A DNA stretch of 64,000 bases, from contig CADAKH010000009.1 in assembly GCA_902788505.1 (NCBI GenBank), forward strand, positions 1 through 64,000, read 5' to 3'. Shown one piece after another: positions 1 through 64,000 of this stretch. This DNA is from Oscillospiraceae bacterium (lineage in GTDB: Bacteria; Bacillota; Clostridia; Saccharofermentanales; Saccharofermentanaceae). The translations under genes were made by a program, and so were the position numbers. The notes beneath the pieces were generated by a model. It searched no databases. It was not told where the DNA came from and worked only from the letters and a program-made list of their open reading frames with translations. The stretch's first letter is position 1. Every line of letters begins with the position of its first letter.

Positions 1-1
1 C

Positions 2-829
2 TTCCTCGTATTCATGGATATCCAGGGCATCGAGGACTTCTTCGGCGATATGGACTTCAAGGTTGCAGGTACTACAGAAGGTATCACATCCATCCAGGTC
101 GATATCAAGGTTGAGGGTCTTACATTAGACATCATCAAGGCTGCTTTCGAGATGACACACAAGGGAAGACTCCAGATCATCAACGACATCATTCTTCCTT
201 GCATCCCCGCACCCCGTGCAGAGCTCAACAAGTGGGCTCCCAGGATCATCTCCATGCAGGTGCCTGTTGACAAGATCAGAGAAGTCATCGGTTCAGGCGG
301 AAAGGTCATCAACAAGATCATCGCTGACACAGGTGCTCAGATCAACATCAACGACGACGGTATGGTTTACATCTCAACACCTGATCTCGAAAAGGCTGAG
401 AAGGCTAAGATGATCATCAACGGCATCGTTGCTGATCCTGAGGTTGGCACAGAGTACGACGGTACAGTTACAAGACTTATGGATTTCGGCGCATTCGTTG
501 AGTTCCTCCCCGGTAAGGAAGGTCTTGTTCACATCTCCAAGATGGCTTGGAACAGAGTAGAGAAGGTTGAAGACGTTCTCCACGAAGGTGACAAGGTACA
601 CGTTAAGCTCATCGAGATCGATTCACAGGGAAGACTTAATCTCTCCATCCGTGACTGCTTACCCAAGCCGGAAGGTTATGTAGAGGAAGAGCCCAGAAGG
701 AGAGAGGGCAGACCCAATCGTGAGAGAAGAGGCGGTTTTGCAGGCAGAAATGGCGGCAGAAAGAACTTCGAGAACGATGAGGCCGAGCAGGCTCCCGAGA
801 ATCCCAAGGGCAGAAGAAGAGAGTTCTAA
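2..829 (+). CDS. pnp: Polyribonucleotide nucleotidyltransferase (PNPase), C-terminal part
   Basis: PNPase degrades RNA 3' to 5' by phosphorolysis in the cytoplasm, as a trimer. The reading frame is open at the left edge, so only the last ~275 residues are here. Visible in order: the end of the second RNase PH core (DIQGIEDFFGDMDFKVAGT), a KH domain with the loop IGSGGK, and an S1 domain (GTVTRLMDFGAFVEFLPGKEGLVHIS). The tail is Arg/Gly-rich (RRREGRPNRERRGG), a usual disordered RNA-binding end. The first in-frame ATG (base 14) lies inside the core and is not the start. The next gene follows after 31 bp with no visible terminator, so the two may be co-transcribed. Confidence 0.96.
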   Translation, partial: FLVFMDIQGIEDFFGDMDFKVAGTTEGITSIQVDIKVEGLTLDIIKAAFEMTHKGRLQIINDIILPCIPAPRAELNKWAPRIISMQVPVDKIREVIGSGGKVINKIIADTGAQININDDGMVYISTPDLEKAEKAKMIINGIVADPEVGTEYDGTVTRLMDFGAFVEFLPGKEGLVHISKMAWNRVEKVEDVLHEGDKVHVKLIEIDSQGRLNLSIRDCLPKPEGYVEEEPRRREGRPNRERRGGFAGRNGGRKNFENDEAEQAPENPKGRRREF

Positions 830-860
830 TTAAATCTTAATAGTTAAAAGGGGTGATACC

Positions 861-1973
861 ATGGCAGAGAACAACGAGAACATTGAAGAGCAGATTGACG
901 TAGTTACAGCGGCCAAGACCGAAGACGTAACCGACAAGAAATGTCCGAATTGCGGAGCAACTGTTGTTTACGACCCGGAGACTCTGTCCATGACTTGCCC
1001 GTTCTGCGGTTATTCCAGAACGCTTCCTAAGCCTGAGGATAACGGACAGGATGTTGAAGAACTTGATTTTGCTTCTGCCAAGAATCGTGAGAGTCTTGAC
1101 TGGGGTAAGGCAAAGAAGTCATTGGTATGTAAGAACTGCGGTGCTGAGACCATCATGGATTCGGCTGATACAGCTCAGTGCTGCCCTTACTGCGGTTCAA
1201 CACAGGTTATGCCTGTTGATGACGATGATTCTGTAGTAGCTCCCGGCGGTGTAGTTCCTTTCGAGATCACAAAGGAAAAGGCTGCACAGCTTTTCAAGGG
1301 CTGGATGAAGGGCAAGCTCTTTGCACCTAATGAAGCCAAGAAGAGCTGCGAAGCAAAGAACTTCAATGGTGTTTATCTTCCTTACTGGACATACGATTCA
1401 CAGACAACATCTCCTTATGAGATCAGACTCGGATTTGATAAGAAGGATAAGGACGGTAACGTTACAACAACTTACAGAACATACAGAGGCATCTACGAGC
1501 GCTTCATCGACGATGAGACTGTTTATGCCAGCAAGAAGACAACGAACCGCTTCATCAAGGAAGCTTCAAAGTTCGACTTCTCGAAGCTCCGTAAGTATTC
1601 TCCTGAATTCATTGCAGGCTTTCTCGCTGAGCGTTACACAGTAGGACTTGATGAAGGATGGGATATCGCTAAGACTCAGATCAAGAAGACACTTAACAGT
1701 GAGATCTCCAGCATGGAGAAGAAGAAGCGTGGTGCTGACAGAGTTGACAAGCTCAACTTCAATACAGCTTATTCCAAGGTAACTTATAAGTATGTTCTCG
1801 CTCCTATCTGGATCGCTAACTTCAAGTTTAAGGAGAAGCTCTACAACATAGTTATTAACGGCCAGACAGGTCAGATCAAGGGCGAGGCTCCTGTATCTCC
1901 TATCAAGGTTGCAGTTGCTATCATTCTTGCTATCATCGCAATCATCGTTGTTTACGCTTTGCTCAACAACTGA
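861..1973 (+). CDS. Double zinc-ribbon protein with C-terminal membrane anchor
   Basis: 370 residues. The N-terminus has two TFIIB-like zinc ribbons: CPNC (C28, C31) with CPFC (C46, C49), and CKNC (C90, C93) with CPYC (~C110, C113). A soluble middle part (roughly 130-340, with the motif LPYWTYDSQT) follows, and one hydrophobic helix (~345-367, AVAIILAIIAIIVVYALL) ends the protein, so it is probably tail-anchored with the ribbons in the cytoplasm. Such proteins are common in Clostridia and are often misnamed helicase or PriA-like; no helicase motifs are present here. The start is preceded by AAGGGGTGAT. A strong terminator follows. The function is unknown. Confidence 0.85.
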   Translation: MAENNENIEEQIDVVTAAKTEDVTDKKCPNCGATVVYDPETLSMTCPFCGYSRTLPKPEDNGQDVEELDFASAKNRESLDWGKAKKSLVCKNCGAETIMDSADTAQCCPYCGSTQVMPVDDDDSVVAPGGVVPFEITKEKAAQLFKGWMKGKLFAPNEAKKSCEAKNFNGVYLPYWTYDSQTTSPYEIRLGFDKKDKDGNVTTTYRTYRGIYERFIDDETVYASKKTTNRFIKEASKFDFSKLRKYSPEFIAGFLAERYTVGLDEGWDIAKTQIKKTLNSEISSMEKKKRGADRVDKLNFNTAYSKVTYKYVLAPIWIANFKFKEKLYNIVINGQTGQIKGEAPVSPIKVAVAIILAIIAIIVVYALLNN

Positions 1974-2432
1974 TTCGGAATTTAACCTATCAAACAGAAG
2001 ACCATCTCACTTCTAATGTGGGATGGTTTTTTTGCGCATACATCAGCTAAAATCGAACAACTGAAATGATTAGGCAGGTTTTATGCGCTTAAAGAAAGAA
2101 TTGCGCAAATAAAGCGTTCTGTTTTCTTAACGAAAACGCACTAAATCAGTTTTTCTCGCTACATTAACTTTCCATTGATGATAGGTCAATAAACGATTTT
2201 GTGCAATTCTGTTTTAAAATGTATAATAATATTCCAAACACTCTTTGACATTCTTGTATTCTAGATGATATTTGTTTAGGATTTCCGACATTTTTGCAGT
2301 TTTTTTATGCTAAAAGGGCAATATTTGTTGCTTTTGTGTGTCATACGGACATAAATGTGGCAAAAGACTTGAATTCTTAACAAATCGTTCATAAAATTAA
2401 CCTATCAAATTCTCTATATATTTGGAGGCCCA
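1974..2432. other. 459-bp intergenic region upstream of the surface protein
   Basis: Apart from the terminator at its left end, this AT-rich region holds no credible gene. A possible promoter reads TTGACA (2245-2250), a 16-bp spacer, then GATATT (2267-2272). A TATAAT at 2223-2228 lacks a good -35. The ribosome site TTGGAGG sits 6-7 bp before the ATG at 2433. The long untranslated leader (>150 nt from either promoter) could hold regulation, but I see no recognisable riboswitch. Confidence 0.45.
2001..2033 (+). terminator. Rho-independent terminator
   Basis: ACCATCTCAC pairs with GTGGGATGGT (one G-U pair) around a 6-nt loop, followed by seven T residues. It closes the pnp/zinc-ribbon transcript. 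Confidence 0.9.
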
Positions 2433-4280
2433 ATGTATAACTTTGCTAAAAGAGTAACATCGGCAGTAGTGGCAGGCGCAGTCGTTCTCGGAACACTTGC
2501 ATTTTACCCGGGATGGAATAAGGGACTAGTATTTGCAGCTAGCCTTGGCGATTCGGGTTATACGACAACTGATGGTTATAATGCAGCATTCGATACTGTT
2601 GGAACAGTTAACTATAATACTGTACTCGGACGAGCTACAGCTTATGGTATCGTTGCAGATGTCTGGGAACAGAATAACCATTCTGAGACAAATTTCGCAG
2701 TAAATAAATTCGTTCATAAAGGATCTGCTGAAGGACATGTACTTGAACCGGATCTTGCCGGTACTGCACCTTTGTCTTTCCTGGTTGGTGATATTGATGG
2801 CAAGCTTGTTTTTGGACAAGCAACATATGAGCAGCAGAATGTAAAGTATGTTATCCATACTTCACAGGCATTAAAGAATGATTATGATCTTCATCAGAAT
2901 GTTGACGGTTATTCAGATGCATACAAAGATGCAAAGATTTCAGTTCAGAACATAGAAGGAAAAGCATCTTTATCTGTTGATTCATTATATTCATCTGATT
3001 CCGTGACTAACATGATTACTCATGTTCAGACTGAATCTGATAATCTTGCAACTAAGAGTTCAACAATCGATATTATAAAATATGAAAAAGCACATCCACA
3101 AGATAAAAACAATTATGTATTGGATCTTGATGTTGATGATTATGACGGAAAGGTTGTTTATATAACCGTACCTTATAATTCAGTTCTCGGTGAAATCTTT
3201 AAGGATTCTGAAGGGCTTTCTAAGGCTTTGCACGTCAGGAAAAAGTCTGCCACTAATATTGTTTTTAATTTTACTGATGCTGAATGGACAACGGTTTGTG
3301 CTAAAGGACCGCTAGTTCATGTTACTGATAAAACTTTTAAATATGATGATCATTTTCAACCAGTTGTTTATAACAACGAAAAGTATATAGTTCCCGAAAC
3401 TATATATAATGCAGACAATATTTATAACTATAAGAATAAAATTGTAGAAGAGGAGATTGTTGACAGAATAATATTCAATTTCCCTAATTCTAAAAACGTT
3501 AATGTATTTGAAAGTGGTGGAGCTTATCTTGCTCCAAGGGCTGAAAACAGTGAAGTTTTGTCAACCAGTTCCGGTTGGTTCGTAACAGGTGGCAGATTTG
3601 TAAACAATAAATGTGAATGGCATTTCCTTAATGGTGACAGAGCCAACAGTCTGTTCTTTTCAGGTCAAAAGAAATTCACTGAGTCATATACTAATCACAA
3701 AAGTGAATCTCCCGAAGTAGAATTGTATGACTATAGTGAAATTACTTACAATGATGGAGACTTTAATTTTACTCTTTATAATGCAGATTCAAGTTACAAT
3801 CTCGGATCAGAAATAGAGACTACACCGGTTTCAGCTGCCGGAGATTTTTCCTTCAAACCATTGGATGGATTAGAACCTGGTCACACCTATTATTTTGTTA
3901 TTAAGGAAACGGCTGATACAATTGCCGGAATAACAAACTCTGATGGTGAAATCGATATTCAGGTGGATGTATATGACAAAGGACAGGGCGAAGTCGGCTA
4001 TAGGATTACTTCAAGAAAGTATCTTACTGCGGATGATAAGGCAAACGGAATATCATTTAGATCAAATGATTCCAGAGAGGCGCAAGAGTTAGATTTCTAT
4101 TTTGGTTCAGTTTATAACCTTGTTACACCTGCAACAGTTGAGATCACAAAGAATATCGTATTTGAAGATGGTTTAGGTCTTAACGATCTTGATGACATCG
4201 AGTTCACAATCGAACCCGGAATCTTGATGACATCGAGTTCACAATCGAACCCGGAATCAAGACCGGAACTTCAACAGTAA
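2433..4280 (+). CDS. LPxTG-type surface protein, N-terminal fragment (frameshifted)
   Basis: This is the N-terminal part of a cell-wall adhesin or pilin-like protein. It has a Sec signal peptide (KR then a hydrophobic core, likely cleaved near residue 35, VFAAS), a large beta-rich exported region, and near residues 430-600 a Spy0128/FctA-like pilin isopeptide domain (FTLYNADSSY ... HTYYFVIKET). In this class an internal Lys-Asn bond is closed by the Glu of the E-box (VIKE). The frame ends at 4280 only because a 35-bp tandem duplication at 4186-4258 shifts it; the true continuation lies in the +2 frame. Without the duplication and a second indel near 4550 the protein would be about 1340 residues, ending at the LPATG motif. 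Translation as it stands gives a secreted, unanchored 615-residue product. Confidence 0.75.
   Translation: MYNFAKRVTSAVVAGAVVLGTLAFYPGWNKGLVFAASLGDSGYTTTDGYNAAFDTVGTVNYNTVLGRATAYGIVADVWEQNNHSETNFAVNKFVHKGSAEGHVLEPDLAGTAPLSFLVGDIDGKLVFGQATYEQQNVKYVIHTSQALKNDYDLHQNVDGYSDAYKDAKISVQNIEGKASLSVDSLYSSDSVTNMITHVQTESDNLATKSSTIDIIKYEKAHPQDKNNYVLDLDVDDYDGKVVYITVPYNSVLGEIFKDSEGLSKALHVRKKSATNIVFNFTDAEWTTVCAKGPLVHVTDKTFKYDDHFQPVVYNNEKYIVPETIYNADNIYNYKNKIVEEEIVDRIIFNFPNSKNVNVFESGGAYLAPRAENSEVLSTSSGWFVTGGRFVNNKCEWHFLNGDRANSLFFSGQKKFTESYTNHKSESPEVELYDYSEITYNDGDFNFTLYNADSSYNLGSEIETTPVSAAGDFSFKPLDGLEPGHTYYFVIKETADTIAGITNSDGEIDIQVDVYDKGQGEVGYRITSRKYLTADDKANGISFRSNDSREAQELDFYFGSVYNLVTPATVEITKNIVFEDGLGLNDLDDIEFTIEPGILMTSSSQSNPESRPELQQ
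4186..4258 (+). repeat. Exact 35-bp tandem duplication inside the adhesin gene
   Basis: Bases 4186-4223 are repeated exactly at 4221-4258 with a period of 35 bp. The unit encodes DDIEFTIEPGI. Since 35 is not a multiple of three, the duplication shifts the frame by +2 and introduces the stop at 4278-4280. Removing one copy joins EPGI directly to KTGTSTVTTLKLDVDS, which restores a sensible domain. Confidence 0.95.
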
Positions 4281-4552
4281 CGACATTGAAGCTCGATGTA
4301 GACAGCTATGCAGCAGCTGGCTGGACAAGAACAGGTGATGGAACATCAGCAAATCCTTACGTATATAAGTACACATTCAATGATGTAGGAAACGGATCGT
4401 ATAAGATAACTGAGACAAACAACGGAATCCCGACAGCAACTCAGGACATCGACTGCACGACAACACCTGCATCAAAGACTGTAACTATCTCAGATACAGC
4501 AAGACGTGACAGTGCTGAATTTACGAACACATATTCAAAGAAAGATCACTAA
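4259..4552 (+). pseudogene. Surface protein, middle fragment out of frame
   Basis: This stretch continues the adhesin in the +2 frame after the duplication (KTGTSTVTTLKLDVDSYAAAGW ... AEFTNTYSKKDH, then stop). It carries the second half of a Cna-B/pilin-like repeat: it ends with the AEFTNTY strand that also closes the other repeats of this protein. There is no ribosome site of its own and its first candidate start is a TTG (4286), so it is probably not translated independently. At the TAA 4550-4552 the homologous sequence resumes in the original frame (ITKNIQGVTD), showing a second net +1 (or -2) indel. Confidence 0.7.
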
Positions 4553-6488
4553 AAATATCCAGGGTGTAACTGATACTACAGTTGTCGGCAAGCTTACATT
4601 TGAGATTTCATCTGATGTCGGTTATAGCGCAACCGTTACTTATCCTGATGATTTCAGTGGCAATACATGGAGTGATACAGTTCCTGTAGGTACATACACT
4701 GTTAAAGAAACAAATAAGGGCGGCACAAGTGAATATCTTATTGATACTTACAGCGTTAATAACAAAGGAATAGGTTCTGACGAAGATTCACTGCAGTTAG
4801 CAACCAATGGAACGGTTTCATTTGAGTTTACTAACGTTTATAAGGACAATTCTACTGCTGCAGAGAAAACGCTTGTTATCAACAAGGTTTTCGATGGTAT
4901 TACTGTTTCTCAGGCATCAAGTTTTGGAGACGAAATTACATTTGTAATTACACAGACAAGCGGAACAGGATTTAATGGTGATCAGCCGTTGACTGTTTAC
5001 TATTCTCAGTTCACTAACGGGACTTATCTGATATCAGGAGTTCCTGATGGAGAATATACAGTTGAGGAAACAACATTTGGAGGAACGTCTACATATCCTT
5101 ATGTGGCGACTACGACTAACGGAACACAGGGTGCTACATCTGCAACTGTTGATTTTGCTAATATAACTGATAACAAAGCGGAATTTACATTTGTAAATGA
5201 GTATCAGGATAATTCTGCCGGTCCTCAGACACCCGGTTCATTGGTTATCTATAAGACTGTTGATGGTAATATTCCTTCAGGTGCAGATTCTGCAACTTAC
5301 TATTTCGATGTAAAAGGTCCCAGCTATCCTAATGGCACAACAGTTTCTGTTGTTGCTGGCAGTTCAGCTTCGCTGGATAATCTCATTCCCGGTGATTACA
5401 CAGTATCTGAGGATAGGGCATCTGCAAACTACCCTGATTACACTCTCAATGTAAGCGGTGAGAGTACTGTCGGTGTTTCGGCAGGTTCTGCAAGTGATTG
5501 CACTATAACAAACAGTTACACTAAGAACGGTGTAACACCCGGCCCCGGTCCGGGTCCTGGACCTGTACCGCCTTCAACAGGTTATATTTCATTCTCCAAG
5601 ACTTTTGGCGGTGATGTAACTGAGGCAGAGGCAGCAGGATGCGGTCTGTACTTTGTAATCACGAATGAAGCAGGTGAGTATCTTGATCTTGACGGTAATA
5701 TCTCTTCTGATGAAGTCCGTATTACGCTGAAGGATATGGATCACACAGACGGAACACTGGTATGGAGCAAGACCATCAATGATGTTCCTTTTGGTACTTA
5801 CTATGTAACAGAGCACAATGAAGTTATCTATATCAATGGCGGTAAGGTTCCTTACACATTTGATAAGACCACATCTTTGACAACAGACCATACTTCTTTG
5901 GAGAAAGCCTCTCCGGATGGCACTTTTGTTCTCGAGAACTACTATACACATCCCGGATTTGATGTAACCATCTCCAAGGAAGACATTGCCGGTAAGGAGA
6001 TTGCTCAGGCACAGCTCAAGTTCAAGAGCTTGGACGGCTACGATCTTTCAAAGGTTGTCGTAACACAGAACGGCGTTCCTGTTCAGTTCACGCTTTCTGA
6101 GAATAATACGGCTATCACATTCACTACGATCGAGGGTTATCCTTCAATCATTCAGGGCTTGTTCTCCGGCCGTTACGAACTCGAGGAAACAGTAACTCCT
6201 GAGGCTTACCTTACTGCTGAGAAGATCGTATTCGTACTCAACAATGACGGTACTATCACTGATGGCGAAGGAAAGATCTCTGCTTACGGTTCTCCTGTTG
6301 TCATGATCGACCAGGCAGATCCTTACTACGATACAGAGGTTATCTCAGCTAACCGTACTCCCAGTTCGCTTCCTGCAACCGGTGAGAAGACGAGCATATT
6401 TGCTATTGCAGGTACTATGCTCTTAGGCTTATTTGCTGCTATTGTTGCAGGTATCGGAGTTTACCGTAAGAAGAAGGACGGAATCTGA
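4506..6488 (+). CDS. LPxTG-type surface protein, C-terminal fragment with sorting signal
   Basis: This is the C-terminal two-fifths of the adhesin, real from about codon 15 (ITKNIQGVTD); the first residues are the middle fragment read in another frame. It contains four to five Cna-B-like repeats of ~90-110 residues, each opening with a lysine strand (LVINKVFDG, LVIYKTVDG, ISFSKTFGG) and closing with an E-box (YTVEE, YTVSED, YYVTEH) and FTNxY. These are the marks of self-crosslinking isopeptide domains. A PGPGPGPGPVPP linker lies near 5535-5575. The end is a full sortase signal: LPATGE, a hydrophobic helix, then RKKKDGI. No start with a ribosome site is present, so this part is only reached if the upstream frame is repaired. 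Confidence 0.75.
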   Translation: MTVLNLRTHIQRKITKNIQGVTDTTVVGKLTFEISSDVGYSATVTYPDDFSGNTWSDTVPVGTYTVKETNKGGTSEYLIDTYSVNNKGIGSDEDSLQLATNGTVSFEFTNVYKDNSTAAEKTLVINKVFDGITVSQASSFGDEITFVITQTSGTGFNGDQPLTVYYSQFTNGTYLISGVPDGEYTVEETTFGGTSTYPYVATTTNGTQGATSATVDFANITDNKAEFTFVNEYQDNSAGPQTPGSLVIYKTVDGNIPSGADSATYYFDVKGPSYPNGTTVSVVAGSSASLDNLIPGDYTVSEDRASANYPDYTLNVSGESTVGVSAGSASDCTITNSYTKNGVTPGPGPGPGPVPPSTGYISFSKTFGGDVTEAEAAGCGLYFVITNEAGEYLDLDGNISSDEVRITLKDMDHTDGTLVWSKTINDVPFGTYYVTEHNEVIYINGGKVPYTFDKTTSLTTDHTSLEKASPDGTFVLENYYTHPGFDVTISKEDIAGKEIAQAQLKFKSLDGYDLSKVVVTQNGVPVQFTLSENNTAITFTTIEGYPSIIQGLFSGRYELEETVTPEAYLTAEKIVFVLNNDGTITDGEGKISAYGSPVVMIDQADPYYDTEVISANRTPSSLPATGEKTSIFAIAGTMLLGLFAAIVAGIGVYRKKKDGI

Positions 6489-6513
6489 TCTGTCCGGATT
6501 GGCTAGAACTGCA

Positions 6514-6547
6514 AAGGCTGTATCTACCTGATACAGCCTTTTATTTT
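6514..6547 (+). terminator. Rho-independent terminator
   Basis: AAGGCTGTATC pairs perfectly with GATACAGCCTT (loop TACCT), then TTATTTT. It ends the surface-protein transcript. Confidence 0.9.
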
Positions 6548-6640
6548 GCGATTATTTGTGTAATTCTCACAGTACTGCTTTTAGCGCAATCTGATAGAAT
6601 TAGTCTAAGCTAACTCAATTGCGTAATTGGAGTGAGTAAC

Positions 6641-7420
6641 ATGAATATAAAGATTATAATTGGTATCCTTATTCCGTTTGTTGGAACGTCGCTCGGTGCG
6701 GCGATGGTATTTTTCCTTAAGAATAATGTATCTCAGAAGCTTCAACGCGTACTGACCGGATTTGCGGCAGGCGTTATGGTCGCTGCATCTTTCTGGAGCC
6801 TTTTGGAGCCTGCCTTAGAGAGTTCTGAGGGTATGGGAAGGCTTTCTTTTATTCCTGCGGCAGTCGGATTCCTCATTGGTATAGGATTTTTGCTGCTGCT
6901 CGATGTAATCACTCCTCATATGCATATGAATAAAGAGGGTGAAGGACCGAAGTCCAGCCTCAAGAGAACAACAAAGCTTATCCTTGCGGTTACGCTTCAT
7001 AACATACCTGAGGGAATGGCCGTAGGTGTTGTATATGCAAACATCATTGCCGGCAACAGTCTTGTAAGTATGGCAGGAGCTTTGGCACTGGCAATCGGTA
7101 TTGCGATCCAGAATTTCCCGGAAGGTGCAATCGTATCGATGCCGTTAAGGGGTGAGGGAATGTCCAAATGGAAGACATTCTGGTACGGAGTCCTTTCCGG
7201 CGCCGTTGAACCTGTAGCTGCACTTATTACGATATTTGCTTTCAGTCTGGTATCTTCATTGCTTCCATATATGCTGGCTTTTGCTGCCGGAGCAATGATG
7301 TATGTTGTTGTGGAAGAACTGATCCCCGAGATGAGCGAAGGTGAGCATTCAAATATGGGAACGGTAGCGTTCAGTCTTGGATTTGTGCTCATGATGGTGC
7401 TGGATGTGGCACTGGGGTGA
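6641..7420 (+). CDS. ZIP-family divalent metal transporter (ZupT-like)
   Basis: 259 residues, about eight membrane helices. The two ZIP signatures that form the metal path are present: HNIPEGMAVGV in helix 4 and QNFPEGAIVSMPL in helix 5. ZIP proteins bring Zn2+, Fe2+ or Mn2+ into the cytoplasm; which metal is used here cannot be read. A short His/Met-rich stretch (PHMHMNKEG) lies in the loop between helices 3 and 4. I chose ATG 6641 because TTGGAG lies 8 bp upstream; GTG 6632 would overlap that site. It stands alone between two terminators. Confidence 0.9.
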   Translation: MNIKIIIGILIPFVGTSLGAAMVFFLKNNVSQKLQRVLTGFAAGVMVAASFWSLLEPALESSEGMGRLSFIPAAVGFLIGIGFLLLLDVITPHMHMNKEGEGPKSSLKRTTKLILAVTLHNIPEGMAVGVVYANIIAGNSLVSMAGALALAIGIAIQNFPEGAIVSMPLRGEGMSKWKTFWYGVLSGAVEPVAALITIFAFSLVSSLLPYMLAFAAGAMMYVVVEELIPEMSEGEHSNMGTVAFSLGFVLMMVLDVALG

Positions 7421-7456
7421 TGAGCGATCAATGCAGGATTACTCGTTGAGATAACA

Positions 7457-7488
7457 AAAAAGGTTGCCTCTATGAGACAACCTTTTAT
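7457..7488. terminator. Bidirectional terminator
   Basis: AAGGTTGCCTC pairs with GAGACAACCTT (one mismatch), with A-rich sequence on the left and TTTTATTT on the right. It can serve the ZIP transporter (+) and the tRNA (-). Confidence 0.8.
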
Positions 7489-7492
7489 TTGG

Positions 7493-7574
7493 TGCGGCCG
7501 ACGAGACTTGAACTCGTATGAAGTTACTCACACGCCCCTCAAACGTGCGCGTCTGCCAGTTCCGCCACGGCCGC
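7493..7574 (-). tRNA. tRNA-Leu (anticodon GAG)
   Basis: 82 nt. The acceptor stem GCGGCCG pairs with CGGCCGC with discriminator A. The anticodon stem CACGU/GCGUG encloses the loop UUGAGGG, giving GAG, which reads CUC/CUU leucine codons. A long variable arm (class II tRNA) and the T-loop GTTCAAGTC are present. CCA is not encoded (the genome reads ACC at this end). Confidence 0.93.
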
Positions 7575-7604
7575 ATTTATACCGCTTTGTTAGCAAGCTT
7601 TGTA

Positions 7605-7633
7605 ATTATAAAGTTTGATGATTTTTGTGTCAA
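7605..7633 (-). promoter_or_regulatory. Full-consensus sigma-A promoter of tRNA-Leu
   Basis: On the minus strand: TTGACA (7633-7628), a 17-bp spacer, TATAAT (7610-7605). The predicted transcript start lies about 24 nt before the tRNA 5' end. This is a 12/12 match, as expected for a stable RNA gene. Confidence 0.9.
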
Positions 7634-7664
7634 GGGTTATTTTCGAATTGTGTGATTATCTTTT

Positions 7665-8504
7665 TCAGTTCTTTCTCCGTTCATAGTAAAACATGAACTG
7701 CTGCATTATTCCGGCGGTGTCAGGATAGGGCGTACAGTCGAAGTGTCCGCCGTAATAATTGTCTTCTATTCTCTGGATCCAGACATCTACAGGAAATCTG
7801 CCTGTTCTTGCAAATGCAAAGAGCATTATGCAGTTTGCGACCTTGGTTCCTACACCGTACATGGATGTAAGAGCCTTGTATAGATCATCGTCTGAAAGTG
7901 AGGCAAGTGATTCGGGGTCGAGCATACCGGTCTTAAAACCTTCAGCTGCTCTTGCGATATAAGGCGCTCTGTAGCCGACACCAGTGTTCTCCAGTTCTGT
8001 GAACGGAAGCGAATTCAGTTCTTCAGGGGTAGGGAAGGCGTAGTATTCATAGAATAAAGGCTTTACGAACGGATCAGAAAGCTTTGGTGCCTTGATCTTC
8101 CTGCCGCAAAGATTTGAGATGCGCTCGACCGATGTCGTTATCGAAGGGATGGAACGTCTCTGGGATATTATGTAGCTTATCGTGGTCTCAAATATATCCT
8201 GTTTTAATATCCTGATGCCTTTTCCGAATCGGGCAGCCTCAATAAGATACTTATCGTTCTTATCTATGGATTTAACTATGGCTTCGTAATCCCGGCCCAG
8301 ATCAAAATAGTTCTTCCAGATGTTATCGAATTCCTTCGAGCTGCAGGAAAAAGCAAATCTGTCTTTGCCTGTCTTTGCAACCTGAAGGTATCTGCCGAAG
8401 GCGACAAGTTCTATATGAGAGTCGTCAATGACCCTGATCCGGAAAGCCTGACCGGAATCGGCGACCTTTGCAAGGTCCAGGAATGGAATATCAGCGGTTA
8501 CCAT
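7665..8504 (-). CDS. 8-oxoguanine DNA glycosylase (OGG1-type, HhH-GPD)
   Basis: 279 residues. Bifunctional glycosylase that excises 8-oxoguanine opposite C and can nick the abasic site. The N-terminal OGG_N domain is followed by the HhH-GPD core: the hairpin YGVGTKVANCIMLFAF contains the Schiff-base lysine (TKVA), and PVDVW carries the catalytic aspartate about 20 residues later. The start ATG at 8504 is preferred to 8555 because the extra 17 residues are merely the upstream gene read in another frame; it overlaps the methyltransferase stop by 14 bp, so translation is likely coupled. The C-terminus ends with YYERRKN. Confidence 0.9.
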   Translation of the reverse strand: MVTADIPFLDLAKVADSGQAFRIRVIDDSHIELVAFGRYLQVAKTGKDRFAFSCSSKEFDNIWKNYFDLGRDYEAIVKSIDKNDKYLIEAARFGKGIRILKQDIFETTISYIISQRRSIPSITTSVERISNLCGRKIKAPKLSDPFVKPLFYEYYAFPTPEELNSLPFTELENTGVGYRAPYIARAAEGFKTGMLDPESLASLSDDDLYKALTSMYGVGTKVANCIMLFAFARTGRFPVDVWIQRIEDNYYGGHFDCTPYPDTAGIMQQFMFYYERRKN

Positions 8505-9717
8505 TTTTGTTATCGCCCAATTTGAAATAATTGTTGAGTGTGCAGACGATCGCACCGTTGTATAGCTTTACGCGCTTGTCAGGCTTGTGGCCTGTTGCTT
8601 CTTCGAAAGCGTTCTCAGGTGTGATTACGGAGAGTCTTAAGCCCTTTTTACAGAAACCTTCTTTTGTAAGGTAGGTGCGGTCGATCAGCTTATAGATCCT
8701 GGCAGCGTCTTCCGGTGTCATGAGACGTCCGCCGTAAGGAGGGTTCGTGATAACGAGCTGTCTGGGGAGTGAAGTGAGCTTCTCGAGATACTCGGGAGTC
8801 ATCTTGGCTGCATCAGCCAGTCTGAACTTTGTGAGCTTTCCGACACCTGCAGCTTCCGCATTGCGCTTTGCAGATTCGACAGCCTTAGGGTCTATGTCAG
8901 AACCATAGAAGTAGCAGTCGTCCATTGGCTCTGTGTCTTCATTGTCCAAAGCTTCCTGAAGAGCTCTTCTGTACGGCTCTTTGCCGATGTATGGGAGATT
9001 TTCATATGCGAAATGACGGTCTCTTCCGGGTGCGATACCGCAAGCTGTCCTTGCTGCTTCGATAACGATAGTGCCTGAACCGCAGAAAGGATCAACCAGA
9101 GCTTCATTGCCATAAGGCCTGTATTTGGCATATGTGAGCATTCCGGATGCAAGAGTCTCTCTTATAGGTGCTTCATGAGTAAGGGGCCTGTAGCCGCGTT
9201 TGTGAAGCCCTGCTCCCGTCGTATCGATCATGAAGCGGCAGGAGTCGTTAACGATGCCGAACTGGATCTTAACTGTTCCCAATTCCTCGTTCTCGCTGAT
9301 AAGAGTGCCGGCGGAAAGTCCTCTGGATACAGCCAGGCTCTCGGCGATTGCCTTTTTGGCAAGCTTTTGAAGAGCGGGAACACCGTAGAGCTTGGATTTT
9401 CTGGAAAAGCCATTTACGATAAATGCCCAGTTGGCGGGAATATAGTCCGACCACTTTATGGCACGGCATCCTTCAAAGAAGGCATTGAAATTCGTATCAG
9501 CATCATCTGAATTGCCGCAGTCAAATTCTCCGACATCGATAAATATACGTTCGGCATGCTTTACCCACATGTTTGCACGGGCAACATCAAAGAAGTCGCC
9601 GTCAAGTGTGACAACACCGTCATTGACAGTGATCTTTTCCTTGTCGTAGCCTCTTTCAAGGAGGTCGCCTTTAGTGGGTGATTCAAGCCCGAAGAGTGTA
9701 GTAATAACTATTTTCAT
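8491..9717 (-). CDS. THUMP-domain RNA guanine-N2 methyltransferase (RlmL/YpsC-like)
   Basis: 408 residues. The N-terminal ~160 residues form the ferredoxin-like/THUMP RNA-binding part; the C-terminal half is a Rossmann methyltransferase with the SAM loop VDPFCGSGTIVIEAA, the GSDIDPKAVESAKRN second motif and the catalytic NPPYGGRL (NPPY class, exocyclic amine methylation). Family members modify 23S rRNA guanine (G2445-type). It heads a two-gene operon with the OGG glycosylase. ATG 9717 is chosen from homologous starts (MKIVITTLFGLE); no strong ribosome site precedes it. Confidence 0.88.
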   Translation of the reverse strand: MKIVITTLFGLESPTKGDLLERGYDKEKITVNDGVVTLDGDFFDVARANMWVKHAERIFIDVGEFDCGNSDDADTNFNAFFEGCRAIKWSDYIPANWAFIVNGFSRKSKLYGVPALQKLAKKAIAESLAVSRGLSAGTLISENEELGTVKIQFGIVNDSCRFMIDTTGAGLHKRGYRPLTHEAPIRETLASGMLTYAKYRPYGNEALVDPFCGSGTIVIEAARTACGIAPGRDRHFAYENLPYIGKEPYRRALQEALDNEDTEPMDDCYFYGSDIDPKAVESAKRNAEAAGVGKLTKFRLADAAKMTPEYLEKLTSLPRQLVITNPPYGGRLMTPEDAARIYKLIDRTYLTKEGFCKKGLRLSVITPENAFEEATGHKPDKRVKLYNGAIVCTLNNYFKLGDNKNGNR

Positions 9718-10157
9718 AGAAAGAAGTATAACAAACTTCAATACATCTTGCTTAAGAAGAAATGTTATACAAAACTTGCTATTTTGAATTGATTATCAAA
9801 AACCCTTGTCAAGTAGCAATTTCGTTTTTTAGGTGTTTTTCTCTCGTGGACACCTGTTATCGAACAAAGGTTCAAAAAAACTCAAAACGCCTTAATTTGT
9901 TGACTCTCAAAGTTTTGCTAGCATCTTGTAATTGTTTTGTCAACAAATGGTAACAAATTGTCAAATCCAATATTTATCGGGGGTTTGGGCACTTTTAAAT
10001 TTGAATTGATTGTTTTTGTAGTTATAAACAAAGTTATGCACATTATGAACATTTTTGTAGATTCATAAATTTGCATTTTCGAGCACTAAAAGGCAAATTT
10101 ACCACTGATTATTTGTTATAATCTTGCGGTAAGAATAAAGATTAAGAGGAGAATCGT
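9718..10157. other. 440-bp divergent intergenic region (RNA methyltransferase / proA)
   Basis: AT-rich, no credible gene: the only open stretch on the plus strand (near 9762-9953) has no ribosome site and a Phe/Leu/Ser-rich low-complexity product. A TATAAT lies at 10117-10122, 35 bp before the proA start, with no clear -35. A stem AGGTGT/ACACCT spans about 9831-9863 without a T-run. AGGAG at 10147-10151 is the proA ribosome site. Confidence 0.4.
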
Positions 10158-11438
10158 ATGTCTGAACTCCATGACATTGCCAAGGTTGCCCGTGAGGCAT
10201 CTTACATCATGGCTTCTTTGGGAAGCGACGTAAAGAATCAGGCTCTCTTGAATGTGGCATCAGCTCTCAAGGCTTCAAAAGATGAGATATTCGCCGCAAA
10301 TAAGACCGATCTTGAAGAGGCACAGAAAGCTGACCTTGAGACTCCACTTATCAAAAGACTTAAGTTTAATGAAGATAAGCTCAATGATGTAGTATCAGGT
10401 ATCGAAAGTCTGACAGGCCTTAATGACCCGGTCGGCAAGGTTACTTTGAGAACGACTTTAGACGACGGTCTTGAACTTACGCGTGTTACATGTCCTATTG
10501 GTGTAATCGGCGTAATCTTTGAGAGCAGACCTGATGCTTTGGTTCAGATCGCATCATTGTGCATAAAGAGCGGCAATGCCGTTTTCCTTAAGGGAGGTTC
10601 GGAAGCTATAAATACCAATAAAGCTCTGGCTTCTGTTATCAGCAAGGCAGGTGTTGAAGCAGGACTTCCTGAAGGCTGGCTTAATCTCCTGACAACACGT
10701 TCAGAGATCGCCGACATGTTAAAGCTCGACGAATATATCGACCTCATTATTCCGAGAGGTTCCAATTCCTTCGTTCAGTACATAATGCAGAATACCAATA
10801 TCGCCGTATTGGGCCATGCTGACGGTGTATGCCACACATATATCGACAAAGATGCAGATCCCTCAAAGGCTATAAAGGTTGCCATTGATGCAAAGACACA
10901 GTATGTATCGGTATGCAATGCCACGGAGACATTCCTTGTAAACGAGGCGTTGAAGGACACTTTGCTGCCTGAACTCGTAAAGGCACTGAAAGATGCCGGA
11001 GTTGAGCTATTCGGTGACGATTATGTATCTGAGACTTTCGGTCTTGCCAAGGTCTCAGAGTGGCACCATGAGTATCTTGCCATGAAGTGTTCAGTCAAGA
11101 TCGTAAAGGATGTTGACGAAGCTATCGCTCATATCAATCACTACGGTTCAGGCCATACTGACGCTATAATCACGGAGAATAGGGAGACAGCTGACCGTTT
11201 CATGACTATGGTTGACTCCGGAAGCGTTCTCGTTAACTGCTCCACAAGATTTGCTGACGGCTTCCGCTACGGATTCGGTGCTGAGGTTGGTATCGCGACG
11301 TCCAAGATCCACGCAAGAGGACCTGTCGGACTCGAAGGACTTGTATCCTACAAGTACCGTCTTGTAGGCAACGGCGATATCGTCGGACCTTACTGTGACG
11401 GAACTAAGAAGTTTAAGCATATTCATCATGAGATTTAA
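10158..11438 (+). CDS. proA: Gamma-glutamyl phosphate reductase
   Basis: 426 residues, the usual length. NADPH-dependent reduction of gamma-glutamyl phosphate to glutamate-5-semialdehyde, second step of proline synthesis. Aldehyde-dehydrogenase fold with the family signatures VIGVIFESRPDALVQIA, FLKGGSEA, the catalytic cysteine in YVSVCNATETFLV, and HARGPVGLEGLVSYKY near the end. AAGAGGAGAA precedes the ATG. proB (glutamate 5-kinase) is not adjacent, so the pathway is split across the genome. rpiB follows after 20 bp. Confidence 0.97.
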   Translation: MSELHDIAKVAREASYIMASLGSDVKNQALLNVASALKASKDEIFAANKTDLEEAQKADLETPLIKRLKFNEDKLNDVVSGIESLTGLNDPVGKVTLRTTLDDGLELTRVTCPIGVIGVIFESRPDALVQIASLCIKSGNAVFLKGGSEAINTNKALASVISKAGVEAGLPEGWLNLLTTRSEIADMLKLDEYIDLIIPRGSNSFVQYIMQNTNIAVLGHADGVCHTYIDKDADPSKAIKVAIDAKTQYVSVCNATETFLVNEALKDTLLPELVKALKDAGVELFGDDYVSETFGLAKVSEWHHEYLAMKCSVKIVKDVDEAIAHINHYGSGHTDAIITENRETADRFMTMVDSGSVLVNCSTRFADGFRYGFGAEVGIATSKIHARGPVGLEGLVSYKYRLVGNGDIVGPYCDGTKKFKHIHHEI

Positions 11439-11458
11439 TTAAGGAAAGAGGCATTAAT

Positions 11459-11911
11459 ATGGTTGTATCCATCGCATCAGATCACGCAGGCTATGAATTG
11501 AGACAGAAAGTCAGAAAGCACCTTGAGGAAAAGGGCTTTGAGGTCCTTGATGGCGGCGCTCCGAACGGAACTGACTCTTATTCTTATGTGGATGCCGGAA
11601 TCAAGGTTGCAGAAGATGTAACGAGCGGCAAGGCTGAGAGAGGAATCGCGATCTGCGGTACCGGAATCGGTATTTCTCTTGTTTGCAATAAATATAAGGG
11701 CATCAGATGCGCTCTTTGCACCAACGAGTTTATGGCAAAGATGTCCAGACAGCATAACGATGCGCAGATCCTTGCTTTCGGTGAGCGTGTTGTAGGTCTG
11801 GGTGTTGCTCTCGGTATGGTTGATGCCTTCTTTGAAGAGGAATTTGCAGGCGGCAGACATGCTGTGCGCGTTGACGGAATCAGGGAAATCGAAGAACGTC
11901 ACTTCAAGTAA
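11459..11911 (+). CDS. rpiB: Ribose-5-phosphate isomerase B
   Basis: 150 residues, RpiB/LacAB family. Interconverts ribose-5-P and ribulose-5-P in the pentose phosphate pathway. Visible: IASDHAGYELR at the N-terminus, and AICGTGIGISLVCNKYKGIRCALC, whose Cys and GTGIG loop form the active site and phosphate pocket. A short 20-bp gap behind proA with AAAGAGG suggests co-transcription. It lies just upstream of the ATP synthase operon, a neighbourhood often seen in Bacillota. Confidence 0.95.
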   Translation: MVVSIASDHAGYELRQKVRKHLEEKGFEVLDGGAPNGTDSYSYVDAGIKVAEDVTSGKAERGIAICGTGIGISLVCNKYKGIRCALCTNEFMAKMSRQHNDAQILAFGERVVGLGVALGMVDAFFEEEFAGGRHAVRVDGIREIEERHFK

Positions 11912-11987
11912 TTTAAAATATTATTTAATTTTCGCAATAATAGCGTAAAATGTCTGTAATAACAGGAAGGGAGCTGGTGGATCAAAA

Positions 11988-12860
11988 ATGACGATTTTAT
12001 CGTTTATTCTGGCCGGCACATGGTTTACGGAGTTCTGGTCAGCCTTTGTAGAACAGCTTACTGAAAGACTGTTTGGTCATAAGAATATCGGAGAAGAGAT
12101 AAGCGAAGCCATTATGCAGGTGCAGATGAGCTTTTCTGCCGGCAATAAATCGCTCATCATTACCGATGCCATCATAGTAACCTGGATCGCTGTTGTTATT
12201 ATGCTGATCATTGTCGCTGTTTTGCTGGGTAAACCTTCAAAGGACCATAAGCTCACCAAGGGTCAGACGATCCTTGTTTCCTTGACAGAGCTTGTTATCA
12301 GCACTGCCATGGGCTTCGGAATGAACCGTAAGCAGGCTGAAGAAGTTGCTCCGATGGTCATGACCTTTGGTCTTGTACTCGTCGCATGTAACTCAATCTC
12401 ATATTTCCATCTCCCGCCTCCGGCAAAGAACATCGCATTCCCTGTAGGATGCGCTATTGTTGCGATCATTTATGTAATCGTTATGACGTTCAAGTTTATC
12501 GGCATTAAGGGATTCTGGATCTCACTTACACAGCCTATAGCTATCATGCTCCCGTTCAGGCTTTTGGACTATGTTATTAAGCCTTTGTCTCTTGCATTGA
12601 GACTTTTCGGTAACGTTTTCGCGGCATTCGTATTCATGGAGTTCTTATCTATCTCCTTACCGGTGATCGTACCTGGTATTGTAGGTCTCTGGTTCGACAT
12701 CATCGATGGAGTTATCCAGGCTGTAGTATTTGCTTACCTGACAATGTCTTACATCGGTGAGAATCTTGAAACTTACAATGAGTACATAGAACACCCTGAA
12801 GAACATCAGAAAAAGAAGAAATCCAAGAAGAGCAAGAAATCTGAAGCTGTAGCAGCTTAA
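11988..12860 (+). CDS. atpB: F1Fo ATP synthase subunit a
   Basis: 290 residues, integral membrane Fo subunit that forms the ion half-channels. The essential arginine is in SLALRLFGNVFAAF (helix 4), and the last helix ends YLTMSYIGENLETYNEYIEHPEE. The C-terminus is an unusual lysine-rich tail (KKKKSKKSKKSEAVAA) in place of the short neutral end of most relatives. The ribosome site GGTGG sits 7 bp before ATG. It is the first gene of the operon; no atpI precedes it. Confidence 0.95.
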   Translation: MTILSFILAGTWFTEFWSAFVEQLTERLFGHKNIGEEISEAIMQVQMSFSAGNKSLIITDAIIVTWIAVVIMLIIVAVLLGKPSKDHKLTKGQTILVSLTELVISTAMGFGMNRKQAEEVAPMVMTFGLVLVACNSISYFHLPPPAKNIAFPVGCAIVAIIYVIVMTFKFIGIKGFWISLTQPIAIMLPFRLLDYVIKPLSLALRLFGNVFAAFVFMEFLSISLPVIVPGIVGLWFDIIDGVIQAVVFAYLTMSYIGENLETYNEYIEHPEEHQKKKKSKKSKKSEAVAA

Positions 12861-12900
12861 TACGGAATTCAAACAGATAATATTATAGGAGGCCAAATAT

Positions 12901-13176
12901 ATGACTAACATTCTTATCGCAGCATTACCTATCATAGCTGCACTTGAGACTAAGGGAATCGCAGCAATTTCAGCAGCGATTGCTATCTCTTGTGGTGCTA
13001 TCGGATCTACTGCAGCCATGGGTAAGGCGACAAGTTCAGCTCTTGAAGCAGGCGCAAGACAGCCTGAGATCATCTCAAAGCTTCAGACACTGCTCCTTAT
13101 CGCTATCGTATTCATGGAGTCAATCGGAATCTATGCACTCGTTGTCGCATTCCTTTTGATCTTTACAGTAGGCTGA
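12901..13176 (+). CDS. atpE: F1Fo ATP synthase subunit c
   Basis: 91 residues, two-helix hairpin of the rotor ring. The ion-binding carboxylate is Glu73 in FMESIGIY; the polar loop ARQPE (52-56) contacts gamma and epsilon. Ser74 after the glutamate occurs in Na+ rings, but the other Na+ ligands of the Ilyobacter type are missing (Ser36 where Gln32 is expected, Ile75 where Thr67 is), so the coupling ion cannot be settled and H+ seems more likely. AGGAGG stands 8 bp before ATG. Confidence 0.95.
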   Translation: MTNILIAALPIIAALETKGIAAISAAIAISCGAIGSTAAMGKATSSALEAGARQPEIISKLQTLLLIAIVFMESIGIYALVVAFLLIFTVG

Positions 13177-13213
13177 TCAGAAAGATTTCCGAGAGTTAAT
13201 GGAGCTAAACAGT

Positions 13214-13777
13214 ATGTCATATTTACCGGAGCTGTTATTTGAGGCAGGAGAGTCCAATCTCTTTTCGCCCGATCAGTTTGCAGGATACGCTGTAACTGCC
13301 GTTATCACGATATTCAATATCTTATTGGTATTCGTGGTTTTCAGACTGTTCGCGTATAAGAAGATCCTTAAGCTTATTCATTCACGCCAGGAAGCGCTTG
13401 ACGCGGAGCTCGATGCCGCTAAAAAGGCCAGGGAAGAAGCACAGGCAATCGTTGATTCTTCCAAAGAGACTATTGATGACGCAAAGCGAAAAGGCTCTGC
13501 GATCATGGAAGAAGCAAAGGCCAATGCCGAGAAGCAGAGCAAGGCTGTTATCGATCAGGCAAACGAAGAGGCTCAGCAGATCATCGAGAGAGCTGAAGAA
13601 GATGCTGCAAGAATGAAGCATAACGCCTTCGAGACAATGAAGGACGATATTGCAGACCTGTCAGTTCAGATTGCAGGCCACATCATAGGCGATGCAATCT
13701 CAAAAGAAGAACTTCAGAAATCTGCTTCCAAGCACACTGAAGAGATCCTCAACCAAGAGGTAGCAAAGAGTGAGTAA
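13214..13777 (+). CDS. atpF: F1Fo ATP synthase subunit b
   Basis: 187 residues. One N-terminal membrane helix (TAVITIFNILLVFVVFRLF) followed by a long, charged, Ala/Glu/Lys-rich coiled coil that forms the peripheral stalk. ATG 13214 is preferred because GGAG lies 9 bp upstream; ATG 13199 would start inside that site region. The normal partner of its C-terminus is the delta subunit, but no separate delta gene follows: the next gene overlaps by 8 bp and carries only the delta C-terminal domain fused to alpha. Confidence 0.92.
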   Translation: MSYLPELLFEAGESNLFSPDQFAGYAVTAVITIFNILLVFVVFRLFAYKKILKLIHSRQEALDAELDAAKKAREEAQAIVDSSKETIDDAKRKGSAIMEEAKANAEKQSKAVIDQANEEAQQIIERAEEDAARMKHNAFETMKDDIADLSVQIAGHIIGDAISKEELQKSASKHTEEILNQEVAKSE

Positions 13778-15734
13778 TAACGCAGCTGACAATATGGAAA
13801 ACAAGCAGCCCAATAAGGGAAGGCTCAAAGGACCTTCTCTCCGTATTGAGACTGCAGGTGATATCCCTGAGGAAAAGCTTGTCAGGGTAGCTGCCAAGTT
13901 TGCCGAAGTAAACGAGATCGAAGAGTACCGTCTCTCAATTGAACAGAGAGATGATCTCATCGGCGGTTTCATTGTTTACTATCAGGGAAGCCGTTACGAC
14001 TATTCAATCAAGGGACAGCTCAGCAGAGTCGGTTCCTTCATCAAGCGTACAAGATCTTTCGATGCTTTGGATGAAGACAGCGAAGCATCCAGAAAGGCTC
14101 TTTCCAAGGAAGAATTCCCTGTTACCAAGATCAAAGAAGATCTTGAGAAGGCTTTAGAGCAGTTCCCGGAATCCCATAATCTCAGTATCGATAATATTGA
14201 GCTTACCGAGCTTACGGATTCACAGCTCGATAAGCGTGTACAGGATGCCTTTCTTTTCCAGGAACATAAAGACGAGATCGGTAAGGTCGCCTCAATTTCA
14301 GACGGTGTAGCATCTGTTACAGGCCTTCGTAACTGTATGCTCAACGAGCTTATCTATTTCGCATCCGGAGCTACCGGTATTGCCATGAACCTTGAAAAGA
14401 CCAAGGTCGGCGTAGTTCTCCTTACAGGTGAAGATACCGTTGTAGAGAGCATGAGCTGTAAGCGTACCATGACCACATGTTCCGTTCCTGTCGGTATGGG
14501 ACTTTTGGGAAGAGTAGTAGATGCCCTGGGCCATCCTATCGACGGCAAGGGTGTCATCAGATATACGGAAGAGCGTCCTGTCGAGTCGCCCGCTCCTTTG
14601 ATCATTGAAAGAGCACCAGTCGATACTCCGCTTTTCACGGGTATCACTGCCATCGATGCCCTTACTCCTATCGGAAGAGGACAGAGAGAGCTCATCATTG
14701 GTGACCGTCAGACAGGTAAGACATCCATCGCTCTTGATGCGATCATCAACCAGAAGAATGAGAATGTCATCTGCGTCTATGTCTCAATAGGCCAGAAGAT
14801 GTCCAATATTGTTTCCACAGCCGGCCTTCTCGAAAAGCACGGCGCTATGGACTATACGGTTATAGTTGCTGCTTCAGCTTCAGATTCAGCAGCAATGCAG
14901 TATATCGCTCCGTTCTCGGCCTGTGCTATCGCCGAGAAGTTCATGTACGATTACCATAAGGATGTGCTCATCGTTTACGATGACTTATCCAAGCATGCTC
15001 AGGCATACAGAGCAATTTCACTGCTCCTTCGAAGACCTCCGGGAAGAGAAGCTTATCCGGGTGATGTTTTCTATCTGCATTCAAGATTATTGGAGAGAGC
15101 TGCCAAACTGTCTGACGAGTTGGGCGGAGGTTCTATTACTGCACTCCCGATCGTAGAGACACAGGGTAACGACATCTCGGCTTATATTCCGACCAATGTA
15201 ATTTCCATTACAGACGGTCAGATCTATCTTTCACCTGAATTGTTCTTCTCGGGCCAGAGACCTGCCGTCAACGTCGGTCTTTCTGTATCCCGTGTAGGCG
15301 GTGCCGCACAGACAAAGGCTGTTAAGAAGGTTGCCGGACCTTTGAGAATCTCTCTGGCCCAGGCACGTGAGATGGCTTCTTTCTCGCAGTTCGGTTCGGA
15401 TCTTGATGAGAATACCCAGCTCCAGATCAAGAGAGGTACGGTCCTTAACGAAGTATTGAAGCAGGAGAGATTTGCTCCGCATACAATGGCTTCCGAAGTC
15501 ATTGTCCTGTATTGTGCAACGACTGATAAGTTTAATTTCCTTGCCACAGAGGATATTACGGAATTCTATATGGATCTTTTGAGCAGTATCAAGATCCACC
15601 ATCCGAATATCTTCGAAGAGATCACAGACGGTAAGGAAATAAACGACGAGATCAAGTCCGAGATCGATTCGGCATATGAGGAGTTCAAGGTGGAATTCCT
15701 TGCCGAACACGAGGAGTACGCTGAGGAAGACTGA
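13770..15734 (+). CDS. atpA: ATP synthase: delta C-terminal domain fused to alpha subunit
   Basis: 654 residues against ~505 for a normal alpha. Residues ~24-95 match the C-terminal domain of the delta subunit (AtpH), with its signature LIGGFIVYYQGSRYDYSIKGQL at 63-84. After a charged linker (~95-160), a complete alpha subunit starts near 165 (QDAFLFQEHKDEIGKVASISDGVA), with P-loop GDRQTGKT (~311-318), the arginine finger region (GLSVSRVGGAAQTKA) and a normal end. The delta N-terminal domain is absent from the operon. The start is GTG 13770, with AGAGG 10 bp upstream, overlapping atpF by 8 bp. No internal ATG with a ribosome site is evident before the alpha part, so unfused alpha is unlikely. 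Confidence 0.92.
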   Translation: MSNNAADNMENKQPNKGRLKGPSLRIETAGDIPEEKLVRVAAKFAEVNEIEEYRLSIEQRDDLIGGFIVYYQGSRYDYSIKGQLSRVGSFIKRTRSFDALDEDSEASRKALSKEEFPVTKIKEDLEKALEQFPESHNLSIDNIELTELTDSQLDKRVQDAFLFQEHKDEIGKVASISDGVASVTGLRNCMLNELIYFASGATGIAMNLEKTKVGVVLLTGEDTVVESMSCKRTMTTCSVPVGMGLLGRVVDALGHPIDGKGVIRYTEERPVESPAPLIIERAPVDTPLFTGITAIDALTPIGRGQRELIIGDRQTGKTSIALDAIINQKNENVICVYVSIGQKMSNIVSTAGLLEKHGAMDYTVIVAASASDSAAMQYIAPFSACAIAEKFMYDYHKDVLIVYDDLSKHAQAYRAISLLLRRPPGREAYPGDVFYLHSRLLERAAKLSDELGGGSITALPIVETQGNDISAYIPTNVISITDGQIYLSPELFFSGQRPAVNVGLSVSRVGGAAQTKAVKKVAGPLRISLAQAREMASFSQFGSDLDENTQLQIKRGTVLNEVLKQERFAPHTMASEVIVLYCATTDKFNFLATEDITEFYMDLLSSIKIHHPNIFEEITDGKEINDEIKSEIDSAYEEFKVEFLAEHEEYAEED

Positions 15735-15738
15735 TCTT

Positions 15739-18139
<2,401 letters not shown>

Positions 18140-18149
18140 TTAACGACAT

Positions 18150-18656
18150 ATGGCTGAACACGCAACTCACAAGATCAACCTTCTTATCATTACCCCTTAT
18201 GAAGATTTCTTCGAGGGTATGGTTGACAGTGTCAGGATTCCGACAAGTGACGGCGAGTTCGGTTTTATGGCCGGTCATTCGCCTTTTGTAGCAGCTTTGG
18301 AACCCGGAGCTTGTGTTCTTACAACAGGCGGTGAGACAAAATACTGCATGCTCTCTGAAGGTTATTGTGAGATCAACGGTATGCTCGCACTTATTGTCTG
18401 CAACTCAGCTGAGTGGCCTGAAGACATTAGGCTCAGAAGAATAATCAACGCTTACAAAGCTGCGATCGAAGAGATAAAGACCCATCAGGACAAGAACGGC
18501 AGACCGGTATTTTCTGAAGACAGTGTTGCAAAAGGAAAGCGTGCTCTTGCAAGAATGCGTTTTATCGAGCGTTACGGTACTGACCAGCAGAGAGAAAGAC
18601 TTGCCGACTATAAAAAGAGCGATTTCCCTGACGGAAAGATTCCGAGACTTCAGTAA
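18150..18656 (+). CDS. atpC: F1Fo ATP synthase subunit epsilon
   Basis: 168 residues, longer than the usual 130-140. The N-terminal beta-sandwich (LLIITPYEDFFEGMVDSVRIPTSDGEFGFMAGH cut short here as family signature: DGEFGFMAGHSP) is standard. The C-terminal helical part is enlarged (residues ~95-168, including IKTHQDKNGRPVF and a charged tail ending PRLQ). This part is the regulatory hairpin that can block rotation in other bacteria. Last gene of the operon; a stem-loop follows. Confidence 0.92.
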   Translation: MAEHATHKINLLIITPYEDFFEGMVDSVRIPTSDGEFGFMAGHSPFVAALEPGACVLTTGGETKYCMLSEGYCEINGMLALIVCNSAEWPEDIRLRRIINAYKAAIEEIKTHQDKNGRPVFSEDSVAKGKRALARMRFIERYGTDQQRERLADYKKSDFPDGKIPRLQ

Positions 18657-18682
18657 TTGCAAGGAAACCGAGCCAAAAGAAA

Positions 18683-18735
18683 AAGGCTCTAGGCCCTCCG
18701 CTATCCAGCAGTGGGTCGAGCCTTATCTTATCTAG
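18683..18735 (+). terminator. Probable terminator of the atp operon
   Basis: AAGGCTC pairs with GAGCCTT around a 28-nt structured loop, followed by the moderately T-rich ATCTTATCT. The loop is longer than usual, so confidence is limited. Confidence 0.5.
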
Positions 18736-18765
18736 ATAATATCACTTGGAAATGAAAAATCAATG

Positions 18766-19155
18766 TTATTTTTTGTAAGATAGAAGAGTACAATCTTTTC
18801 TTATTATGTATAGTTTTTTTAGCTGGGAATTTAACTTAAATTCCAGTTCAAGTTTATGAATGCTTTTTGCTTCAGCCAACTTAGTATTTCTTAGGTCAAA
18901 TATGATATTTTGAGATTGCTTAATTGCTTTGCGTATATTGTTTTCTATAGTTCTTTTGCTTTCACCTATAGGACATTTGATTTCCCATTCAATACCATCC
19001 ATTATAATGTCAGGAGTATGTTGTTTTGGTATTGCACTTGGATGTATAAAAACTATATTTTTACCTAAATTAGCGAAATATTTGGCTGTTTCAAATTCAG
19101 CTTTTTCCGGTGGTGAGTTTAGTTGAGATATATCTATTGTCCCAATCGTATTCAT
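18766..19155 (-). CDS. CdiA C-terminal-type tRNA nuclease-like protein, stand-alone
   Basis: 129 residues. The core HTPDIIMDGIEWEIKCPIG followed by SKRTIENNIRKAIKQSQNIIFDLR fits the CdiA-CT/Rhs tRNase-type nuclease fold (PD-(D/E)xK-like: Asp of TPDI, Glu and Lys of WEIK). In polymorphic toxins this domain cleaves tRNA; here it is a small free protein without a delivery domain and without an evident immunity gene. It starts 3 bp after the FHA gene stop, with no clear ribosome site. Base composition is far more AT-rich than the neighbours, which suggests transfer. Alternatives: a phage-derived nuclease or a toxin-antitoxin remnant. The family call is from motif reading only. Confidence 0.6.
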   Translation of the reverse strand: MNTIGTIDISQLNSPPEKAEFETAKYFANLGKNIVFIHPSAIPKQHTPDIIMDGIEWEIKCPIGESKRTIENNIRKAIKQSQNIIFDLRNTKLAEAKSIHKLELEFKLNSQLKKLYIIRKDCTLLSYKK

Positions 19156-19158
19156 GTA

Positions 19159-20466
19159 CTAGCAGCTGAATCTGAATTCAAGTTCTCCAAATGTTATCTT
19201 TTGTCCTGATTTGATCTCATAAGTTTTTCCGTTATCAACCGGAGAGTCTTCAATATATGTTTTGCCTGTGCCCTTGGAAGGCACTAAATAGAATGATCCT
19301 TCTTTTTGTTTTATTACTGCATGAAGAGGAGCTATCTCCGGTCTGTCCAGTACGATGTCAGACAGGAAACAGTCTGAACCGATATATGTTTCGTCAAGAT
19401 AGATCGAGTATTTTGAATTAACCCCTTTGCTGTCTGAGATAAGAGATAAATACCCGGAAACAATCGGATTGAAATGTTTTGCTTCTGATGAAATGCTGTC
19501 AGGCTTTTGAAAAGATCCTGAGACAGTCCGTTCATTTTCCCGTTCTGAGGAATTGTTCTTAATTGCGTCTGTATTGCCTGAAAAAAGGATCGAGCTTCGC
19601 TGTCTGGATTTTTCTTCCGATTTGGCTTTTCTGTTGTTATCCTCCATCTTCTTTTGTTTGAGAAATGTCATTGCAAGTATCAGTGCGGAAAGAAAAGAGA
19701 ACAGAAAGCAGGGAAGAAGCATTCCTTTGATCAGAAGAGCAAAAGAAAGGAACGATGAAAAAACTGATACGATAAGATCCTTTTCCGATTTAGTCAGGTC
19801 TTTTATTCCGTGCGGAAACTTTCTTCTGTATTTATTTGCATCAGGTACCGCAGGGTCTGAAGGCGGCATATTACCATCTGATTCTCTGATGATGTCAGCG
19901 ATCTTAAGGAACATATTCTCGTTGTTTTCCCTTACGCTGAATACCAGGGCATTTGCCTCGTCTTCTGTGATGATGCTCTTGAAGAAATTACAGTTAAGGA
20001 GTTTTTCAAATCTATCCGCATCAATTGAAGACAGGCATAATTCATCAGGCCTGCTCTTAAGCGGAAGACAGCATATCTTTATGGTAATTCCTTCCGGATC
20101 GGTAAAGATCATTTCAGGATCCAATACGATACATGAAGGCGATACGAGATTATCCAGAAGCTTTATAAAGGAATAAAAAAGGTCCCCTGCGGTTTTTCTT
20201 CTCAGGCTGATGCTCTTGAGGTCTTTCCTGCGTATGAATCTGTTTTTGTCCGGAGATAATACGGAAAACTCCGGGTCTGATATCTGAACATATCCTGAGA
20301 ATTCAAAGTAACACATAATACCTGATCCAACAGTATCTATGTTGGGAGCAAGATAGAAGTCTGCTTTGTTTCCGGCAATTACCTCTTCGGCGTAAGTGCA
20401 TAATCTATCCGGATCTTCAAGCTTCTCGATCGCGTAATATCCGTAGGGTCCCTTTTTTATCTGCAT
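19159..20466 (-). CDS. DUF6382/FHA domain membrane protein of the Tad locus
   Basis: 435 residues. The N-terminal ~190 residues resemble the DUF6382 region seen in clostridial FHA proteins. Two close hydrophobic segments (~240-270, LIVSVFSSFLSFALL and PCFLFSFLSALILAMTF) are followed by a Ser-rich charged linker and a C-terminal FHA domain (~355-435). FHA domains bind phosphothreonine, but this one is degenerate: the GR-SxxH-N set reads GS, APLH and K, so only the His is kept. AAGGA precedes ATG. It is the last gene of the pilus operon proper, a place where signalling partners of Tad pili often occur. Confidence 0.75.
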   Translation of the reverse strand: MQIKKGPYGYYAIEKLEDPDRLCTYAEEVIAGNKADFYLAPNIDTVGSGIMCYFEFSGYVQISDPEFSVLSPDKNRFIRRKDLKSISLRRKTAGDLFYSFIKLLDNLVSPSCIVLDPEMIFTDPEGITIKICCLPLKSRPDELCLSSIDADRFEKLLNCNFFKSIITEDEANALVFSVRENNENMFLKIADIIRESDGNMPPSDPAVPDANKYRRKFPHGIKDLTKSEKDLIVSVFSSFLSFALLIKGMLLPCFLFSFLSALILAMTFLKQKKMEDNNRKAKSEEKSRQRSSILFSGNTDAIKNNSSERENERTVSGSFQKPDSISSEAKHFNPIVSGYLSLISDSKGVNSKYSIYLDETYIGSDCFLSDIVLDRPEIAPLHAVIKQKEGSFYLVPSKGTGKTYIEDSPVDNGKTYEIKSGQKITFGELEFRFSC

Positions 20467-20514
20467 ATCTTTGTTCCTTTAGTAAGCAACTCAAAAACTG
20501 AATAATATAATCTG

Positions 20515-20688
20515 TCAGAAAGCAGAAGCTATCTTGGAATCGTCAAAACAGAAATCCATGACTTTTTCTCCGTACTCCGTAAGTCCCGCTCTGAATAAAA
20601 GGGCGAGTGCGACGAGGACGGCGATGATGATAACTATCTCAACGGTTCCCATGCCTTTCCTGTTTTTCCGTTTTGTTGTTTTTCTCAT
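20515..20688 (-). CDS. Flp1-like pilin (class III prepilin)
   Basis: 57 residues. A basic leader (MRKTTKRKNRKGMG) is followed by TVEIVIIIAVLVALALLF, with Glu at position +3 after the Gly14-Thr15 junction, the pattern of Flp/Tad pilins cut by a TadV/CpaA-type peptidase. The mature part is ~43 residues and ends in a short polar tail (DFCFDDSKIASAF). AGGAGG lies 8 bp upstream of the ATG. The gene sits between tadB/C and the FHA gene. It is presumably the pilus subunit. Confidence 0.85.
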   Translation of the reverse strand: MRKTTKRKNRKGMGTVEIVIIIAVLVALALLFRAGLTEYGEKVMDFCFDDSKIASAF

Positions 20689-20702
20689 TGTCGTTTCCTC
20701 CT

Positions 20703-22268
20703 TTATATGCCGAGAGAGATAATTGCGGGTGTCATTGCGACCATAAGGACACTTATAAAATCAAGTGTCATTGGTATGATCATTCCCAAAGCTTCGCGTT
20801 CCTGTCTTTTGCGTGATGCGTTCCTGCAAAGGTTCCAGCAGGCCTGGGACTGAAGGTTCAGCATATTCAGCACTTCAGAAGAACCAAGCCTGCCATACCT
20901 TGCGATAAGGAGAAGCGCTGCCTGTGCTTCGGGTATCTGTATCCTTAAAGAAAATTTCTCTACTGCATCTGAAGCCGGAATCCCGCTGAGGATCATGGCT
21001 CTCAGATTCTTTATCTCAAGAGACAGACTCCTGTTCTCCTCAAAAGCTTTCGAACAGATGGTAATTGCTTTCGGGAGCTGCATTCCTGATTCGAGAAGTG
21101 TCGATATCAGGCACAGAAACAGCGGTATGTCACTCATGAGATCCTCTCTTTTGCGCTCGACGTCTGTTTTGATCTCACATCCGCCCAGTAATACAATTGC
21201 GGCCGTAAATACGAGCGAAAAGAGAGGATTCTTGTGTAGAGTGATGAGGATCGCCGTTGCTATTAGGCAAGAGACAGATCCAGTGATCAGCTGTTTTTTG
21301 AGATACTGTTCGTAGGTGTAATCGGGATTGACCGAAAGTTCATTGAAAAGCTCGTGACGGGCAGTTATAAAACTTGCAGGGAAGATCTTCCTGACAAGTT
21401 TTGTCAGAGGAGTTCCGGGCATTTTCCCTCCCGGACTGATGCTGACAGCAAGTTCTGATTTATAAGCTTTTCTTCCTTGTTCATGAGACATGTATTTAAG
21501 AAGCATTGCACAGGCTATAGTGCATATGCCGAATGCAGCGGCAAGGATGAAAGATCCGGTTCTGGTATTCCTTGCCATATCAAGATATTCATGACTCATA
21601 TAGTTGAGTGCAAATGTAACTCCGAAAGGCATGGCGCATAGGATCGCGGCTTCGGCATTCTTGCCTGCATTTGATGCAGCGATCTCTCCCTGTACGGCAT
21701 TCAGTTCCGAGAGCATCTGACAGGAACTTCTTAATATCGATAAACTGTTGTTGCCGATCTCACCTGATATAGCAAGAGCATGAAAAACAGGTACAGTCTC
21801 AGGGAACCCTATCTGCTGCGCAAAAGTATTAAGTGAGTCCTCAAGACTTACATGGAGCTTTAAGTTGTTCTCGAGATTGATCAGAGGCTTTAAGAGCATG
21901 GAACGTTTTCCGAATGTTTTCTCGATAACTGGTCTTATAAGAAGCAGTGATTTTTCTATCGAGTAACCGCCCGATACACTTGTGCAGAGGACCTGAAGCA
22001 GTACGAGAAGCTGGGTCCTCATATGCCTGTAGTTATTTGAATAGATCTTCTTCATGGCTTCTTTCCAAGGAAAGATGCTGAGTAAAATTGCAAGTATCAG
22101 CCTTATGAATTCCGGGCCTATAAACAGTCCTGATGCAAAATAAACGACAGCGACAAACATGGGGTATACCCAGATATTCTTTGCAAGGAAAACAGGGAAG
22201 GAGTGACTCTTTTTATGCTCGGTATGCCATAGCGTTCCTGATGTCTTCAATGTCTGCGATACGTTCAA
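20703..22268 (-). CDS. Tad pilus platform protein, fused TadB-TadC (T2SSF)
   Basis: 521 residues from a TTG start. Two T2SSF repeats can be seen, each with an amphipathic helical part and membrane helices (first ~70-290, second ~350-521); most Tad systems encode these as separate TadB and TadC genes. The proteins form the inner-membrane platform that takes up pilin. The start is decided by the ribosome site: AAAGGAGGTGAC (22283-22272) lies 8 bp before TTG 22268, inside the end of tadA, so the genes overlap by 56 bp and are coupled. The longer frame up to 22349 lacks such a site. Confidence 0.82.
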   Translation of the reverse strand: MNVSQTLKTSGTLWHTEHKKSHSFPVFLAKNIWVYPMFVAVVYFASGLFIGPEFIRLILAILLSIFPWKEAMKKIYSNNYRHMRTQLLVLLQVLCTSVSGGYSIEKSLLLIRPVIEKTFGKRSMLLKPLINLENNLKLHVSLEDSLNTFAQQIGFPETVPVFHALAISGEIGNNSLSILRSSCQMLSELNAVQGEIAASNAGKNAEAAILCAMPFGVTFALNYMSHEYLDMARNTRTGSFILAAAFGICTIACAMLLKYMSHEQGRKAYKSELAVSISPGGKMPGTPLTKLVRKIFPASFITARHELFNELSVNPDYTYEQYLKKQLITGSVSCLIATAILITLHKNPLFSLVFTAAIVLLGGCEIKTDVERKREDLMSDIPLFLCLISTLLESGMQLPKAITICSKAFEENRSLSLEIKNLRAMILSGIPASDAVEKFSLRIQIPEAQAALLLIARYGRLGSSEVLNMLNLQSQACWNLCRNASRKRQEREALGMIIPMTLDFISVLMVAMTPAIISLGI

Positions 22269-23409
22269 GTCCGTCACCTCCTTTATTCTTATATAGTGTC
22301 TTAAGTCTGTATTCGTGATCTGCGGGCGGCATGACTTCGCAGATCTCATCTATATATCTTTTGCCTTCACGGCTTCTCATGATGTGGATCACGATATTAA
22401 TTCCCATTGATACCTGGGTTAAGATCGCATCGTAAGGAAGGCTTGAACCTGACATTATCATGGCGGTGAGCCTTTCCATCATTTCAAAGCAAGAGTTGCT
22501 GTGGCCCGTGCTCATCGAACCGGGATGTCCGCTCGTAAGGCAGGACAGGAGATCAGAGCTTTCTTTGCCTCTTACTTCACCGACGATTATCCTGTCCGGG
22601 CGCATTCTCAGAGATGCTCTGATCATCATTCCTATATTCACTTCACCGGTTCCGTCAGGTCCGGGAAGCCTTGCCTCCATGCGCACAAGATTCTCGATGC
22701 CCTGCAGATTGAGTTCGGCCGAATCCTCGATCGTAACAATGCGCTCGTCCTTTGGAATGAAGTTGCTTAGACAGTTCAGGAAAGTCGTTTTACCTGAACC
22801 TGTGCCGCCGCAAATGAATATGGTCCTTTTATTGCGAACGCACTCTGCCAGAAACCTGGCAGCTTCCTCGCTTATGAATTCCTGTCTTATAAGCGTAACG
22901 ATGTCGTGAGTGATGCCTGTGAACTTTCTGATAGTGACAGTCGTCTCCCGGGATATCGGAGGAAGCACCGCGTTAGCTCTTGAACCGTCAGGAAGTCTTA
23001 AGTCTGCTATAGGATTTGCTTCGTTAAGAGGTCTGTTCTGGTTTGCGAAAAAGCAGGATATACATGTCTTAAGAGATTCCTCGTCTCTGAAAGTAAGATC
23101 TGATCTGTAAAGTCTTCCGCCTCTTTCATAGAAGATCTTATAAGGACCGTTGACCATTATCTCTGTTATTGAAGGATCTTCCATCAGAGGTTCGATCACA
23201 TCCAGACGCCTTAAGGAATTGAATACAGATTTCGCCATCTCGCGCTTCTGATCAAGATTCATCCTGAAAGATGTGTTCTCTGAAATGACGTCGGAAATTA
23301 TCTCCCTGAGTTTTTCATCGGAAGGATCAGTCTCACCGGAAATCGCATTAAGAACGCAGTAAGTAATCTGCTCTTTGATTTCTTCTGTATTTGTCCTGAC
23401 AGGTGTCAT
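22213..23409 (-). CDS. tadA: Tad pilus assembly ATPase TadA (CpaF family)
   Basis: 398 residues. Secretion ATPase that powers pilus extension. Walker A GGTGSGKTTF at 201-210, Asp box IVTIEDSAELNL, Walker B RPDRIIVGEVRG and the His box CLTSGHPGSMSTGHSNS are all present; an N-terminal helical domain occupies ~1-60. It overlaps the upstream gene by 4 bp (ATGA). The protein ends in AYRA. Confidence 0.95.
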   Translation of the reverse strand: MTPVRTNTEEIKEQITYCVLNAISGETDPSDEKLREIISDVISENTSFRMNLDQKREMAKSVFNSLRRLDVIEPLMEDPSITEIMVNGPYKIFYERGGRLYRSDLTFRDEESLKTCISCFFANQNRPLNEANPIADLRLPDGSRANAVLPPISRETTVTIRKFTGITHDIVTLIRQEFISEEAARFLAECVRNKRTIFICGGTGSGKTTFLNCLSNFIPKDERIVTIEDSAELNLQGIENLVRMEARLPGPDGTGEVNIGMMIRASLRMRPDRIIVGEVRGKESSDLLSCLTSGHPGSMSTGHSNSCFEMMERLTAMIMSGSSLPYDAILTQVSMGINIVIHIMRSREGKRYIDEICEVMPPADHEYRLKTLYKNKGGDGLERIADIEDIRNAMAYRA

Positions 23410-24314
23410 ACAGCCATACCTCTATCAGTGAATGAATCATCTGCGTTTCCTTTAGTTGTGAAGTCTTCCTCATAACAGACAGATACACATTCTTTGCCGA
23501 GGACCTTAGTCAGTTGTGATATAAGGTCTTTGGCTCCGATATCCTCTCCGGCATTTCTGGCAGGGAGAAGGATGTACACCCTGTCGCATCCTGAAAGCAG
23601 GTCCGGAAGATCTTTTGTCCTGAAGCCTTCGATAACTGAGATCACATTGACAAATCTTATGTTTGAATGTGCAAGGTCAGATGCAAGATGCATAAGGGTT
23701 AAAGACCGCTCTATGCCAAGATCGTAAACGTCATCGTTATTCTTGCAGCTGCCGGGAGTGAGAAATCCCGAATCATCCATATTGCAGTATTTAAGGATAT
23801 CTTCAGGAACAAATCGCCTGGATCTGCAGTCCTGAAGAAGAGCCGTCATGTTTGAACCTGATGACCTGTTCCACAAGGATCTTAGTCTTGTCGTGAAATC
23901 AAGCCTGATATTAAAGTCGGCTCCTTTCAGCTCATTTTCAAGATCTGATACGAACCTGTCTCTTACATCAGAGTAGACGAACGGAATGACGGCGGTGTGT
24001 GTTCCTGTGGCCGGTTGGTTGATAATGGGTGCGTCTTCTGAGGGTAAAAGAAGTTGTATAAGTCTGGAACAGTCTATTATTCCGCCGTCATCCGTTAGCC
24101 TTAAAGCTGAGGCCTGCAAATGAGAAATGTCTTCTTCTTTTATGTTTGAGGGATCGTAGATGACACGTTCATATTCGCTGAATATGTCTTCTGAATCCTG
24201 ATCTTTCAGATAAGGGTTAACAATATATGCATCCGGGTAGAATTCACCCAGCCTTCTTTTGAGAAGTGAATAAATGTAGCAGTCGGTCTCATATATCCTG
24301 ATGGTAAATGCCAT
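23406..24314 (-). CDS. Probable TadZ/CpaE-like protein lacking the ATPase P-loop
   Basis: 302 residues, first gene of the Tad operon, the place where TadZ/CpaE (a MinD-like ATPase that positions the pilus) is usual. The order of beta strands and helices (AVIPFVYSDVRDRF at ~100; LMHLASDLAHSNIRFVNVIS; DRVYILLPARNAG) is compatible with a MinD-type fold, but no Walker A (KGGxGK[T/S]) can be found. I infer a degenerate TadZ. ATG 24314 has GAGGG about 10 bp upstream; GTG 24329 is a poorer choice. Confidence 0.5.
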   Translation of the reverse strand: MAFTIRIYETDCYIYSLLKRRLGEFYPDAYIVNPYLKDQDSEDIFSEYERVIYDPSNIKEEDISHLQASALRLTDDGGIIDCSRLIQLLLPSEDAPIINQPATGTHTAVIPFVYSDVRDRFVSDLENELKGADFNIRLDFTTRLRSLWNRSSGSNMTALLQDCRSRRFVPEDILKYCNMDDSGFLTPGSCKNNDDVYDLGIERSLTLMHLASDLAHSNIRFVNVISVIEGFRTKDLPDLLSGCDRVYILLPARNAGEDIGAKDLISQLTKVLGKECVSVCYEEDFTTKGNADDSFTDRGMAV

Positions 24315-24352
24315 AGTGTGTACCCTCACTTCCGTTTGTTGATCTTAAACGG

Positions 24353-24407
24353 ATTGTAAGACCAAACAGCTTGGAAAAAACCGACAAATACCGACAAAAA
24401 CCGACAA
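24353..24407 (-). promoter_or_regulatory. Tad operon promoter with three TTGTCGG direct repeats
   Basis: Read on the minus strand: TTGTCGG at 24407-24401, 24397-24391 and 24387-24381, exactly 10 bp apart (one helical turn), then 22 bp to TACAAT (24358-24353). The -35 position has only a T-run, so activation by a protein bound to the repeats is likely. The transcript would have a ~32-nt leader with the GAGGG ribosome site. The same arrangement stands in front of comEA. Confidence 0.65.
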
Positions 24408-24533
24408 GGCAAAGGTTTAAAAACTGAGCTTTTAGGGGGGTAATAGATAAATTAATATTATTAACAAATCGGCCTTCACGAATCATTTTCGAAAACTTTT
24501 TCGTGACTTAATGGTCAAATACAAAAAGAGCGA

Positions 24534-24562
24534 TTGACAAAGAAGAGTCGTATAAGTAAAAT
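24534..24562 (+). promoter_or_regulatory. Promoter of the SAM riboswitch-metK transcript
   Basis: TTGACA (24534-24539), 17-bp spacer, TAAAAT (24557-24562). The transcript would begin ~20 nt before the riboswitch. Confidence 0.85.
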
Positions 24563-24586
24563 CAAGCCACAACAATTTAAGTTCAT

Positions 24587-24738
24587 TGCTTATCAAGAGT
24601 GACTCGAGGGACCGGCCCGTTATAAGAGTCCGGCAACCGCGGAAAGCAGCGGTGCCAATTCCGGCAGGGAAACCTGAAAGATGAGGATCGTTTATATAAA
24701 GCGTCGGCCTTCTCCTTTCGGGGGAAGGTTTTTCTTTT
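24587..24738 (+). promoter_or_regulatory. SAM-I (S-box) riboswitch with terminator
   Basis: The aptamer spans about 24587-24686 with the conserved pieces CTTATCAAGAGTGACTCGAG, GGGACCGGCCC, the CCGGCAACC turn, GGTGCCAATTCCGGCAG and the closing GAAAGATGAG. It is followed by the terminator CCTTCTCC/GGGGAAGG (24709-24728) and a T-run. When SAM binds, the terminator forms and metK is switched off; this is known for the family. Confidence 0.95.
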
Positions 24739-24766
24739 ACCAGGCATTGAACGGAAAGGAAAGAAA

Positions 24767-25957
24767 ATGAGAAACAAAAAAGGAAACTGGCTGTTCACTT
24801 CTGAATCAGTTACTGAGGGACATCCCGACAAGATCTGTGACCAGATCTCAGACAGCGTGCTTGACGCTATCCTGGAGCAGGATCCAACGGCACGTGTTGC
24901 ATGCGAGACTTGCACTACAACTGGAATGGTGCTCGTTATGGGTGAGATATCAACATCCGCTTATGTTGACATTCCTTCTATCGTCAGGAATACAGTAAAG
25001 GAGATCGGTTATAACTCAAGCGAGATGGGTTTTGACAGCCATTCATGCGCTGTACTCACTTCGATCGATGAGCAGTCTCCTGATATTGCAATGGGTGTTA
25101 ACGAGTCATACGAGGCACGTCACGGCGGCGAGAAGGAACTCGACACCGGTGCCGGCGACCAGGGTATGATGTTCGGTTATGCCAATGATGACACACCCGA
25201 GCTTATGCCTATGCCTATCTCACTTGCACACAAGCTTACGATCAAGCTTACGGAAGTACGCAAGAACGGTGCTGATTTCTTAAGACCTGACGGCAAGTCA
25301 CAGGTTACGGTCGAGTATGAGAATGACAAGGTTAAGAGGATCGATGCCGTTGTTATCTCAACACAGCACAGTGCAGATGTAACTCTTGAGTATCTTGAAG
25401 AATTCATCAAAGAGAATGTTATCAAGGCAGTTATTCCTGCTGATCTTATGGATGAGAATACTAAGATCTACATCAATCCTACAGGCAGATTCGTCGTAGG
25501 CGGACCTCAGGGTGACTCAGGTCTTACGGGAAGAAAGATCATTGTTGATACTTACGGCGGATTCGCACGTCACGGCGGCGGATGCTTCTCCGGTAAGGAT
25601 CCTACGAAGGTTGACCGTTCCGCATGCTATATGATGCGTTATATCGCAAAGAACATTGTCGCATCAGGCCTTGCTTCCGAGTGTGAGGTTCAGGTAGCTT
25701 ACGCGATAGGTGTTGCTAAGCCGGTATCTGTAATGGTGGATACTTTCGGTACAGGCAAGATCGAAGACAGCAAGATCACCGAGATCGTTGACAAGGTCTT
25801 TGACTTAAGACCTGCTGCCATCATCAGAGATCTTGATCTCAGAAGACCTATCTATGCGAAAACAGCAAGTTACGGCCACTTCGGAAGAACTGATATCGAT
25901 CTTCCCTGGGAGAAGACAGATAAGGCTGAAGAGATAAAGAAACTCGCAGGAATCTGA
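24767..25957 (+). CDS. metK: S-adenosylmethionine synthetase
   Basis: 396 residues, normal length. Makes SAM from methionine and ATP. The signatures are [18 protein letters not shown] at the N-terminus, [32 protein letters not shown] and [18 protein letters not shown] (the P-loop-like phosphate-binding GGGAFSGKD motif, with Cys for Ala). It is controlled by its own product through the riboswitch upstream and is monocistronic, since a strong terminator follows. Confidence 0.98.
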
Positions 25958-25989
25958 AAACCCGATAATAGGACATTTTAGTCTTAAAC

Positions 25990-26030
25990 GCCCGGTTAAA
26001 GTCTCATCTTTGACCGGGCTTATTGTTTTG
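25990..26030 (+). terminator. Rho-independent terminator after metK
   Basis: GCCCGGTTAAAG pairs over 12 bp with CTTTGACCGGGC (one G-U), followed by TTATTGTTTT. Confidence 0.92.
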
Positions 26031-26081
26031 CACGATTTTTATTGTTAGCATTTTGAGAAGATTACGAAAAGAAGAGAAGAC

Positions 26082-28433
26082 ATGGGAAAAGAGCCGAAAG
26101 ACAATAAGAGATTTACATTGTCGGTCGATGATATCGGCAGTGATATTGAAGATGCAAAGGTTACGTGCATCAAGGTCTTCTGCCCGAGGAAGGCCAATAA
26201 TTTCGTGTCTTTTCTCTGTGACGGAAGATTTACCGTGGCCGGCAAATCCAAAGTCGATGTTGTCGAGGGAGGAACCTACATTATCTCGGGTAAGGTTACC
26301 GAATGGAACAACAGACCCCAGGTCACATTAAAGAATATAAGTGTTGACGAAGAAGCAGGCGATACGCTTCTTATTGCATCTTTTCTGGCTGATAACATCA
26401 CGGGACTGGGTAAGACCACCTCTGAAGCTCTGGCAGAAAGATTCGGCAGGGATATCCTGAAGGTAATGACTGAGACTCCGGAACTCGCATCTTCTGAAGT
26501 AAGCGGCCTTTCGCAGGCCAGAGCTATGGCTATCTGCGATCAGCTGACACAGGAATACGAGTTCTTTGACCAGGGCCTTGAAGCCAAGCTGATGGGCTTT
26601 TCGCAGGCTCAGATCAAGATACTTAAGAATCTCGACAGACTTGACTGTGAGGATATAAGGAAGACTCCTTATTCTCTCATGGGACACGGTATTGCAGGCT
26701 TTGAACTTCTGGACAGGATCGCTTTGGGTGAGGGTGTATCAAATGTAGCACCCGAGAGAATCGCTGCTGCACTTTATCAGGCCTGTATGTATCTTCATGA
26801 GGACTCCAAGTCTACGGCGCTCATGCCGCAGGATGTGAGAAAGAGAGCGCTTGAATATGTGAATACACACGAGCCCAAGATCACATCCGAAGAGTTCTCG
26901 AAAGTGTTCAGGGAAGGTTGTGCGCTTGCGATAGAAGACAAGAAGATTGCCGTCTATAAATATGATTCCGGCAAATGTGCCGTATGTGATGTGGAAGATC
27001 CTGATGCAAGATTTGCCACTATGAGCTATTTCGCATCGGACCTTGCGATCGAAAGACGCATCAATCAGATGCTTAAGACAAAGACAGTTCCGCCGCCGAG
27101 AGACGAGAGCGACAGGATAATGACGGAAGTCGCATCAGATCTCGGTATAATTCCGGACACCTCACAGCTTGATGCTCTTTATCTTTGTATGTACAGCCCG
27201 ATCAGTGTTATTACGGGTGGTCCCGGCACAGGCAAGACTACGATAATGGGTGTTCTCGGAGAATACTTCAGAAGAAGTAAGATCTCCTGTGTATTTGCCG
27301 CGCCGACCGGAAGAGCTGCCAAGAAGCTTTCCGAAGCGTGCGGAAGCGAAGCATCCACTATTCACAGACTTCTCGGTGTAAGAAGGACTATCAATACGGA
27401 TGATGACGAACTCCTTCCTGATGACAGGGCGGGACAGTATAACAGCCTTCTTTTTGCGCACGGGAAAGATAACCCGATCATATGCAGGGTCATAGTTATA
27501 GATGAGATGTCGATGGTCGATACAATGCTGTTCAGACATCTCCTTGATGCTACTGATAAAGGCACGTCGATAATATTAGTCGGAGACCCTGACCAGCTTC
27601 CGTCTGTCGGATGCGGAGATGTCTTAAGAGATCTGCTGTCCTGCAAGTCCATCCCTGCAATAAGACTTGATGCTCTGCACAGACAATCAGATGACGGCAC
27701 TATCGCTTCGAATGCAAATCTTATCTTAAACGGCGAAGAGCCGAAAGGCATCGGAAGTGACTTTGAGATCATCAGCTGCAAGAGTGAAGAAGAGGCTCAG
27801 GAGACGATAGCAAGACTTGTTATAGAGCATAAGGATGAAGACCTGATATGTCTTACTCCAACCAAGAATGAGAATGTTGCTTTGGGTACGGTTCAGCTCA
27901 ATAAACTGATACAGGCATTGGAAGTTAAAGACGATCTAAAAGTTCTGAAAAGAGGACAAAGCCTCGTCCTTCATGTAGGTGATAAGGTAATGCAGAATAA
28001 GAACGATTATTCGACAGAGTGGATCGATCCCGTGACAGGCGAAGTCCTTCAGGGAATATTCAACGGCGAACTCGGAGTAATAAGTGACATAGATCCCCTG
28101 AAAGAAAGCATTACAATTACCTTTGATGAAGGAAAAACAGCCGAGTATAAGGGCAAGCTCCTGGATAACATCGACCTTGCTTATGCAGTAACTGTCCATA
28201 AGTCACAGGGCTGTGAGTTCGACCGGGTAATAATTGCTCTCGGCAAGATGAATGCGCTTTTATATAAACGCAGTCTGCTCTACACGGCTGTCACCAGAGG
28301 CAGGATGAACGTTACAATTGTCGAATGTGAAGGCGTACTTGGAAAGTTCCTGAGGGCACCCAAAGGCGAAGTAAGGGAGACGTGTCTTAAAGATCTTCTG
28401 AGAACCGTCGATTACCGCAGAGATAACTTATGA
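26082..28433 (+). CDS. recD2: RecD-like 5'-3' DNA helicase (RecD2)
   Basis: 783 residues, the RecD2 size. Works without RecBC in Bacillota. An OB-like N-domain (~1-90) is followed by helix-hairpin-helix repeats (FLADNITGLGKTTSEALAERFG; MGHGIAGFELLDRIALG), then the SF1B core: Walker A GGPGTGKTT (~379), motif Ia APTGRAAKKLSEACG, Walker B VIVIDEMSMVD, motif III LVGDPDQLPSVGCGDVL, and motif V/VI AVTVHKSQGCEFDRVI ... LYTAVTRGR. The ATG is preceded by AGAAGAGAAG. comF overlaps by 4 bp, so the two are translated together. Confidence 0.94.
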   Translation: MGKEPKDNKRFTLSVDDIGSDIEDAKVTCIKVFCPRKANNFVSFLCDGRFTVAGKSKVDVVEGGTYIISGKVTEWNNRPQVTLKNISVDEEAGDTLLIASFLADNITGLGKTTSEALAERFGRDILKVMTETPELASSEVSGLSQARAMAICDQLTQEYEFFDQGLEAKLMGFSQAQIKILKNLDRLDCEDIRKTPYSLMGHGIAGFELLDRIALGEGVSNVAPERIAAALYQACMYLHEDSKSTALMPQDVRKRALEYVNTHEPKITSEEFSKVFREGCALAIEDKKIAVYKYDSGKCAVCDVEDPDARFATMSYFASDLAIERRINQMLKTKTVPPPRDESDRIMTEVASDLGIIPDTSQLDALYLCMYSPISVITGGPGTGKTTIMGVLGEYFRRSKISCVFAAPTGRAAKKLSEACGSEASTIHRLLGVRRTINTDDDELLPDDRAGQYNSLLFAHGKDNPIICRVIVIDEMSMVDTMLFRHLLDATDKGTSIILVGDPDQLPSVGCGDVLRDLLSCKSIPAIRLDALHRQSDDGTIASNANLILNGEEPKGIGSDFEIISCKSEEEAQETIARLVIEHKDEDLICLTPTKNENVALGTVQLNKLIQALEVKDDLKVLKRGQSLVLHVGDKVMQNKNDYSTEWIDPVTGEVLQGIFNGELGVISDIDPLKESITITFDEGKTAEYKGKLLDNIDLAYAVTVHKSQGCEFDRVIIALGKMNALLYKRSLLYTAVTRGRMNVTIVECEGVLGKFLRAPKGEVRETCLKDLLRTVDYRRDNL

Positions 28434-29227
28434 GGATGATCCGCGGTAATGATGTCAGAATAATCATTTCCCAAGCGGTAAGAGAAACAATTACAGGGGC
28501 GGTGGATCTTATCCTTCCGTTCAGATGTGCGATTTGCGGCAAAGTGTCTGATACAGAGGACAGATCCGGAGGATACTGCAGATTATATAAAGAACTCTAC
28601 GGAACATTTCCTAAGCTGCATCTGTGCGGAAAGTGCCTGTCGTCCCTTAGCAGCCGTGAAGAGACCGAAAGATGGCATTACTGCCTTTCGAATCCTGTAG
28701 AGAATGACCCGCATCCGGAGCTTCCGCTATATCTTCCTTTTCCATACAAAGGAATAGTCGAACGGGCAATGCCGAGAATAAAGTTCGGAAGACAGATTGA
28801 ACTTGCCAGGTTCTTCGGCTCGGTTTTGGGGACATTATTGTGCGGGGAAGATTTGAAGGCGGACCTTATAGTTCCTGTTCCTCTTTCTTCCGAAAGATTT
28901 GAGGAAAGAGGATTCAACCAGGCATCAGAGATCGCATATCCGGTCTCAAAGCTTTGCAATATTCCTTTTGCTGATGATTGTCTGATAAGACTGAAGGATA
29001 CGGCAAGACAGTCTGAGACGAAGGAAAACTACGAAAGAGCCGCCAATGTTTCCGGCGCATTCGGAGTAAGCGGCAGTTGGGATGTCACCGGTATTACAGT
29101 AATAGTGGCTGATGATGTTGCAACAACCGGGTCCACACTTCATGAAGCAGCATTAGCCCTTTATAAGGCGGGTGCTTCTAAAGTCTTATGTATAGCTTTT
29201 GCGGGTAACAGGCAGGATAAGTACTGA
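28430..29227 (+). CDS. comF: ComF family amidophosphoribosyltransferase-like protein
   Basis: 265 residues. An N-terminal zinc finger (CAICGKVS ... CGKC) and a type I phosphoribosyltransferase domain: VPVPLSSERFEERGFNQASEIA and the PRPP loop VIVADDVATTGSTLHEAA. ComF is needed for moving single-stranded DNA across the membrane in competence. Its coupling to recD2 suggests a DNA uptake/processing role; the linked window also has comEA and a Tad pilus. The initial ATG overlaps the recD2 stop (ATGA). Confidence 0.9.
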   Translation: MRMIRGNDVRIIISQAVRETITGAVDLILPFRCAICGKVSDTEDRSGGYCRLYKELYGTFPKLHLCGKCLSSLSSREETERWHYCLSNPVENDPHPELPLYLPFPYKGIVERAMPRIKFGRQIELARFFGSVLGTLLCGEDLKADLIVPVPLSSERFEERGFNQASEIAYPVSKLCNIPFADDCLIRLKDTARQSETKENYERAANVSGAFGVSGSWDVTGITVIVADDVATTGSTLHEAALALYKAGASKVLCIAFAGNRQDKY

Positions 29228-29237
29228 TATTCCTATG

Positions 29238-30269
29238 TCAGACTGCGCCGGCCATTCTCAAAATGGCTGATACGCAAATGTAGATAAAATCGATAATGAC
29301 TGCGGCTGTAACAAGTGTGAGCCATACCTTCTTAACGCTGAACTTCCTGTTTTTGCGGAGTTCATCGTGGAGCGGGGTCGTGATGCTCTTGAAAAGAATG
29401 ATCTTCTTCTTTGTAAGTCTTCCCACCGTGATCTTGATTATCGAGATTCCGCCGTCACAAAGGAAGGGGAGACCGACGATAAAGTACAGGAGCGGGATCC
29501 TGCAGTAGATCAGGAAAAAAGCGATAAAGAATCCCAAAGCTCTTGAGCCTGCATCGCCCATCAGCATTTTCGAAGGGTTGAAGTTGAATACAAGATATGC
29601 AAGAAGTGCAGGGACAAAGATAACTGTAAGAAGGATCGCGTTATCGTCAAATAAAGATTTTGCAAGGTAAGCCATAACGAATGTGGCGATAACGGAAACG
29701 ATCGAAAGCGAGCCTGACAGACCGTCTATTCCGTCTGTTGCATTTGTTGCATTAATCGAAACAACGAAAAGGATCACTGCGAGGATATAGAAAAGAACAG
29801 GGTGGAGATCAAAGTATGTTCCCGTAATTGCTATATAAACGCGTGTTCCGAAGAAATGAACGCAGATAAATGCACCGATCAGGGAGACAACGAAGTCAAG
29901 CGCACCCTTGATATATTCGTTCCAGGCATTCTTGGATCTGTCATCAAGCCAGCCTGTTACCATCTCGGCCAGGACGGCAAGAAGTCCGAAGCCCAATCCG
30001 GCAACAACGTTGCCGCTCTCGAAAATACCTTTGTCAGAGCTTACCGGATTGACCAAAAAGCATAAAACGGCTGAGATCACAAGGAAAACGAGCACAAAAT
30101 AAAAACCTACACCGGTCGGTTTGCCGATGTTTACTTCCGATCCCTGTGCGTATTTACGGCCACGGTCGTGACCCAATATGATCTTCTCTCCCGGAAGGAG
30201 TTTGAGAAGTATAAGTGTAATGGCAAAGGCCGCGATACAGCCGATAGCCATTTTGTAGACCAAAATCAT
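29238..30269 (-). CDS. MraY/WecA-family phosphoglycosyl transferase
   Basis: 343 residues, ~10 membrane helices (GT4-type polyprenyl-phosphate transferase). The conserved loops NATNATDGIDGLSGSLS and FNPSKMLMGDAGSRALGFF carry the Mg2+/catalytic aspartates. The cytoplasmic motif that in classical MraY reads PxHHHFE is here TTPLHDELRKN, so the HHH set is not present. I therefore leave the substrate open: lipid I synthesis (MraY) is most likely from length and motifs, a WecA/TagO-type role is possible. It ends 10 bp from comF, convergently, without a visible terminator. Confidence 0.8.
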   Translation of the reverse strand: MILVYKMAIGCIAAFAITLILLKLLPGEKIILGHDRGRKYAQGSEVNIGKPTGVGFYFVLVFLVISAVLCFLVNPVSSDKGIFESGNVVAGLGFGLLAVLAEMVTGWLDDRSKNAWNEYIKGALDFVVSLIGAFICVHFFGTRVYIAITGTYFDLHPVLFYILAVILFVVSINATNATDGIDGLSGSLSIVSVIATFVMAYLAKSLFDDNAILLTVIFVPALLAYLVFNFNPSKMLMGDAGSRALGFFIAFFLIYCRIPLLYFIVGLPFLCDGGISIIKITVGRLTKKKIILFKSITTPLHDELRKNRKFSVKKVWLTLVTAAVIIDFIYICVSAILRMAGAV

Positions 30270-30368
30270 CTGAATTTACCCTCGCTCATAAGGTTTCTTC
30301 GCCAAAAGCATTATACAGTATGCCTATATAGATAAAAATTATTAAATAGTTCAATAAATGGGCTTAAT

Positions 30369-30396
30369 TTGCTCGTCAGTATTGGGTAAATATGTT
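30369..30396 (+). promoter_or_regulatory. Possible argS promoter
   Basis: TTGCTC (30369-30374), 16-bp spacer, TATGTT (30391-30396). It sits ~30 bp before the argS start in the divergent gap to the MraY-family gene. Confidence 0.4.
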
Positions 30397-30427
30397 AACA
30401 TATTCATTCGTAATAAGGAGAAAAACC

Positions 30428-32200
30428 ATGGATTACAAAGATTTAATAGCTTCTAATTTAAGTAGTTGTACAGGCCTTGAAAAGGCTCAGATAGAGGGAC
30501 TCATCGAGATCCCGCCGAAGCTCGAGCTCGGTGATTTCGCATTTCCGTGCTTCGTTCTTGCGAAGACTCTTCACAAGGCTCCGCCCATGATCGCAAATGA
30601 GCTCAAGGATTCGCCTGAACTCGTAAAAGGTTTTGACGGTGCTGTCACAGTTGATTCGGCAGGTCCTTATATCAATTTCAGGATCGACAGAGGCATTCTC
30701 GCCAAAACAGTCGTATCTGAGATCATCTCTGAGGGCGATCAGTACGGCAACCGGAATATCGGTGAGAGCAAGAATGTCATTATCGAGTTCTCATCTCCTA
30801 ATATTGCAAAGCCTTTCCATGTAGGTCATGCTTTCACGACTATCCTGGGTAATTCCCTTTCAAATATCTATTCAAGACTCGGTTATAACGTAATCAGGTT
30901 CAATCACCTTGGCGACTACGGCACACAGTTCGGCAAGCTCATTACCGCTTACAGACTCTGGGGTGACGAGAAGGCCATGGAGGAGAACCCTATAGATGAA
31001 CTTACCAGGATTTATGTTAAGTTCCACGATGAGTGCAAGGTAAGCCCTGAGGCAGAGAAGGAACTCGAAGATTCGGCAAGAGATAACTTCAGAAAGCTCG
31101 AAGAAGGCGAAGAAGAGGAAGTAGCTCTCTGGAAGCGCTTCAGAGATTTGAGCCTTGAGGTTTTCGAGAAGACATATAAGAGAATGGGCATCAAGTTCGA
31201 TAACTACAACGGTGAGTCCTTCTATTCATCAAGGATCCCGGGTGTCGTTAAGATGCTTGAAGATAAGGGTCTTTTGGAAGAGAGCGAAGGCGCCAAGGTC
31301 GTAAAACTCGATGACGAAGGTCTTCCTCCGTGCCTTGTAGTTAAGAGCGACGGAACCACTATCTATGCTTCGAGAGATCTTGCCGCAGTCCTTTACAGAC
31401 ACGAGAAATACAATTTCTACAAGAATATCTATGTCGTAGGACTTCCGCAGCAACTCCACTTCAAGCAGGTCTTCGCTGTGCTCAAGAAGGCCGGCTATGA
31501 CTTTGCTGACGACTGCGTACATGTCGGCTTCGGTCTTTTGAAGTTCAAGCCTAAGAAGGATGAGAACGGTAATGAGATTGCAGAAGCATTCTCAACACGT
31601 GCCGGCAATATCATCAAGCTCGATGACTTCCTTGATAAGGCAACAGAGAAGACAGCTGAGATCATCAGAAAGAACAGTGAACTCAGAGGCGGCGACATGA
31701 CCGACGAGCAGATCGCTGAAGTATCCGAAGTTGTCGGCCTTGGTGCAGTTACATACACATATCTCAAGGCCGGAAGAGAGAAGGACATCTTCTTCGACTG
31801 GGATGACATGCTCGATTTCGAGGGCGATACAGCGCCTTACCTCATCTACACATATGCAAGGATCAAGTCCATCTTGAGAAAGGCAGAAGACCAGGGCTTT
31901 ACAGGCAACATTGATGCCGCCGACAAGCTCACTGCTGAAGATGAGTATGCTGTTATCAGAAGCCTTGCAGACTTCAAGGATGCGGTAGTTAAGGCTGCTG
32001 AGAGCTATGAGCCTTTCATGATCTCACGTCAGATCGCGCTCATCGCAAGAAATTTCAACCGTTTCTACAATAACTCGAGAATACTTAATGCGGATTCCGA
32101 AGAGATCAGAGATGCAAGACTCAAGCTCTGCGAGGCTGTTGCTGACTGCCTCAAGTCAGGACTTGATATGCTCGGAATCGGCGTAGTCGAGAAGATGTAA
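30428..32200 (+). CDS. argS: Arginyl-tRNA synthetase
   Basis: 590 residues. Class I synthetase. The N-terminal additional domain (~1-110) binds the tRNA D-loop; the HIGH motif appears as NIAKPFHVGHAF, and the C-terminal DALR anticodon-binding domain ends the protein (AYLIYTYARIKSILRK ... GIGVVEKM). ATG 30428 follows AAGGAGAAAAACC and gives the family start MDYKDLIASNL. First gene of a run with the M3 peptidase, the RNA methyltransferase and rdgB. Confidence 0.97.
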   Translation: MDYKDLIASNLSSCTGLEKAQIEGLIEIPPKLELGDFAFPCFVLAKTLHKAPPMIANELKDSPELVKGFDGAVTVDSAGPYINFRIDRGILAKTVVSEIISEGDQYGNRNIGESKNVIIEFSSPNIAKPFHVGHAFTTILGNSLSNIYSRLGYNVIRFNHLGDYGTQFGKLITAYRLWGDEKAMEENPIDELTRIYVKFHDECKVSPEAEKELEDSARDNFRKLEEGEEEEVALWKRFRDLSLEVFEKTYKRMGIKFDNYNGESFYSSRIPGVVKMLEDKGLLEESEGAKVVKLDDEGLPPCLVVKSDGTTIYASRDLAAVLYRHEKYNFYKNIYVVGLPQQLHFKQVFAVLKKAGYDFADDCVHVGFGLLKFKPKKDENGNEIAEAFSTRAGNIIKLDDFLDKATEKTAEIIRKNSELRGGDMTDEQIAEVSEVVGLGAVTYTYLKAGREKDIFFDWDDMLDFEGDTAPYLIYTYARIKSILRKAEDQGFTGNIDAADKLTAEDEYAVIRSLADFKDAVVKAAESYEPFMISRQIALIARNFNRFYNNSRILNADSEEIRDARLKLCEAVADCLKSGLDMLGIGVVEKM

Positions 32201-32219
32201 GAATTAGAAAGGTGATCTA

Positions 32220-33932
32220 ATGGAGAATACAGCGAACAGCTCGGTACCGGATTTTAAGGAACTTAACTATACAAGACCGGACCTTGATAAGTTCACGGAG
32301 ACCGTAAGAAACGTAAGACTCAGGCTCATGACCGCCAAGACCATCGAGGCAGCCGATGAGGCTCTGGGTGAGTACGAGATCGCCATCAGTTCATTTGATA
32401 CGCAGTATGCTCTTTGTCAGATCCTTCATGATCTCGACACGTCAAACGAGTACTATAACACCGAGATGGAGTTTTTCGATGAGGCCGGCGCAAGAGTCCA
32501 GGAACTCTCGTCAGCCGTCCTGTCGGGACTTCTGACATGTCCATGTGCCGACAGTCTTAAGGCCAAGTACGGTCCCATGATCTTCCGCAAGGCCAAGAAC
32601 CAGAGGGAGATAATCTCCAGCGAAGTAATCGACGATCTTACTGAGGAATCAAAGCTCGAGAACGAGTATTCCCAGAAGCAGTCCGAGGCAGAGATCCCTC
32701 TTGGCAAGAAGACTCTTAACTTAAGCCTTATCCAGCCTTATCTCCAGTCTACTGACAGGAAGGTAAGACGTGACGCTCACATCGCTCTGGACAAGTACTA
32801 CATGTCCAGAAAAGAAGAGTACGACAGGATCTACGATGAGCTCGTAAAGACGAGAACTACCGCAGCACAGAAGCTCGGATACAACAACTTTACGGAACTC
32901 GGATATAAGCGCATGGAGCGCTACGATTACAACAGGGAAGATGTTGCCAAGTTCAGGGAGAACATCAAGAGATATATCGTGCCGCTCACGACACAGATAA
33001 GAAAGCTCCAGCAGGAAAGATTAGGCGTCGACAAGCTCATGTTCCATGACCTTCCGTGCCTTTTCTCGGAGGGTAATCCTACACCTGTAGTAAGCAAGGA
33101 TACATACGAAGAGGCAGCAGGCAAGTTCTTCAGGAACATGTTCGGCGCTACGCCCAGTTTCTTTGATATTCTTTCCGATCACGGATATACGGATCTTTTG
33201 TCACGTCCCGTAAAGTCTACGGGCGGTTACTGCATGTATCTTGAAGATTACTGCATTCCTTTCATCTTCATGAACGGCAACGGTACGTTTGACGATGTCG
33301 CAACTGTCGTACATGAGGGAGGACACGCTTATGCTGCTCTTGCAGGTGCTGAGTCATCTCCTTTCGTAGAGTGCCTCTCACCGACGCTTGAGACATGCGA
33401 GATCCACTCCACATCTATGGAATACATGTCATATCCTTTCATGGATATCTTCTACGGCAAGCAGGCTGACCAGTACTGCGAACTCCACATGACCGACGGA
33501 CTTCTGTTCCTTCCTTACGGATGCATGGTCGACGAGTTCCAGCACATTGTTTACGACAATCCCAACATGACGCCTGATGAGCGCCACGAGATCTGGAAGA
33601 TGCTCGAACAGACATATCAGCCTTTTATAAACTACGATGAGAACGATACGCCTTTCCACGCAATGGGCGGCGCGTGGATGAAGAAAGATCACATCTTCAC
33701 GACACCGTTCTATTACATTGACTATTGTCTTTCTCAGATATGCGCTCTTGAGCTCTGGGATGAGTCCAGAGCCGACCTTAAGGACGCTCTCGAAAAGTAC
33801 AACACACTCTGCCAGCTCGGCGGAAGCGATACATTCCTGAACCTTATCAAGCGTGCAGGTATCGAATCCCCGTTCAATGTTGATGTAATCAAGCGCCTGG
33901 CATACAAGTGCGCTGATTTCCTTAATCTGTGA
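32220..33932 (+). CDS. M3 family oligoendopeptidase (PepF-like)
   Basis: 570 residues. Zinc metallopeptidase that trims peptides in the cytoplasm. The active site VVHEGGHAYAALAG carries HExxH with the usual catalytic Glu; the third zinc ligand is in the following helix (SPTLETCEIHSTSMEYM, Glu). There is no signal peptide. It starts 19 bp after argS with AAAGGTG, and the methyltransferase follows after 7 bp. Confidence 0.93.
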   Translation: MENTANSSVPDFKELNYTRPDLDKFTETVRNVRLRLMTAKTIEAADEALGEYEIAISSFDTQYALCQILHDLDTSNEYYNTEMEFFDEAGARVQELSSAVLSGLLTCPCADSLKAKYGPMIFRKAKNQREIISSEVIDDLTEESKLENEYSQKQSEAEIPLGKKTLNLSLIQPYLQSTDRKVRRDAHIALDKYYMSRKEEYDRIYDELVKTRTTAAQKLGYNNFTELGYKRMERYDYNREDVAKFRENIKRYIVPLTTQIRKLQQERLGVDKLMFHDLPCLFSEGNPTPVVSKDTYEEAAGKFFRNMFGATPSFFDILSDHGYTDLLSRPVKSTGGYCMYLEDYCIPFIFMNGNGTFDDVATVVHEGGHAYAALAGAESSPFVECLSPTLETCEIHSTSMEYMSYPFMDIFYGKQADQYCELHMTDGLLFLPYGCMVDEFQHIVYDNPNMTPDERHEIWKMLEQTYQPFINYDENDTPFHAMGGAWMKKDHIFTTPFYYIDYCLSQICALELWDESRADLKDALEKYNTLCQLGGSDTFLNLIKRAGIESPFNVDVIKRLAYKCADFLNL

Positions 33933-33939
33933 GGATAAG

Positions 33940-35370
33940 ATGCAGCTTCCTGACAGTTTTGTAAATGAGATGAACGACTTCTTCACGCGTCACAATGAAG
34001 TGCCGCGTGATGGTTTTTATGAGAGCTTTGATAAGGTCCCGCTAAAAGGCGTCAGGTTCTCGCGCTCGAAAATATCCTGCAGCGTGCAGGAAAAAGAATT
34101 CCTGGTCGACATGAACGAGGCGATAAAGCCTGTTTTATGGTGCAGCGGCGGTTACTATGTTAACAACGAACCAGGCGGAAGAGATCCTCTCTATCACGCA
34201 GGTGTTTACTATCCGCAGGAGCCTTCTGCAATGCTGCCCGCACAGGTAATGGCTGCAAAACCTGGCGAGATAGTCCTGGATCTTTGTGCAGCACCAGGCG
34301 GCAAAGCGTGCAGACTTGGCGAAGATATGCACGGCAAGGGAATCCTTGTCGCAAATGAGATAAGCTTCGAGCGTTCCAAGGCATTGCTCAGGAACATCGA
34401 ACGCTCCGGTATCGAAGGACTCGTTATCCTTAATGAGACTCCTGAAAATATTGCAGCAAGACTTCCTTTGTTCTTCGATAAGATCCTCATCGATGCGCCA
34501 TGCTCCGGCGAGGGAATGTTCAGAAGAGATAAGAATGCATGTAGGAGCTACATGAATTACGGCCCCAAGGTCTGTGTCCCGCTGCAGGAATCCATTCTTG
34601 AAGCGGCAGACAAGTGCCTTAAAGAAGGCGGTTCCATCGTATATTCAACATGTACTTTCTGCGTCGATGAAGACGAGAACCAGATAAAGAGATTTATTGA
34701 TCGTCACCCCGAATACCATGTAAAAGCGCACCCTGAAATAAAGGGTGTCACCCACGCCGGCGAAGGTTCTATCCTGCCCGGATCAATGAGGATCTGGCCA
34801 CATATGTCTGAAGGTGACGGACACTTCTGCGTTCATATCGTAAAGGGTGAGGAGAAAGATCTTAAGTCAGCTGATGAAATCCTGATAAAAGAGACTGTCG
34901 GTACCAAGGATAAGAGTGCTGAAGCCGCATTATCCGTGCTTGATGAAGTGCTCTCAGATAAAGGCAGGGAAGAGCTTTTACAGGGGCGCTTTATAAGCCA
35001 TGGAACAGGTCTTTTCAAGATGACTTTCGATGAGAAACTATTTAAAGGACTTAAGGTCGTTAAGACCGGACTTTATGTTGGCGATATCAAGCCTTTGAAG
35101 TCGGGGAAAAAGGTTTTCGAGCCGTCGAACAGCATAGCTCTCGCTCTCTCAAAAGACGCGATAAAGAAAGACTCTTATCTGGGCCTTCGAAGAGACGATG
35201 ACAGACTTACAAAGTATCTTCGCGGCGAGACTATATCAGTATCAAGTGAAGACGGACTTAAATCATCCGGCACGATAATCGTGGGCATCGGAGATTTCCC
35301 GCTGGGCTTTGCAAAGATCAACGGCCAGACCGCGAAAAATATGTATCCCAAGGCATGGAGGCTTATATGA
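33940..35370 (+). CDS. NOL1/NOP2/Sun-family rRNA m5C methyltransferase (RsmF-like)
   Basis: 476 residues. The SAM-binding loop is LDLCAAPGGKACRLGEDM; the two catalytic cysteines are in DAPCSGEGMFRRD (motif IV) and STCTFCVDEDENQ (motif VI). The C-terminal ~150 residues form the RsmF-type PUA-like RNA-binding part (ending AKNMYPKAWRLI). RsmF/YebU relatives make m5C1407 in 16S rRNA; the exact site is not decided here. It overlaps rdgB by 4 bp. Confidence 0.9.
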   Translation: MQLPDSFVNEMNDFFTRHNEVPRDGFYESFDKVPLKGVRFSRSKISCSVQEKEFLVDMNEAIKPVLWCSGGYYVNNEPGGRDPLYHAGVYYPQEPSAMLPAQVMAAKPGEIVLDLCAAPGGKACRLGEDMHGKGILVANEISFERSKALLRNIERSGIEGLVILNETPENIAARLPLFFDKILIDAPCSGEGMFRRDKNACRSYMNYGPKVCVPLQESILEAADKCLKEGGSIVYSTCTFCVDEDENQIKRFIDRHPEYHVKAHPEIKGVTHAGEGSILPGSMRIWPHMSEGDGHFCVHIVKGEEKDLKSADEILIKETVGTKDKSAEAALSVLDEVLSDKGREELLQGRFISHGTGLFKMTFDEKLFKGLKVVKTGLYVGDIKPLKSGKKVFEPSNSIALALSKDAIKKDSYLGLRRDDDRLTKYLRGETISVSSEDGLKSSGTIIVGIGDFPLGFAKINGQTAKNMYPKAWRLI

Positions 35371-35975
35371 CAAAAGAATTCAAACTCATTCTTGCAACTT
35401 CGAACAAGGACAAGGCAAGAGAGATCGCAGAGATATTAAGTGACACCCCCTTCGTCGTTACGACCATGAAGGAAGAAGGATATGATCCCGATATCGTGGA
35501 AGACGGCAAGACATTCGAAGAGAATGCCCTCATTAAGGCCAGGACAGTACACGCTCTTGCCGAAGGCGCTTATGTCATGGCTGACGATTCGGGACTTTGC
35601 ATCGATGCATTGGACGGCGCTCCGGGCATCTATTCGGCACGTTTCTGCGGTGAGGATTCAACATATCCCGAGAAGTTTGCTAAGATCTTCGAGATGCTTA
35701 AGGACGTTCCCGAAGAGAAGAGAACAGCCAAATTCGTTTGCAGCATTGCAGTCGTAAGACCTGACGGCTCTGAATTCACGGTAAGAGGAGAGGTGCGCGG
35801 AGTTCTTCATGAGAAACCCATGGGCGATGGTGGATTCGGCTATGATCCTATTTTCTATGTTCCGGAATTCGGCATGACGACTGCACAAATGACAAAGGAA
35901 CAGAAGAATTCCATAAGCCACAGAGGCAAGGCCTCAAGGGCTATGGCTGAGAAGCTTAAGGCTGAATTGGCGTAA
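35367..35975 (+). CDS. rdgB: XTP/dITP diphosphatase (RdgB/HAM1)
   Basis: 202 residues. House-cleaning NTPase that removes ITP/XTP and their deoxy forms. Signatures: LILATSNKDKAREIAEIL, MADDSGLCIDALDGAPGIYSAR, GYDPIFYVPEFGMTTAQM, and the terminal SHRGKASRAM. ATG 35367 has GGAGG 5 bp upstream and forms ATGA with the previous stop. Confidence 0.97.
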   Translation: MTKEFKLILATSNKDKAREIAEILSDTPFVVTTMKEEGYDPDIVEDGKTFEENALIKARTVHALAEGAYVMADDSGLCIDALDGAPGIYSARFCGEDSTYPEKFAKIFEMLKDVPEEKRTAKFVCSIAVVRPDGSEFTVRGEVRGVLHEKPMGDGGFGYDPIFYVPEFGMTTAQMTKEQKNSISHRGKASRAMAEKLKAELA

Positions 35976-36009
35976 GTTTTTAGGAACCGGTAAACTGTAT
36001 TTGTGTCTT

Positions 36010-36121
36010 AAAATACGGCAAAGAGTACGGCATAGCCGTATTATCTGCCGTATTTTTGAGTCGAAATTTTCGAAAAATCAGGCATAAAGTACGGCATAGC
36101 CGTATCAGTTGCCGTATTTTT
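36010..36121. repeat. Two tandem copies of a nested hairpin (first likely a terminator)
   Basis: Two ~47-bp units, 64 bp apart. Each contains the perfect palindrome TACGGCATAGCCGTA (36026-36040 and 36090-36104) inside an outer stem closing with TGCCGTATTTTT (36046-36057; 36110-36121). In the first unit the outer stem AAATACGGCA/TGCCGTATTT is perfect; in the second the left arm has two changes. The T-runs suit rho-independent termination after rdgB. The rest of the 312-bp gap holds a promoter (below) and no gene. Confidence 0.75.
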
Positions 36122-36184
36122 GAGTGGAATGTTAAAGTATAGCATCCGATATGGTTCAAGTAATTTTGCTTTTTATTATTTACA

Positions 36185-36213
36185 TTGAAAAGCCATACCA
36201 ATCGTGTTAATAT
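36185..36213 (+). promoter_or_regulatory. Promoter before the ACT-protein/hom genes
   Basis: TTGAAA (36185-36190), 17-bp spacer, TAATAT (36208-36213), about 70 bp before the ACT gene. Confidence 0.6.
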
Positions 36214-36287
36214 TTTCAGGCGCGTACAAATGTCCGTCACTGAAAGTATAGTTGCAGCGCGAAAACTTGACAGAAAGGCCTTGATTT

Positions 36288-36734
36288 ATGCATCAGGAAA
36301 ACCCCGAATACTTCCTTGTAGATAAAAGAGTTTTGCCCGAAGTCTTCATTAAGGTTATGGAGGTTAAGCAGCGCCTTAACACCGGTGAATCCATGTCTGT
36401 TAATGAGGCTGTACGTAAGACCGGTCTTTCAAGAAGTGCTTACTATAAGTACAAGGACTCCGTTCTGCCGTTCTATGAGGCGGCTAGCGGCAAGAAGGTT
36501 ACGCTCCTTCTCTCTGTTGAGAATTTCCAGGGCATCTTATCTGAGATAATAAGGACTATCGCAGAATCCCGCGCAAATATTCTTACTATCAATCAGAATA
36601 TTCCGATCAACGGTCTGGCTGATATCTCGATCTCTATTGAGACCGTATCGATGTACGGAACTGTTGACGACATAATCAATGATATATCCAAGCTTGCAGG
36701 CGTGCGTAAGTGCATGATCCTCAGCAGGGAATAA
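36288..36734 (+). CDS. ACT domain protein with N-terminal helix-turn-helix-like region
   Basis: 148 residues, like the PheB/UPF0735 family. Residues ~35-60 (SVNEAVRKTGLSRSAYYKYK) look like a helix-turn-helix; the ACT domain follows (~70-145, KVTLLLSVENFQGILSEIIRTIAES ... DISISIETVSM). ACT domains bind amino acids. It lies 20 bp upstream of hom, whose own ACT domain appears reduced, so it probably senses an amino acid for this pathway. AGAAAGGCC precedes the ATG. Confidence 0.85.
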   Translation: MHQENPEYFLVDKRVLPEVFIKVMEVKQRLNTGESMSVNEAVRKTGLSRSAYYKYKDSVLPFYEAASGKKVTLLLSVENFQGILSEIIRTIAESRANILTINQNIPINGLADISISIETVSMYGTVDDIINDISKLAGVRKCMILSRE

Positions 36735-36754
36735 TGAAAGGCAAGGACTAAACA

Positions 36755-37942
36755 ATGGCAATCAATGTTGCGATCATGGGTTTCGGTACGGTTGGTTCAG
36801 GCGTAGCCGAGACGTTGGATGTAAATAAGGAGATCATCGCCAAGCGTGTCGGCGAAGAGATCAACGTAAAGTACATACTTGATATCAGGGATTTCCCTGA
36901 GAGCAGATTCGCTGATCTCGTAACTCATAATGCAGATGAGGTCTTCGACAGCGACATCCTGATCGCAGTTGAGACAATAGGCGGTGCAAGGATCGCTTAT
37001 GAATACACCAAACGTGCACTTTCTTTGGGAATCAGCGTTGTAACTTCCAATAAGGAACTTGTTTCAACTCATGGTCCCGAACTTTTGCAGATCGCAAAAG
37101 AGAATAACTGCTGCTATCTTTTCGAGGCAGCCGTAGGCGGCGGAATTCCGATCATCAGACCTCTTTATCAGTGTCTTGCTGCAAACAAGATCACAAAGAT
37201 CGCGGGTATCGTAAACGGAACGACAAACTACATTCTCTCCCAGATGAAGAACGAGGGAATCGATTTTGAGACGGCATTAAAGCAGGCTCAGGATAACGGT
37301 TTTGCAGAGGCAAATCCTTCAGCTGATATTGACGGCATCGATGCTCAGAGAAAGATCTCCATCCTCTCAACGATCGCAAATGACGGTGATTATATCGCAC
37401 CTGACAAGATCTCTGCCGAGGGCATCTCGAAAATCACAACAGACGACATGAAGTTTGCCGATTCCATCGGCTGCGACATCAAGCTCATCGCTCTTTATGA
37501 GTCAGGTGAAGATCTGCCTGTAGTTTTTGTTGCTCCCGCTTTGGTCGATAAGAGCAATCTTCTTTACAATGTAAACGGCGTTTTCAACGCAATCATGGTT
37601 GACGGCAACTCATTGGGCCAGGCTATGTTCTACGGTCAGGGCGCAGGCACGCTTCCTACAGCTTCTGCTGTATGCGGAGATGTTCTTGAAGCTGCTTTGG
37701 GCAATCCTGCCGAAGCAAGAGCATGGACGGCAGAGAGCGTTAATATCACACCTTACGAAGAGATCAGTGCAGACATCGTTATCAGGGCTGATGTTCCCGC
37801 TAAGGTACTTAATGCTGCAGAAGGATATGATGTAGAAGTTCTCTCTGACGAGGCTATCCTTGTTAAGGGCATTAAGCATAAGGACATCGAAGCACTTGTA
37901 AATGCATCTGAGGCCAAGTCCTGGATGCACTATCTGAAATAA
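36755..37942 (+). CDS. hom: Homoserine dehydrogenase
   Basis: 395 residues, shorter than the ~430 of enzymes with a full C-terminal ACT domain. NAD(P)-dependent conversion of aspartate semialdehyde to homoserine for threonine and methionine. Signatures: IMGFGTVGSGVAETL (dinucleotide loop), TSNKELVS, the catalytic region EAAVGGGIPIIRPL and GIVNGTTNYILSQM. Only ~60 residues remain after the catalytic domain (ADIVIRADVPAKVL ... SWMHYLK), too few for a normal ACT. Feedback control may instead use the preceding ACT protein; that is inference. Confidence 0.95.
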   Translation: MAINVAIMGFGTVGSGVAETLDVNKEIIAKRVGEEINVKYILDIRDFPESRFADLVTHNADEVFDSDILIAVETIGGARIAYEYTKRALSLGISVVTSNKELVSTHGPELLQIAKENNCCYLFEAAVGGGIPIIRPLYQCLAANKITKIAGIVNGTTNYILSQMKNEGIDFETALKQAQDNGFAEANPSADIDGIDAQRKISILSTIANDGDYIAPDKISAEGISKITTDDMKFADSIGCDIKLIALYESGEDLPVVFVAPALVDKSNLLYNVNGVFNAIMVDGNSLGQAMFYGQGAGTLPTASAVCGDVLEAALGNPAEARAWTAESVNITPYEEISADIVIRADVPAKVLNAAEGYDVEVLSDEAILVKGIKHKDIEALVNASEAKSWMHYLK

Positions 37943-37970
37943 GTTAAACGGAATTCGGAGGAATATTTAA

Positions 37971-39224
37971 ATGAAGGTACTCGTAGTAGGCGGCGGCGGA
38001 AGAGAGCATGTTATCTGCTGGAAACTCAAGCAGGATCCCAGAGTAACGGATCTTTACTGCGCTCCCGGTAACGGCGGTATCGCTTCGATTGCTACATGCG
38101 TTGATATTAAGGCTACAGATATTGAAGGCATGGTCGATTATGCCAAGAAAGAGCAGTTCGATCTTGTTTTCGTTGCACCCGACGATCCGCTTGCAATGGG
38201 TATGGTCGATAAGATGGAAGAAGCAGGCCTCAGAGCATTCGGCCCCAAGGCAAATGCAGCGATCATCGAAGGTTCAAAGGCATTCTCCAAGCAGCTCATG
38301 AAGAAGTATTCGATCCCTACTGCCAAGTATGAGATCTTCGAAGATGAAAAGGCAGCTCTCGATTATCTTGAGACACAGCCTATGCCTATCGTTATCAAGT
38401 GTGACGGCCTTGCATTAGGTAAGGGTGTTATCATTGCCCAGAACCTTGATGAGGCTAAGCAGGCCGTAAAGGACATGATGGAAGACAAGAAGTTTGGCAA
38501 TGCGGGTTCCACGATCGTCATCGAGGAATGCATGACAGGTCCCGAGCTCACTGTTCTTGCTTTCTCTGACGGCAACACATGCGTTCCTATGGTTTCTTCC
38601 AGAGACCACAAGAGAGCATACGATCACGACGAAGGCCTTAACACAGGTGGCATGGGAGCCGTTACACCCGGTGCTGACATGACTGATGAGCTTAAGGCAC
38701 GTATTCAGAACGAGATAATCACACCTACTGTTGAGGCACTCAAGAAAGAGGGAAGACCGTTCAAAGGTGTTATCTACTTCGGACTCATGCTTACACCAGA
38801 AGGACCGAAGGTAGTAGAGTATAACGCACGTTTCGGAGATCCTGAGGCACAGGCAGTACTGCCTCTCCTCGAGAACAGTCTCCTTGATATTGTCGATGCT
38901 GTTATCGACGGCAAGCTCGACCAGATCGACTTCAAGTGGAAGAATAAGTGCTCATGCGTTGTTGTCATGGCTTCCGGCGGATATCCGCAGAGCTATGCAA
39001 AGGGTTACGAGATAACAGGCATCGATACCTGCGGCAAGATCGTTTTCCAGGCAGGCACAGCACTTAAGGACGGCAAGCTCGTTACCAGTGGCGGAAGAGT
39101 TCTCTGCGTTTACGATGAGGCAGATACACTTGATGAGGCTATCGACGGTGCATATGAAGGCGTTGCTAAGATCTCATTCAAGGATATGCATTTCCGTCAC
39201 GATATCGGAAGGACACTCGGATAA
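37971..39224 (+). CDS. purD: Phosphoribosylamine-glycine ligase
   Basis: 417 residues. ATP-grasp enzyme, second step of purine synthesis. N-terminal KVLVVGGGGREHVICWKL, ATP-grasp motifs IVIKCDGLALGKGVII and SSRDHKRAYDHDEGLNTGGMGAVTP, and VVEYNARFGDPEAQAVLPLL are all present. GGAGG lies 9 bp upstream. nadD-yqeK follows after 3 bp, so the genes are probably co-transcribed although unrelated. Confidence 0.97.
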   Translation: MKVLVVGGGGREHVICWKLKQDPRVTDLYCAPGNGGIASIATCVDIKATDIEGMVDYAKKEQFDLVFVAPDDPLAMGMVDKMEEAGLRAFGPKANAAIIEGSKAFSKQLMKKYSIPTAKYEIFEDEKAALDYLETQPMPIVIKCDGLALGKGVIIAQNLDEAKQAVKDMMEDKKFGNAGSTIVIEECMTGPELTVLAFSDGNTCVPMVSSRDHKRAYDHDEGLNTGGMGAVTPGADMTDELKARIQNEIITPTVEALKKEGRPFKGVIYFGLMLTPEGPKVVEYNARFGDPEAQAVLPLLENSLLDIVDAVIDGKLDQIDFKWKNKCSCVVVMASGGYPQSYAKGYEITGIDTCGKIVFQAGTALKDGKLVTSGGRVLCVYDEADTLDEAIDGAYEGVAKISFKDMHFRHDIGRTLG

Positions 39225-39227
39225 TAA

Positions 39228-40448
39228 ATGAAGATCGGTATTTACGGCGGTTCATTCGATCCCGTTCATAACGGTCATATAGCCATGATCAAATCCGCTT
39301 TGAAGAGCGGATTTATCGATTGTGTGATAATAATCCCTTCCGTAAGGAATTCTTTTAAGCTTTACTCGAATAAGCTTCCTCCGCCGTACCGTTACTACAT
39401 GATGAAGGAAACGGTTGAAGGCTTAGGGCTTAAGAACTGCTATGTCAGCGATGTCGAGTATGGTATCGAAGGTGTAAGCTACACTGCTGTCGTTCTCGCT
39501 AAGCTCACTTCTGATGAATACATAAGGGATTTCCTAATATCAAATGATGTTAAGCGCAAGAAGGCGGAAGAACACCATGAATTCTTCTGGATAATGGGTT
39601 CTGATACACTGGGCTCTTTTGAGGCCTGGTACAAACCCGGTGAGATCCTGAATTATGCAAGTCTTCTTGCTGCCGCAAGGCCAGGTGATGACACCGATGT
39701 CGAAAAGGCAAAAGCTTCGATAGTAAAGAATCTCGGAGGCAGGGTTGAGATATTCAGGCTCAACGGCGTTGAGTGTTCTTCATCAGAAATAACCGGAAGC
39801 GGTGACTTCACCGAGGTCCCTGAACCGGCATTGAAATTCATCAGGAAGCATGCTCTTTATACGGAGAACACAAAGCTTGAAGGTGTTTCAGATGAGGCGC
39901 GGAAAAGCTTTTTCGAATATGCCGTATGGATGTACGGATATCTCGGAGGCAAGAGACTTCTTCACACACTCAATGTCGGATATCTTTCCGCACACCTGGC
40001 AGATGTTTTCGGTTGCGATAAGAATAAGGCACTGATTGCAGGCGCTCTGCACGACTGCGCAAAGGAACTTCCGATAGAAGAGCAGACGGAGCTCGCAAAG
40101 AGGTATTCTGGTGATCTTTTCACCGAGAAGAAGCTCCTTCATTCACCGGCAGGTGCGGCATTTGCCATGGAGCAGCTCGGAATAGAGGACAGGGAGATCC
40201 TTGATGCCATCTGCTATCACACGACAGGCAGAGGTGATATGAGCGTCCTTGAAAAGATCATCTATCTGGCTGACAAGATAGAGCCGTCCAGAGATTATAC
40301 GGACCTGACACCGATCAGGGCTGCGGCCGAGAAAGACTTGGACAGTGCCATGCGTATGACCGCTTCATCTGTAAGGGACAAGTTCGTGTCGCAGGGCAGG
40401 GATATCCATCCTATGACAGTCCTCATGATGAAAGAACTAGGAATGTAA
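39228..40448 (+). CDS. nadD: NadD-YqeK fusion: nicotinate-nucleotide adenylyltransferase plus HD phosphohydrolase
   Basis: 406 residues, two enzymes in one chain. Residues ~1-205 are NadD: IYGGSFDPVHNGHI (HxGH nucleotidyl-transfer motif) and SSSEITGSGDF (ISSTxIR-like). Residues ~220-406 are YqeK, an HD-domain symmetrical Ap4A hydrolase: RLLHTLNVGYLSAHLA, AGALHDCAKEL (HD), and HTTGRGDMSVLEKIIYLADKIEPSRDY. In most Bacillota nadD, yqeK and rsfS are separate neighbours; here rsfS follows after 46 bp, so the order is kept and the first two have merged. Confidence 0.94.
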   Translation: MKIGIYGGSFDPVHNGHIAMIKSALKSGFIDCVIIIPSVRNSFKLYSNKLPPPYRYYMMKETVEGLGLKNCYVSDVEYGIEGVSYTAVVLAKLTSDEYIRDFLISNDVKRKKAEEHHEFFWIMGSDTLGSFEAWYKPGEILNYASLLAAARPGDDTDVEKAKASIVKNLGGRVEIFRLNGVECSSSEITGSGDFTEVPEPALKFIRKHALYTENTKLEGVSDEARKSFFEYAVWMYGYLGGKRLLHTLNVGYLSAHLADVFGCDKNKALIAGALHDCAKELPIEEQTELAKRYSGDLFTEKKLLHSPAGAAFAMEQLGIEDREILDAICYHTTGRGDMSVLEKIIYLADKIEPSRDYTDLTPIRAAAEKDLDSAMRMTASSVRDKFVSQGRDIHPMTVLMMKELGM

Positions 40449-40494
40449 CACGTTGTGCTATACTTGAAATACTAATAAACCCAAGGAGATATTT

Positions 40495-40839
40495 ATGGAC
40501 AGCAAAGAATTAGCCGCTAAGATAACAGAGATACTTGATTCCAAGAAGGGTATCGACATTGAGACGATCGATCTGACGGGCAAGACCGTTCTTGCTGATT
40601 ACTTCGTTCTTGCAAGCGGTAATTCAACTACACAGATCAAGTCATTGGCTGATGAGGTTGAGTTTGTCCTGAAGAAGGATTTCGATATTGTTCCCGACCA
40701 TATCGAAGGCCGTTCCGGTGACAAGTGGATCCTTCTTGATTACAAGGATGTCGTTGTTCACGTTATGGGAAGAGAAGAGCGCGAGAACTATAACATCGAG
40801 AAGTTCTGGGAAACAAAGCGCAGAGAAGGCGAATCTTAA
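40495..40839 (+). CDS. rsfS: Ribosomal silencing factor RsfS
   Basis: 114 residues. Binds ribosomal protein uL14 and blocks 30S-50S joining in starvation. Signatures: DYFVLASGNSTTQIKSLADEV and EGRSGDKWILLDYKDVVVHVM. AAGGAGAT precedes the ATG. A hairpin follows 41 bp later. Confidence 0.95.
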   Translation: MDSKELAAKITEILDSKKGIDIETIDLTGKTVLADYFVLASGNSTTQIKSLADEVEFVLKKDFDIVPDHIEGRSGDKWILLDYKDVVVHVMGREERENYNIEKFWETKRREGES

Positions 40840-40880
40840 TATCATCCGCTTCTAGTAGATTATTTAAAAGTAATGTCCGG

Positions 40881-40909
40881 AACCGGCAGGGAAACCCCTT
40901 GTCGGTTTT
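40881..40909 (+). terminator. Terminator of rsfS overlapping the comEA control region
   Basis: AACCGGCAGGG pairs over 11 bp (two G-U) with CCTTGTCGGTT, followed by TTTTG. The right arm contains the first of the TTGTCGG repeats. Confidence 0.6.
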
Positions 40910-40953
40910 GTCGTATTTTGTCGGAAAAAACCGACAAAGAATGATGCTATGCT
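40899..40953 (+). promoter_or_regulatory. comEA promoter with TTGTCGG repeats
   Basis: TTGTCGG at 40899 and 40918 and the near-match TTGTCGT at 40908 form a direct triplet with 9-10-bp steps. A fourth, inverted copy CCGACAA stands at 40931-40937 and makes a perfect palindrome with the third (6-bp gap). A likely -10, TATGCT (40948-40953), starts 24 bp after the third repeat, nearly as in the Tad operon. It is only 6 bp from the ATG, so the mRNA may be leaderless. Confidence 0.55.
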
Positions 40954-40959
40954 CTTTCT

Positions 40960-41685
40960 ATGTTGAAGAAGAGCACTGTAAAAAAGATAAAGGGTCTCAT
41001 ATATCCGGCGGCATTCATCCTGATAATCGTTCTGAGTGTCGTCTATAAGCTTGTTCTGAAAGGTAACGGGGATCTGACCGTGACTGCCTTTAAGAGCGGG
41101 AAAACGGCGGAAGTAACCGGAGCAGAATTTGAAGAAAGATCAGCCTCGGAGCAGGAAGTGACTACTTGTGATTCTGAGCAGGCTTCAGTAACAACTGAGA
41201 CGACAGATCTTATCAGTATCTATATCTGCGGAGAAGTAACAAATCCGGGCATCTACGAAGCACCGAAAGGCGTTATCCTGAATGACATCATCGAAGATGC
41301 AGGAGGGTTTACTGAAGATGCATCGGTAAATAACATCAATCTTGTTTATCAGATCACATGCAACATGTCTGTCTATATTCCTTCCAGATCTGAGATCGAA
41401 GGAGGATTTACGGGAGGAGACATAATAAGGCAGGACGGGGTGTATGTCTGGGGCAATAATTCAGGGGGCGGAACAGATAACGGCAGCACAGGCACGCTTA
41501 TGGTCAACATTAATACGGCTTCCGTAGAGGAGCTCAGGTCCCTTCCGGGGATAGGCGAAGTGACGGCACAGGCGATAGCTGATTACAGGAAAAACACGCC
41601 TTTCACTGCGATAGAGGACATAAAGAACGTGACAGGGATAGGGGACTCAAAGTACAACAGGATAAAAGACTATATCTGTGTCTGA
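40960..41685 (+). CDS. comEA: Competence protein ComEA (DNA receptor)
   Basis: 241 residues. A basic N-terminus, one membrane helix (~10-30, GLIYPAAFILIIVLSVVYKLV), an acidic/Ser-Thr linker, an SLBB domain (ISIYICGEVTNPGIYEAPKG), a Gly-rich linker, and a C-terminal double helix-hairpin-helix (MVNINTASVEELRSLPGIGEV ... IEDIKNVTGIGDSKYNRIKDY). ComEA binds incoming double-stranded DNA outside the membrane. No Shine-Dalgarno sequence precedes the ATG. No comEC is in the window. The stop codon abuts that of birA on the other strand with no base between. Confidence 0.93.
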   Translation: MLKKSTVKKIKGLIYPAAFILIIVLSVVYKLVLKGNGDLTVTAFKSGKTAEVTGAEFEERSASEQEVTTCDSEQASVTTETTDLISIYICGEVTNPGIYEAPKGVILNDIIEDAGGFTEDASVNNINLVYQITCNMSVYIPSRSEIEGGFTGGDIIRQDGVYVWGNNSGGGTDNGSTGTLMVNINTASVEELRSLPGIGEVTAQAIADYRKNTPFTAIEDIKNVTGIGDSKYNRIKDYICV

Positions 41686-42678
41686 TCAGGTGTAGCCGTA
41701 GAGCCCTCTTACGCTGACTTCGCCGCTTCTGAGGTCTGAAACCGAACCGTCATCGAATCTGACTTTCAATGAGAAGTCATCGTTGATCTCAACCGCTGTT
41801 CCGGTACGGCCCTGACCATTCTCTGCCATCTGCGGGAATGCCGTTATCCTGCTTCCTGTTGTGATGTTGAGTTCACGGTAACGGTTCAGGTAGTAGCTGT
41901 CGTCAGGCCAGCCCGAAGCAAGCTTATCCATTGACTTTATGATCTCAGCAGCAAGAGTGGAGCGGATGAATGTCTTTCCGCCGTTTTCTATTGAAATTGA
42001 AGTTGCGATCTGAGAGATCTCTTCAGGAAATCCAGATTCGTTGACATTGATCCCGATACCGATGATACATGTATCTATGAGTCCGCTCTCGCCCTCAACC
42101 GTGACTTCTGTCAGGATGCCGCAGATCTTTTTCCTGTTCATAAGAAGGTCATTGACCCATTTGATCTGTGAATCAAGTCCGTAAGCATTTTTTATAGCAT
42201 CAGCAACTGCTACGGCAGTCCAACTCGTGAGGTCGGATATCTTGTCAAATCCTGAATCGGGCTTAAGAAGGTAAGACAGGTAGATGCCTACGCCTGACGG
42301 GGAAGAGAAGCTCCTTCCGCGTCTGCCTTTTCCACCGGACTGATGATCTGAGATGACCACTGATCCTGACGGGACCCCTTTGGATGCCATATCTTTCAGA
42401 ACATTGTTTGTTGAATCGACAGTCTCGAAAACATGGACATTTCCGCTCCTGCTGTCAGGAAGGAGAGCAGCAATAGAGCCTTTGGAGAGAATATCCGGAT
42501 TGTTTGTGAGGAGATAACCTTTGTTGGTGGATGAGGTGATCTCGTACCCGTCTTCTCTTAAGGCCTTAACTGCTGTGTTTACCGCTGTGCGTGAGACATT
42601 GAGCTTCTGGCTGATCGCTTCGCCTGAGATATAGCCGTTTTCCCTTGAAATAAGCTTCAGCACATCGTCTTTAAGCAT
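41686..42678 (-). CDS. birA: Biotin-protein ligase / biotin operon repressor (BirA)
   Basis: 330 residues. The N-terminal winged helix (~1-65, GYISGEAISQKLNVSRTAVNTAVKALREDGYEI) makes this the bifunctional regulator type. The ligase domain has the biotinyl-AMP loop SDHQSGGKGRRGRSFSSPSGVGIYLS (GRGRxGR region), WVNDLLMNRKKICGIL and a C-terminal SH3-like part. It biotinylates acyl-CoA carboxylases and represses biotin genes. Transcribed towards comEA, end to end. Confidence 0.95.
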   Translation of the reverse strand: MLKDDVLKLISRENGYISGEAISQKLNVSRTAVNTAVKALREDGYEITSSTNKGYLLTNNPDILSKGSIAALLPDSRSGNVHVFETVDSTNNVLKDMASKGVPSGSVVISDHQSGGKGRRGRSFSSPSGVGIYLSYLLKPDSGFDKISDLTSWTAVAVADAIKNAYGLDSQIKWVNDLLMNRKKICGILTEVTVEGESGLIDTCIIGIGINVNESGFPEEISQIATSISIENGGKTFIRSTLAAEIIKSMDKLASGWPDDSYYLNRYRELNITTGSRITAFPQMAENGQGRTGTAVEINDDFSLKVRFDDGSVSDLRSGEVSVRGLYGYT

Positions 42679-42816
42679 TCTGATTCCTTTCTGTTTAGCG
42701 TTTCAGGCATGTAAACATCAATATTATTTATTTAGAAAAATAATAACACTTTCATGGCATTGTGCGGTAGAATATTAACGGGTAAGTGCATTTTACTATT
42801 TTGCGATAGGGTAAAC

Positions 42817-44574
42817 ATGGGTACATATTCGATTGTTTTGGCAGTAGTAATGCTGCTTAGCATGTTGTCGACTTTCGCACTCGTTCTGTTTTCGAGGCGA
42901 GGCACTAATACGCTTGAGATTCTGATTTCCGTCTGCGTTATGATCAGTAACGCCGGATATTTTATGCTTTCATGTTCCAGGAACCTGCAGGAGGCCGTTC
43001 TGGCCAATGCGCTGACTTATGTGGGAGGAGTATTCCTTCCGCTCCTTATCGTCTATATCCTGATCGACTATTCGGATTCAAAAGTGCCGACATGGTTCTC
43101 GTTTGTCATCATGATCCTAAACATCATAGTATTTATATCCACTCTGCTTACAGACAGGATCCCGCTGTACTATGCAAGTCTTAAGTTTATCCCCGGTGAT
43201 CCGTCAGTTCTTATAAAGGAACCGGGTTCCATCTATTACATCAGATACATTATCCTGGCCGTTGAAGTCGGTCTTGCGGCTTTCTTCACGATCCTTACAT
43301 ATCTTGGTAAGAGAAGCGCATCCTTCAGGCTCATGATGACTTATGCCGGATCTCTGTTCGGCGTGCTCCTGGTCTATCTTGCGAGAAACATCTTTGATAT
43401 GAAGTATGATCTTATCCCGTTCTTCTATCTGATCTGCACTCTGATGCTTGACTATGTTGTCGCAAGATCAACTATCTACAACGTTAATCTGAGCGTCCAG
43501 GAGAAGATAGATGAGCTCAGTACATTCGGTTATATCGTTTTCGACAAGAAGTTCAGATATGTCGGAAGCAACCCCGTATCACAGAAGTTTTTCCCTGAGA
43601 TCAAGGAAGCCAGGATCGACTCAAAGATCATTGCCAAGGACTATGCCTTGAAGGATCTTCTTAAGTGGGTCATAAGCAATGCCAACGAATCCACTGATGA
43701 AAAGAATACTCAGACCAAGTTCAAGAGAGACATAGTTATCAACGACAGAAACCCGAGCGAGAGAAGACATCTTGAGATCGAGATGAGCTTTATCCATTTT
43801 GGTTTCCAGAACCATGTAACGGGCTACCTTGTTGAGATCATCGATACAACTGAGCAGTACAACATGATCAAGTCGATGAGCTACAAGGGTGAGTCACTCA
43901 AGCGTGAGGTTGAGCGTCAGACCAAGAGAGCTAAGTCGATGCAGATGTCTACCATCCTCGGAATGGCGGCCATGATCGAATCCCGAGACAACTCAACGGG
44001 CGGTCACATCAACAGAACATCCGAGTGCGTCGCACTTTTCGTTAACCATCTCCGTCAGCTCGATGATTACAACATGAGTGAGAGTTACTGGGATGCTGTA
44101 ATCAATGCTGCTCCTCTCCACGATCTCGGTAAGATAACAGTTGATGATGCTATCCTCAGAAAGCCTACGGGACTTACCGATGAGGAATATGAGCAGATGA
44201 AGGGACATGCTGCCAACGGCGCAAAGATCATGAGCAAGGTGTTGGAAGACGTTGACGATAAGGAATTCGTAAGTGTCGCCACAAATGTTGCCCACTATCA
44301 CCATGAGAAATATAACGGCACAGGCTATCCGGACAGGTTAAGAGGTGAGAATATTCCGTTCGAAGCCAGGATAATGGCTCTTGCTGATGTATTTGACGCT
44401 CTTGCAAGCCGCAGATACTATAAGGAACGTATGTCCTATGATGAGGCATTTGAGATCATCAGACAGGAATTGGGACACCACTTCGATCCGCATCTCGGAC
44501 GTATATTTATCTCGCTGAAAGATGAGATCATCCGTCTTTACGAGTCTTTCGAGAATACCGACTACGCAAGATAA
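42817..44574 (+). CDS. 7TM-PAS-HD-GYP cyclic-di-GMP phosphodiesterase
   Basis: 585 residues. An N-terminal seven-helix membrane module of the histidine-kinase N-terminal type (~1-225), a PAS-like domain (~235-360, FGYIVFDKKFRYVGSN), a short coiled coil, and a C-terminal HD-GYP domain: GGHINRTSE, PLHDLGKITVDDAIL, VAHYHHEKYNGTGYPDRLRGENIP and ADVFDALASRRYYK. The metal ligands and GYP motif are intact, so activity on c-di-GMP is likely. The 7TM part probably senses an outside or membrane signal. ATG 42817 (AGGG upstream) gives the natural start of helix 1. Confidence 0.92.
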   Translation: MGTYSIVLAVVMLLSMLSTFALVLFSRRGTNTLEILISVCVMISNAGYFMLSCSRNLQEAVLANALTYVGGVFLPLLIVYILIDYSDSKVPTWFSFVIMILNIIVFISTLLTDRIPLYYASLKFIPGDPSVLIKEPGSIYYIRYIILAVEVGLAAFFTILTYLGKRSASFRLMMTYAGSLFGVLLVYLARNIFDMKYDLIPFFYLICTLMLDYVVARSTIYNVNLSVQEKIDELSTFGYIVFDKKFRYVGSNPVSQKFFPEIKEARIDSKIIAKDYALKDLLKWVISNANESTDEKNTQTKFKRDIVINDRNPSERRHLEIEMSFIHFGFQNHVTGYLVEIIDTTEQYNMIKSMSYKGESLKREVERQTKRAKSMQMSTILGMAAMIESRDNSTGGHINRTSECVALFVNHLRQLDDYNMSESYWDAVINAAPLHDLGKITVDDAILRKPTGLTDEEYEQMKGHAANGAKIMSKVLEDVDDKEFVSVATNVAHYHHEKYNGTGYPDRLRGENIPFEARIMALADVFDALASRRYYKERMSYDEAFEIIRQELGHHFDPHLGRIFISLKDEIIRLYESFENTDYAR

Positions 44575-44575
44575 A

Positions 44576-45931
44576 TCAGACTTCTTCGTCGATAATGTTT
44601 TTAACCCACTTATACTTCCGGTAGTGAATTATAACTGCCGGAATTTTTATTATCTCATCGAGATTCAGGATGAAGTAAACCACCATCGGCGGCAAGTCTA
44701 ATTTGAATGCGGCTATGTATCCGAGAGGAACGATAAATGCCCACATCGTCAGTGTATCGCAGATAAAACCAAACTTGGTATCTCCGCCTGCTGAGAAGAT
44801 TCCACCAATGAGGATCGAATTAATGGATCTTCCGAGAATATAGTAGCTGCACATCAGGAGCATTATCAAAAGGTAATGCTCGGCTTTTTCCGATAAGTTC
44901 ACGAACTTGATGACCAGAGGAGAAGATGCTGCAGCGACAATGCCGAGGATGATTCCCGATATGACGCCGATCTTGAAAAGCTTATCTCCATATAGCTTGG
45001 CTTTATCAAGCCTGTTTGCACCAAGTTCATTGCCGATAACGATGACGCTTCCGCTTGCGATAGCATAGCAAAGACACGATACAAGATCTTTTATGATCGT
45101 AGCTATGCTGTTTGCCATGGCAACATCTTCTTCGAGACGACCTAAGATTACCGTGATCATTGCAAAGCCGAAGCCCCAGAGAAGCTGGTTCAAAGTGTAG
45201 GGAAGGGTGTACTTTGAAAACCTCTTCCTGAGATCAAGATCCACACGGAAAATGTTTTTGAATCTCAACCTGAATTTGGTCAGTTTGAGATTGAATATCA
45301 GGCAGATGATAAAGCCGGTGCCGTTGGATATCGATGTTGCGAGAGCCGCACCGGATATACCCATCTCAGGCGCACCGAAAAGGCCGAAGATGAATACTGC
45401 ATTTAAGAATATGTTGAGAAATACGATAACGATACTTGCGATCGTACACTGCTTTACAAAGCCGACATTTTTCAGAAGTGTCTCATAGATCATGGCAAGA
45501 GTCATGAATACATATGAAAAGGAAGCATATCTCAGATAAGGAACGGCACCTGTAATAAAGACTTCTTTATCAGTGAATACTCCTATAACACCTTCAGGTA
45601 TTATCATCGTGCATGAGAAGAAGATGATCATTATCGGCAGTGAAAGCGAGAACATGTATCCGAATATCTTCTCTATCGATTCAGTATCGCCTTTGCCCCA
45701 ATATTGTGCAGCAAGGATAGATCCTCCTGCAGTTATCGAATAAATGAAAAGAGATAACACGAAAGGAACCTGTGCAGAAAGCGAGACAGACGTCATGGCT
45801 TCCGGTGAAAGGAAGAGCAGCATGACTGCATCTGATATCGGTACGAGTGCAAAAACAAGGTTTTGCAGAGTCATCGGCAATATCAGAGATATCAGCTTTT
45901 TTCTAAATGATGTGTCATTTACCTGTTCCAT
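44576..45931 (-). CDS. MATE family cation/drug antiporter
   Basis: 451 residues, 12 membrane helices in two similar halves. Typical features are PMTLQNLVFALVPISDAVMLLFL at the start and AAQYWGKGD after helix 2 (AQxxGA-type). MATE pumps export cationic compounds using Na+ or H+; the substrate is unknown. The gene is convergent to the HD-GYP gene with one base between the stops. Confidence 0.92.
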   Translation of the reverse strand: MEQVNDTSFRKKLISLILPMTLQNLVFALVPISDAVMLLFLSPEAMTSVSLSAQVPFVLSLFIYSITAGGSILAAQYWGKGDTESIEKIFGYMFSLSLPIMIIFFSCTMIIPEGVIGVFTDKEVFITGAVPYLRYASFSYVFMTLAMIYETLLKNVGFVKQCTIASIVIVFLNIFLNAVFIFGLFGAPEMGISGAALATSISNGTGFIICLIFNLKLTKFRLRFKNIFRVDLDLRKRFSKYTLPYTLNQLLWGFGFAMITVILGRLEEDVAMANSIATIIKDLVSCLCYAIASGSVIVIGNELGANRLDKAKLYGDKLFKIGVISGIILGIVAAASSPLVIKFVNLSEKAEHYLLIMLLMCSYYILGRSINSILIGGIFSAGGDTKFGFICDTLTMWAFIVPLGYIAAFKLDLPPMVVYFILNLDEIIKIPAVIIHYRKYKWVKNIIDEEV

Positions 45932-46114
45932 GTTGCGAATTATATATTAAGTCCCAAGAAAATTAACGGCAGGAGGGCATTTTAACCCGAAAGATTAAGA
46001 AAATCAAATGAATACCACATACAGATACGCTTGAAAATAAAGTCGAAATAAGTAAAAATTGGGCTTGTGTAAATATCTATAAAATATAGTTGCTGGATTT
46101 AGGGGGATATTTTT

Positions 46115-47341
46115 ATGCAGCAGGTAACTAATCAGCAAAAACTAAAGCCGTGGATGGGTTTTGTCCTTTTCGCAGTCGTAATGATCGTATTCCGCTTCGC
46201 CGGTGCACCTTTGCAGGTTATGTGGGGCTTGCCGGGACTTGTCGCAACAGAACTCGAATTCCTGGTTCTCGCAATTGTCTATGCGCTGGTATTCAGGATT
46301 CCTGTTAAGGAGATGTTCCCGATCAGGAAGTTCTCTGCCAGGGATTTCTTCGGTTCTGTCTGTCTCGGATTTGGCGGAGTTCTCTTCGGGCTTATAAGTG
46401 TTGCTTTGGTTGGCATTATCTATCCGAAGTCTCTTGAGGGCGGGGATGTACAGGCTATCCAGAGTTATATTGGAGGCGGTGTAGGATACCTGATAATGAT
46501 CTTTGCTATGGCAATACTTCCCGCAGTATGCGAGGAAGCCATACACAGGGGCGCGATAATCGCAAACTTCAGAGCGATAAAGAAGGATTGGGTCATTGTA
46601 CTGATAATGGGTCTGTTCTTCGGCATTTTTCATCTCTCGACATTGAGATTTATCAACACGGCGATCATGGGCGCATGCCTTACTTATATTGTTGTAAAGA
46701 AGAATAATCTGATCCTTTCAATGATCACGCATTTCCTTATCAACTTTGTATCTTCTACTATGAGTTTCTTGTCGACTTTTTCTATGAAACAGTCAGGCGC
46801 ACTGCCGGAAAATGCTCCCGCTGTACAGATGACTGCCGCTACGATGAAAGCTGCGCTGGGATTATATCTTTGGATCGGCATAGCAGCACCGTTCCTTATC
46901 GTAATAGGACTAATGCTCCTGAATCCTGAATCACATAAGAAGATCAGATTCCTTTTTGCGGGGATCACAGCAGCAGTTATGTTTGCCGGCGGTATGGCCG
47001 TAAATATAAGTAACACAAACGGCAGGCAGGTTGCCCAGTCAAACTTCAGTTATCAGGTTATGGCAGAAAATACTGAATCTTTGCCTGTCACATTCAACGT
47101 TGAAGAGGAAGGCTATTATACGGTCAGTGTGGTTGCCGTGAATGCCAAGGGTGAGTACTTTATCAGGATCGAAAAGGATGACGGCGAATTCATTTCGAGA
47201 GTTGATTTTTCGCAGGGTGCCATCCTCACATCTTCGCAGCAGCTTGATCTTGAACCCGGATCTTATAATATCTTTATCATTAACGGCAATGGTTCAATAG
47301 GCGAGCATCCGACCTTCTCGGTACAGGTCAACAGAAGCTGA
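46115..47341 (+). CDS. CPBP (CAAX/Abi) intramembrane protease with extracytoplasmic C-terminal domain
   Basis: 408 residues. Residues ~1-290 form a multi-helix CPBP domain with motif 1 CEEAIHRGAII (EExxxR), motif 2 FFGIFHLS (FxxxH) and motif 3 HFLINFVSS (HxxxN/D). After the last helix (~285-305) comes a ~95-residue soluble part (FSYQVMAENTESLPVTFNVEEEGYY ... FSVQVNRS), probably a beta-sandwich outside the membrane. Bacterial CPBP proteins are linked to bacteriocin immunity or membrane protein processing; the role here is unknown. GGGGGA precedes ATG at ~8 bp. Confidence 0.88.
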   Translation: MQQVTNQQKLKPWMGFVLFAVVMIVFRFAGAPLQVMWGLPGLVATELEFLVLAIVYALVFRIPVKEMFPIRKFSARDFFGSVCLGFGGVLFGLISVALVGIIYPKSLEGGDVQAIQSYIGGGVGYLIMIFAMAILPAVCEEAIHRGAIIANFRAIKKDWVIVLIMGLFFGIFHLSTLRFINTAIMGACLTYIVVKKNNLILSMITHFLINFVSSTMSFLSTFSMKQSGALPENAPAVQMTAATMKAALGLYLWIGIAAPFLIVIGLMLLNPESHKKIRFLFAGITAAVMFAGGMAVNISNTNGRQVAQSNFSYQVMAENTESLPVTFNVEEEGYYTVSVVAVNAKGEYFIRIEKDDGEFISRVDFSQGAILTSSQQLDLEPGSYNIFIINGNGSIGEHPTFSVQVNRS

Positions 47342-47446
47342 TCTTACGTTTTAATTTGCAGTGCGCTGCAATCTGTTGACGGAATATATCCGATGCCTGA
47401 TTTTGACGAATAACGGAAGATACGGCAAGCATTAACTGAAATAAAA

Positions 47447-47489
47447 AACAAAGCCCCCTTTATTTTGGAGAGAAGGAGGGGGCTTTGTT
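47447..47489 (+). terminator. Terminator after the CPBP gene
   Basis: AACAAAGCCCCCTT pairs with AGGGGGCTTTGTT, an 11-12-bp stem, then TATTTTC. The reverse side is A-rich (ATAAAAAA), so it could act in both directions. The remainder of the ~350-bp gap up to the TetR gene contains a palindromic operator candidate and no gene. Confidence 0.85.
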
Positions 47490-47615
47490 ATTTTCAGGAA
47501 AGATAACGCTCAGACTCGTTGAACGTATTCCCATAAAAAAGTCCATGAGAAGATCAGAAGATAAAAATCATTTGACCTTGTCACCGACTTCTAATATGAT
47601 TTTATCGACACTGTG

Positions 47616-47666
47616 TTGAAATTTCAATGAGCAGTTAATCTGTATGTGTTGCGAAATCGACACATA
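47616..47666. promoter_or_regulatory. Two palindromes upstream of the TetR gene (operator candidates)
   Basis: TTGAAATTTCAA (47616-47627) is a perfect 12-bp palindrome. TATGTGT (47643-47649) and ACACATA (47660-47666) form a 24-bp inverted repeat ending 31 bp before the start. TetR regulators usually bind such sites in their own promoter. Confidence 0.4.
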
Positions 47667-47697
47667 TAAAAAATCTGTTGATAAATCTGAGGCGATT

Positions 47698-48252
47698 ATG
47701 GCTGATTCAAGAAGAACACAAATGACAAAGTCTCTTTTGCAGACTTCATTAATAGAGCTCATGCAGGAGAAGCCTTTTCATAAGATCACTATTAAGGAGA
47801 TCTGCGACAGGGCTGACCTTAACCGTACGACGTTTTATCTGCATTACACAGACCAGACAGAACTTTTAAATGACGTTATCACCCAATTGGAAAACGAACT
47901 GTCCCAGTATATCTATATGTCCGATGAAAACGGCATGGGTTACAAGATACAAAAATATCTGGAATACGTAAAGGGAAATGCGAAAGTATACCGTACGCTT
48001 ATGAGAAGTGATGATGAGGGCGGTGCAAGAACGAGAATAATCACTGACATAATAAGAGATAACAAAGAGGACCTTCCTATGTTCGGCGATGTCAAAAAGA
48101 GCCGTTATATCTACAAATTTATCATTGAAGGAATTGTGAGTGTTGTTCTCTACTGGATTGATAATGATTTTGATCTCAGTACTGAAACGGTTGCCGATCT
48201 TATTTTGAAAATAGTCTCATTCTCTCAGGAAAAATCGGAATCAATGGTTTAA
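47698..48252 (+). CDS. TetR/AcrR family transcriptional regulator
   Basis: 184 residues. The N-terminal helix-turn-helix is RTQMTKSLLQTSLIELMQEKPFHKITIKEICDRADLNRTTFYLHY cut here to its core KITIKEICDRADLNRTTFY; the remainder is the ligand/dimer part (TetR_C of the YhgE/DhaS-like group). ATG 47698 is chosen because GAGG lies 6 bp upstream. The gene may be autoregulated from the palindromes upstream and may control the next gene, 36 bp downstream. Confidence 0.9.
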   Translation: MADSRRTQMTKSLLQTSLIELMQEKPFHKITIKEICDRADLNRTTFYLHYTDQTELLNDVITQLENELSQYIYMSDENGMGYKIQKYLEYVKGNAKVYRTLMRSDDEGGARTRIITDIIRDNKEDLPMFGDVKKSRYIYKFIIEGIVSVVLYWIDNDFDLSTETVADLILKIVSFSQEKSESMV

Positions 48253-48288
48253 TATAGTACAAAGATTAAGGGGGATAAGGATCAAATC

Positions 48289-49305
48289 ATGGCAAGAGGC
48301 AGTCATCACGGAGGAGGATTTCATTCCGGCGGATTTCACAGTTCGGGCGGATTTCACAGTTCCGGAGGATTTCACAGTTCCGGCGGATATCACGGTTCGG
48401 GCGGACATTATTCAGGTGGTAGCTCCGGTGGCGGCTCCGGTGGCGGCGGAAGTCCTGAAGAATTCTTTGCCATGATCTTTTTACGCGGAATAACTTTTGT
48501 AATCGTATTCCTTTTTTGGGGGTTTAGTGAGGACGGTCTCCCCGGCTATAACATATGGAATGTTCTGATCTTTGTTGCCTCTTTTGTGGTTTTGGCTTTT
48601 GCCATGAAAGATTCCTACAGATATGAAGCTCTTAAATATGCCAAGAACAACTGCATGTTAAAAGACAGTTCCATTTGGAAAAAATACAATTATATGGAAC
48701 CGTCCGGAACAGTAAGTGACAACCGTACCTGGGCTTCGGTTAAAGGGAATTACTATAACATTGCTTTCTATGATAAAGAGTTCGGTGAGGAGAACTTTAA
48801 GAAAGTCCGTGAGACTATGAACAGGACGCCTAAGATCCTGTGGGTAGGAAAGAGCTTTTTCATTGCTCCGGTAATTATCAGTTTCCTTATAACTGTTATC
48901 TACTATGAAGCAGTTATCCCGTTTTTCGAGAATGCGGTAATGACAGATGAAGCCTTTGCTTTTATCGATGCAGCGACATTTTATTTCACATCGGTATTTG
49001 CACTTCTGACTGCGATTGCCTGTCACGTTGTTTTCGGCATAAGAGACAGAATACTGCATGAGTGTGCATTAAGGATAATCGAAGATAATGTTGCTTCGGT
49101 CAAGCGTGAAGAGACTGAAGAATTCATCAAAGAGAAAACCATCAGCAAGTGGTATCACACTTATTGTCCCAACTGCGGTGCCAAAGCTTCTTCAGCATTA
49201 AAGACATGTCCGTTTTGCGGTACTTCTTTGGAAGTTACATCTTTTGACGGTGCTTCTGCCGGCTCATTCCGCCGGATTAAGGAGAAGGCGGAATCCGACA
49301 GTTGA
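48289..49305 (+). CDS. His/Gly/Ser-rich repeat membrane protein with C-terminal zinc ribbon
   Basis: 338 residues. The first ~58 residues are almost only H, G, S, F and Y, with four FHSSGG-type 6-residue repeats encoded by an 18-bp tandem repeat. Four hydrophobic helices follow in two pairs (~60-105 and ~185-255), then a soluble C-terminus with a zinc ribbon CPNCGAKASSALKTCPFC. The His-rich head could bind metal ions. I do not recognise a family with known function. AAGGGGGAT precedes the ATG; it probably shares a transcript with the TetR gene. Confidence 0.75.
   Translation: MARGSHHGGGFHSGGFHSSGGFHSSGGFHSSGGYHGSGGHYSGGSSGGGSGGGGSPEEFFAMIFLRGITFVIVFLFWGFSEDGLPGYNIWNVLIFVASFVVLAFAMKDSYRYEALKYAKNNCMLKDSSIWKKYNYMEPSGTVSDNRTWASVKGNYYNIAFYDKEFGEENFKKVRETMNRTPKILWVGKSFFIAPVIISFLITVIYYEAVIPFFENAVMTDEAFAFIDAATFYFTSVFALLTAIACHVVFGIRDRILHECALRIIEDNVASVKREETEEFIKEKTISKWYHTYCPNCGAKASSALKTCPFCGTSLEVTSFDGASAGSFRRIKEKAESDS
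48320..48405 (+). repeat. 18-bp tandem coding repeat (FHSSGG)
   Basis: GGATTTCACAGTTCCGGC-like units of 18 bp, about four to five copies with small substitutions, encoding FHSSGG/YHGSGG. Confidence 0.8.
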
Positions 49306-49335
49306 TCTTCTTGCTGCAAAATGGGCTTGTACCTG

Positions 49336-49516
49336 TTTTGTATCTGTTTTGCTCGATTTAGATACAATACACAGCACAAAAGCCTTTGTGTGCTCATTTT
49401 TGTATCTGAAGTCCCTTCAATTGAGCACAAAACAGATACAGTGAATAATCACACTTTAAAACTGTAATTATGTCTGCCTCCGGAAAACAGAAACTGCCTC
49501 ACATAATGAGACAGTT
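49336..49516. other. Structured intergenic region with repeated TTTTGTATCTG and a terminator
   Basis: GTATCTGTTTTGCTC (49340-49354) is complementary, with one 2-nt bulge, to GAGCACAAAACAGATAC (49423-49439). TTTTGTATCTG also recurs directly at ~49398. An inner stem AGCACAAA/TTTGTG(TG)CT lies between. At 49492-49516, AACTGCCTCA/TGAGACAGTT forms a further stem that can terminate the minus-strand gene (T-rich on that side). No gene is visible. Confidence 0.6.
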
Positions 49517-49540
49517 CCAGTTTTAAAGAGAGTGAAAGGA

Positions 49541-50023
49541 TCAGGTGTTCTTCTTTCGTTTAAGTGATAAAAGGAGGCAGCTGATCACAGGTGCTGCAAA
49601 CATTGCAAGATAAACGAGTGTGATCCATGGCTGATAATCGATGTAGAATTCCTTGAATGTAAGGCTCCACGGATGCGGTACCAATACCCATCCGACAAGG
49701 TCAATAACGATGCTGATTCCTGACCACAAAGCGCCTGTTACCATTGCTTTTTTCAGTGTGGGTTCTTTAACTTTTCTCAAGTAGAGCAGACCGAATACCG
49801 TAAACAGAATGATGTTATATAAAGGATGCCAGGGCTTTGTCATCTCATATCCCTGACCAAGGCCCGGACCTTCCGCCATCGAACTCATGTGCAGTACCAG
49901 AATGTTGAAGATCGTATGTGCGATACCTACGGAAGTAACTACAACGTAACTGATCCAATACCATATAAGAGACATTACGATATCTTTGCCGGAACCGAAT
50001 TCTCTTAACGTCTTTTTGCTCAT
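49541..50023 (-). CDS. Four-helix integral membrane protein, unknown function
   Basis: 160 residues, four predicted membrane helices (SLIWYWISYVVVTSVGIAHTIF; PLYNIILFTVFGLLYL; AMVTGALWSGISIVIDLVGWVLV; LVYLAMFAAPVISCLLLSL) and a basic C-terminus (KRKKNT). No conserved family motif that I know. AAGGAGAAAAG precedes ATG. Single gene between a terminator and the divergent flavoprotein gene. Confidence 0.75.
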   Translation of the reverse strand: MSKKTLREFGSGKDIVMSLIWYWISYVVVTSVGIAHTIFNILVLHMSSMAEGPGLGQGYEMTKPWHPLYNIILFTVFGLLYLRKVKEPTLKKAMVTGALWSGISIVIDLVGWVLVPHPWSLTFKEFYIDYQPWITLVYLAMFAAPVISCLLLSLKRKKNT

Positions 50024-50217
50024 AACTTTTCTCCTTGTGTGAACTGATTGTTTGTTATGACCAGATTCTAATAAAGCGCTGTCTTAAAACCTTTGTATAA
50101 GCCTTATATGTTTCTTAAATAACTCTTAAGTCTGTAACGTCAAATTAGCGGTATACTTAAACAAATCTGACGGGTTTCCGAAAAGAACTGCCGGAAGCAT
50201 TAAAGGGGGGAAATCAA

Positions 50218-50763
50218 ATGAAGGCACTTATTATTAACTGCAGTCCTGTAAGAACAGGTGCAACAGCCGAAATAGTAAATATAGTAAACACAGAACTACA
50301 GTCGCGATACGATACCGAATGCATCTGTATCGATGACTATAAGTTTGATTTCTGCAGAGGATGCAGAGCATGCCATAAGACTGCAAGTTGCGTAATGAGT
50401 GATGCTCAGATAATAAGAGACATAATGAGTGAATTTGATAACGCCGACATCATCGTATCGGTTGCGCCTTCATATTGGGCAGATATTCCCGGACAGTTCA
50501 AATCCTTTATCGACAGAGTTACTCCGTGGTGCAATACACACGAACCTCATGCAACTATCAGGCCAGGGAAGAAGGGTTATGCTATTGCTCTCCGTACCGG
50601 ACCTAATATGCCCGAGTGTGAGAGACTGATCGGCAGTATAGAGCACTTCTACGGTCATCTTGAAATAGAATGTGCCGGCCATCTCGGTCTGACATCTGTC
50701 GAGTACAAAGAAAATGTTGAACCCAGAAAACAGGAGATAGTAAGTTTTTGCAAAAACATGTAA
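50218..50763 (+). CDS. Flavodoxin-fold NAD(P)H-dependent FMN oxidoreductase
   Basis: 181 residues. N-terminal IINCSPVRTGATAEIVNIV is the FMN phosphate loop of the NADPH-dependent FMN reductase group; SPVRTGAT and SYWADIPGQFKSFIDR bind flavin. The motif CRGCRACHKTASC (Cx2Cx2Cx5C) matches the compact cysteine motif of iron-sulfur flavoproteins, so a [4Fe-4S] cluster is possible. Substrate unknown. AAGGGGGG lies 7 bp before the ATG. Confidence 0.87.
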   Translation: MKALIINCSPVRTGATAEIVNIVNTELQSRYDTECICIDDYKFDFCRGCRACHKTASCVMSDAQIIRDIMSEFDNADIIVSVAPSYWADIPGQFKSFIDRVTPWCNTHEPHATIRPGKKGYAIALRTGPNMPECERLIGSIEHFYGHLEIECAGHLGLTSVEYKENVEPRKQEIVSFCKNM

Positions 50764-50916
50764 ACATGGAAAACGACTGAATTGAAAGCCTTCGGTTTAC
50801 CTTCAGCCGAAGATCGACATCATGACCGAAAAGCTCAAGGACGCTGAGGCCTTGGACTATTTGAGAAGGGCAGGACGGATACTTTATCCTATTTGAATAA
50901 TCATGATAAGACAAGA
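50764..50916 (+). other. Possible gene remnant between flavoprotein and tmRNA
   Basis: An open stretch at about 50792-50899 reads PKIDIMTEKLKDAEALDYLR and ends ILYPI-stop, with codon use like the real genes around it but no good start site (internal ATG at 50824 without ribosome site). It may be a decayed gene end or chance. Confidence 0.2.
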
Positions 50917-50951
50917 AAACGGCCGGACTTTCATCCGGCCGTTTATTGTTG
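50917..50951. terminator. Bidirectional terminator (tmRNA side and flavoprotein side)
   Basis: AAACGGCCGGA pairs perfectly with TCCGGCCGTTT, flanked by GAAAA on the left and TATTGTT on the right. Confidence 0.85.
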
Positions 50952-50982
50952 GGGCACATCTATACCTTTGCCCACCTGTTAA

Positions 50983-51363
50983 TGGTGGAGATGAGGAGAA
51001 TCGAACTCCTGTCCGAAACCTCTTCCTCCGGGACAATCTCCGGGTGCAGTCAGTATTTGAATTATTCCAATTCCCGCGTCATCTGCTGACAGATTGCGGT
51101 TCCTGTAGCTTCATGAAATATTAAAGTCGCAGATCGGCGCAAAGCTTAGCCGGGAGGACTGCCTGCTTAACCTCTCTCAGGCGAGGTCTTCGGTGTACGT
51201 ACACCCGGGTGAGAAGATACATCCGGGGACGGTAGCCTTAGGCTGCTACGAGCTCTGTGTCGTTTGCAATTACTTGCAGTTTCCCGTTTTTTAAGGAGGC
51301 ACAACGAGAATCCTCCACCCGCTTTCCCGACCTCAGAAGCCCCGTCGAAACCGGTACATCCCC
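50983..51363 (-). ncRNA. ssrA: Transfer-messenger RNA (tmRNA)
   Basis: 381 nt on the minus strand. The 5' end GGGGATG pairs with CATCTCC near the 3' end, with an encoded CCA; the T-arm reads GGAGTTCGATTCTCC. The 5' conserved segment GTACCGGTTTCGACGGGG is clear. The tag frame ends ..GCA AAC GAC ACA GAG CTC GTA GCA GCC TAA; by alignment with other tmRNAs the resume codon is the GCA, giving the tag A-ANDTELVAA. tmRNA with SmpB frees stalled ribosomes and marks the protein for ClpXP. A later resume point cannot be excluded, an earlier one (adding GKLQVI) is less likely. Confidence 0.93.
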
Positions 51364-51448
51364 AGATCTGAAAGAAATTGCTCCGGTCACGACACAAGTG
51401 ACCGAAGCAATATAGCTTAGCGTGATTATACAATCTCTTTTAAGAAAT

Positions 51449-52024
51449 TCAAGTCTCGTCGTCGAAGTTAAGATCCTTGGTAACATCGTACGGTTCGAAA
51501 CTCTGGCTGATGATGTCCTGTGTTTCCTTGAGCTCTTTTGCATCAGCTTCATCATCGGAAATATAAGGTTCGGGTTCTTCGGTCTTCTCCGCATAACCTG
51601 TGTTGTAAGGATCCAGTCCGTCGTACTTTTTGTAAGGATTATTGATTACTTCAAGACCGCAGTAATAGCACTTTGAAGTGAAGAGCTTGTTCTCCATTTT
51701 CTGAAGGCCCTTTCCGCAATTGGGACATGTGGTTACATTCCTGTAGTCTTTTCTGGTTTTAAGGAGAGAGGCATCAGTCAATGCTTTATCAAATTCTTCA
51801 TTGGTTGCACCTTTTTCTTTGAGCAGGAGCCAAAAAGCATGAAGGATGCATGACTGCTTTTCAACCATGCGCTTGAGTTCTTCGACTTCTTTAAGAGACT
51901 GATATTCGTTTTTGATCTCAGTTTCCTTCGGATCGCCCTTTAAGCTGTTGAGAAGCTGGTCGGCTTCACCGGCACTTCTAAGCTTAGCCATGTCTTTCAT
52001 TATCATGGGATCGATGTCTTGCAT
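51449..52024 (-). CDS. Zinc-ribbon protein of unknown function
   Basis: 191 residues, soluble. An N-terminal helical region (MIMKDMAKLRSAGEADQLLNSLKG ... LKRMVEKQSCIL) precedes a zinc ribbon TCPNCGKGLQKM ... SKCYYCGLEV (~105-135) and a very acidic C-terminal tail (EEPEPYISDDEADAKELKE). ATG 52024 follows GAGGAGG at 8 bp; the longer frame to 52120 has no such site. No function is known to me. Confidence 0.75.
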   Translation of the reverse strand: MQDIDPMIMKDMAKLRSAGEADQLLNSLKGDPKETEIKNEYQSLKEVEELKRMVEKQSCILHAFWLLLKEKGATNEEFDKALTDASLLKTRKDYRNVTTCPNCGKGLQKMENKLFTSKCYYCGLEVINNPYKKYDGLDPYNTGYAEKTEEPEPYISDDEADAKELKETQDIISQSFEPYDVTKDLNFDDET

Positions 52025-52109
52025 TACAATTACCTCCTCGAAAAATAATGTTTGCTTCAATAACCCTAATATATCAAACTTTTTGTATTTTCTATTGAGT
52101 AATGGAAAA

Positions 52110-53159
52110 TTATTCTCCAAGAAATTCTGAAACCGCTACGGCGACTTTATAAGGAGTATCTTTCTGATTTAAAAGTGCATCGTCATCACTGTTGGAAAGA
52201 TAGCCGACTACAAGCTGATATGACTTTACGGAATCAGCGTGATTAAGACCTGTATACATGTTGGACTGAACGACACCCAATGATTCAGAGCCGATGGCTT
52301 CTGCAACAGTTTCAGCCAGATCTTCTCCGTCTGAATCGATGCTGGAAGAGTATTCTCCGGTGGAAGGAACATAGACTTTGACACCGCTGATATCACTGTC
52401 AGGTGCGCTGTCTGCATGGATCCTGATGAAGTAATCCGCATCGTTATCGACTGCGATCTGTGCTCTTTCGATGTTGGAGATATTAACGTCGTTTTCCGTT
52501 CTTGTAAGGATGACTTCGGCACCGCATCCTTCAAGATAGGACTTGAGTACCATTGCATACTCTAATGTGAGCTCGTATTCTTTCGCGCCGCTGTTAACGC
52601 CTACGGCACCTGAAGATGCACGTTCCTTTTCGGCAGATGTGCCGGGAATGGCTTCCTCAAGTTCAGTGTCAGGTTCCATCTGATGACCGGGATCGATAAC
52701 GATCACAAGACCTGAAAGATCCGGATGGTCATCTGCAAGCGGAACTGGTGTGGGAGTGGGTGTTGCCGGAGGAGGCGTGGGAGTGTCGGTAGGGAAGTGC
52801 TTAACATCAGAACCTTCGATAATGCTTCCTTCAGCATCTGTGACGGTCGTTTCTTCCGGCATTCCGAGCATCTCATTAAACTTGTTGTCGAGTTTCTGCT
52901 TATTGAAAACATATATGAAATAGCACATGCCAACTATGACCAATGCTATAAGGAAACCGAGAATAATACTCAGGGATGCGTTTTTGGGTCCGGAAGGCTT
53001 TTTCTCTTCCACATAATATTTCTTTATATAGTCTGATATAAAAGCTTCTCTTTTCGCGGGGGGCATAGCCTGAAGACGCTTATAGAGAAGCTTCTTTTTG
53101 TCTTCGGGAAGCTTAGAGATAAGTTGCTTGAACTTGGAAATATCGTCTTGCTGCGGCAT
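52110..53159 (-). CDS. Membrane-anchored N-acetylmuramoyl-L-alanine amidase-like protein (catalytic Glu replaced)
   Basis: 349 residues. A cytoplasmic helical head (~1-60), one membrane helix (~63-86, LSIILGFLIALVIVGMCYFIYV), a Thr/Pro linker (PTDTPTPPPATPTPTPVPL), and an extracellular Amidase_3 domain. Zinc ligands look intact: His in VIDPGHQ, Glu in SGAKEYELTL, His in IRIHADSAP. The final motif, usually VExGFLSN with catalytic Glu, reads LVVGYLSN, so the Glu is a Val. The protein may bind rather than cut peptidoglycan. ATG 53159 follows GGAGG at 6 bp. Confidence 0.85.
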   Translation of the reverse strand: MPQQDDISKFKQLISKLPEDKKKLLYKRLQAMPPAKREAFISDYIKKYYVEEKKPSGPKNASLSIILGFLIALVIVGMCYFIYVFNKQKLDNKFNEMLGMPEETTVTDAEGSIIEGSDVKHFPTDTPTPPPATPTPTPVPLADDHPDLSGLVIVIDPGHQMEPDTELEEAIPGTSAEKERASSGAVGVNSGAKEYELTLEYAMVLKSYLEGCGAEVILTRTENDVNISNIERAQIAVDNDADYFIRIHADSAPDSDISGVKVYVPSTGEYSSSIDSDGEDLAETVAEAIGSESLGVVQSNMYTGLNHADSVKSYQLVVGYLSNSDDDALLNQKDTPYKVAVAVSEFLGE

Positions 53160-53256
53160 AAGTTCCTCCGTACCTGATAATATCATTCTTTATTAAATGA
53201 ACAAAATAAAGTTTTAGGCCTTTTCGGGAGCCAACAGAATTACTCTAAATTTAGTA

Positions 53257-53336
53257 TTGAACAATAAACAGTAGTGTGCTATAAATGATAGTGACGGCGG
53301 GGCGCTATGGAATAGGGGGCGCCCCAAAGCCCGTCA
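53257..53336 (+). promoter_or_regulatory. padR operon promoter with a stem-loop at the transcript start
   Basis: TTGAAC (53257-53262), 17-bp spacer, TATAAA (53280-53285). Directly at the expected start, TGACGG (53292-53297) pairs with CCGTCA (53331-53336) and GGGGCGC (53299-53305) with GCGCCCC (53319-53325). The structure may be a 5' stabiliser or, as DNA, an operator of PadR. Confidence 0.55.
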
Positions 53337-53361
53337 AATCGGAATGAAAGGGGTATTGCCA

Positions 53362-53694
53362 ATGAATAGCCAGATCAAGAAGGGCATTCTCGATTTGTGC
53401 GTGCTGGCTCTGCTCGAGAAAGGTGACAGTTACGGTTACGATCTCGCAGGCAGCCTTGCGCGCAAAGTCGAAGTAGCAGACGGCACTGTGTATCCGATAC
53501 TGCGTAAGCTTGCTTCTGAAGGCGTGGTATCAACTTACCTGCAGGAATCTCAGAACGGGCCGCCGCGCAAGTACTATCACCTCACGGATGCAGGGCGCAA
53601 AAAACTTAACAGCGACCGTGAAGAGTGGATTAAGTTCTGCGGGGAAGTAAATGGAATACTTAAGCAGGAGACTGGAGGAAAAGCCGATGAATAA
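53362..53694 (+). CDS. PadR family transcriptional regulator
   Basis: 110 residues. The PadR winged helix is clear: KGILDLCVLALLEKGDSYGYDLAGSL, with the wing VADGTVYPILRKLASEGVVSTY and PPRKYYHLTDAGRKKL. ATG 53362 (AAAGGGG 8 bp before) is preferred to 53344. It overlaps the next gene by 8 bp; PadR-DUF1700 pairs often control membrane-stress or drug-response genes, and here they share a transcript with a small membrane protein. Confidence 0.93.
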   Translation: MNSQIKKGILDLCVLALLEKGDSYGYDLAGSLARKVEVADGTVYPILRKLASEGVVSTYLQESQNGPPRKYYHLTDAGRKKLNSDREEWIKFCGEVNGILKQETGGKADE

Positions 53695-54256
53695 AACAGA
53701 ATATCTTGCTAAGCTCACCAATGAATTGGGGCAGATGCCCTATGGTGATGTAAAGGACATCATCGGATCTATTGAAGAGCATTTTGAAGAGGGTATTGTT
53801 GAAGGCAGAAGCGAAGAAGAGATTGCAGCAAGCCTTGGCGATCCCAAAGAATTGGCCGCAGAGTTTAAGGATGGCGCTAAATTCAAGCAGATAATGAAGA
53901 AGCGCAAGATGTCCGATAACTTTAAGGGACCGGACGGAAGAGGAAGGATCTTCGTAATCATATTCAATGCGTTCGTAGGAATCGAGTGCTGGTTTATCCT
54001 TCTTTGCGCTATCATCGCTGCATTCATGTGCCTTGCAGGTGACGCGGCTTTCATAGGACTTATAATCGCAGGACTTATCACAGGTGTACTTACCGAATTC
54101 ATAGTACCTTTCATTTTCCTGATCCTTACTTTGATCTGTGTTGCGGTTTTCCTTGTGGTACTGCTTATCCTCGGAATCAAGTACTATGCAAAGGGACTCA
54201 AGTCCTACATCAGATGGAATAAGCACGTTTGGAATTACGGACTCGGGGAGGACTGA
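53687..54256 (+). CDS. DUF1700 family membrane protein
   Basis: 189 residues. The N-terminal helical part is the typical DUF1700 start (NKTEYLAKLTNELGQMPYGDVKDIIGSIEEHFEEG ends at ~35; followed by GRSEEEIAASLGDPKELA). Three hydrophobic segments follow between ~85 and 170. ATG 53687 lies inside the end of padR with GGAGG upstream, so translation is coupled. The function of the family is unknown. Confidence 0.88.
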   Translation: MNKTEYLAKLTNELGQMPYGDVKDIIGSIEEHFEEGIVEGRSEEEIAASLGDPKELAAEFKDGAKFKQIMKKRKMSDNFKGPDGRGRIFVIIFNAFVGIECWFILLCAIIAAFMCLAGDAAFIGLIIAGLITGVLTEFIVPFIFLILTLICVAVFLVVLLILGIKYYAKGLKSYIRWNKHVWNYGLGED

Positions 54257-54259
54257 TAT

Positions 54260-54439
54260 ATGGAAAAGAAAGATATTAAATTACTGATCACCGGTGCCAT
54301 AGCTCTTTTCCTTGCTTGCTTTTCGGCAATCGTTACAATAGTTCTTTTCGCAGTTAAGCTTGGCGGCAAGGCTATGGAGTATGATTGGAAGGGTACTTTC
54401 GGTCAGGTAACCGAACAGGTCCAGGACCTGGGAGACTAA
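54260..54439 (+). CDS. Small single-helix membrane protein (59 aa)
   Basis: 59 residues: a charged start (MEKKDIK), one membrane helix (LLITGAIALFLACFSAIVTIVLFAV) and a polar tail ending QVQDLGD. It starts 3 bp after the DUF1700 stop with GGGGAG upstream, so it belongs to the padR operon. In related operons the third gene is often a DUF4097 adhesin-like protein; here there is only this peptide. Confidence 0.7.
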   Translation: MEKKDIKLLITGAIALFLACFSAIVTIVLFAVKLGGKAMEYDWKGTFGQVTEQVQDLGD

Positions 54440-54480
54440 TTAAATAATTTTCGTTAAGTTTTTGGGATAGGGGTAGATGT

Positions 54481-54510
54481 GAGGCTGTCTTGGTATAATG
54501 AGACAGCCTC
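54481..54510 (+). other. Perfect hairpin with an embedded extended -10
   Basis: GAGGCTGTCT and AGACAGCCTC form a perfect 10-bp stem; the loop TGGTATAATG contains TGGTATAAT, an extended -10 promoter element. There is no T-run, so termination is doubtful, while a promoter for the next genes (start 23 bp downstream) is possible. Confidence 0.45.
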
Positions 54511-54532
54511 AACATTTAAACGGAGATAATCT

Positions 54533-54688
54533 ATGGACAGAGACAATGAATTGGAATCAAGGATCGACGAGATCCTTAAGGCGGAGAAGGAGAATAAGAT
54601 CCCACGCATGACAAAACGCGATTACATAATCGCTGCGGTCATAACAGTAATTTCCCTTTTAGGGATTATAGGAGGTTTCCTCTTATGA
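54533..54688 (+). CDS. Small membrane peptide (51 aa) coupled to the permease-acyltransferase
   Basis: 51 residues: a charged helix (MDRDNELESRIDEILKAEKE, continuing NKIPRMTKRD) and one membrane helix (YIIAAVITVISLLGIIGGFLL). CGGAG precedes the ATG at 8 bp. Its stop overlaps the next start (ATGA), and the next gene's AGGAGG lies inside it, so the two are translated together and probably act together. No family is recognised. Confidence 0.7.
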   Translation: MDRDNELESRIDEILKAEKENKIPRMTKRDYIIAAVITVISLLGIIGGFLL

Positions 54689-57345
54689 GCCGCAAACATG
54701 ATGTCAACAAAGAAATCGAAAATGAGGTTTACTGCGGAACATTACCCGTTCTCCCCAAAGAGCGGAAATACGGATTCATGGATGCACTCCTTGTGTTATC
54801 GGGATATTGCATCGCCACATGGAGTTACACTCAGGGATCGTATCTTGCAACATTAGTAGGTTTCAAACAGCTCCTGATCGGAGCATTTCTCGCAGCAATT
54901 TTCATGCTGATGATATATCAGCTTCCGGTAATCCTTTCGGTAAGATACGGTATCGATATATGGATCTGGCTTAGAAGCGTTTTCGGGCCCAAAGGAAATA
55001 AGATCGTTACGATAATAATCATTCTTGTAAATTTCCCGTGGTATGCAGTGTGTTGCGAACTGTTCGCAGATTCCATGGAGAACCTTCTGGAGCTGTTCGG
55101 AATACATCTGTTTAACGGGGCTCATCTTGTATTAAGTCTTTCCTGTGTTGTTATAGGAACTGTAATCGCACTTAGAGGTGTAAGTACGATCACATGGACA
55201 ACGAGAATACTTGTTCCGCTCCTTCTCCTTGTAGGTGTGGCAGTAGTCGTTGTCGGATTTACATCGGTTCCTATGGATGTCATCTGGAATTATCAGCCTC
55301 AGCTCGCGGGCGATGCAGATAAAACAGTTAATTATGTGCTTACAATAGAAGCAAACTTCGCATTCGTTATTACGCTTGTCGGAGGCATGGCCGAAGTACC
55401 GCGTCTTTGTAAATCCGAAAAGTCAGGTTACTATGCAGGCGTTCTCGGTCAGGGTGCTGCCGGTTCTTTCTTCGTAGTAGTCGGAGCGGTTATGGCTATC
55501 GCCATGCAGTATGTAACAGGTAAGATGGTTGATGATCCTACGCTCATGATGGCAACATTGTCAGCCCCGATACTTGGCCTTTCCTCGCTGCTCCTCGTTG
55601 CTTTCGCGAATATCGGAACTCAGGCTGTCGGATCTTATATCTACGGAGTAATGCTCAAGTCGACATTCAAGAAGTCATCTTACAAATTGCTCGTTCTTGT
55701 CCTGGGCATTTATGTAGCTTTGCTCTGCGTATGGGGTAAGATAACAGAATATTTCGGAAGCTTTCTTACGATCGGTGCCTGCGTTTACGCGCCTTTGGCA
55801 GCATTGCTGTTCGTTGATTTCTTCCTCATCAGGAAACAGAAACTCGACCTTAAGAGTGCTTATGAGCTTCCCGGCCATAATGCCTATCAGTATTCCAAAG
55901 GATTCAATATCGTCGGTATTATCTGTCTTGCTTTAGGATTCGGATTCACGCTTCTTATCTACGATCCTATTCAGGGAATAATCCATAACAAGATACTCTT
56001 CATGCTGACACCGACTTTTGCATCGTTCATCTTCACGGGAGTTCTATATCTGCTCCTGAGCAGGATACCCGGTATCCGCCGCTACATAAGAAGAGATACA
56101 CATGCAAGCCCGGACAAGCGCCCTTTTGACAGGGCGAAGACACCGCCAAGACAGAATCTTTTTATGCTTCCTATACTGTGGCTTATCTGCAAGATCACCG
56201 TATCTCCATATAAGCTTAAGATCGACAAACACAATATGGAAGGCATCAAGCCGCCGTTCCTTGTATACGGATCACATAACTCATTTATGGATTTCTATGT
56301 TACGCCTCTGGCTTTAAAGCCTTACCGTGCGAACTACATTTCCGAACTTGAGGGATTTGAGGCATTCGGTGAATGGATCTACCGTCAGATCGGCTGCCTT
56401 GGCACAAGGAAGTTCATTAACGATCAGTATTTGATAAAGAACATAAGAAAAGTTATAGAGCGCGGCGATGTCATGGTCATATATCCGGAAGCAAGATATG
56501 CGAATGTCGGTACCAACTCACATCTGACACCGTCAATTGCCAAACTTGCAAAGATCCTGAAGGTTCCTGTGGTAACGATCAATATGCAGGGCAATTATCT
56601 TCAGCAGCCTATTTGGAATCTTAAGGAACGCAAAGGCGCAAGACTTCATGCCGACCTCAAATGTGTCGTAACTAAAGACGAAATAGATAAGCTTTCCGTA
56701 GATGAGATCCTTTCCCGCATTTTCAAAGAACTTACTTATGACGAATACAAGTATCAGCTCGACAACAATATCGTGATCGATGACGAGTGGAGAGCAGAAG
56801 GTCTGCATTATCCCTTGTACCGCTGCAGAAAGTGCGGCAGGGATTTTGCAATGACCACATCAGGCAGTAAGATCGCATGTAAATACTGCGGCGACTCTTA
56901 CAATATGGATGAACTCGGCCGTCTGCATTCTCCATCAGGTGAGACGATCCATATTCCGGACTGGTATGAGTGGCAGAGAGGCTTTGTCCATGAAGAAGTC
57001 AGGGAAGGAAAATATAAGCTTGATATCCCCGTAAGGATATGGGCTCTGCCAAACAGCGTTAACTTCGTTGACTGCGGTGAGGGAAGACTGATTCACGACA
57101 ACAGCGGGTTCTCACTTGAGTTCGATAACTACAGGACGGAAAAGCATGAGACTTTGAAATTTTCTGCTAAGTCGATGGTATCTCTTCACACCGAATACGA
57201 TTACAGAGGAAAATACGGTCCCTGCATCACGCTTTCTACTTACGATGATACTTTCTTTATCTACCCGACAGACGAGAGCCGTGATGTCTTTAACCCTACC
57301 AAGATCCAGTTTGCAACTGAATTCTTAGGCGGACTTTATAAGTAG
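54685..57345 (+). CDS. NCS1-type permease fused to a PlsC acyltransferase and a zinc ribbon
   Basis: 886 residues without a break. Residues ~20-460 form a 12-helix transporter of the nucleobase:cation symporter-1 (cytosine permease-like) type, e.g. GYCIATWSYTQGSYLATLVG, RYGIDIWIWLRSVFGPKG and YAPLAALLFVDFFLIRKQKLD. Residues ~490-690 are a PlsC/LPLAT domain with block I HNSFMD (~531) and block III YPEARYANVG (~600, instead of FPEGTR). A zinc ribbon CRKCGRDF ... CKYCGD follows (~714-735), then a ~150-residue beta-rich end. GGAGG 9 bp upstream. Neighbouring PlsC and acyl-ligase genes suggest phospholipid handling. I know of no described protein with this order. Confidence 0.85.
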   Translation: MSRKHDVNKEIENEVYCGTLPVLPKERKYGFMDALLVLSGYCIATWSYTQGSYLATLVGFKQLLIGAFLAAIFMLMIYQLPVILSVRYGIDIWIWLRSVFGPKGNKIVTIIIILVNFPWYAVCCELFADSMENLLELFGIHLFNGAHLVLSLSCVVIGTVIALRGVSTITWTTRILVPLLLLVGVAVVVVGFTSVPMDVIWNYQPQLAGDADKTVNYVLTIEANFAFVITLVGGMAEVPRLCKSEKSGYYAGVLGQGAAGSFFVVVGAVMAIAMQYVTGKMVDDPTLMMATLSAPILGLSSLLLVAFANIGTQAVGSYIYGVMLKSTFKKSSYKLLVLVLGIYVALLCVWGKITEYFGSFLTIGACVYAPLAALLFVDFFLIRKQKLDLKSAYELPGHNAYQYSKGFNIVGIICLALGFGFTLLIYDPIQGIIHNKILFMLTPTFASFIFTGVLYLLLSRIPGIRRYIRRDTHASPDKRPFDRAKTPPRQNLFMLPILWLICKITVSPYKLKIDKHNMEGIKPPFLVYGSHNSFMDFYVTPLALKPYRANYISELEGFEAFGEWIYRQIGCLGTRKFINDQYLIKNIRKVIERGDVMVIYPEARYANVGTNSHLTPSIAKLAKILKVPVVTINMQGNYLQQPIWNLKERKGARLHADLKCVVTKDEIDKLSVDEILSRIFKELTYDEYKYQLDNNIVIDDEWRAEGLHYPLYRCRKCGRDFAMTTSGSKIACKYCGDSYNMDELGRLHSPSGETIHIPDWYEWQRGFVHEEVREGKYKLDIPVRIWALPNSVNFVDCGEGRLIHDNSGFSLEFDNYRTEKHETLKFSAKSMVSLHTEYDYRGKYGPCITLSTYDDTFFIYPTDESRDVFNPTKIQFATEFLGGLYK

Positions 57346-57377
57346 GGAAGTCTTTAACAGCATTTACAAACTAAAAC

Positions 57378-57418
57378 ACCGCTAAAAACTTGAAATGTTG
57401 GTTTTTAGCGGTATTTTT
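57378..57418 (+). terminator. Terminator of the permease-acyltransferase gene
   Basis: ACCGCTAAAAAC pairs perfectly with GTTTTTAGCGGT, then ATTTTTT. Confidence 0.9.
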
Positions 57419-57493
57419 TGGGGTCAGGGATGTACCTTGATACCGTCAACACATTGTAAAATCGGGTTTTTGACGGTCTGAACAGACTATTTG

Positions 57494-57540
57494 TGCAAAA
57501 AAACTACCGTCAGAATCCCTGAAATGAAGATTCTGACGGT
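57494..57540 (-). terminator. Terminator of the minus-strand PlsC gene
   Basis: ACCGTCAGAATC pairs perfectly with GATTCTGACGGT; on the minus strand it is followed by TAGTTTTTTTGC. A further stem ACCGTCAA/TTGACGGT lies at 57442-57477 between this and the opposite terminator. Confidence 0.85.
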
Positions 57541-57575
57541 ATTTAGTTCAATTTAGATCAATTTAAACCTAAGTT

Positions 57576-58355
57576 TTACTTGGCTTCGAAATTTGTCTCA
57601 GGATCCCAGTAGAGATCTTCGTGCTTGTGCATCCATGCTGACAGAGCTTCTGTCATCTTATGGGCATCATTGTCGTAATCTTCACCATGCATAGGTTCGC
57701 CGACATAGATCCTGATCTTACGGCGGTGGAAGCCGTTAAGCGGATGAGGCTTCTTTGAAGTTCTGGGCCAGATCTGATAAGCACCGGCAATATAAACAGG
57801 GACCATGGGAACGCCGGCCTTGATAGCAAGATAAGCAGCGCCGTCCTTCATCTCGGCAAGTTTACCTGTGTGAGATCTTGTTCCTTCAGGGAATACGAAG
57901 CAGATATTACCTTTCTCAACTTCCTTCTTGGCTTTGATGAGTCCTCTTACAGGGTTGCCGTAACGGTCAACAGCGATACCTCTGCCTACTCTCATGATGA
58001 GACGGCCGAGCTTGCCGTGATTAGTCTCAAGGTCGGAAGCTGCAAGGCAGCACATCCATTTGAAGTGTCCCTTAGGGAGATAGTCGATGATAAGGACTCC
58101 GTCCGGATAACTCTGGTGGTTTGAAGCAACTACATAAGGGTTGTCCTTGGGGAAGTTCTCTCTGCCGATACATTTCATATCGCAGAGAATATGTGTCAGG
58201 AGAAGGAAGCCGTTTTTTGCGACTACATCCCAGAAACCTCGTTTGGTGGGATACTTCTCATCAAGATGCTTATGGTGATCGGCACGGGACATCTTTGTTT
58301 CGGATTCTGAAGCCTGATTCTCGTCCGGTTTGATTACTTTTTCTTCTTCAGACAT
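57576..58355 (-). CDS. 1-acyl-sn-glycerol-3-phosphate acyltransferase (PlsC family)
   Basis: 259 residues. Adds the second acyl chain to lysophosphatidic acid. LPLAT blocks: SNHQSYPDG (HxxxxD), GRGIAVDRYGNPVRG, FPEGTRSHTGKLAEMKDGAAYLA and GVPMVPVYIAG. The N-terminus (~35 residues) is charged and not membrane-spanning. ATG 58355 follows AGGAG at 6 bp. It is convergent to the permease fusion and divergent to the acyl ligase. Confidence 0.93.
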   Translation of the reverse strand: MSEEEKVIKPDENQASESETKMSRADHHKHLDEKYPTKRGFWDVVAKNGFLLLTHILCDMKCIGRENFPKDNPYVVASNHQSYPDGVLIIDYLPKGHFKWMCCLAASDLETNHGKLGRLIMRVGRGIAVDRYGNPVRGLIKAKKEVEKGNICFVFPEGTRSHTGKLAEMKDGAAYLAIKAGVPMVPVYIAGAYQIWPRTSKKPHPLNGFHRRKIRIYVGEPMHGEDYDNDAHKMTEALSAWMHKHEDLYWDPETNFEAK

Positions 58356-58513
58356 AAATACTCCTGAATAGTTTCTGACATAAATACGCAACTAATATAA
58401 CTCAAAAATGGTATTTTAGCGAATTATTGTAATTTTCTTCCCAAGTATGATATATTTTTTTAGTTCGGTTGCTTTTTGATTTTCACAAAGCAACCGCCGA
58501 TGGAGGTAATAGT

Positions 58514-60382
58514 ATGAATCCTGTACAGGGTACCCCTGTTTATACAGCTGAGAAGTTTACGGACTTAAGAGATCTTGTCGTTCGTACATGTGCCAAGTAC
58601 TCTGAACTCGATGCTTTTATTTTCAGACGTTCACCTAAGCTCTCAGAGATCCATAGAAGCTTTTATGAATATGGAAATGATATAAAAGGTCTGGCAACCT
58701 ATCTTCTTAACAGTGAATATGCCGGTGAGAGACTTGCCGTTGTAGGCGAAAATGCTTACGAGTGGTTTGTCTCATATAATGCGATCCTGTCTTCCGGTGC
58801 CGTTGGTGTCCCTTTGGACAGAGCACTTCCTGAAGATGAGCTTATCCAGCTCCTTGTAAGATCCAGATCACGCCTTATCTTCTACCATCACAGACATCAC
58901 AAGATGATGCTGTCCATTGCAGAGAAGATCAAAAAGGGTGAACTTGATATTCCTTTGAACAAGTTTGTTATATTTTATAAGGACGGACTTACCGGAAAGA
59001 CCAAGGATGATACATGGCCTGAGGATGACGACCGCTTTGTCGACATCTATGACCTTATCAAGCAGGGCAATGTTTATGTTGAAGCCGGCGATAACAAGTT
59101 CATGGATACTCCAATCGATGTCAATGAAGCAAAGATAATCCTCTTTACTTCTGGTACGACATCAATGAGTAAGGGTGTTTTGCTCTCTCATAACAATATC
59201 GTTTCAAATGTTTATTCGATATCACAGACACTTGATGTAAGAAAAGGAGACAGAGCGTTTTCTATCCTTCCTTTGCATCATACATTTGAGAATACTTGCG
59301 ATTTCTTTATTCTCTCATGCGGTGCATGTATCTGCATGTGCGACGGACTGAGATATATCGTCAAGAATATGGAAGAGTGGAAGCCGGATGTATGTATATC
59401 CGTACCTCTCCTTTTCGAGAATATCTACGAGAAGATCGAAGACGGTATCAAGGCATCAGGCAAGGAGCGCATTATCGCTATCGCAAGACCTGTCACAAGA
59501 TTCCTCAGAAAGTGCGGAATCGATGTCAGACGTAATGTCTTCAAGGATATCCTTGATAAGCTCGGCGGTAATTTCCGTATGATCGTCATCGGCGGTGCCG
59601 GAATCGACAAGAAGTATATTGATGCATTTACAGACTTCGGTCTCCAGTTCTTTATGGGTTACGGCCTTACAGAGACATCTCCGGTTATTTCCGTTAATAC
59701 GGAAGTCTGTGATGTTCACGGTTCTGTAGGACGTCCTATGGCGGGTATCACTGTTGCCATTGATGCTGAGGGCACAGGCCCCAAGGCGATAGGTGAGATC
59801 CTTACAAAATCTGACTGTGTCATGCTCGGCTATTACGAGAATGAGGAAGCCACAAAAGATGCCATCGATGAGGAAGGCTGGTTCCATACAGGAGACATGG
59901 GTTATATCGATAAGACAGGTTCAATCCATATTACAGGCCGAGTTAAGTCCATGATCGTTCTTACAAACGGTAAGAAGGCTTTCCCGGAAGAGATCGAAGC
60001 TGTCCTTACAGAGATCAAGGGTGTTTCGGAGGCATTTGTCTGGGGCAACAAGAATGAACGTGAGGCTATTGATATCTGTGCCAAGCTCCTCATCAACCGT
60101 AAGACTATCGGTGCTGAATTGGGCCTTACGACAGAAGCTGACGACGGCCAGATCGAGACATATCTCAACGACAAGATCCATGAGGCTAACCACAAGATGC
60201 CTCAGTATAAGATAGTACGTAACTATGTCTTCTCCGAAGAGGACATGATCAAGACGACGACTCTCAAGATCAAGCGTCCCAAGGAGCAGGAACATATCGA
60301 ATCACGCCTTGCCGAACTTGGCCATACAATGTATGACGTTAACGGCAAGAACTTCGATAAGTTGATCAAGGCTAATCCCTAA
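58514..60382 (+). CDS. Long-chain acyl-CoA ligase / AMP-binding synthetase
   Basis: 622 residues, ANL superfamily. Activates a fatty acid as acyl-AMP and loads it on CoA or a carrier. Motifs: ILFTSGTTSMSKGVLLSH (P-loop), FFMGYGLTETSPVIS, DEEGWFHTGDMGYID and TGRVKSMIVLTNGKKAFPEEIE (A5-A8). The lysine of motif A10 is in TTTLKIKRP. It stands divergent to PlsC and close to the permease fusion, so fatty acids may be fed to these acyltransferases. GGAGGT 7 bp before ATG. The next gene begins 9 bp after it. Confidence 0.93.
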   Translation: MNPVQGTPVYTAEKFTDLRDLVVRTCAKYSELDAFIFRRSPKLSEIHRSFYEYGNDIKGLATYLLNSEYAGERLAVVGENAYEWFVSYNAILSSGAVGVPLDRALPEDELIQLLVRSRSRLIFYHHRHHKMMLSIAEKIKKGELDIPLNKFVIFYKDGLTGKTKDDTWPEDDDRFVDIYDLIKQGNVYVEAGDNKFMDTPIDVNEAKIILFTSGTTSMSKGVLLSHNNIVSNVYSISQTLDVRKGDRAFSILPLHHTFENTCDFFILSCGACICMCDGLRYIVKNMEEWKPDVCISVPLLFENIYEKIEDGIKASGKERIIAIARPVTRFLRKCGIDVRRNVFKDILDKLGGNFRMIVIGGAGIDKKYIDAFTDFGLQFFMGYGLTETSPVISVNTEVCDVHGSVGRPMAGITVAIDAEGTGPKAIGEILTKSDCVMLGYYENEEATKDAIDEEGWFHTGDMGYIDKTGSIHITGRVKSMIVLTNGKKAFPEEIEAVLTEIKGVSEAFVWGNKNEREAIDICAKLLINRKTIGAELGLTTEADDGQIETYLNDKIHEANHKMPQYKIVRNYVFSEEDMIKTTTLKIKRPKEQEHIESRLAELGHTMYDVNGKNFDKLIKANP

Positions 60383-60391
60383 AGGATCTTT

Positions 60392-61105
60392 ATGTCCTCT
60401 TTCCGCAAGATAATTCTCGGCAACCGGGAAGTCGGAATCGAATTCGAAAAGAAAAGGATCAGGAACATAAATGTCCGTGTAAGGCGCGACGGTACTTTAT
60501 ATTGCTCGCTTCCGTACTTTGCAAAGATCGAAGAGGCGGAAGCGTTTATCATCTCCAAACAGGACTATCTTCTGAAGTCTATCGACAGCATGTTAAAAGA
60601 GGAGAAGACAAAGAGTCTTTCCAGAAGATATGTTGACGGAGAGGTTTTCGAGGTGCTTGGGAAACCTTATGTCCTGAAAGTTGTCCCGGCATTGAAGAAT
60701 ACATGCCGTGCTGAAGACGGCATTATCACTTTGGAAGTGACGGATACTGCCGATTACAGAACGAAATACATGACTTATGAGAAATGGAGACGGCGCGCAA
60801 TAAAAAGTCTCATAATTGACCTTTGCAATGAGATGTATCCCTGGTTTGAACGAAGGGGCGTTCCTATGCCGAAGAAGATCACACTTGGTGAATATAAGTC
60901 ATTCTGGGGTGAATGCTTCGCGAAAAGGGGAGAGCTCAAGTTCAGTTACCGTCTTTTCGAAAAAGACAGGGAGCTCATAAGATATGTGGTGGCTCATGAG
61001 TTTGCCCATTTCATTGAACCAAATCACTCAAGCCGATTCTGGAAAGTCGTGGAAGAGATCATTCCTGATTACAAGGAACTCCGTAAAAGACTGAATTCCA
61101 AATAA
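60392..61105 (+). CDS. YgjP/DUF45-type zinc metallopeptidase-like protein
   Basis: 237 residues. The WLM-like domain has the zinc motif YVVAHEFAHFIEPNHSSRFW (HExxH with the third ligand His 10 residues on), and the family signature ITLGEYKSFWGECFAKRGELKFSYRLF (YgjP: KxxWGSC-like). Substrates are unknown. It follows the ligase after 9 bp with AAAGGATC upstream; probably the same transcript. Confidence 0.9.
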   Translation: MSSFRKIILGNREVGIEFEKKRIRNINVRVRRDGTLYCSLPYFAKIEEAEAFIISKQDYLLKSIDSMLKEEKTKSLSRRYVDGEVFEVLGKPYVLKVVPALKNTCRAEDGIITLEVTDTADYRTKYMTYEKWRRRAIKSLIIDLCNEMYPWFERRGVPMPKKITLGEYKSFWGECFAKRGELKFSYRLFEKDRELIRYVVAHEFAHFIEPNHSSRFWKVVEEIIPDYKELRKRLNSK

Positions 61106-61175
61106 ATAGTCCGCCTAATTGAGTTCTAAATAAGTTATAATTATTTGATAAAAGCCTTTTAGGGAGGAGTCACTT

Positions 61176-64000
61176 ATGGGAGAACTCAATAGTGATAGAA
61201 GCAAAGTCAAATTTGACTTGTGGGAGCGCAAACTCCTTGATCTGAGTACACGCAATTCACTTCTTAATCTTAGGATAAAAGGCTCAAGCATTCCGGTATT
61301 TGTTCCGGACTGCGCTAATATCGAAGACCTTATTGCCCAGGAAAAGAATTTCCAGATAATCTCCAGAGGCGAAGATGACGAGCCTGAAGAAGATACGGCA
61401 GAAGAGACGACAGAAGATACGGCAGAAGAGACTTTCGAGGTTCCTGATGCAGATGAGCCTGCAAAAGATCCTGTTAAAGAAAGCAAGAAGATCAAGGGTG
61501 TCCCTGCAAAGGATTATTCCATTGAAGATCTTGCCGACATTACTGAATTTAAAGAGTTTATCGATAAGAAGTATGAGAAGGGCGTGCTCGTTTCGTCCCT
61601 TACAAATTCCGTTCTTGACAAGAATATCAAGACTTTATACAGAGGTGCCAAGACTTCAATGGAAGAGAACGGCGCCAACACTTTGTTCCTCGCATGCGGA
61701 TTCCTTAAGTGGTTTGAGAAAGACAGAAAAGAACCGTGCTATGCGCCGATACTTCTTATTCCTGTGGAGCTTATCAAAAAGTTCGGTATCAAGTACACGA
61801 TGAGAAGAAGAGACGATGATGTTCAGTTCAACGTTACAGTCTCCGAAAAACTCAGACAGGACTTTAAGATCGAGTTTGATTCATTCAGCAAGACTCTTCC
61901 GCTTGATGAAAACGGTGTTAATGTAAATGAGGTTTTCGACAAAGTTGAAGAAGCCGTAAGTTCTCTTAAGGGATGGAGTGTCGTCAGATCCTGCGTGCTC
62001 GGACTTTTCTCGTTCTCGCAGTTCGTCATGTGGAATGACATGCACAGCCACAGAGACCAGATAGCTCAGAACAAGATCGTAAAAAGCCTTATAAACGGTC
62101 AGCTCGAGTGGGATTACGAAGATCTTTCAGCCAATACAAAAGTGCCCGAAGAGGATGTTTTCCTTCCTATCGTTGCAGATGCATCCCAGCTTGCTGCGAT
62201 CAAGAAAGCCGGTGAAGGTGCAAGTTTCGTCCTTCACGGTCCTCCGGGAACAGGCAAATCCCAGACGATCACATCTATAATCGCGAACTGCCTTGCCAAT
62301 GGCAAGAAGGTTCTTTTTGCAGCCGAGAAAAAGGCTGCTCTCGACGTCGTTTACAACAGACTCGAGAAGATCGGCATCGCGCCATTCTGCCTTGAGCTGC
62401 ATTCAAATAAAGTCCGCAAGAGTTATGTTCTTGACCAGCTCAAGACCGCAAGCGAAGTAAAAGCCAACATAAAGGTTGACGGTGATTACGATAAAGCTCT
62501 TGAAGATATCGCGGCAAAGAGAAGAGAGCTCGACAGGTACGTCAATGAGCTTCACACCAAGCGCGGCTGCGGTCTGTCGCTCTATGAACTTATCAATGTG
62601 TATGCCGCAAATCAGATTGCTGCAAATTGCGGTGTTTTCGATGAAGGCTTCATAAACGAACTGACACCTGACAGGCTGAAGGAGACAGAGACCGCATTGG
62701 GTGAACTCGTGGCTTCATCGGGCAAGCTCGAAGGCAAACTTCCCTTCGTAAAGTCTTCTGAGTACTCCCAGGAGATAAAGAACAGGCTTCCTTCACTTGT
62801 TGAGAACTTCGTAAAAGCATACGATGAATTTGTTTTAAGTATCGATAACTTCGAAAAGCTTATTGCTTCGAATAATTGCCGCGCTGCCGGCGGGATCAAT
62901 ACGGTAGGAAGGATCGCAGGACTTAATGCGTGCGGAATTGCAATCCTCAAACTTAAGAACCTCAATATGCCTAAGGGGCTTATATGCTGTAATGATACGG
63001 AGAGTGCATATCTTTCACTCCGCGACATGATCGCGAGCTGCAAGGATGCTCTTGCCAAGAGAGATACACTGCTTGCTTCATGGCAGCCTGGATTCTTAGA
63101 TCTTGACGTTGCTGCGCTGTTAAGTGAGCTCATGACCGCCAAAGCAAAGAATGTTCTTATGCGCGGCATGGCTGAAGGCAATGTCTATAAAAAGGTCAAG
63201 GCGTATGATCTTAAGGGTAACCGCAAGGATTCTCTGGAACAGGATTTCAAACTTCTTTCCGACTATAAGAATTCCGTTCAGAACAGCCTTGCATTTATCA
63301 CCGCCGCAAGAGGATATCTCGGTGAGCTTTATAATCCGGGCACGGCTTTCCCGGGCTTTGATGTGGCAGCATTGGAAGCTCTCAACGAGAATGCGCATAC
63401 AGCTTTTAATGAATTTGCGGCTTTCGATCCTACGGGCTCACTCAGAAAACTTATCGGCAGCGGAGACCAGACCGTTATCGATATTACCAATACATTTAAC
63501 ATCAAGGTTTCTGGTTATAAGAATGCTTACGATGAGCTTCTTGCGACATACGGTCTTGATTCAGGTGCATTTGAACCTTCAGATGCTTTGCTTGAATCCA
63601 AGAAACAGATGGCAGAGACTCTTAAGAATGACAGTGAATTCTTAAGAGACCGTATGCAGTTCAATCTCATGGCTTCAAAATGCGGTCAGTACAAGGTCAA
63701 TAATCTTGTTAAAGCATATGACAGCGGCACCGTTGACGGTGACGGCATCATAGGTTCATTCCGTAAAGGATACAGTTCGATGCTGATCTCCTTGATCATC
63801 GATAACTCCGATGTATTAAGGACTTTCAGCGGACTTGTTTTCGAGAAGAAGATAACAGAGCTTTCCAGGGTAAACGACGAATTCGAGAAGCTCACAAGAC
63901 AGGAGATCTACCTGAGGATTGCAAAGAATCTTCCTGACTTAAGCAAGGATGCCAACGTCTCTTCGGCATTGGGAATCTTACAGCATGCGATCAAGTCGGG
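61176..64000 (+). CDS. DUF4011-type superfamily 1 helicase, N-terminal part (runs off the window)
   Basis: At least 941 residues, open at the right edge. The N-terminus FDLWERKLLDLSTRNSLLNLR is the DUF4011 signature. Then a Glu/Thr/Asp-rich insertion (~66-95) with a 24-bp tandem repeat, the rest of DUF4011, and the helicase core from ~345 with the Q-motif/Walker A region DASQLAAIKKAG and HGPPGTGKSQTITSIIANCLA. The long part after it (~420-941) is helical and lies before motif II, which must be beyond 64000. GGGAGGAG stands 6 bp before the ATG. Such ~1500-2000-residue helicases are widespread in gut Clostridia; some relatives sit near defence genes, but nothing here shows that. Confidence 0.88.
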   Translation, partial: MGELNSDRSKVKFDLWERKLLDLSTRNSLLNLRIKGSSIPVFVPDCANIEDLIAQEKNFQIISRGEDDEPEEDTAEETTEDTAEETFEVPDADEPAKDPVKESKKIKGVPAKDYSIEDLADITEFKEFIDKKYEKGVLVSSLTNSVLDKNIKTLYRGAKTSMEENGANTLFLACGFLKWFEKDRKEPCYAPILLIPVELIKKFGIKYTMRRRDDDVQFNVTVSEKLRQDFKIEFDSFSKTLPLDENGVNVNEVFDKVEEAVSSLKGWSVVRSCVLGLFSFSQFVMWNDMHSHRDQIAQNKIVKSLINGQLEWDYEDLSANTKVPEEDVFLPIVADASQLAAIKKAGEGASFVLHGPPGTGKSQTITSIIANCLANGKKVLFAAEKKAALDVVYNRLEKIGIAPFCLELHSNKVRKSYVLDQLKTASEVKANIKVDGDYDKALEDIAAKRRELDRYVNELHTKRGCGLSLYELINVYAANQIAANCGVFDEGFINELTPDRLKETETALGELVASSGKLEGKLPFVKSSEYSQEIKNRLPSLVENFVKAYDEFVLSIDNFEKLIASNNCRAAGGINTVGRIAGLNACGIAILKLKNLNMPKGLICCNDTESAYLSLRDMIASCKDALAKRDTLLASWQPGFLDLDVAALLSELMTAKAKNVLMRGMAEGNVYKKVKAYDLKGNRKDSLEQDFKLLSDYKNSVQNSLAFITAARGYLGELYNPGTAFPGFDVAALEALNENAHTAFNEFAAFDPTGSLRKLIGSGDQTVIDITNTFNIKVSGYKNAYDELLATYGLDSGAFEPSDALLESKKQMAETLKNDSEFLRDRMQFNLMASKCGQYKVNNLVKAYDSGTVDGDGIIGSFRKGYSSMLISLIIDNSDVLRTFSGLVFEKKITELSRVNDEFEKLTRQEIYLRIAKNLPDLSKDANVSSALGILQHAIKS
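61389..61432 (+). repeat. 24-bp tandem repeat in the helicase acidic insertion
   Basis: GAAGATACGGCAGAAGAGAC occurs at 61389 and again at 61413 (exact, period 24 bp, in frame), encoding EDTAEET twice. Confidence 0.85.

What the first reader, a model, noticed from the sequence alone, without database searches (positions are those of the whole stretch)
13770..15734. ATP synthase delta C-terminal domain fused to the N-terminus of alpha; no separate atpH
Seen: the operon runs b, then a 654-residue protein, then gamma. The first ~95 residues of that protein carry the delta C-terminal signature (LIGGFIV..SIKGQL) and the alpha subunit follows; the delta N-terminal domain is missing. Known: delta NTD normally binds alpha N-termini, one delta per F1, and its CTD holds the b dimer; mycobacteria fuse delta to b instead. 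Inference: direct tethering to alpha makes the adaptor NTD needless, but would place three delta CTDs on one F1, so either only one engages the stalk or the stalk is arranged differently. I know of no description of this fusion.
Basis: partly seen in the sequence, partly recalled or inferred. Interest (0 to 1): 0.88.

Follow-up and report, generated by a model that had tools for sequence, protein, structure and literature searches.

The report
Stalk clamp fused onto alpha subunit
In this ATP synthase the part that clamps the side stalk is encoded as the front end of the alpha subunit instead of as a separate single protein, an arrangement that would likely let one motor carry up to three side stalks and make ATP from a weaker proton gradient.

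Summary
The fusion is real. ORF 13770-15734 (654 aa) joins a delta C-terminal domain (CTD) to a complete alpha; the delta N-terminal domain (NTD) is absent. It is no indel: in 51 of 51 loci checked both domains lie in one open frame. "No separate atpH" fails genome-wide: a second operon has a full-length delta. Yet in 17 of 24 genomes picked for testing, four of them single contigs, the fusion is the only delta and there is one gamma. The same step occurs in eight further families of the class and one outside it, alongside free CTD-only deltas.

Ueno et al. 2025 (PMC12229609) built this fusion in Bacillus PS3: without the NTD, up to three stalks and three a subunits bound and H+/ATP doubled. 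They also noted natural cases (Acidaminococcus), so the fusion is not undescribed.

New here: its breadth, the long-linker form, free CTD-only deltas, loss of alpha's delta-docking signature, and c subunits lacking the Na+-ligand Gln/Glu in 39 of 41 fused operons against 1 of 24 canonical ones. Natural multiple stalks are predicted, not shown, and shared ancestry could explain these associations.

The parts
13770..15734 (+). delta(CTD)-alpha fusion subunit, 654 aa, GTG start, 8-base overlap with the b gene
   Evidence: Shine-Dalgarno-like GAGGT 8 bases before the GTG
13830..14057 (+). delta C-terminal domain, residues about 21-96 (Pfam OSCP core 25-87)
   Evidence: modelled domain with pLDDT 80-90 at residues 21-90; fold matches to delta/OSCP
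14058..14273 (+). linker of about 73 residues between CTD and alpha core, predicted helical with low confidence (helices 105-110, 118-131, 133-139, 142-147, 150-162)
   Evidence: no in-frame ATG and no start codon with a 5-base Shine-Dalgarno match in it
14274..15731 (+). alpha core from residue 169, with nucleotide-binding motif GDRQTGKT
13199..13777 (+). subunit b, 192 aa, the only b gene of the operon
   Evidence: PF00430 70.4 bits
11988..12860 (+). subunit a, 290 aa, the only a gene of the operon
   Evidence: PF00119 96.1 bits
12901..13176 (+). subunit c, 91 aa, Met where Na+-type c subunits carry Gln/Glu; best PDB hits are the c chains 2wie, 22vl and 3v3c (cyanobacterial and chloroplast kind)
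15739..16677 (+). subunit gamma (start inferred within ORF 15676-16677)
   Evidence: PF00231 249 bits
16688..18139 (+). subunit beta (start inferred within ORF 16652-18139)
   Evidence: PF00006 249 bits
18150..18656 (+). subunit epsilon, 168 aa
   Evidence: PF02823 69 bits

Best explanation
The window encodes an F-type ATP synthase in which the stalk-binding C-terminal domain of delta is fused in frame to the front of alpha and the delta N-terminal domain is absent, so each F1 would carry three clamps and likely up to three b2 side stalks, each with its own a subunit. Shown by sequence: the fusion, the missing NTD, a single a and a single b gene, an otherwise complete operon, conservation across the order, and genomes in which this is the only delta and the only F1Fo. 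Shown by others in an engineered enzyme: deleting the NTD and fusing the CTD to alpha in Bacillus PS3 gives one to three stalks and doubles H+/ATP. Inferred here: the native enzyme behaves the same way, so that protons per ATP rise with the number of a subunits and the enzyme works as a low gear, making ATP at a small proton-motive force or, in reverse, exporting more protons per ATP. In this genome it would be the proton-coupled partner of a canonical synthase that is predicted to be Na+-coupled. The long, predicted helical linker of the Saccharofermentans group may fill the central dimple that the NTD occupies in ordinary enzymes; that is untested.
For: Fusion and missing NTD. Conservation: 101 of 142 order genomes have the CTD in a frame of at least 580 aa; 51 of 51 checked loci have CTD and alpha in one open frame. 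Sole delta: 17 of 24 picked genomes, four of them single contigs, have the fusion as the only OSCP match over the cut-off and one gamma. Engineered counterpart: PDB 9jc1 found by sequence and by fold (ranks 28 and 31); a Butyrivibrio-like fusion aligns to it nearly end to end (10-565 to 8-561). Ueno et al. 2025: H+/ATP 5.8 against 3.0, balance pmf 68 against 133 mV, a and b 2.2- and 1.8-fold up. Alpha's canonical N-terminal docking signature is above 12 bits in 24 of 26 canonical alphas and in 0 of 41 CTD-alpha fusions. c-subunit residue.
Against: No protein-level evidence exists for this organism: neither stalk number, nor the size of alpha, nor ion specificity was measured. The engineered enzyme had on average two stalks, few triple-stalk particles and lower activity. 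One b and one a gene per operon leaves the dose of stalks open. The associations of NTD loss with the alpha signature and with c type are not phylogenetically independent: paired tests had only 1-2 usable pairs on starred branches and the c residue needs only one change on the alpha tree. Two fused operons (L135, L136) carry a Gln-type c, against the pairing with H+-type c. Several fused rows keep a weak trace of the docking signature (up to 10.9 bits).
Confidence: 0.58

Rival explanations
1. Single-stalk version: three CTDs are present per F1 but only one binds a b2 stalk, the other two being idle or packed as a cap; the fusion merely replaces the NTD as anchor.
For: One a and one b gene per operon as in canonical enzymes. 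In the engineered enzyme single- and double-stalk particles were also found. The window group has extra, predicted helical linker sequence (median 75 residues between CTD and alpha core in 24 fusions of the window's clade against 33 in 19 others) that could form an asymmetric cap.
Against: The CTDs are covalently equal, and the symmetry breaker named by Ueno et al., the NTD, is gone; nothing found in the sequence would limit binding to one.
Confidence: 0.31
2. The fusion is undone in the cell by proteolysis or by an internal translation start, giving a free CTD and an ordinary alpha.
For: Free CTD-only deltas of 71-89 aa next to alpha exist in 5 examined operons. Of 45 fused frames, 27 have an ATG in the linker and 9 have an internal start codon with a 5-base Shine-Dalgarno match.
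Against: In the window the linker has no in-frame ATG and no start with such a match. Even then the NTD would still be missing, so the stalk argument would not change.
Confidence: 0.06
3. In the window's genome the fused F1 borrows the full-length delta of the second operon.
For: That delta exists; in the listing, 39 of 101 fusion genomes also show a canonical-length delta.
Against: 60 of 101 fusion genomes have only one CTD match (counted by eye from the genome table), and 17 picked genomes have no other delta over the cut-off. The fused alphas lack the usual docking signature.
Confidence: 0.03
4. Assembly or sequencing indel that joins two genes.
For: The genome is a 57-contig draft; one relative (L110) does have a frame break within the fused gene.
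Against: 51 of 51 checked loci have both domains in one frame, including an isolate genome, Ruminococcaceae bacterium YAD3003 (L151). The break in L110 splits the fusion, it does not make one.
Confidence: 0.01

Closest known systems
Engineered delta-Delta-N-alpha FoF1 of Bacillus PS3 (PDB 9jc1; Ueno et al. 2025, PMC12229609)
   Same: delta CTD fused directly before alpha, delta NTD absent, single a and b genes; a Butyrivibrio-like natural fusion aligns almost end to end with it.
   Different: Designed protein with a short artificial linker and the docking helix of PS3 alpha kept; its epsilon was also trimmed. The window has a ~73-residue natural linker and no canonical docking signature. Stalk number is measured there, predicted here.
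Natural NTD-less delta-alpha fusion noted in Acidaminococcus fermentans (same paper, Discussion)
   Same: Same domain order and missing NTD, as the authors state.
   Different: Noted in a few lines for three sequences and not tested. I could not tell whether my fused family f102 outside the class is theirs. The window belongs to another clade with a longer linker, though a joint clade with f102 is not rejected (p 0.325).
Canonical bacterial F1Fo ATP synthase
   Same: Same subunits and operon order.
   Different: Canonical enzymes have one separate two-domain delta; the genome's own second operon is an example (L114).
Mycobacterial b-delta fusion (PDB 7jg5 and others)
   Same: delta CTD made part of another stator subunit; found by the CTD profile.
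   Different: There delta is fused to b; here b is a separate 192-aa protein without an OSCP match.
N-ATPase (alternate F1F0)
   Same: No separate delta; its b family matches the CTD region weakly (TIGR03321, 13 bits), and one N-ATPase-like b in a relative has a CTD-like tail (L073).
   Different: Other gene order, CTD-like tail on b, alpha below the family cut-off (580.1 against 750.5 bits).

Membership tests
F-type ATP synthase | operon with a, c, b, alpha, gamma, beta, epsilon | tested here: met
F-type ATP synthase | separate two-domain delta in the same operon | tested here: not met
   only OSCP profile positions 106-168, inside the alpha ORF
NTD-less delta-alpha fused FoF1 (Ueno et al. 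type) | delta CTD in frame before alpha | tested here: met
NTD-less delta-alpha fused FoF1 (Ueno et al. type) | delta NTD absent from the fused protein | tested here: met
   no match to OSCP positions 1-105 in the fused protein; extends an alignment upstream only by reading through four stops
NTD-less delta-alpha fused FoF1 (Ueno et al. type) | more than one peripheral stalk and a subunit per F1 | not testable with these tools
   needs purified native enzyme
NTD-less delta-alpha fused FoF1 (Ueno et al. type) | raised H+/ATP ratio | not testable with these tools
   needs proteoliposome assay
Mycobacterial b-delta type | delta fused to b | tested here: not met
   b (192 aa) has PF00430 and no OSCP match
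N-ATPase | alpha over the TIGR03324 cut-off | tested here: not met
   580.1 bits against 750.5
N-ATPase | operon beginning beta-epsilon, then a-c-b-alpha-gamma | tested here: not met
   window order a-c-b-fusion-gamma-beta-epsilon; N-ATPase order from PMC5709465, passages
H+-coupled c-ring | no Gln/Glu at the Na+-ligand position of the first helix | tested here: met
   Met in the window's c; ion specificity itself not testable here

The most novel reading that the evidence does not exclude
A large lineage of proton-type ATP synthases in anaerobic Firmicutes are native multi-stalk motors: they dropped the delta domain that blocks the three-fold axis, kept the stalk clamp either free or built into every alpha, and so gear up protons per ATP by the number of stalks, often beside an ordinary single-stalk Na+ synthase in the same cell.
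Probability: 0.45. Interest if true: 0.93.

Novelty: new variant of a known kind. Interest (0 to 1): 0.76.

Why it matters
Textbook ATP synthases have one side stalk and one proton channel, and the proton cost of ATP is set by the c-ring. If native multi-stalk enzymes exist, the proton cost can also be set by the number of stalks, which would change energy budgets for common gut and rumen anaerobes. The fused gene occurs in cultured bacteria (Ruminococcaceae bacterium YAD3003, Butyrivibrio, Christensenella), so the prediction of Ueno et al. can be tested on natural enzymes. Genomes that carry both kinds allow a comparison inside one cell.

Tried and rejected
An assembly indel was rejected by conservation. 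The idea that the window's genome lacks any delta was rejected. A single origin of all 32 fusions in the tree was rejected (AU p 0.009), but the window clade held together with each of three other fused groups was not (p 0.61, 0.33, 0.33), so the number of origins is unresolved. Whether NTD loss and c type change together independently could not be tested: too few independent pairs. Two long frames reported by the genome searches were not fusions: G347 (L091, a TAG directly followed by the alpha ATG) and G621 (L137). So the frame lengths printed by that tool can run past a stop, and my 101 of 142 rests partly on them. L142 (three small CTD-like hits) showed no ATP synthase subunit and was dropped. 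L109 (delta of 116 aa) and L143 (delta of 227 aa with a diverged N-terminus) were first labelled CTD-only and then set apart; L109 keeps the docking signature (31.6 bits), L143 does not. L107, L109, L139, L141 and the N-ATPases L073 and L074 were left out of the c-residue count on the tree; 12 near-duplicate or broken rows were dropped before the tree. The whole-length AlphaFold2 model was poor (pLDDT 62.9, pTM 0.46), so I used the N-terminal piece. A partner hydrogenase was looked for in the own genome: an RnfD-type match was found, no NiFe hydrogenase large subunit (genome 87% complete).

Full report
What is there. The ORF 13770-15734 starts with GTG, overlaps the end of b by 8 bases and encodes 654 residues. 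Residues 25-87 match Pfam OSCP at profile positions 106-168 of 172 (31.5 bits against a cut-off of 22.3), and residues 153-643 match the atpA equivalog model (714 bits). A PDB search with a profile of 23 such CTDs returned 30 distinct sequences at E up to 0.01, named as delta, OSCP, b-delta or fusion proteins, plus the engineered 9jc1. The modelled domain (pLDDT 80-90) matches delta/OSCP folds with probability 1.00, though no match reached E 0.001.

It is not an artefact. In 59 relatives (the own genome included) the N-terminal piece is found in 42. In 142 genomes of the order at least 85% complete, 110 have a CTD match at E up to 0.01 and 101 have it in a frame of at least 580 aa; the exceptions are 4 with canonical-length deltas only and 5 others. 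Because that tool's frames can run past a stop, I checked 51 loci directly: all 51 have CTD and alpha in one stop-free frame. One of them is the window itself, some named loci are the same genomes as unnamed ones, and three frames run to the end of the locus. One relative has a frame break within the gene (L110).

The genome has another delta. Contig C1 carries a second operon, a, c, b, full-length delta, alpha, gamma, beta, epsilon. So the statement 'no separate atpH' is wrong for the genome. It does not undo the finding: of 24 genomes that I picked for a check, 17 have the fusion as the only OSCP match over the cut-off and a single gamma (G037, G212, G280 and G542 are single contigs of 99-100% completeness); 4 have only a free CTD-only delta; 3 have two operons. 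By the genome table, counted by eye, 60 of the 101 fusion genomes have a single CTD match.

How wide it is. In 392 genomes of the class (matches listed up to a cap) I fetched 15 with frames of at least 580 aa outside the order: 14 were fusions and 1 (G347) was not. With G229 from the phylum search this makes eight further families of the class. In 398 genomes of the phylum (capped list) G542 and G583, of one family outside the class, were confirmed and G621 was not a fusion. In the 80 loci with an alpha long enough for the tree set I labelled 41 CTD-alpha fusions, 2 fusions that keep more of delta (L098, with a weak 14-bit NTD match, and L100, whose OSCP match starts at position 18), 25 canonical, 7 first labelled CTD-only of which 5 stand (L069, L103-L106), and 2 with a doubled CTD (L108, with a cut alpha, is a third). 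Names come from protein and contig searches: Saccharofermentans sp., the isolate Ruminococcaceae bacterium YAD3003, Butyrivibrio (hungatei, proteoclasticus and others) and Christensenella (hongkongensis, tenuis).

History. On an alpha tree of 68 rows the fusion label needs 6 changes, at least 3 of them forced by well-supported branches. One clade of all 32 fusions is rejected (p 0.009), but the window clade joined with any one of three other fused groups is not. I therefore claim more than one gain or loss, not a number. Five examined operons have a free CTD-only delta beside alpha, so NTD loss without fusion exists; which step came first is open.

Why the missing NTD matters. Ueno et al. (PMC12229609; abstract, passages and the whole Discussion seen) argue that the delta NTD sits on the three-fold axis of F1 and limits the enzyme to one stalk. 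They deleted it in Bacillus PS3, fused the CTD to alpha and saw up to three b2 stalks and three a subunits, an H+/ATP ratio of 5.8 against 3.0, and a balance pmf of 68 against 133 mV. Their protein is PDB 9jc1, which my searches found without prior aim. They also report that Acidaminococcus fermentans and two other UniProt entries have such a fusion in nature. The window is thus a natural instance of a design whose effect has been measured in another species. That the native enzyme has several stalks is inference.

Two further regularities. First, canonical alphas begin with a conserved segment of the type PEEISxIIKxQIxxY. Scored with a matrix built from canonical rows (near copies left out), 24 of 26 canonical, 3 of 3 doubled-CTD and 1 of 1 shortened-delta rows exceed 12 bits; 0 of 41 CTD-alpha fusions, 0 of 5 CTD-only, 0 of 2 larger fusions and 0 of 1 diverged-delta rows do. 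The two canonical misses are one genus; some fused rows keep a trace (best 10.9 bits). That this segment binds delta is known for alpha N-termini in general (PMC6131620, passages; PMC12229609). Second, the first-helix position that holds Gln or Glu in Na+-type c subunits (PMC3692424, passages) is Met or Ile in 39 of 41 CTD-alpha operons, 2 of 2 larger fusions and 4 of 5 CTD-only operons, but Gln or Glu in 23 of 24 canonical operons; 21 of the 24 also have Ser or Thr next to the carboxylate. In the five genomes where I read both operons the canonical c has Gln/Glu and the fused one Met/Ile (G000, G172, G497, G269, G328; the fused ones of G269 and G497 are the larger fusions). The own genome's C1 c matches Na+-type rings best, the window's c matches 2wie and chloroplast rings best. 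These regularities may reflect one old split of the whole operon: the c residue needs a single change on the alpha tree, and 59 of 63 rows agree. The exceptions are L069, L127, L135 and L136.

Reading. The likely mechanism is a proton-coupled synthase with two or three stalks and a high H+/ATP ratio, useful where the proton gradient is small. In the reverse direction it would export more protons per ATP. The window group has an additional ~64-89 residues (14 and 23 in two members) between CTD and alpha core, against 24-46 elsewhere, which may cover the F1 centre where the NTD is missing; the model gives helices there with low confidence.

Literature. Ten searches of the held library gave one paper on the fusion, Ueno et al.; [quoted passage not shown] Subscription journals and preprints are mostly not held, so earlier reports may exist.

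Noticed in passing
L114 (own genome, contig C1 13500-22500): Second F1Fo operon with a two-carboxylate Na+-type c subunit and an epsilon of only 86 aa, too short for the usual C-terminal helices.
   Followed up: partly
L090 4771-5556, L107 1533-2315, L108 1413-2177: delta subunits of 254-261 aa with one NTD and two consecutive CTDs, which might bind two stalks or both b chains.
   Followed up: no
L103, L104, L105, L106, L069: Free-standing CTD-only delta genes of 71-89 aa directly before alpha; in G040, G520, G370 and G189 it is the only OSCP match over the cut-off.
   Followed up: partly
L098 4274-6346, L100 4157-6166: Larger delta-alpha fusions (690 and 669 aa) that seem to keep an NTD-like segment.
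   Followed up: partly
L099 6097-8457: gamma and beta in one ORF of 786 aa next to a CTD-alpha fusion; assembly error not excluded.
   Followed up: no
L091 7533-8573; L139 2796-3386; L177: c subunits with four, two and three hairpins in one ORF (346, 196 and 263 aa), in L091 beside ordinary c genes.
   Followed up: no
L091 5869-5868: delta and alpha in one frame separated by a single TAG, a state one base change away from a full delta-alpha fusion.
   Followed up: no
L109 5671-6021: delta of 116 aa with a shortened NTD region but an alpha that keeps the docking signature.
   Followed up: no
L073, L074 (G045): Two N-ATPase-like operons in a genome that also has the fusion; the b of L073 has a CTD-like tail.
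   Followed up: no
G000:C26 (L172): RnfD-type match in the own genome, but no NiFe hydrogenase large subunit found.
   Followed up: no
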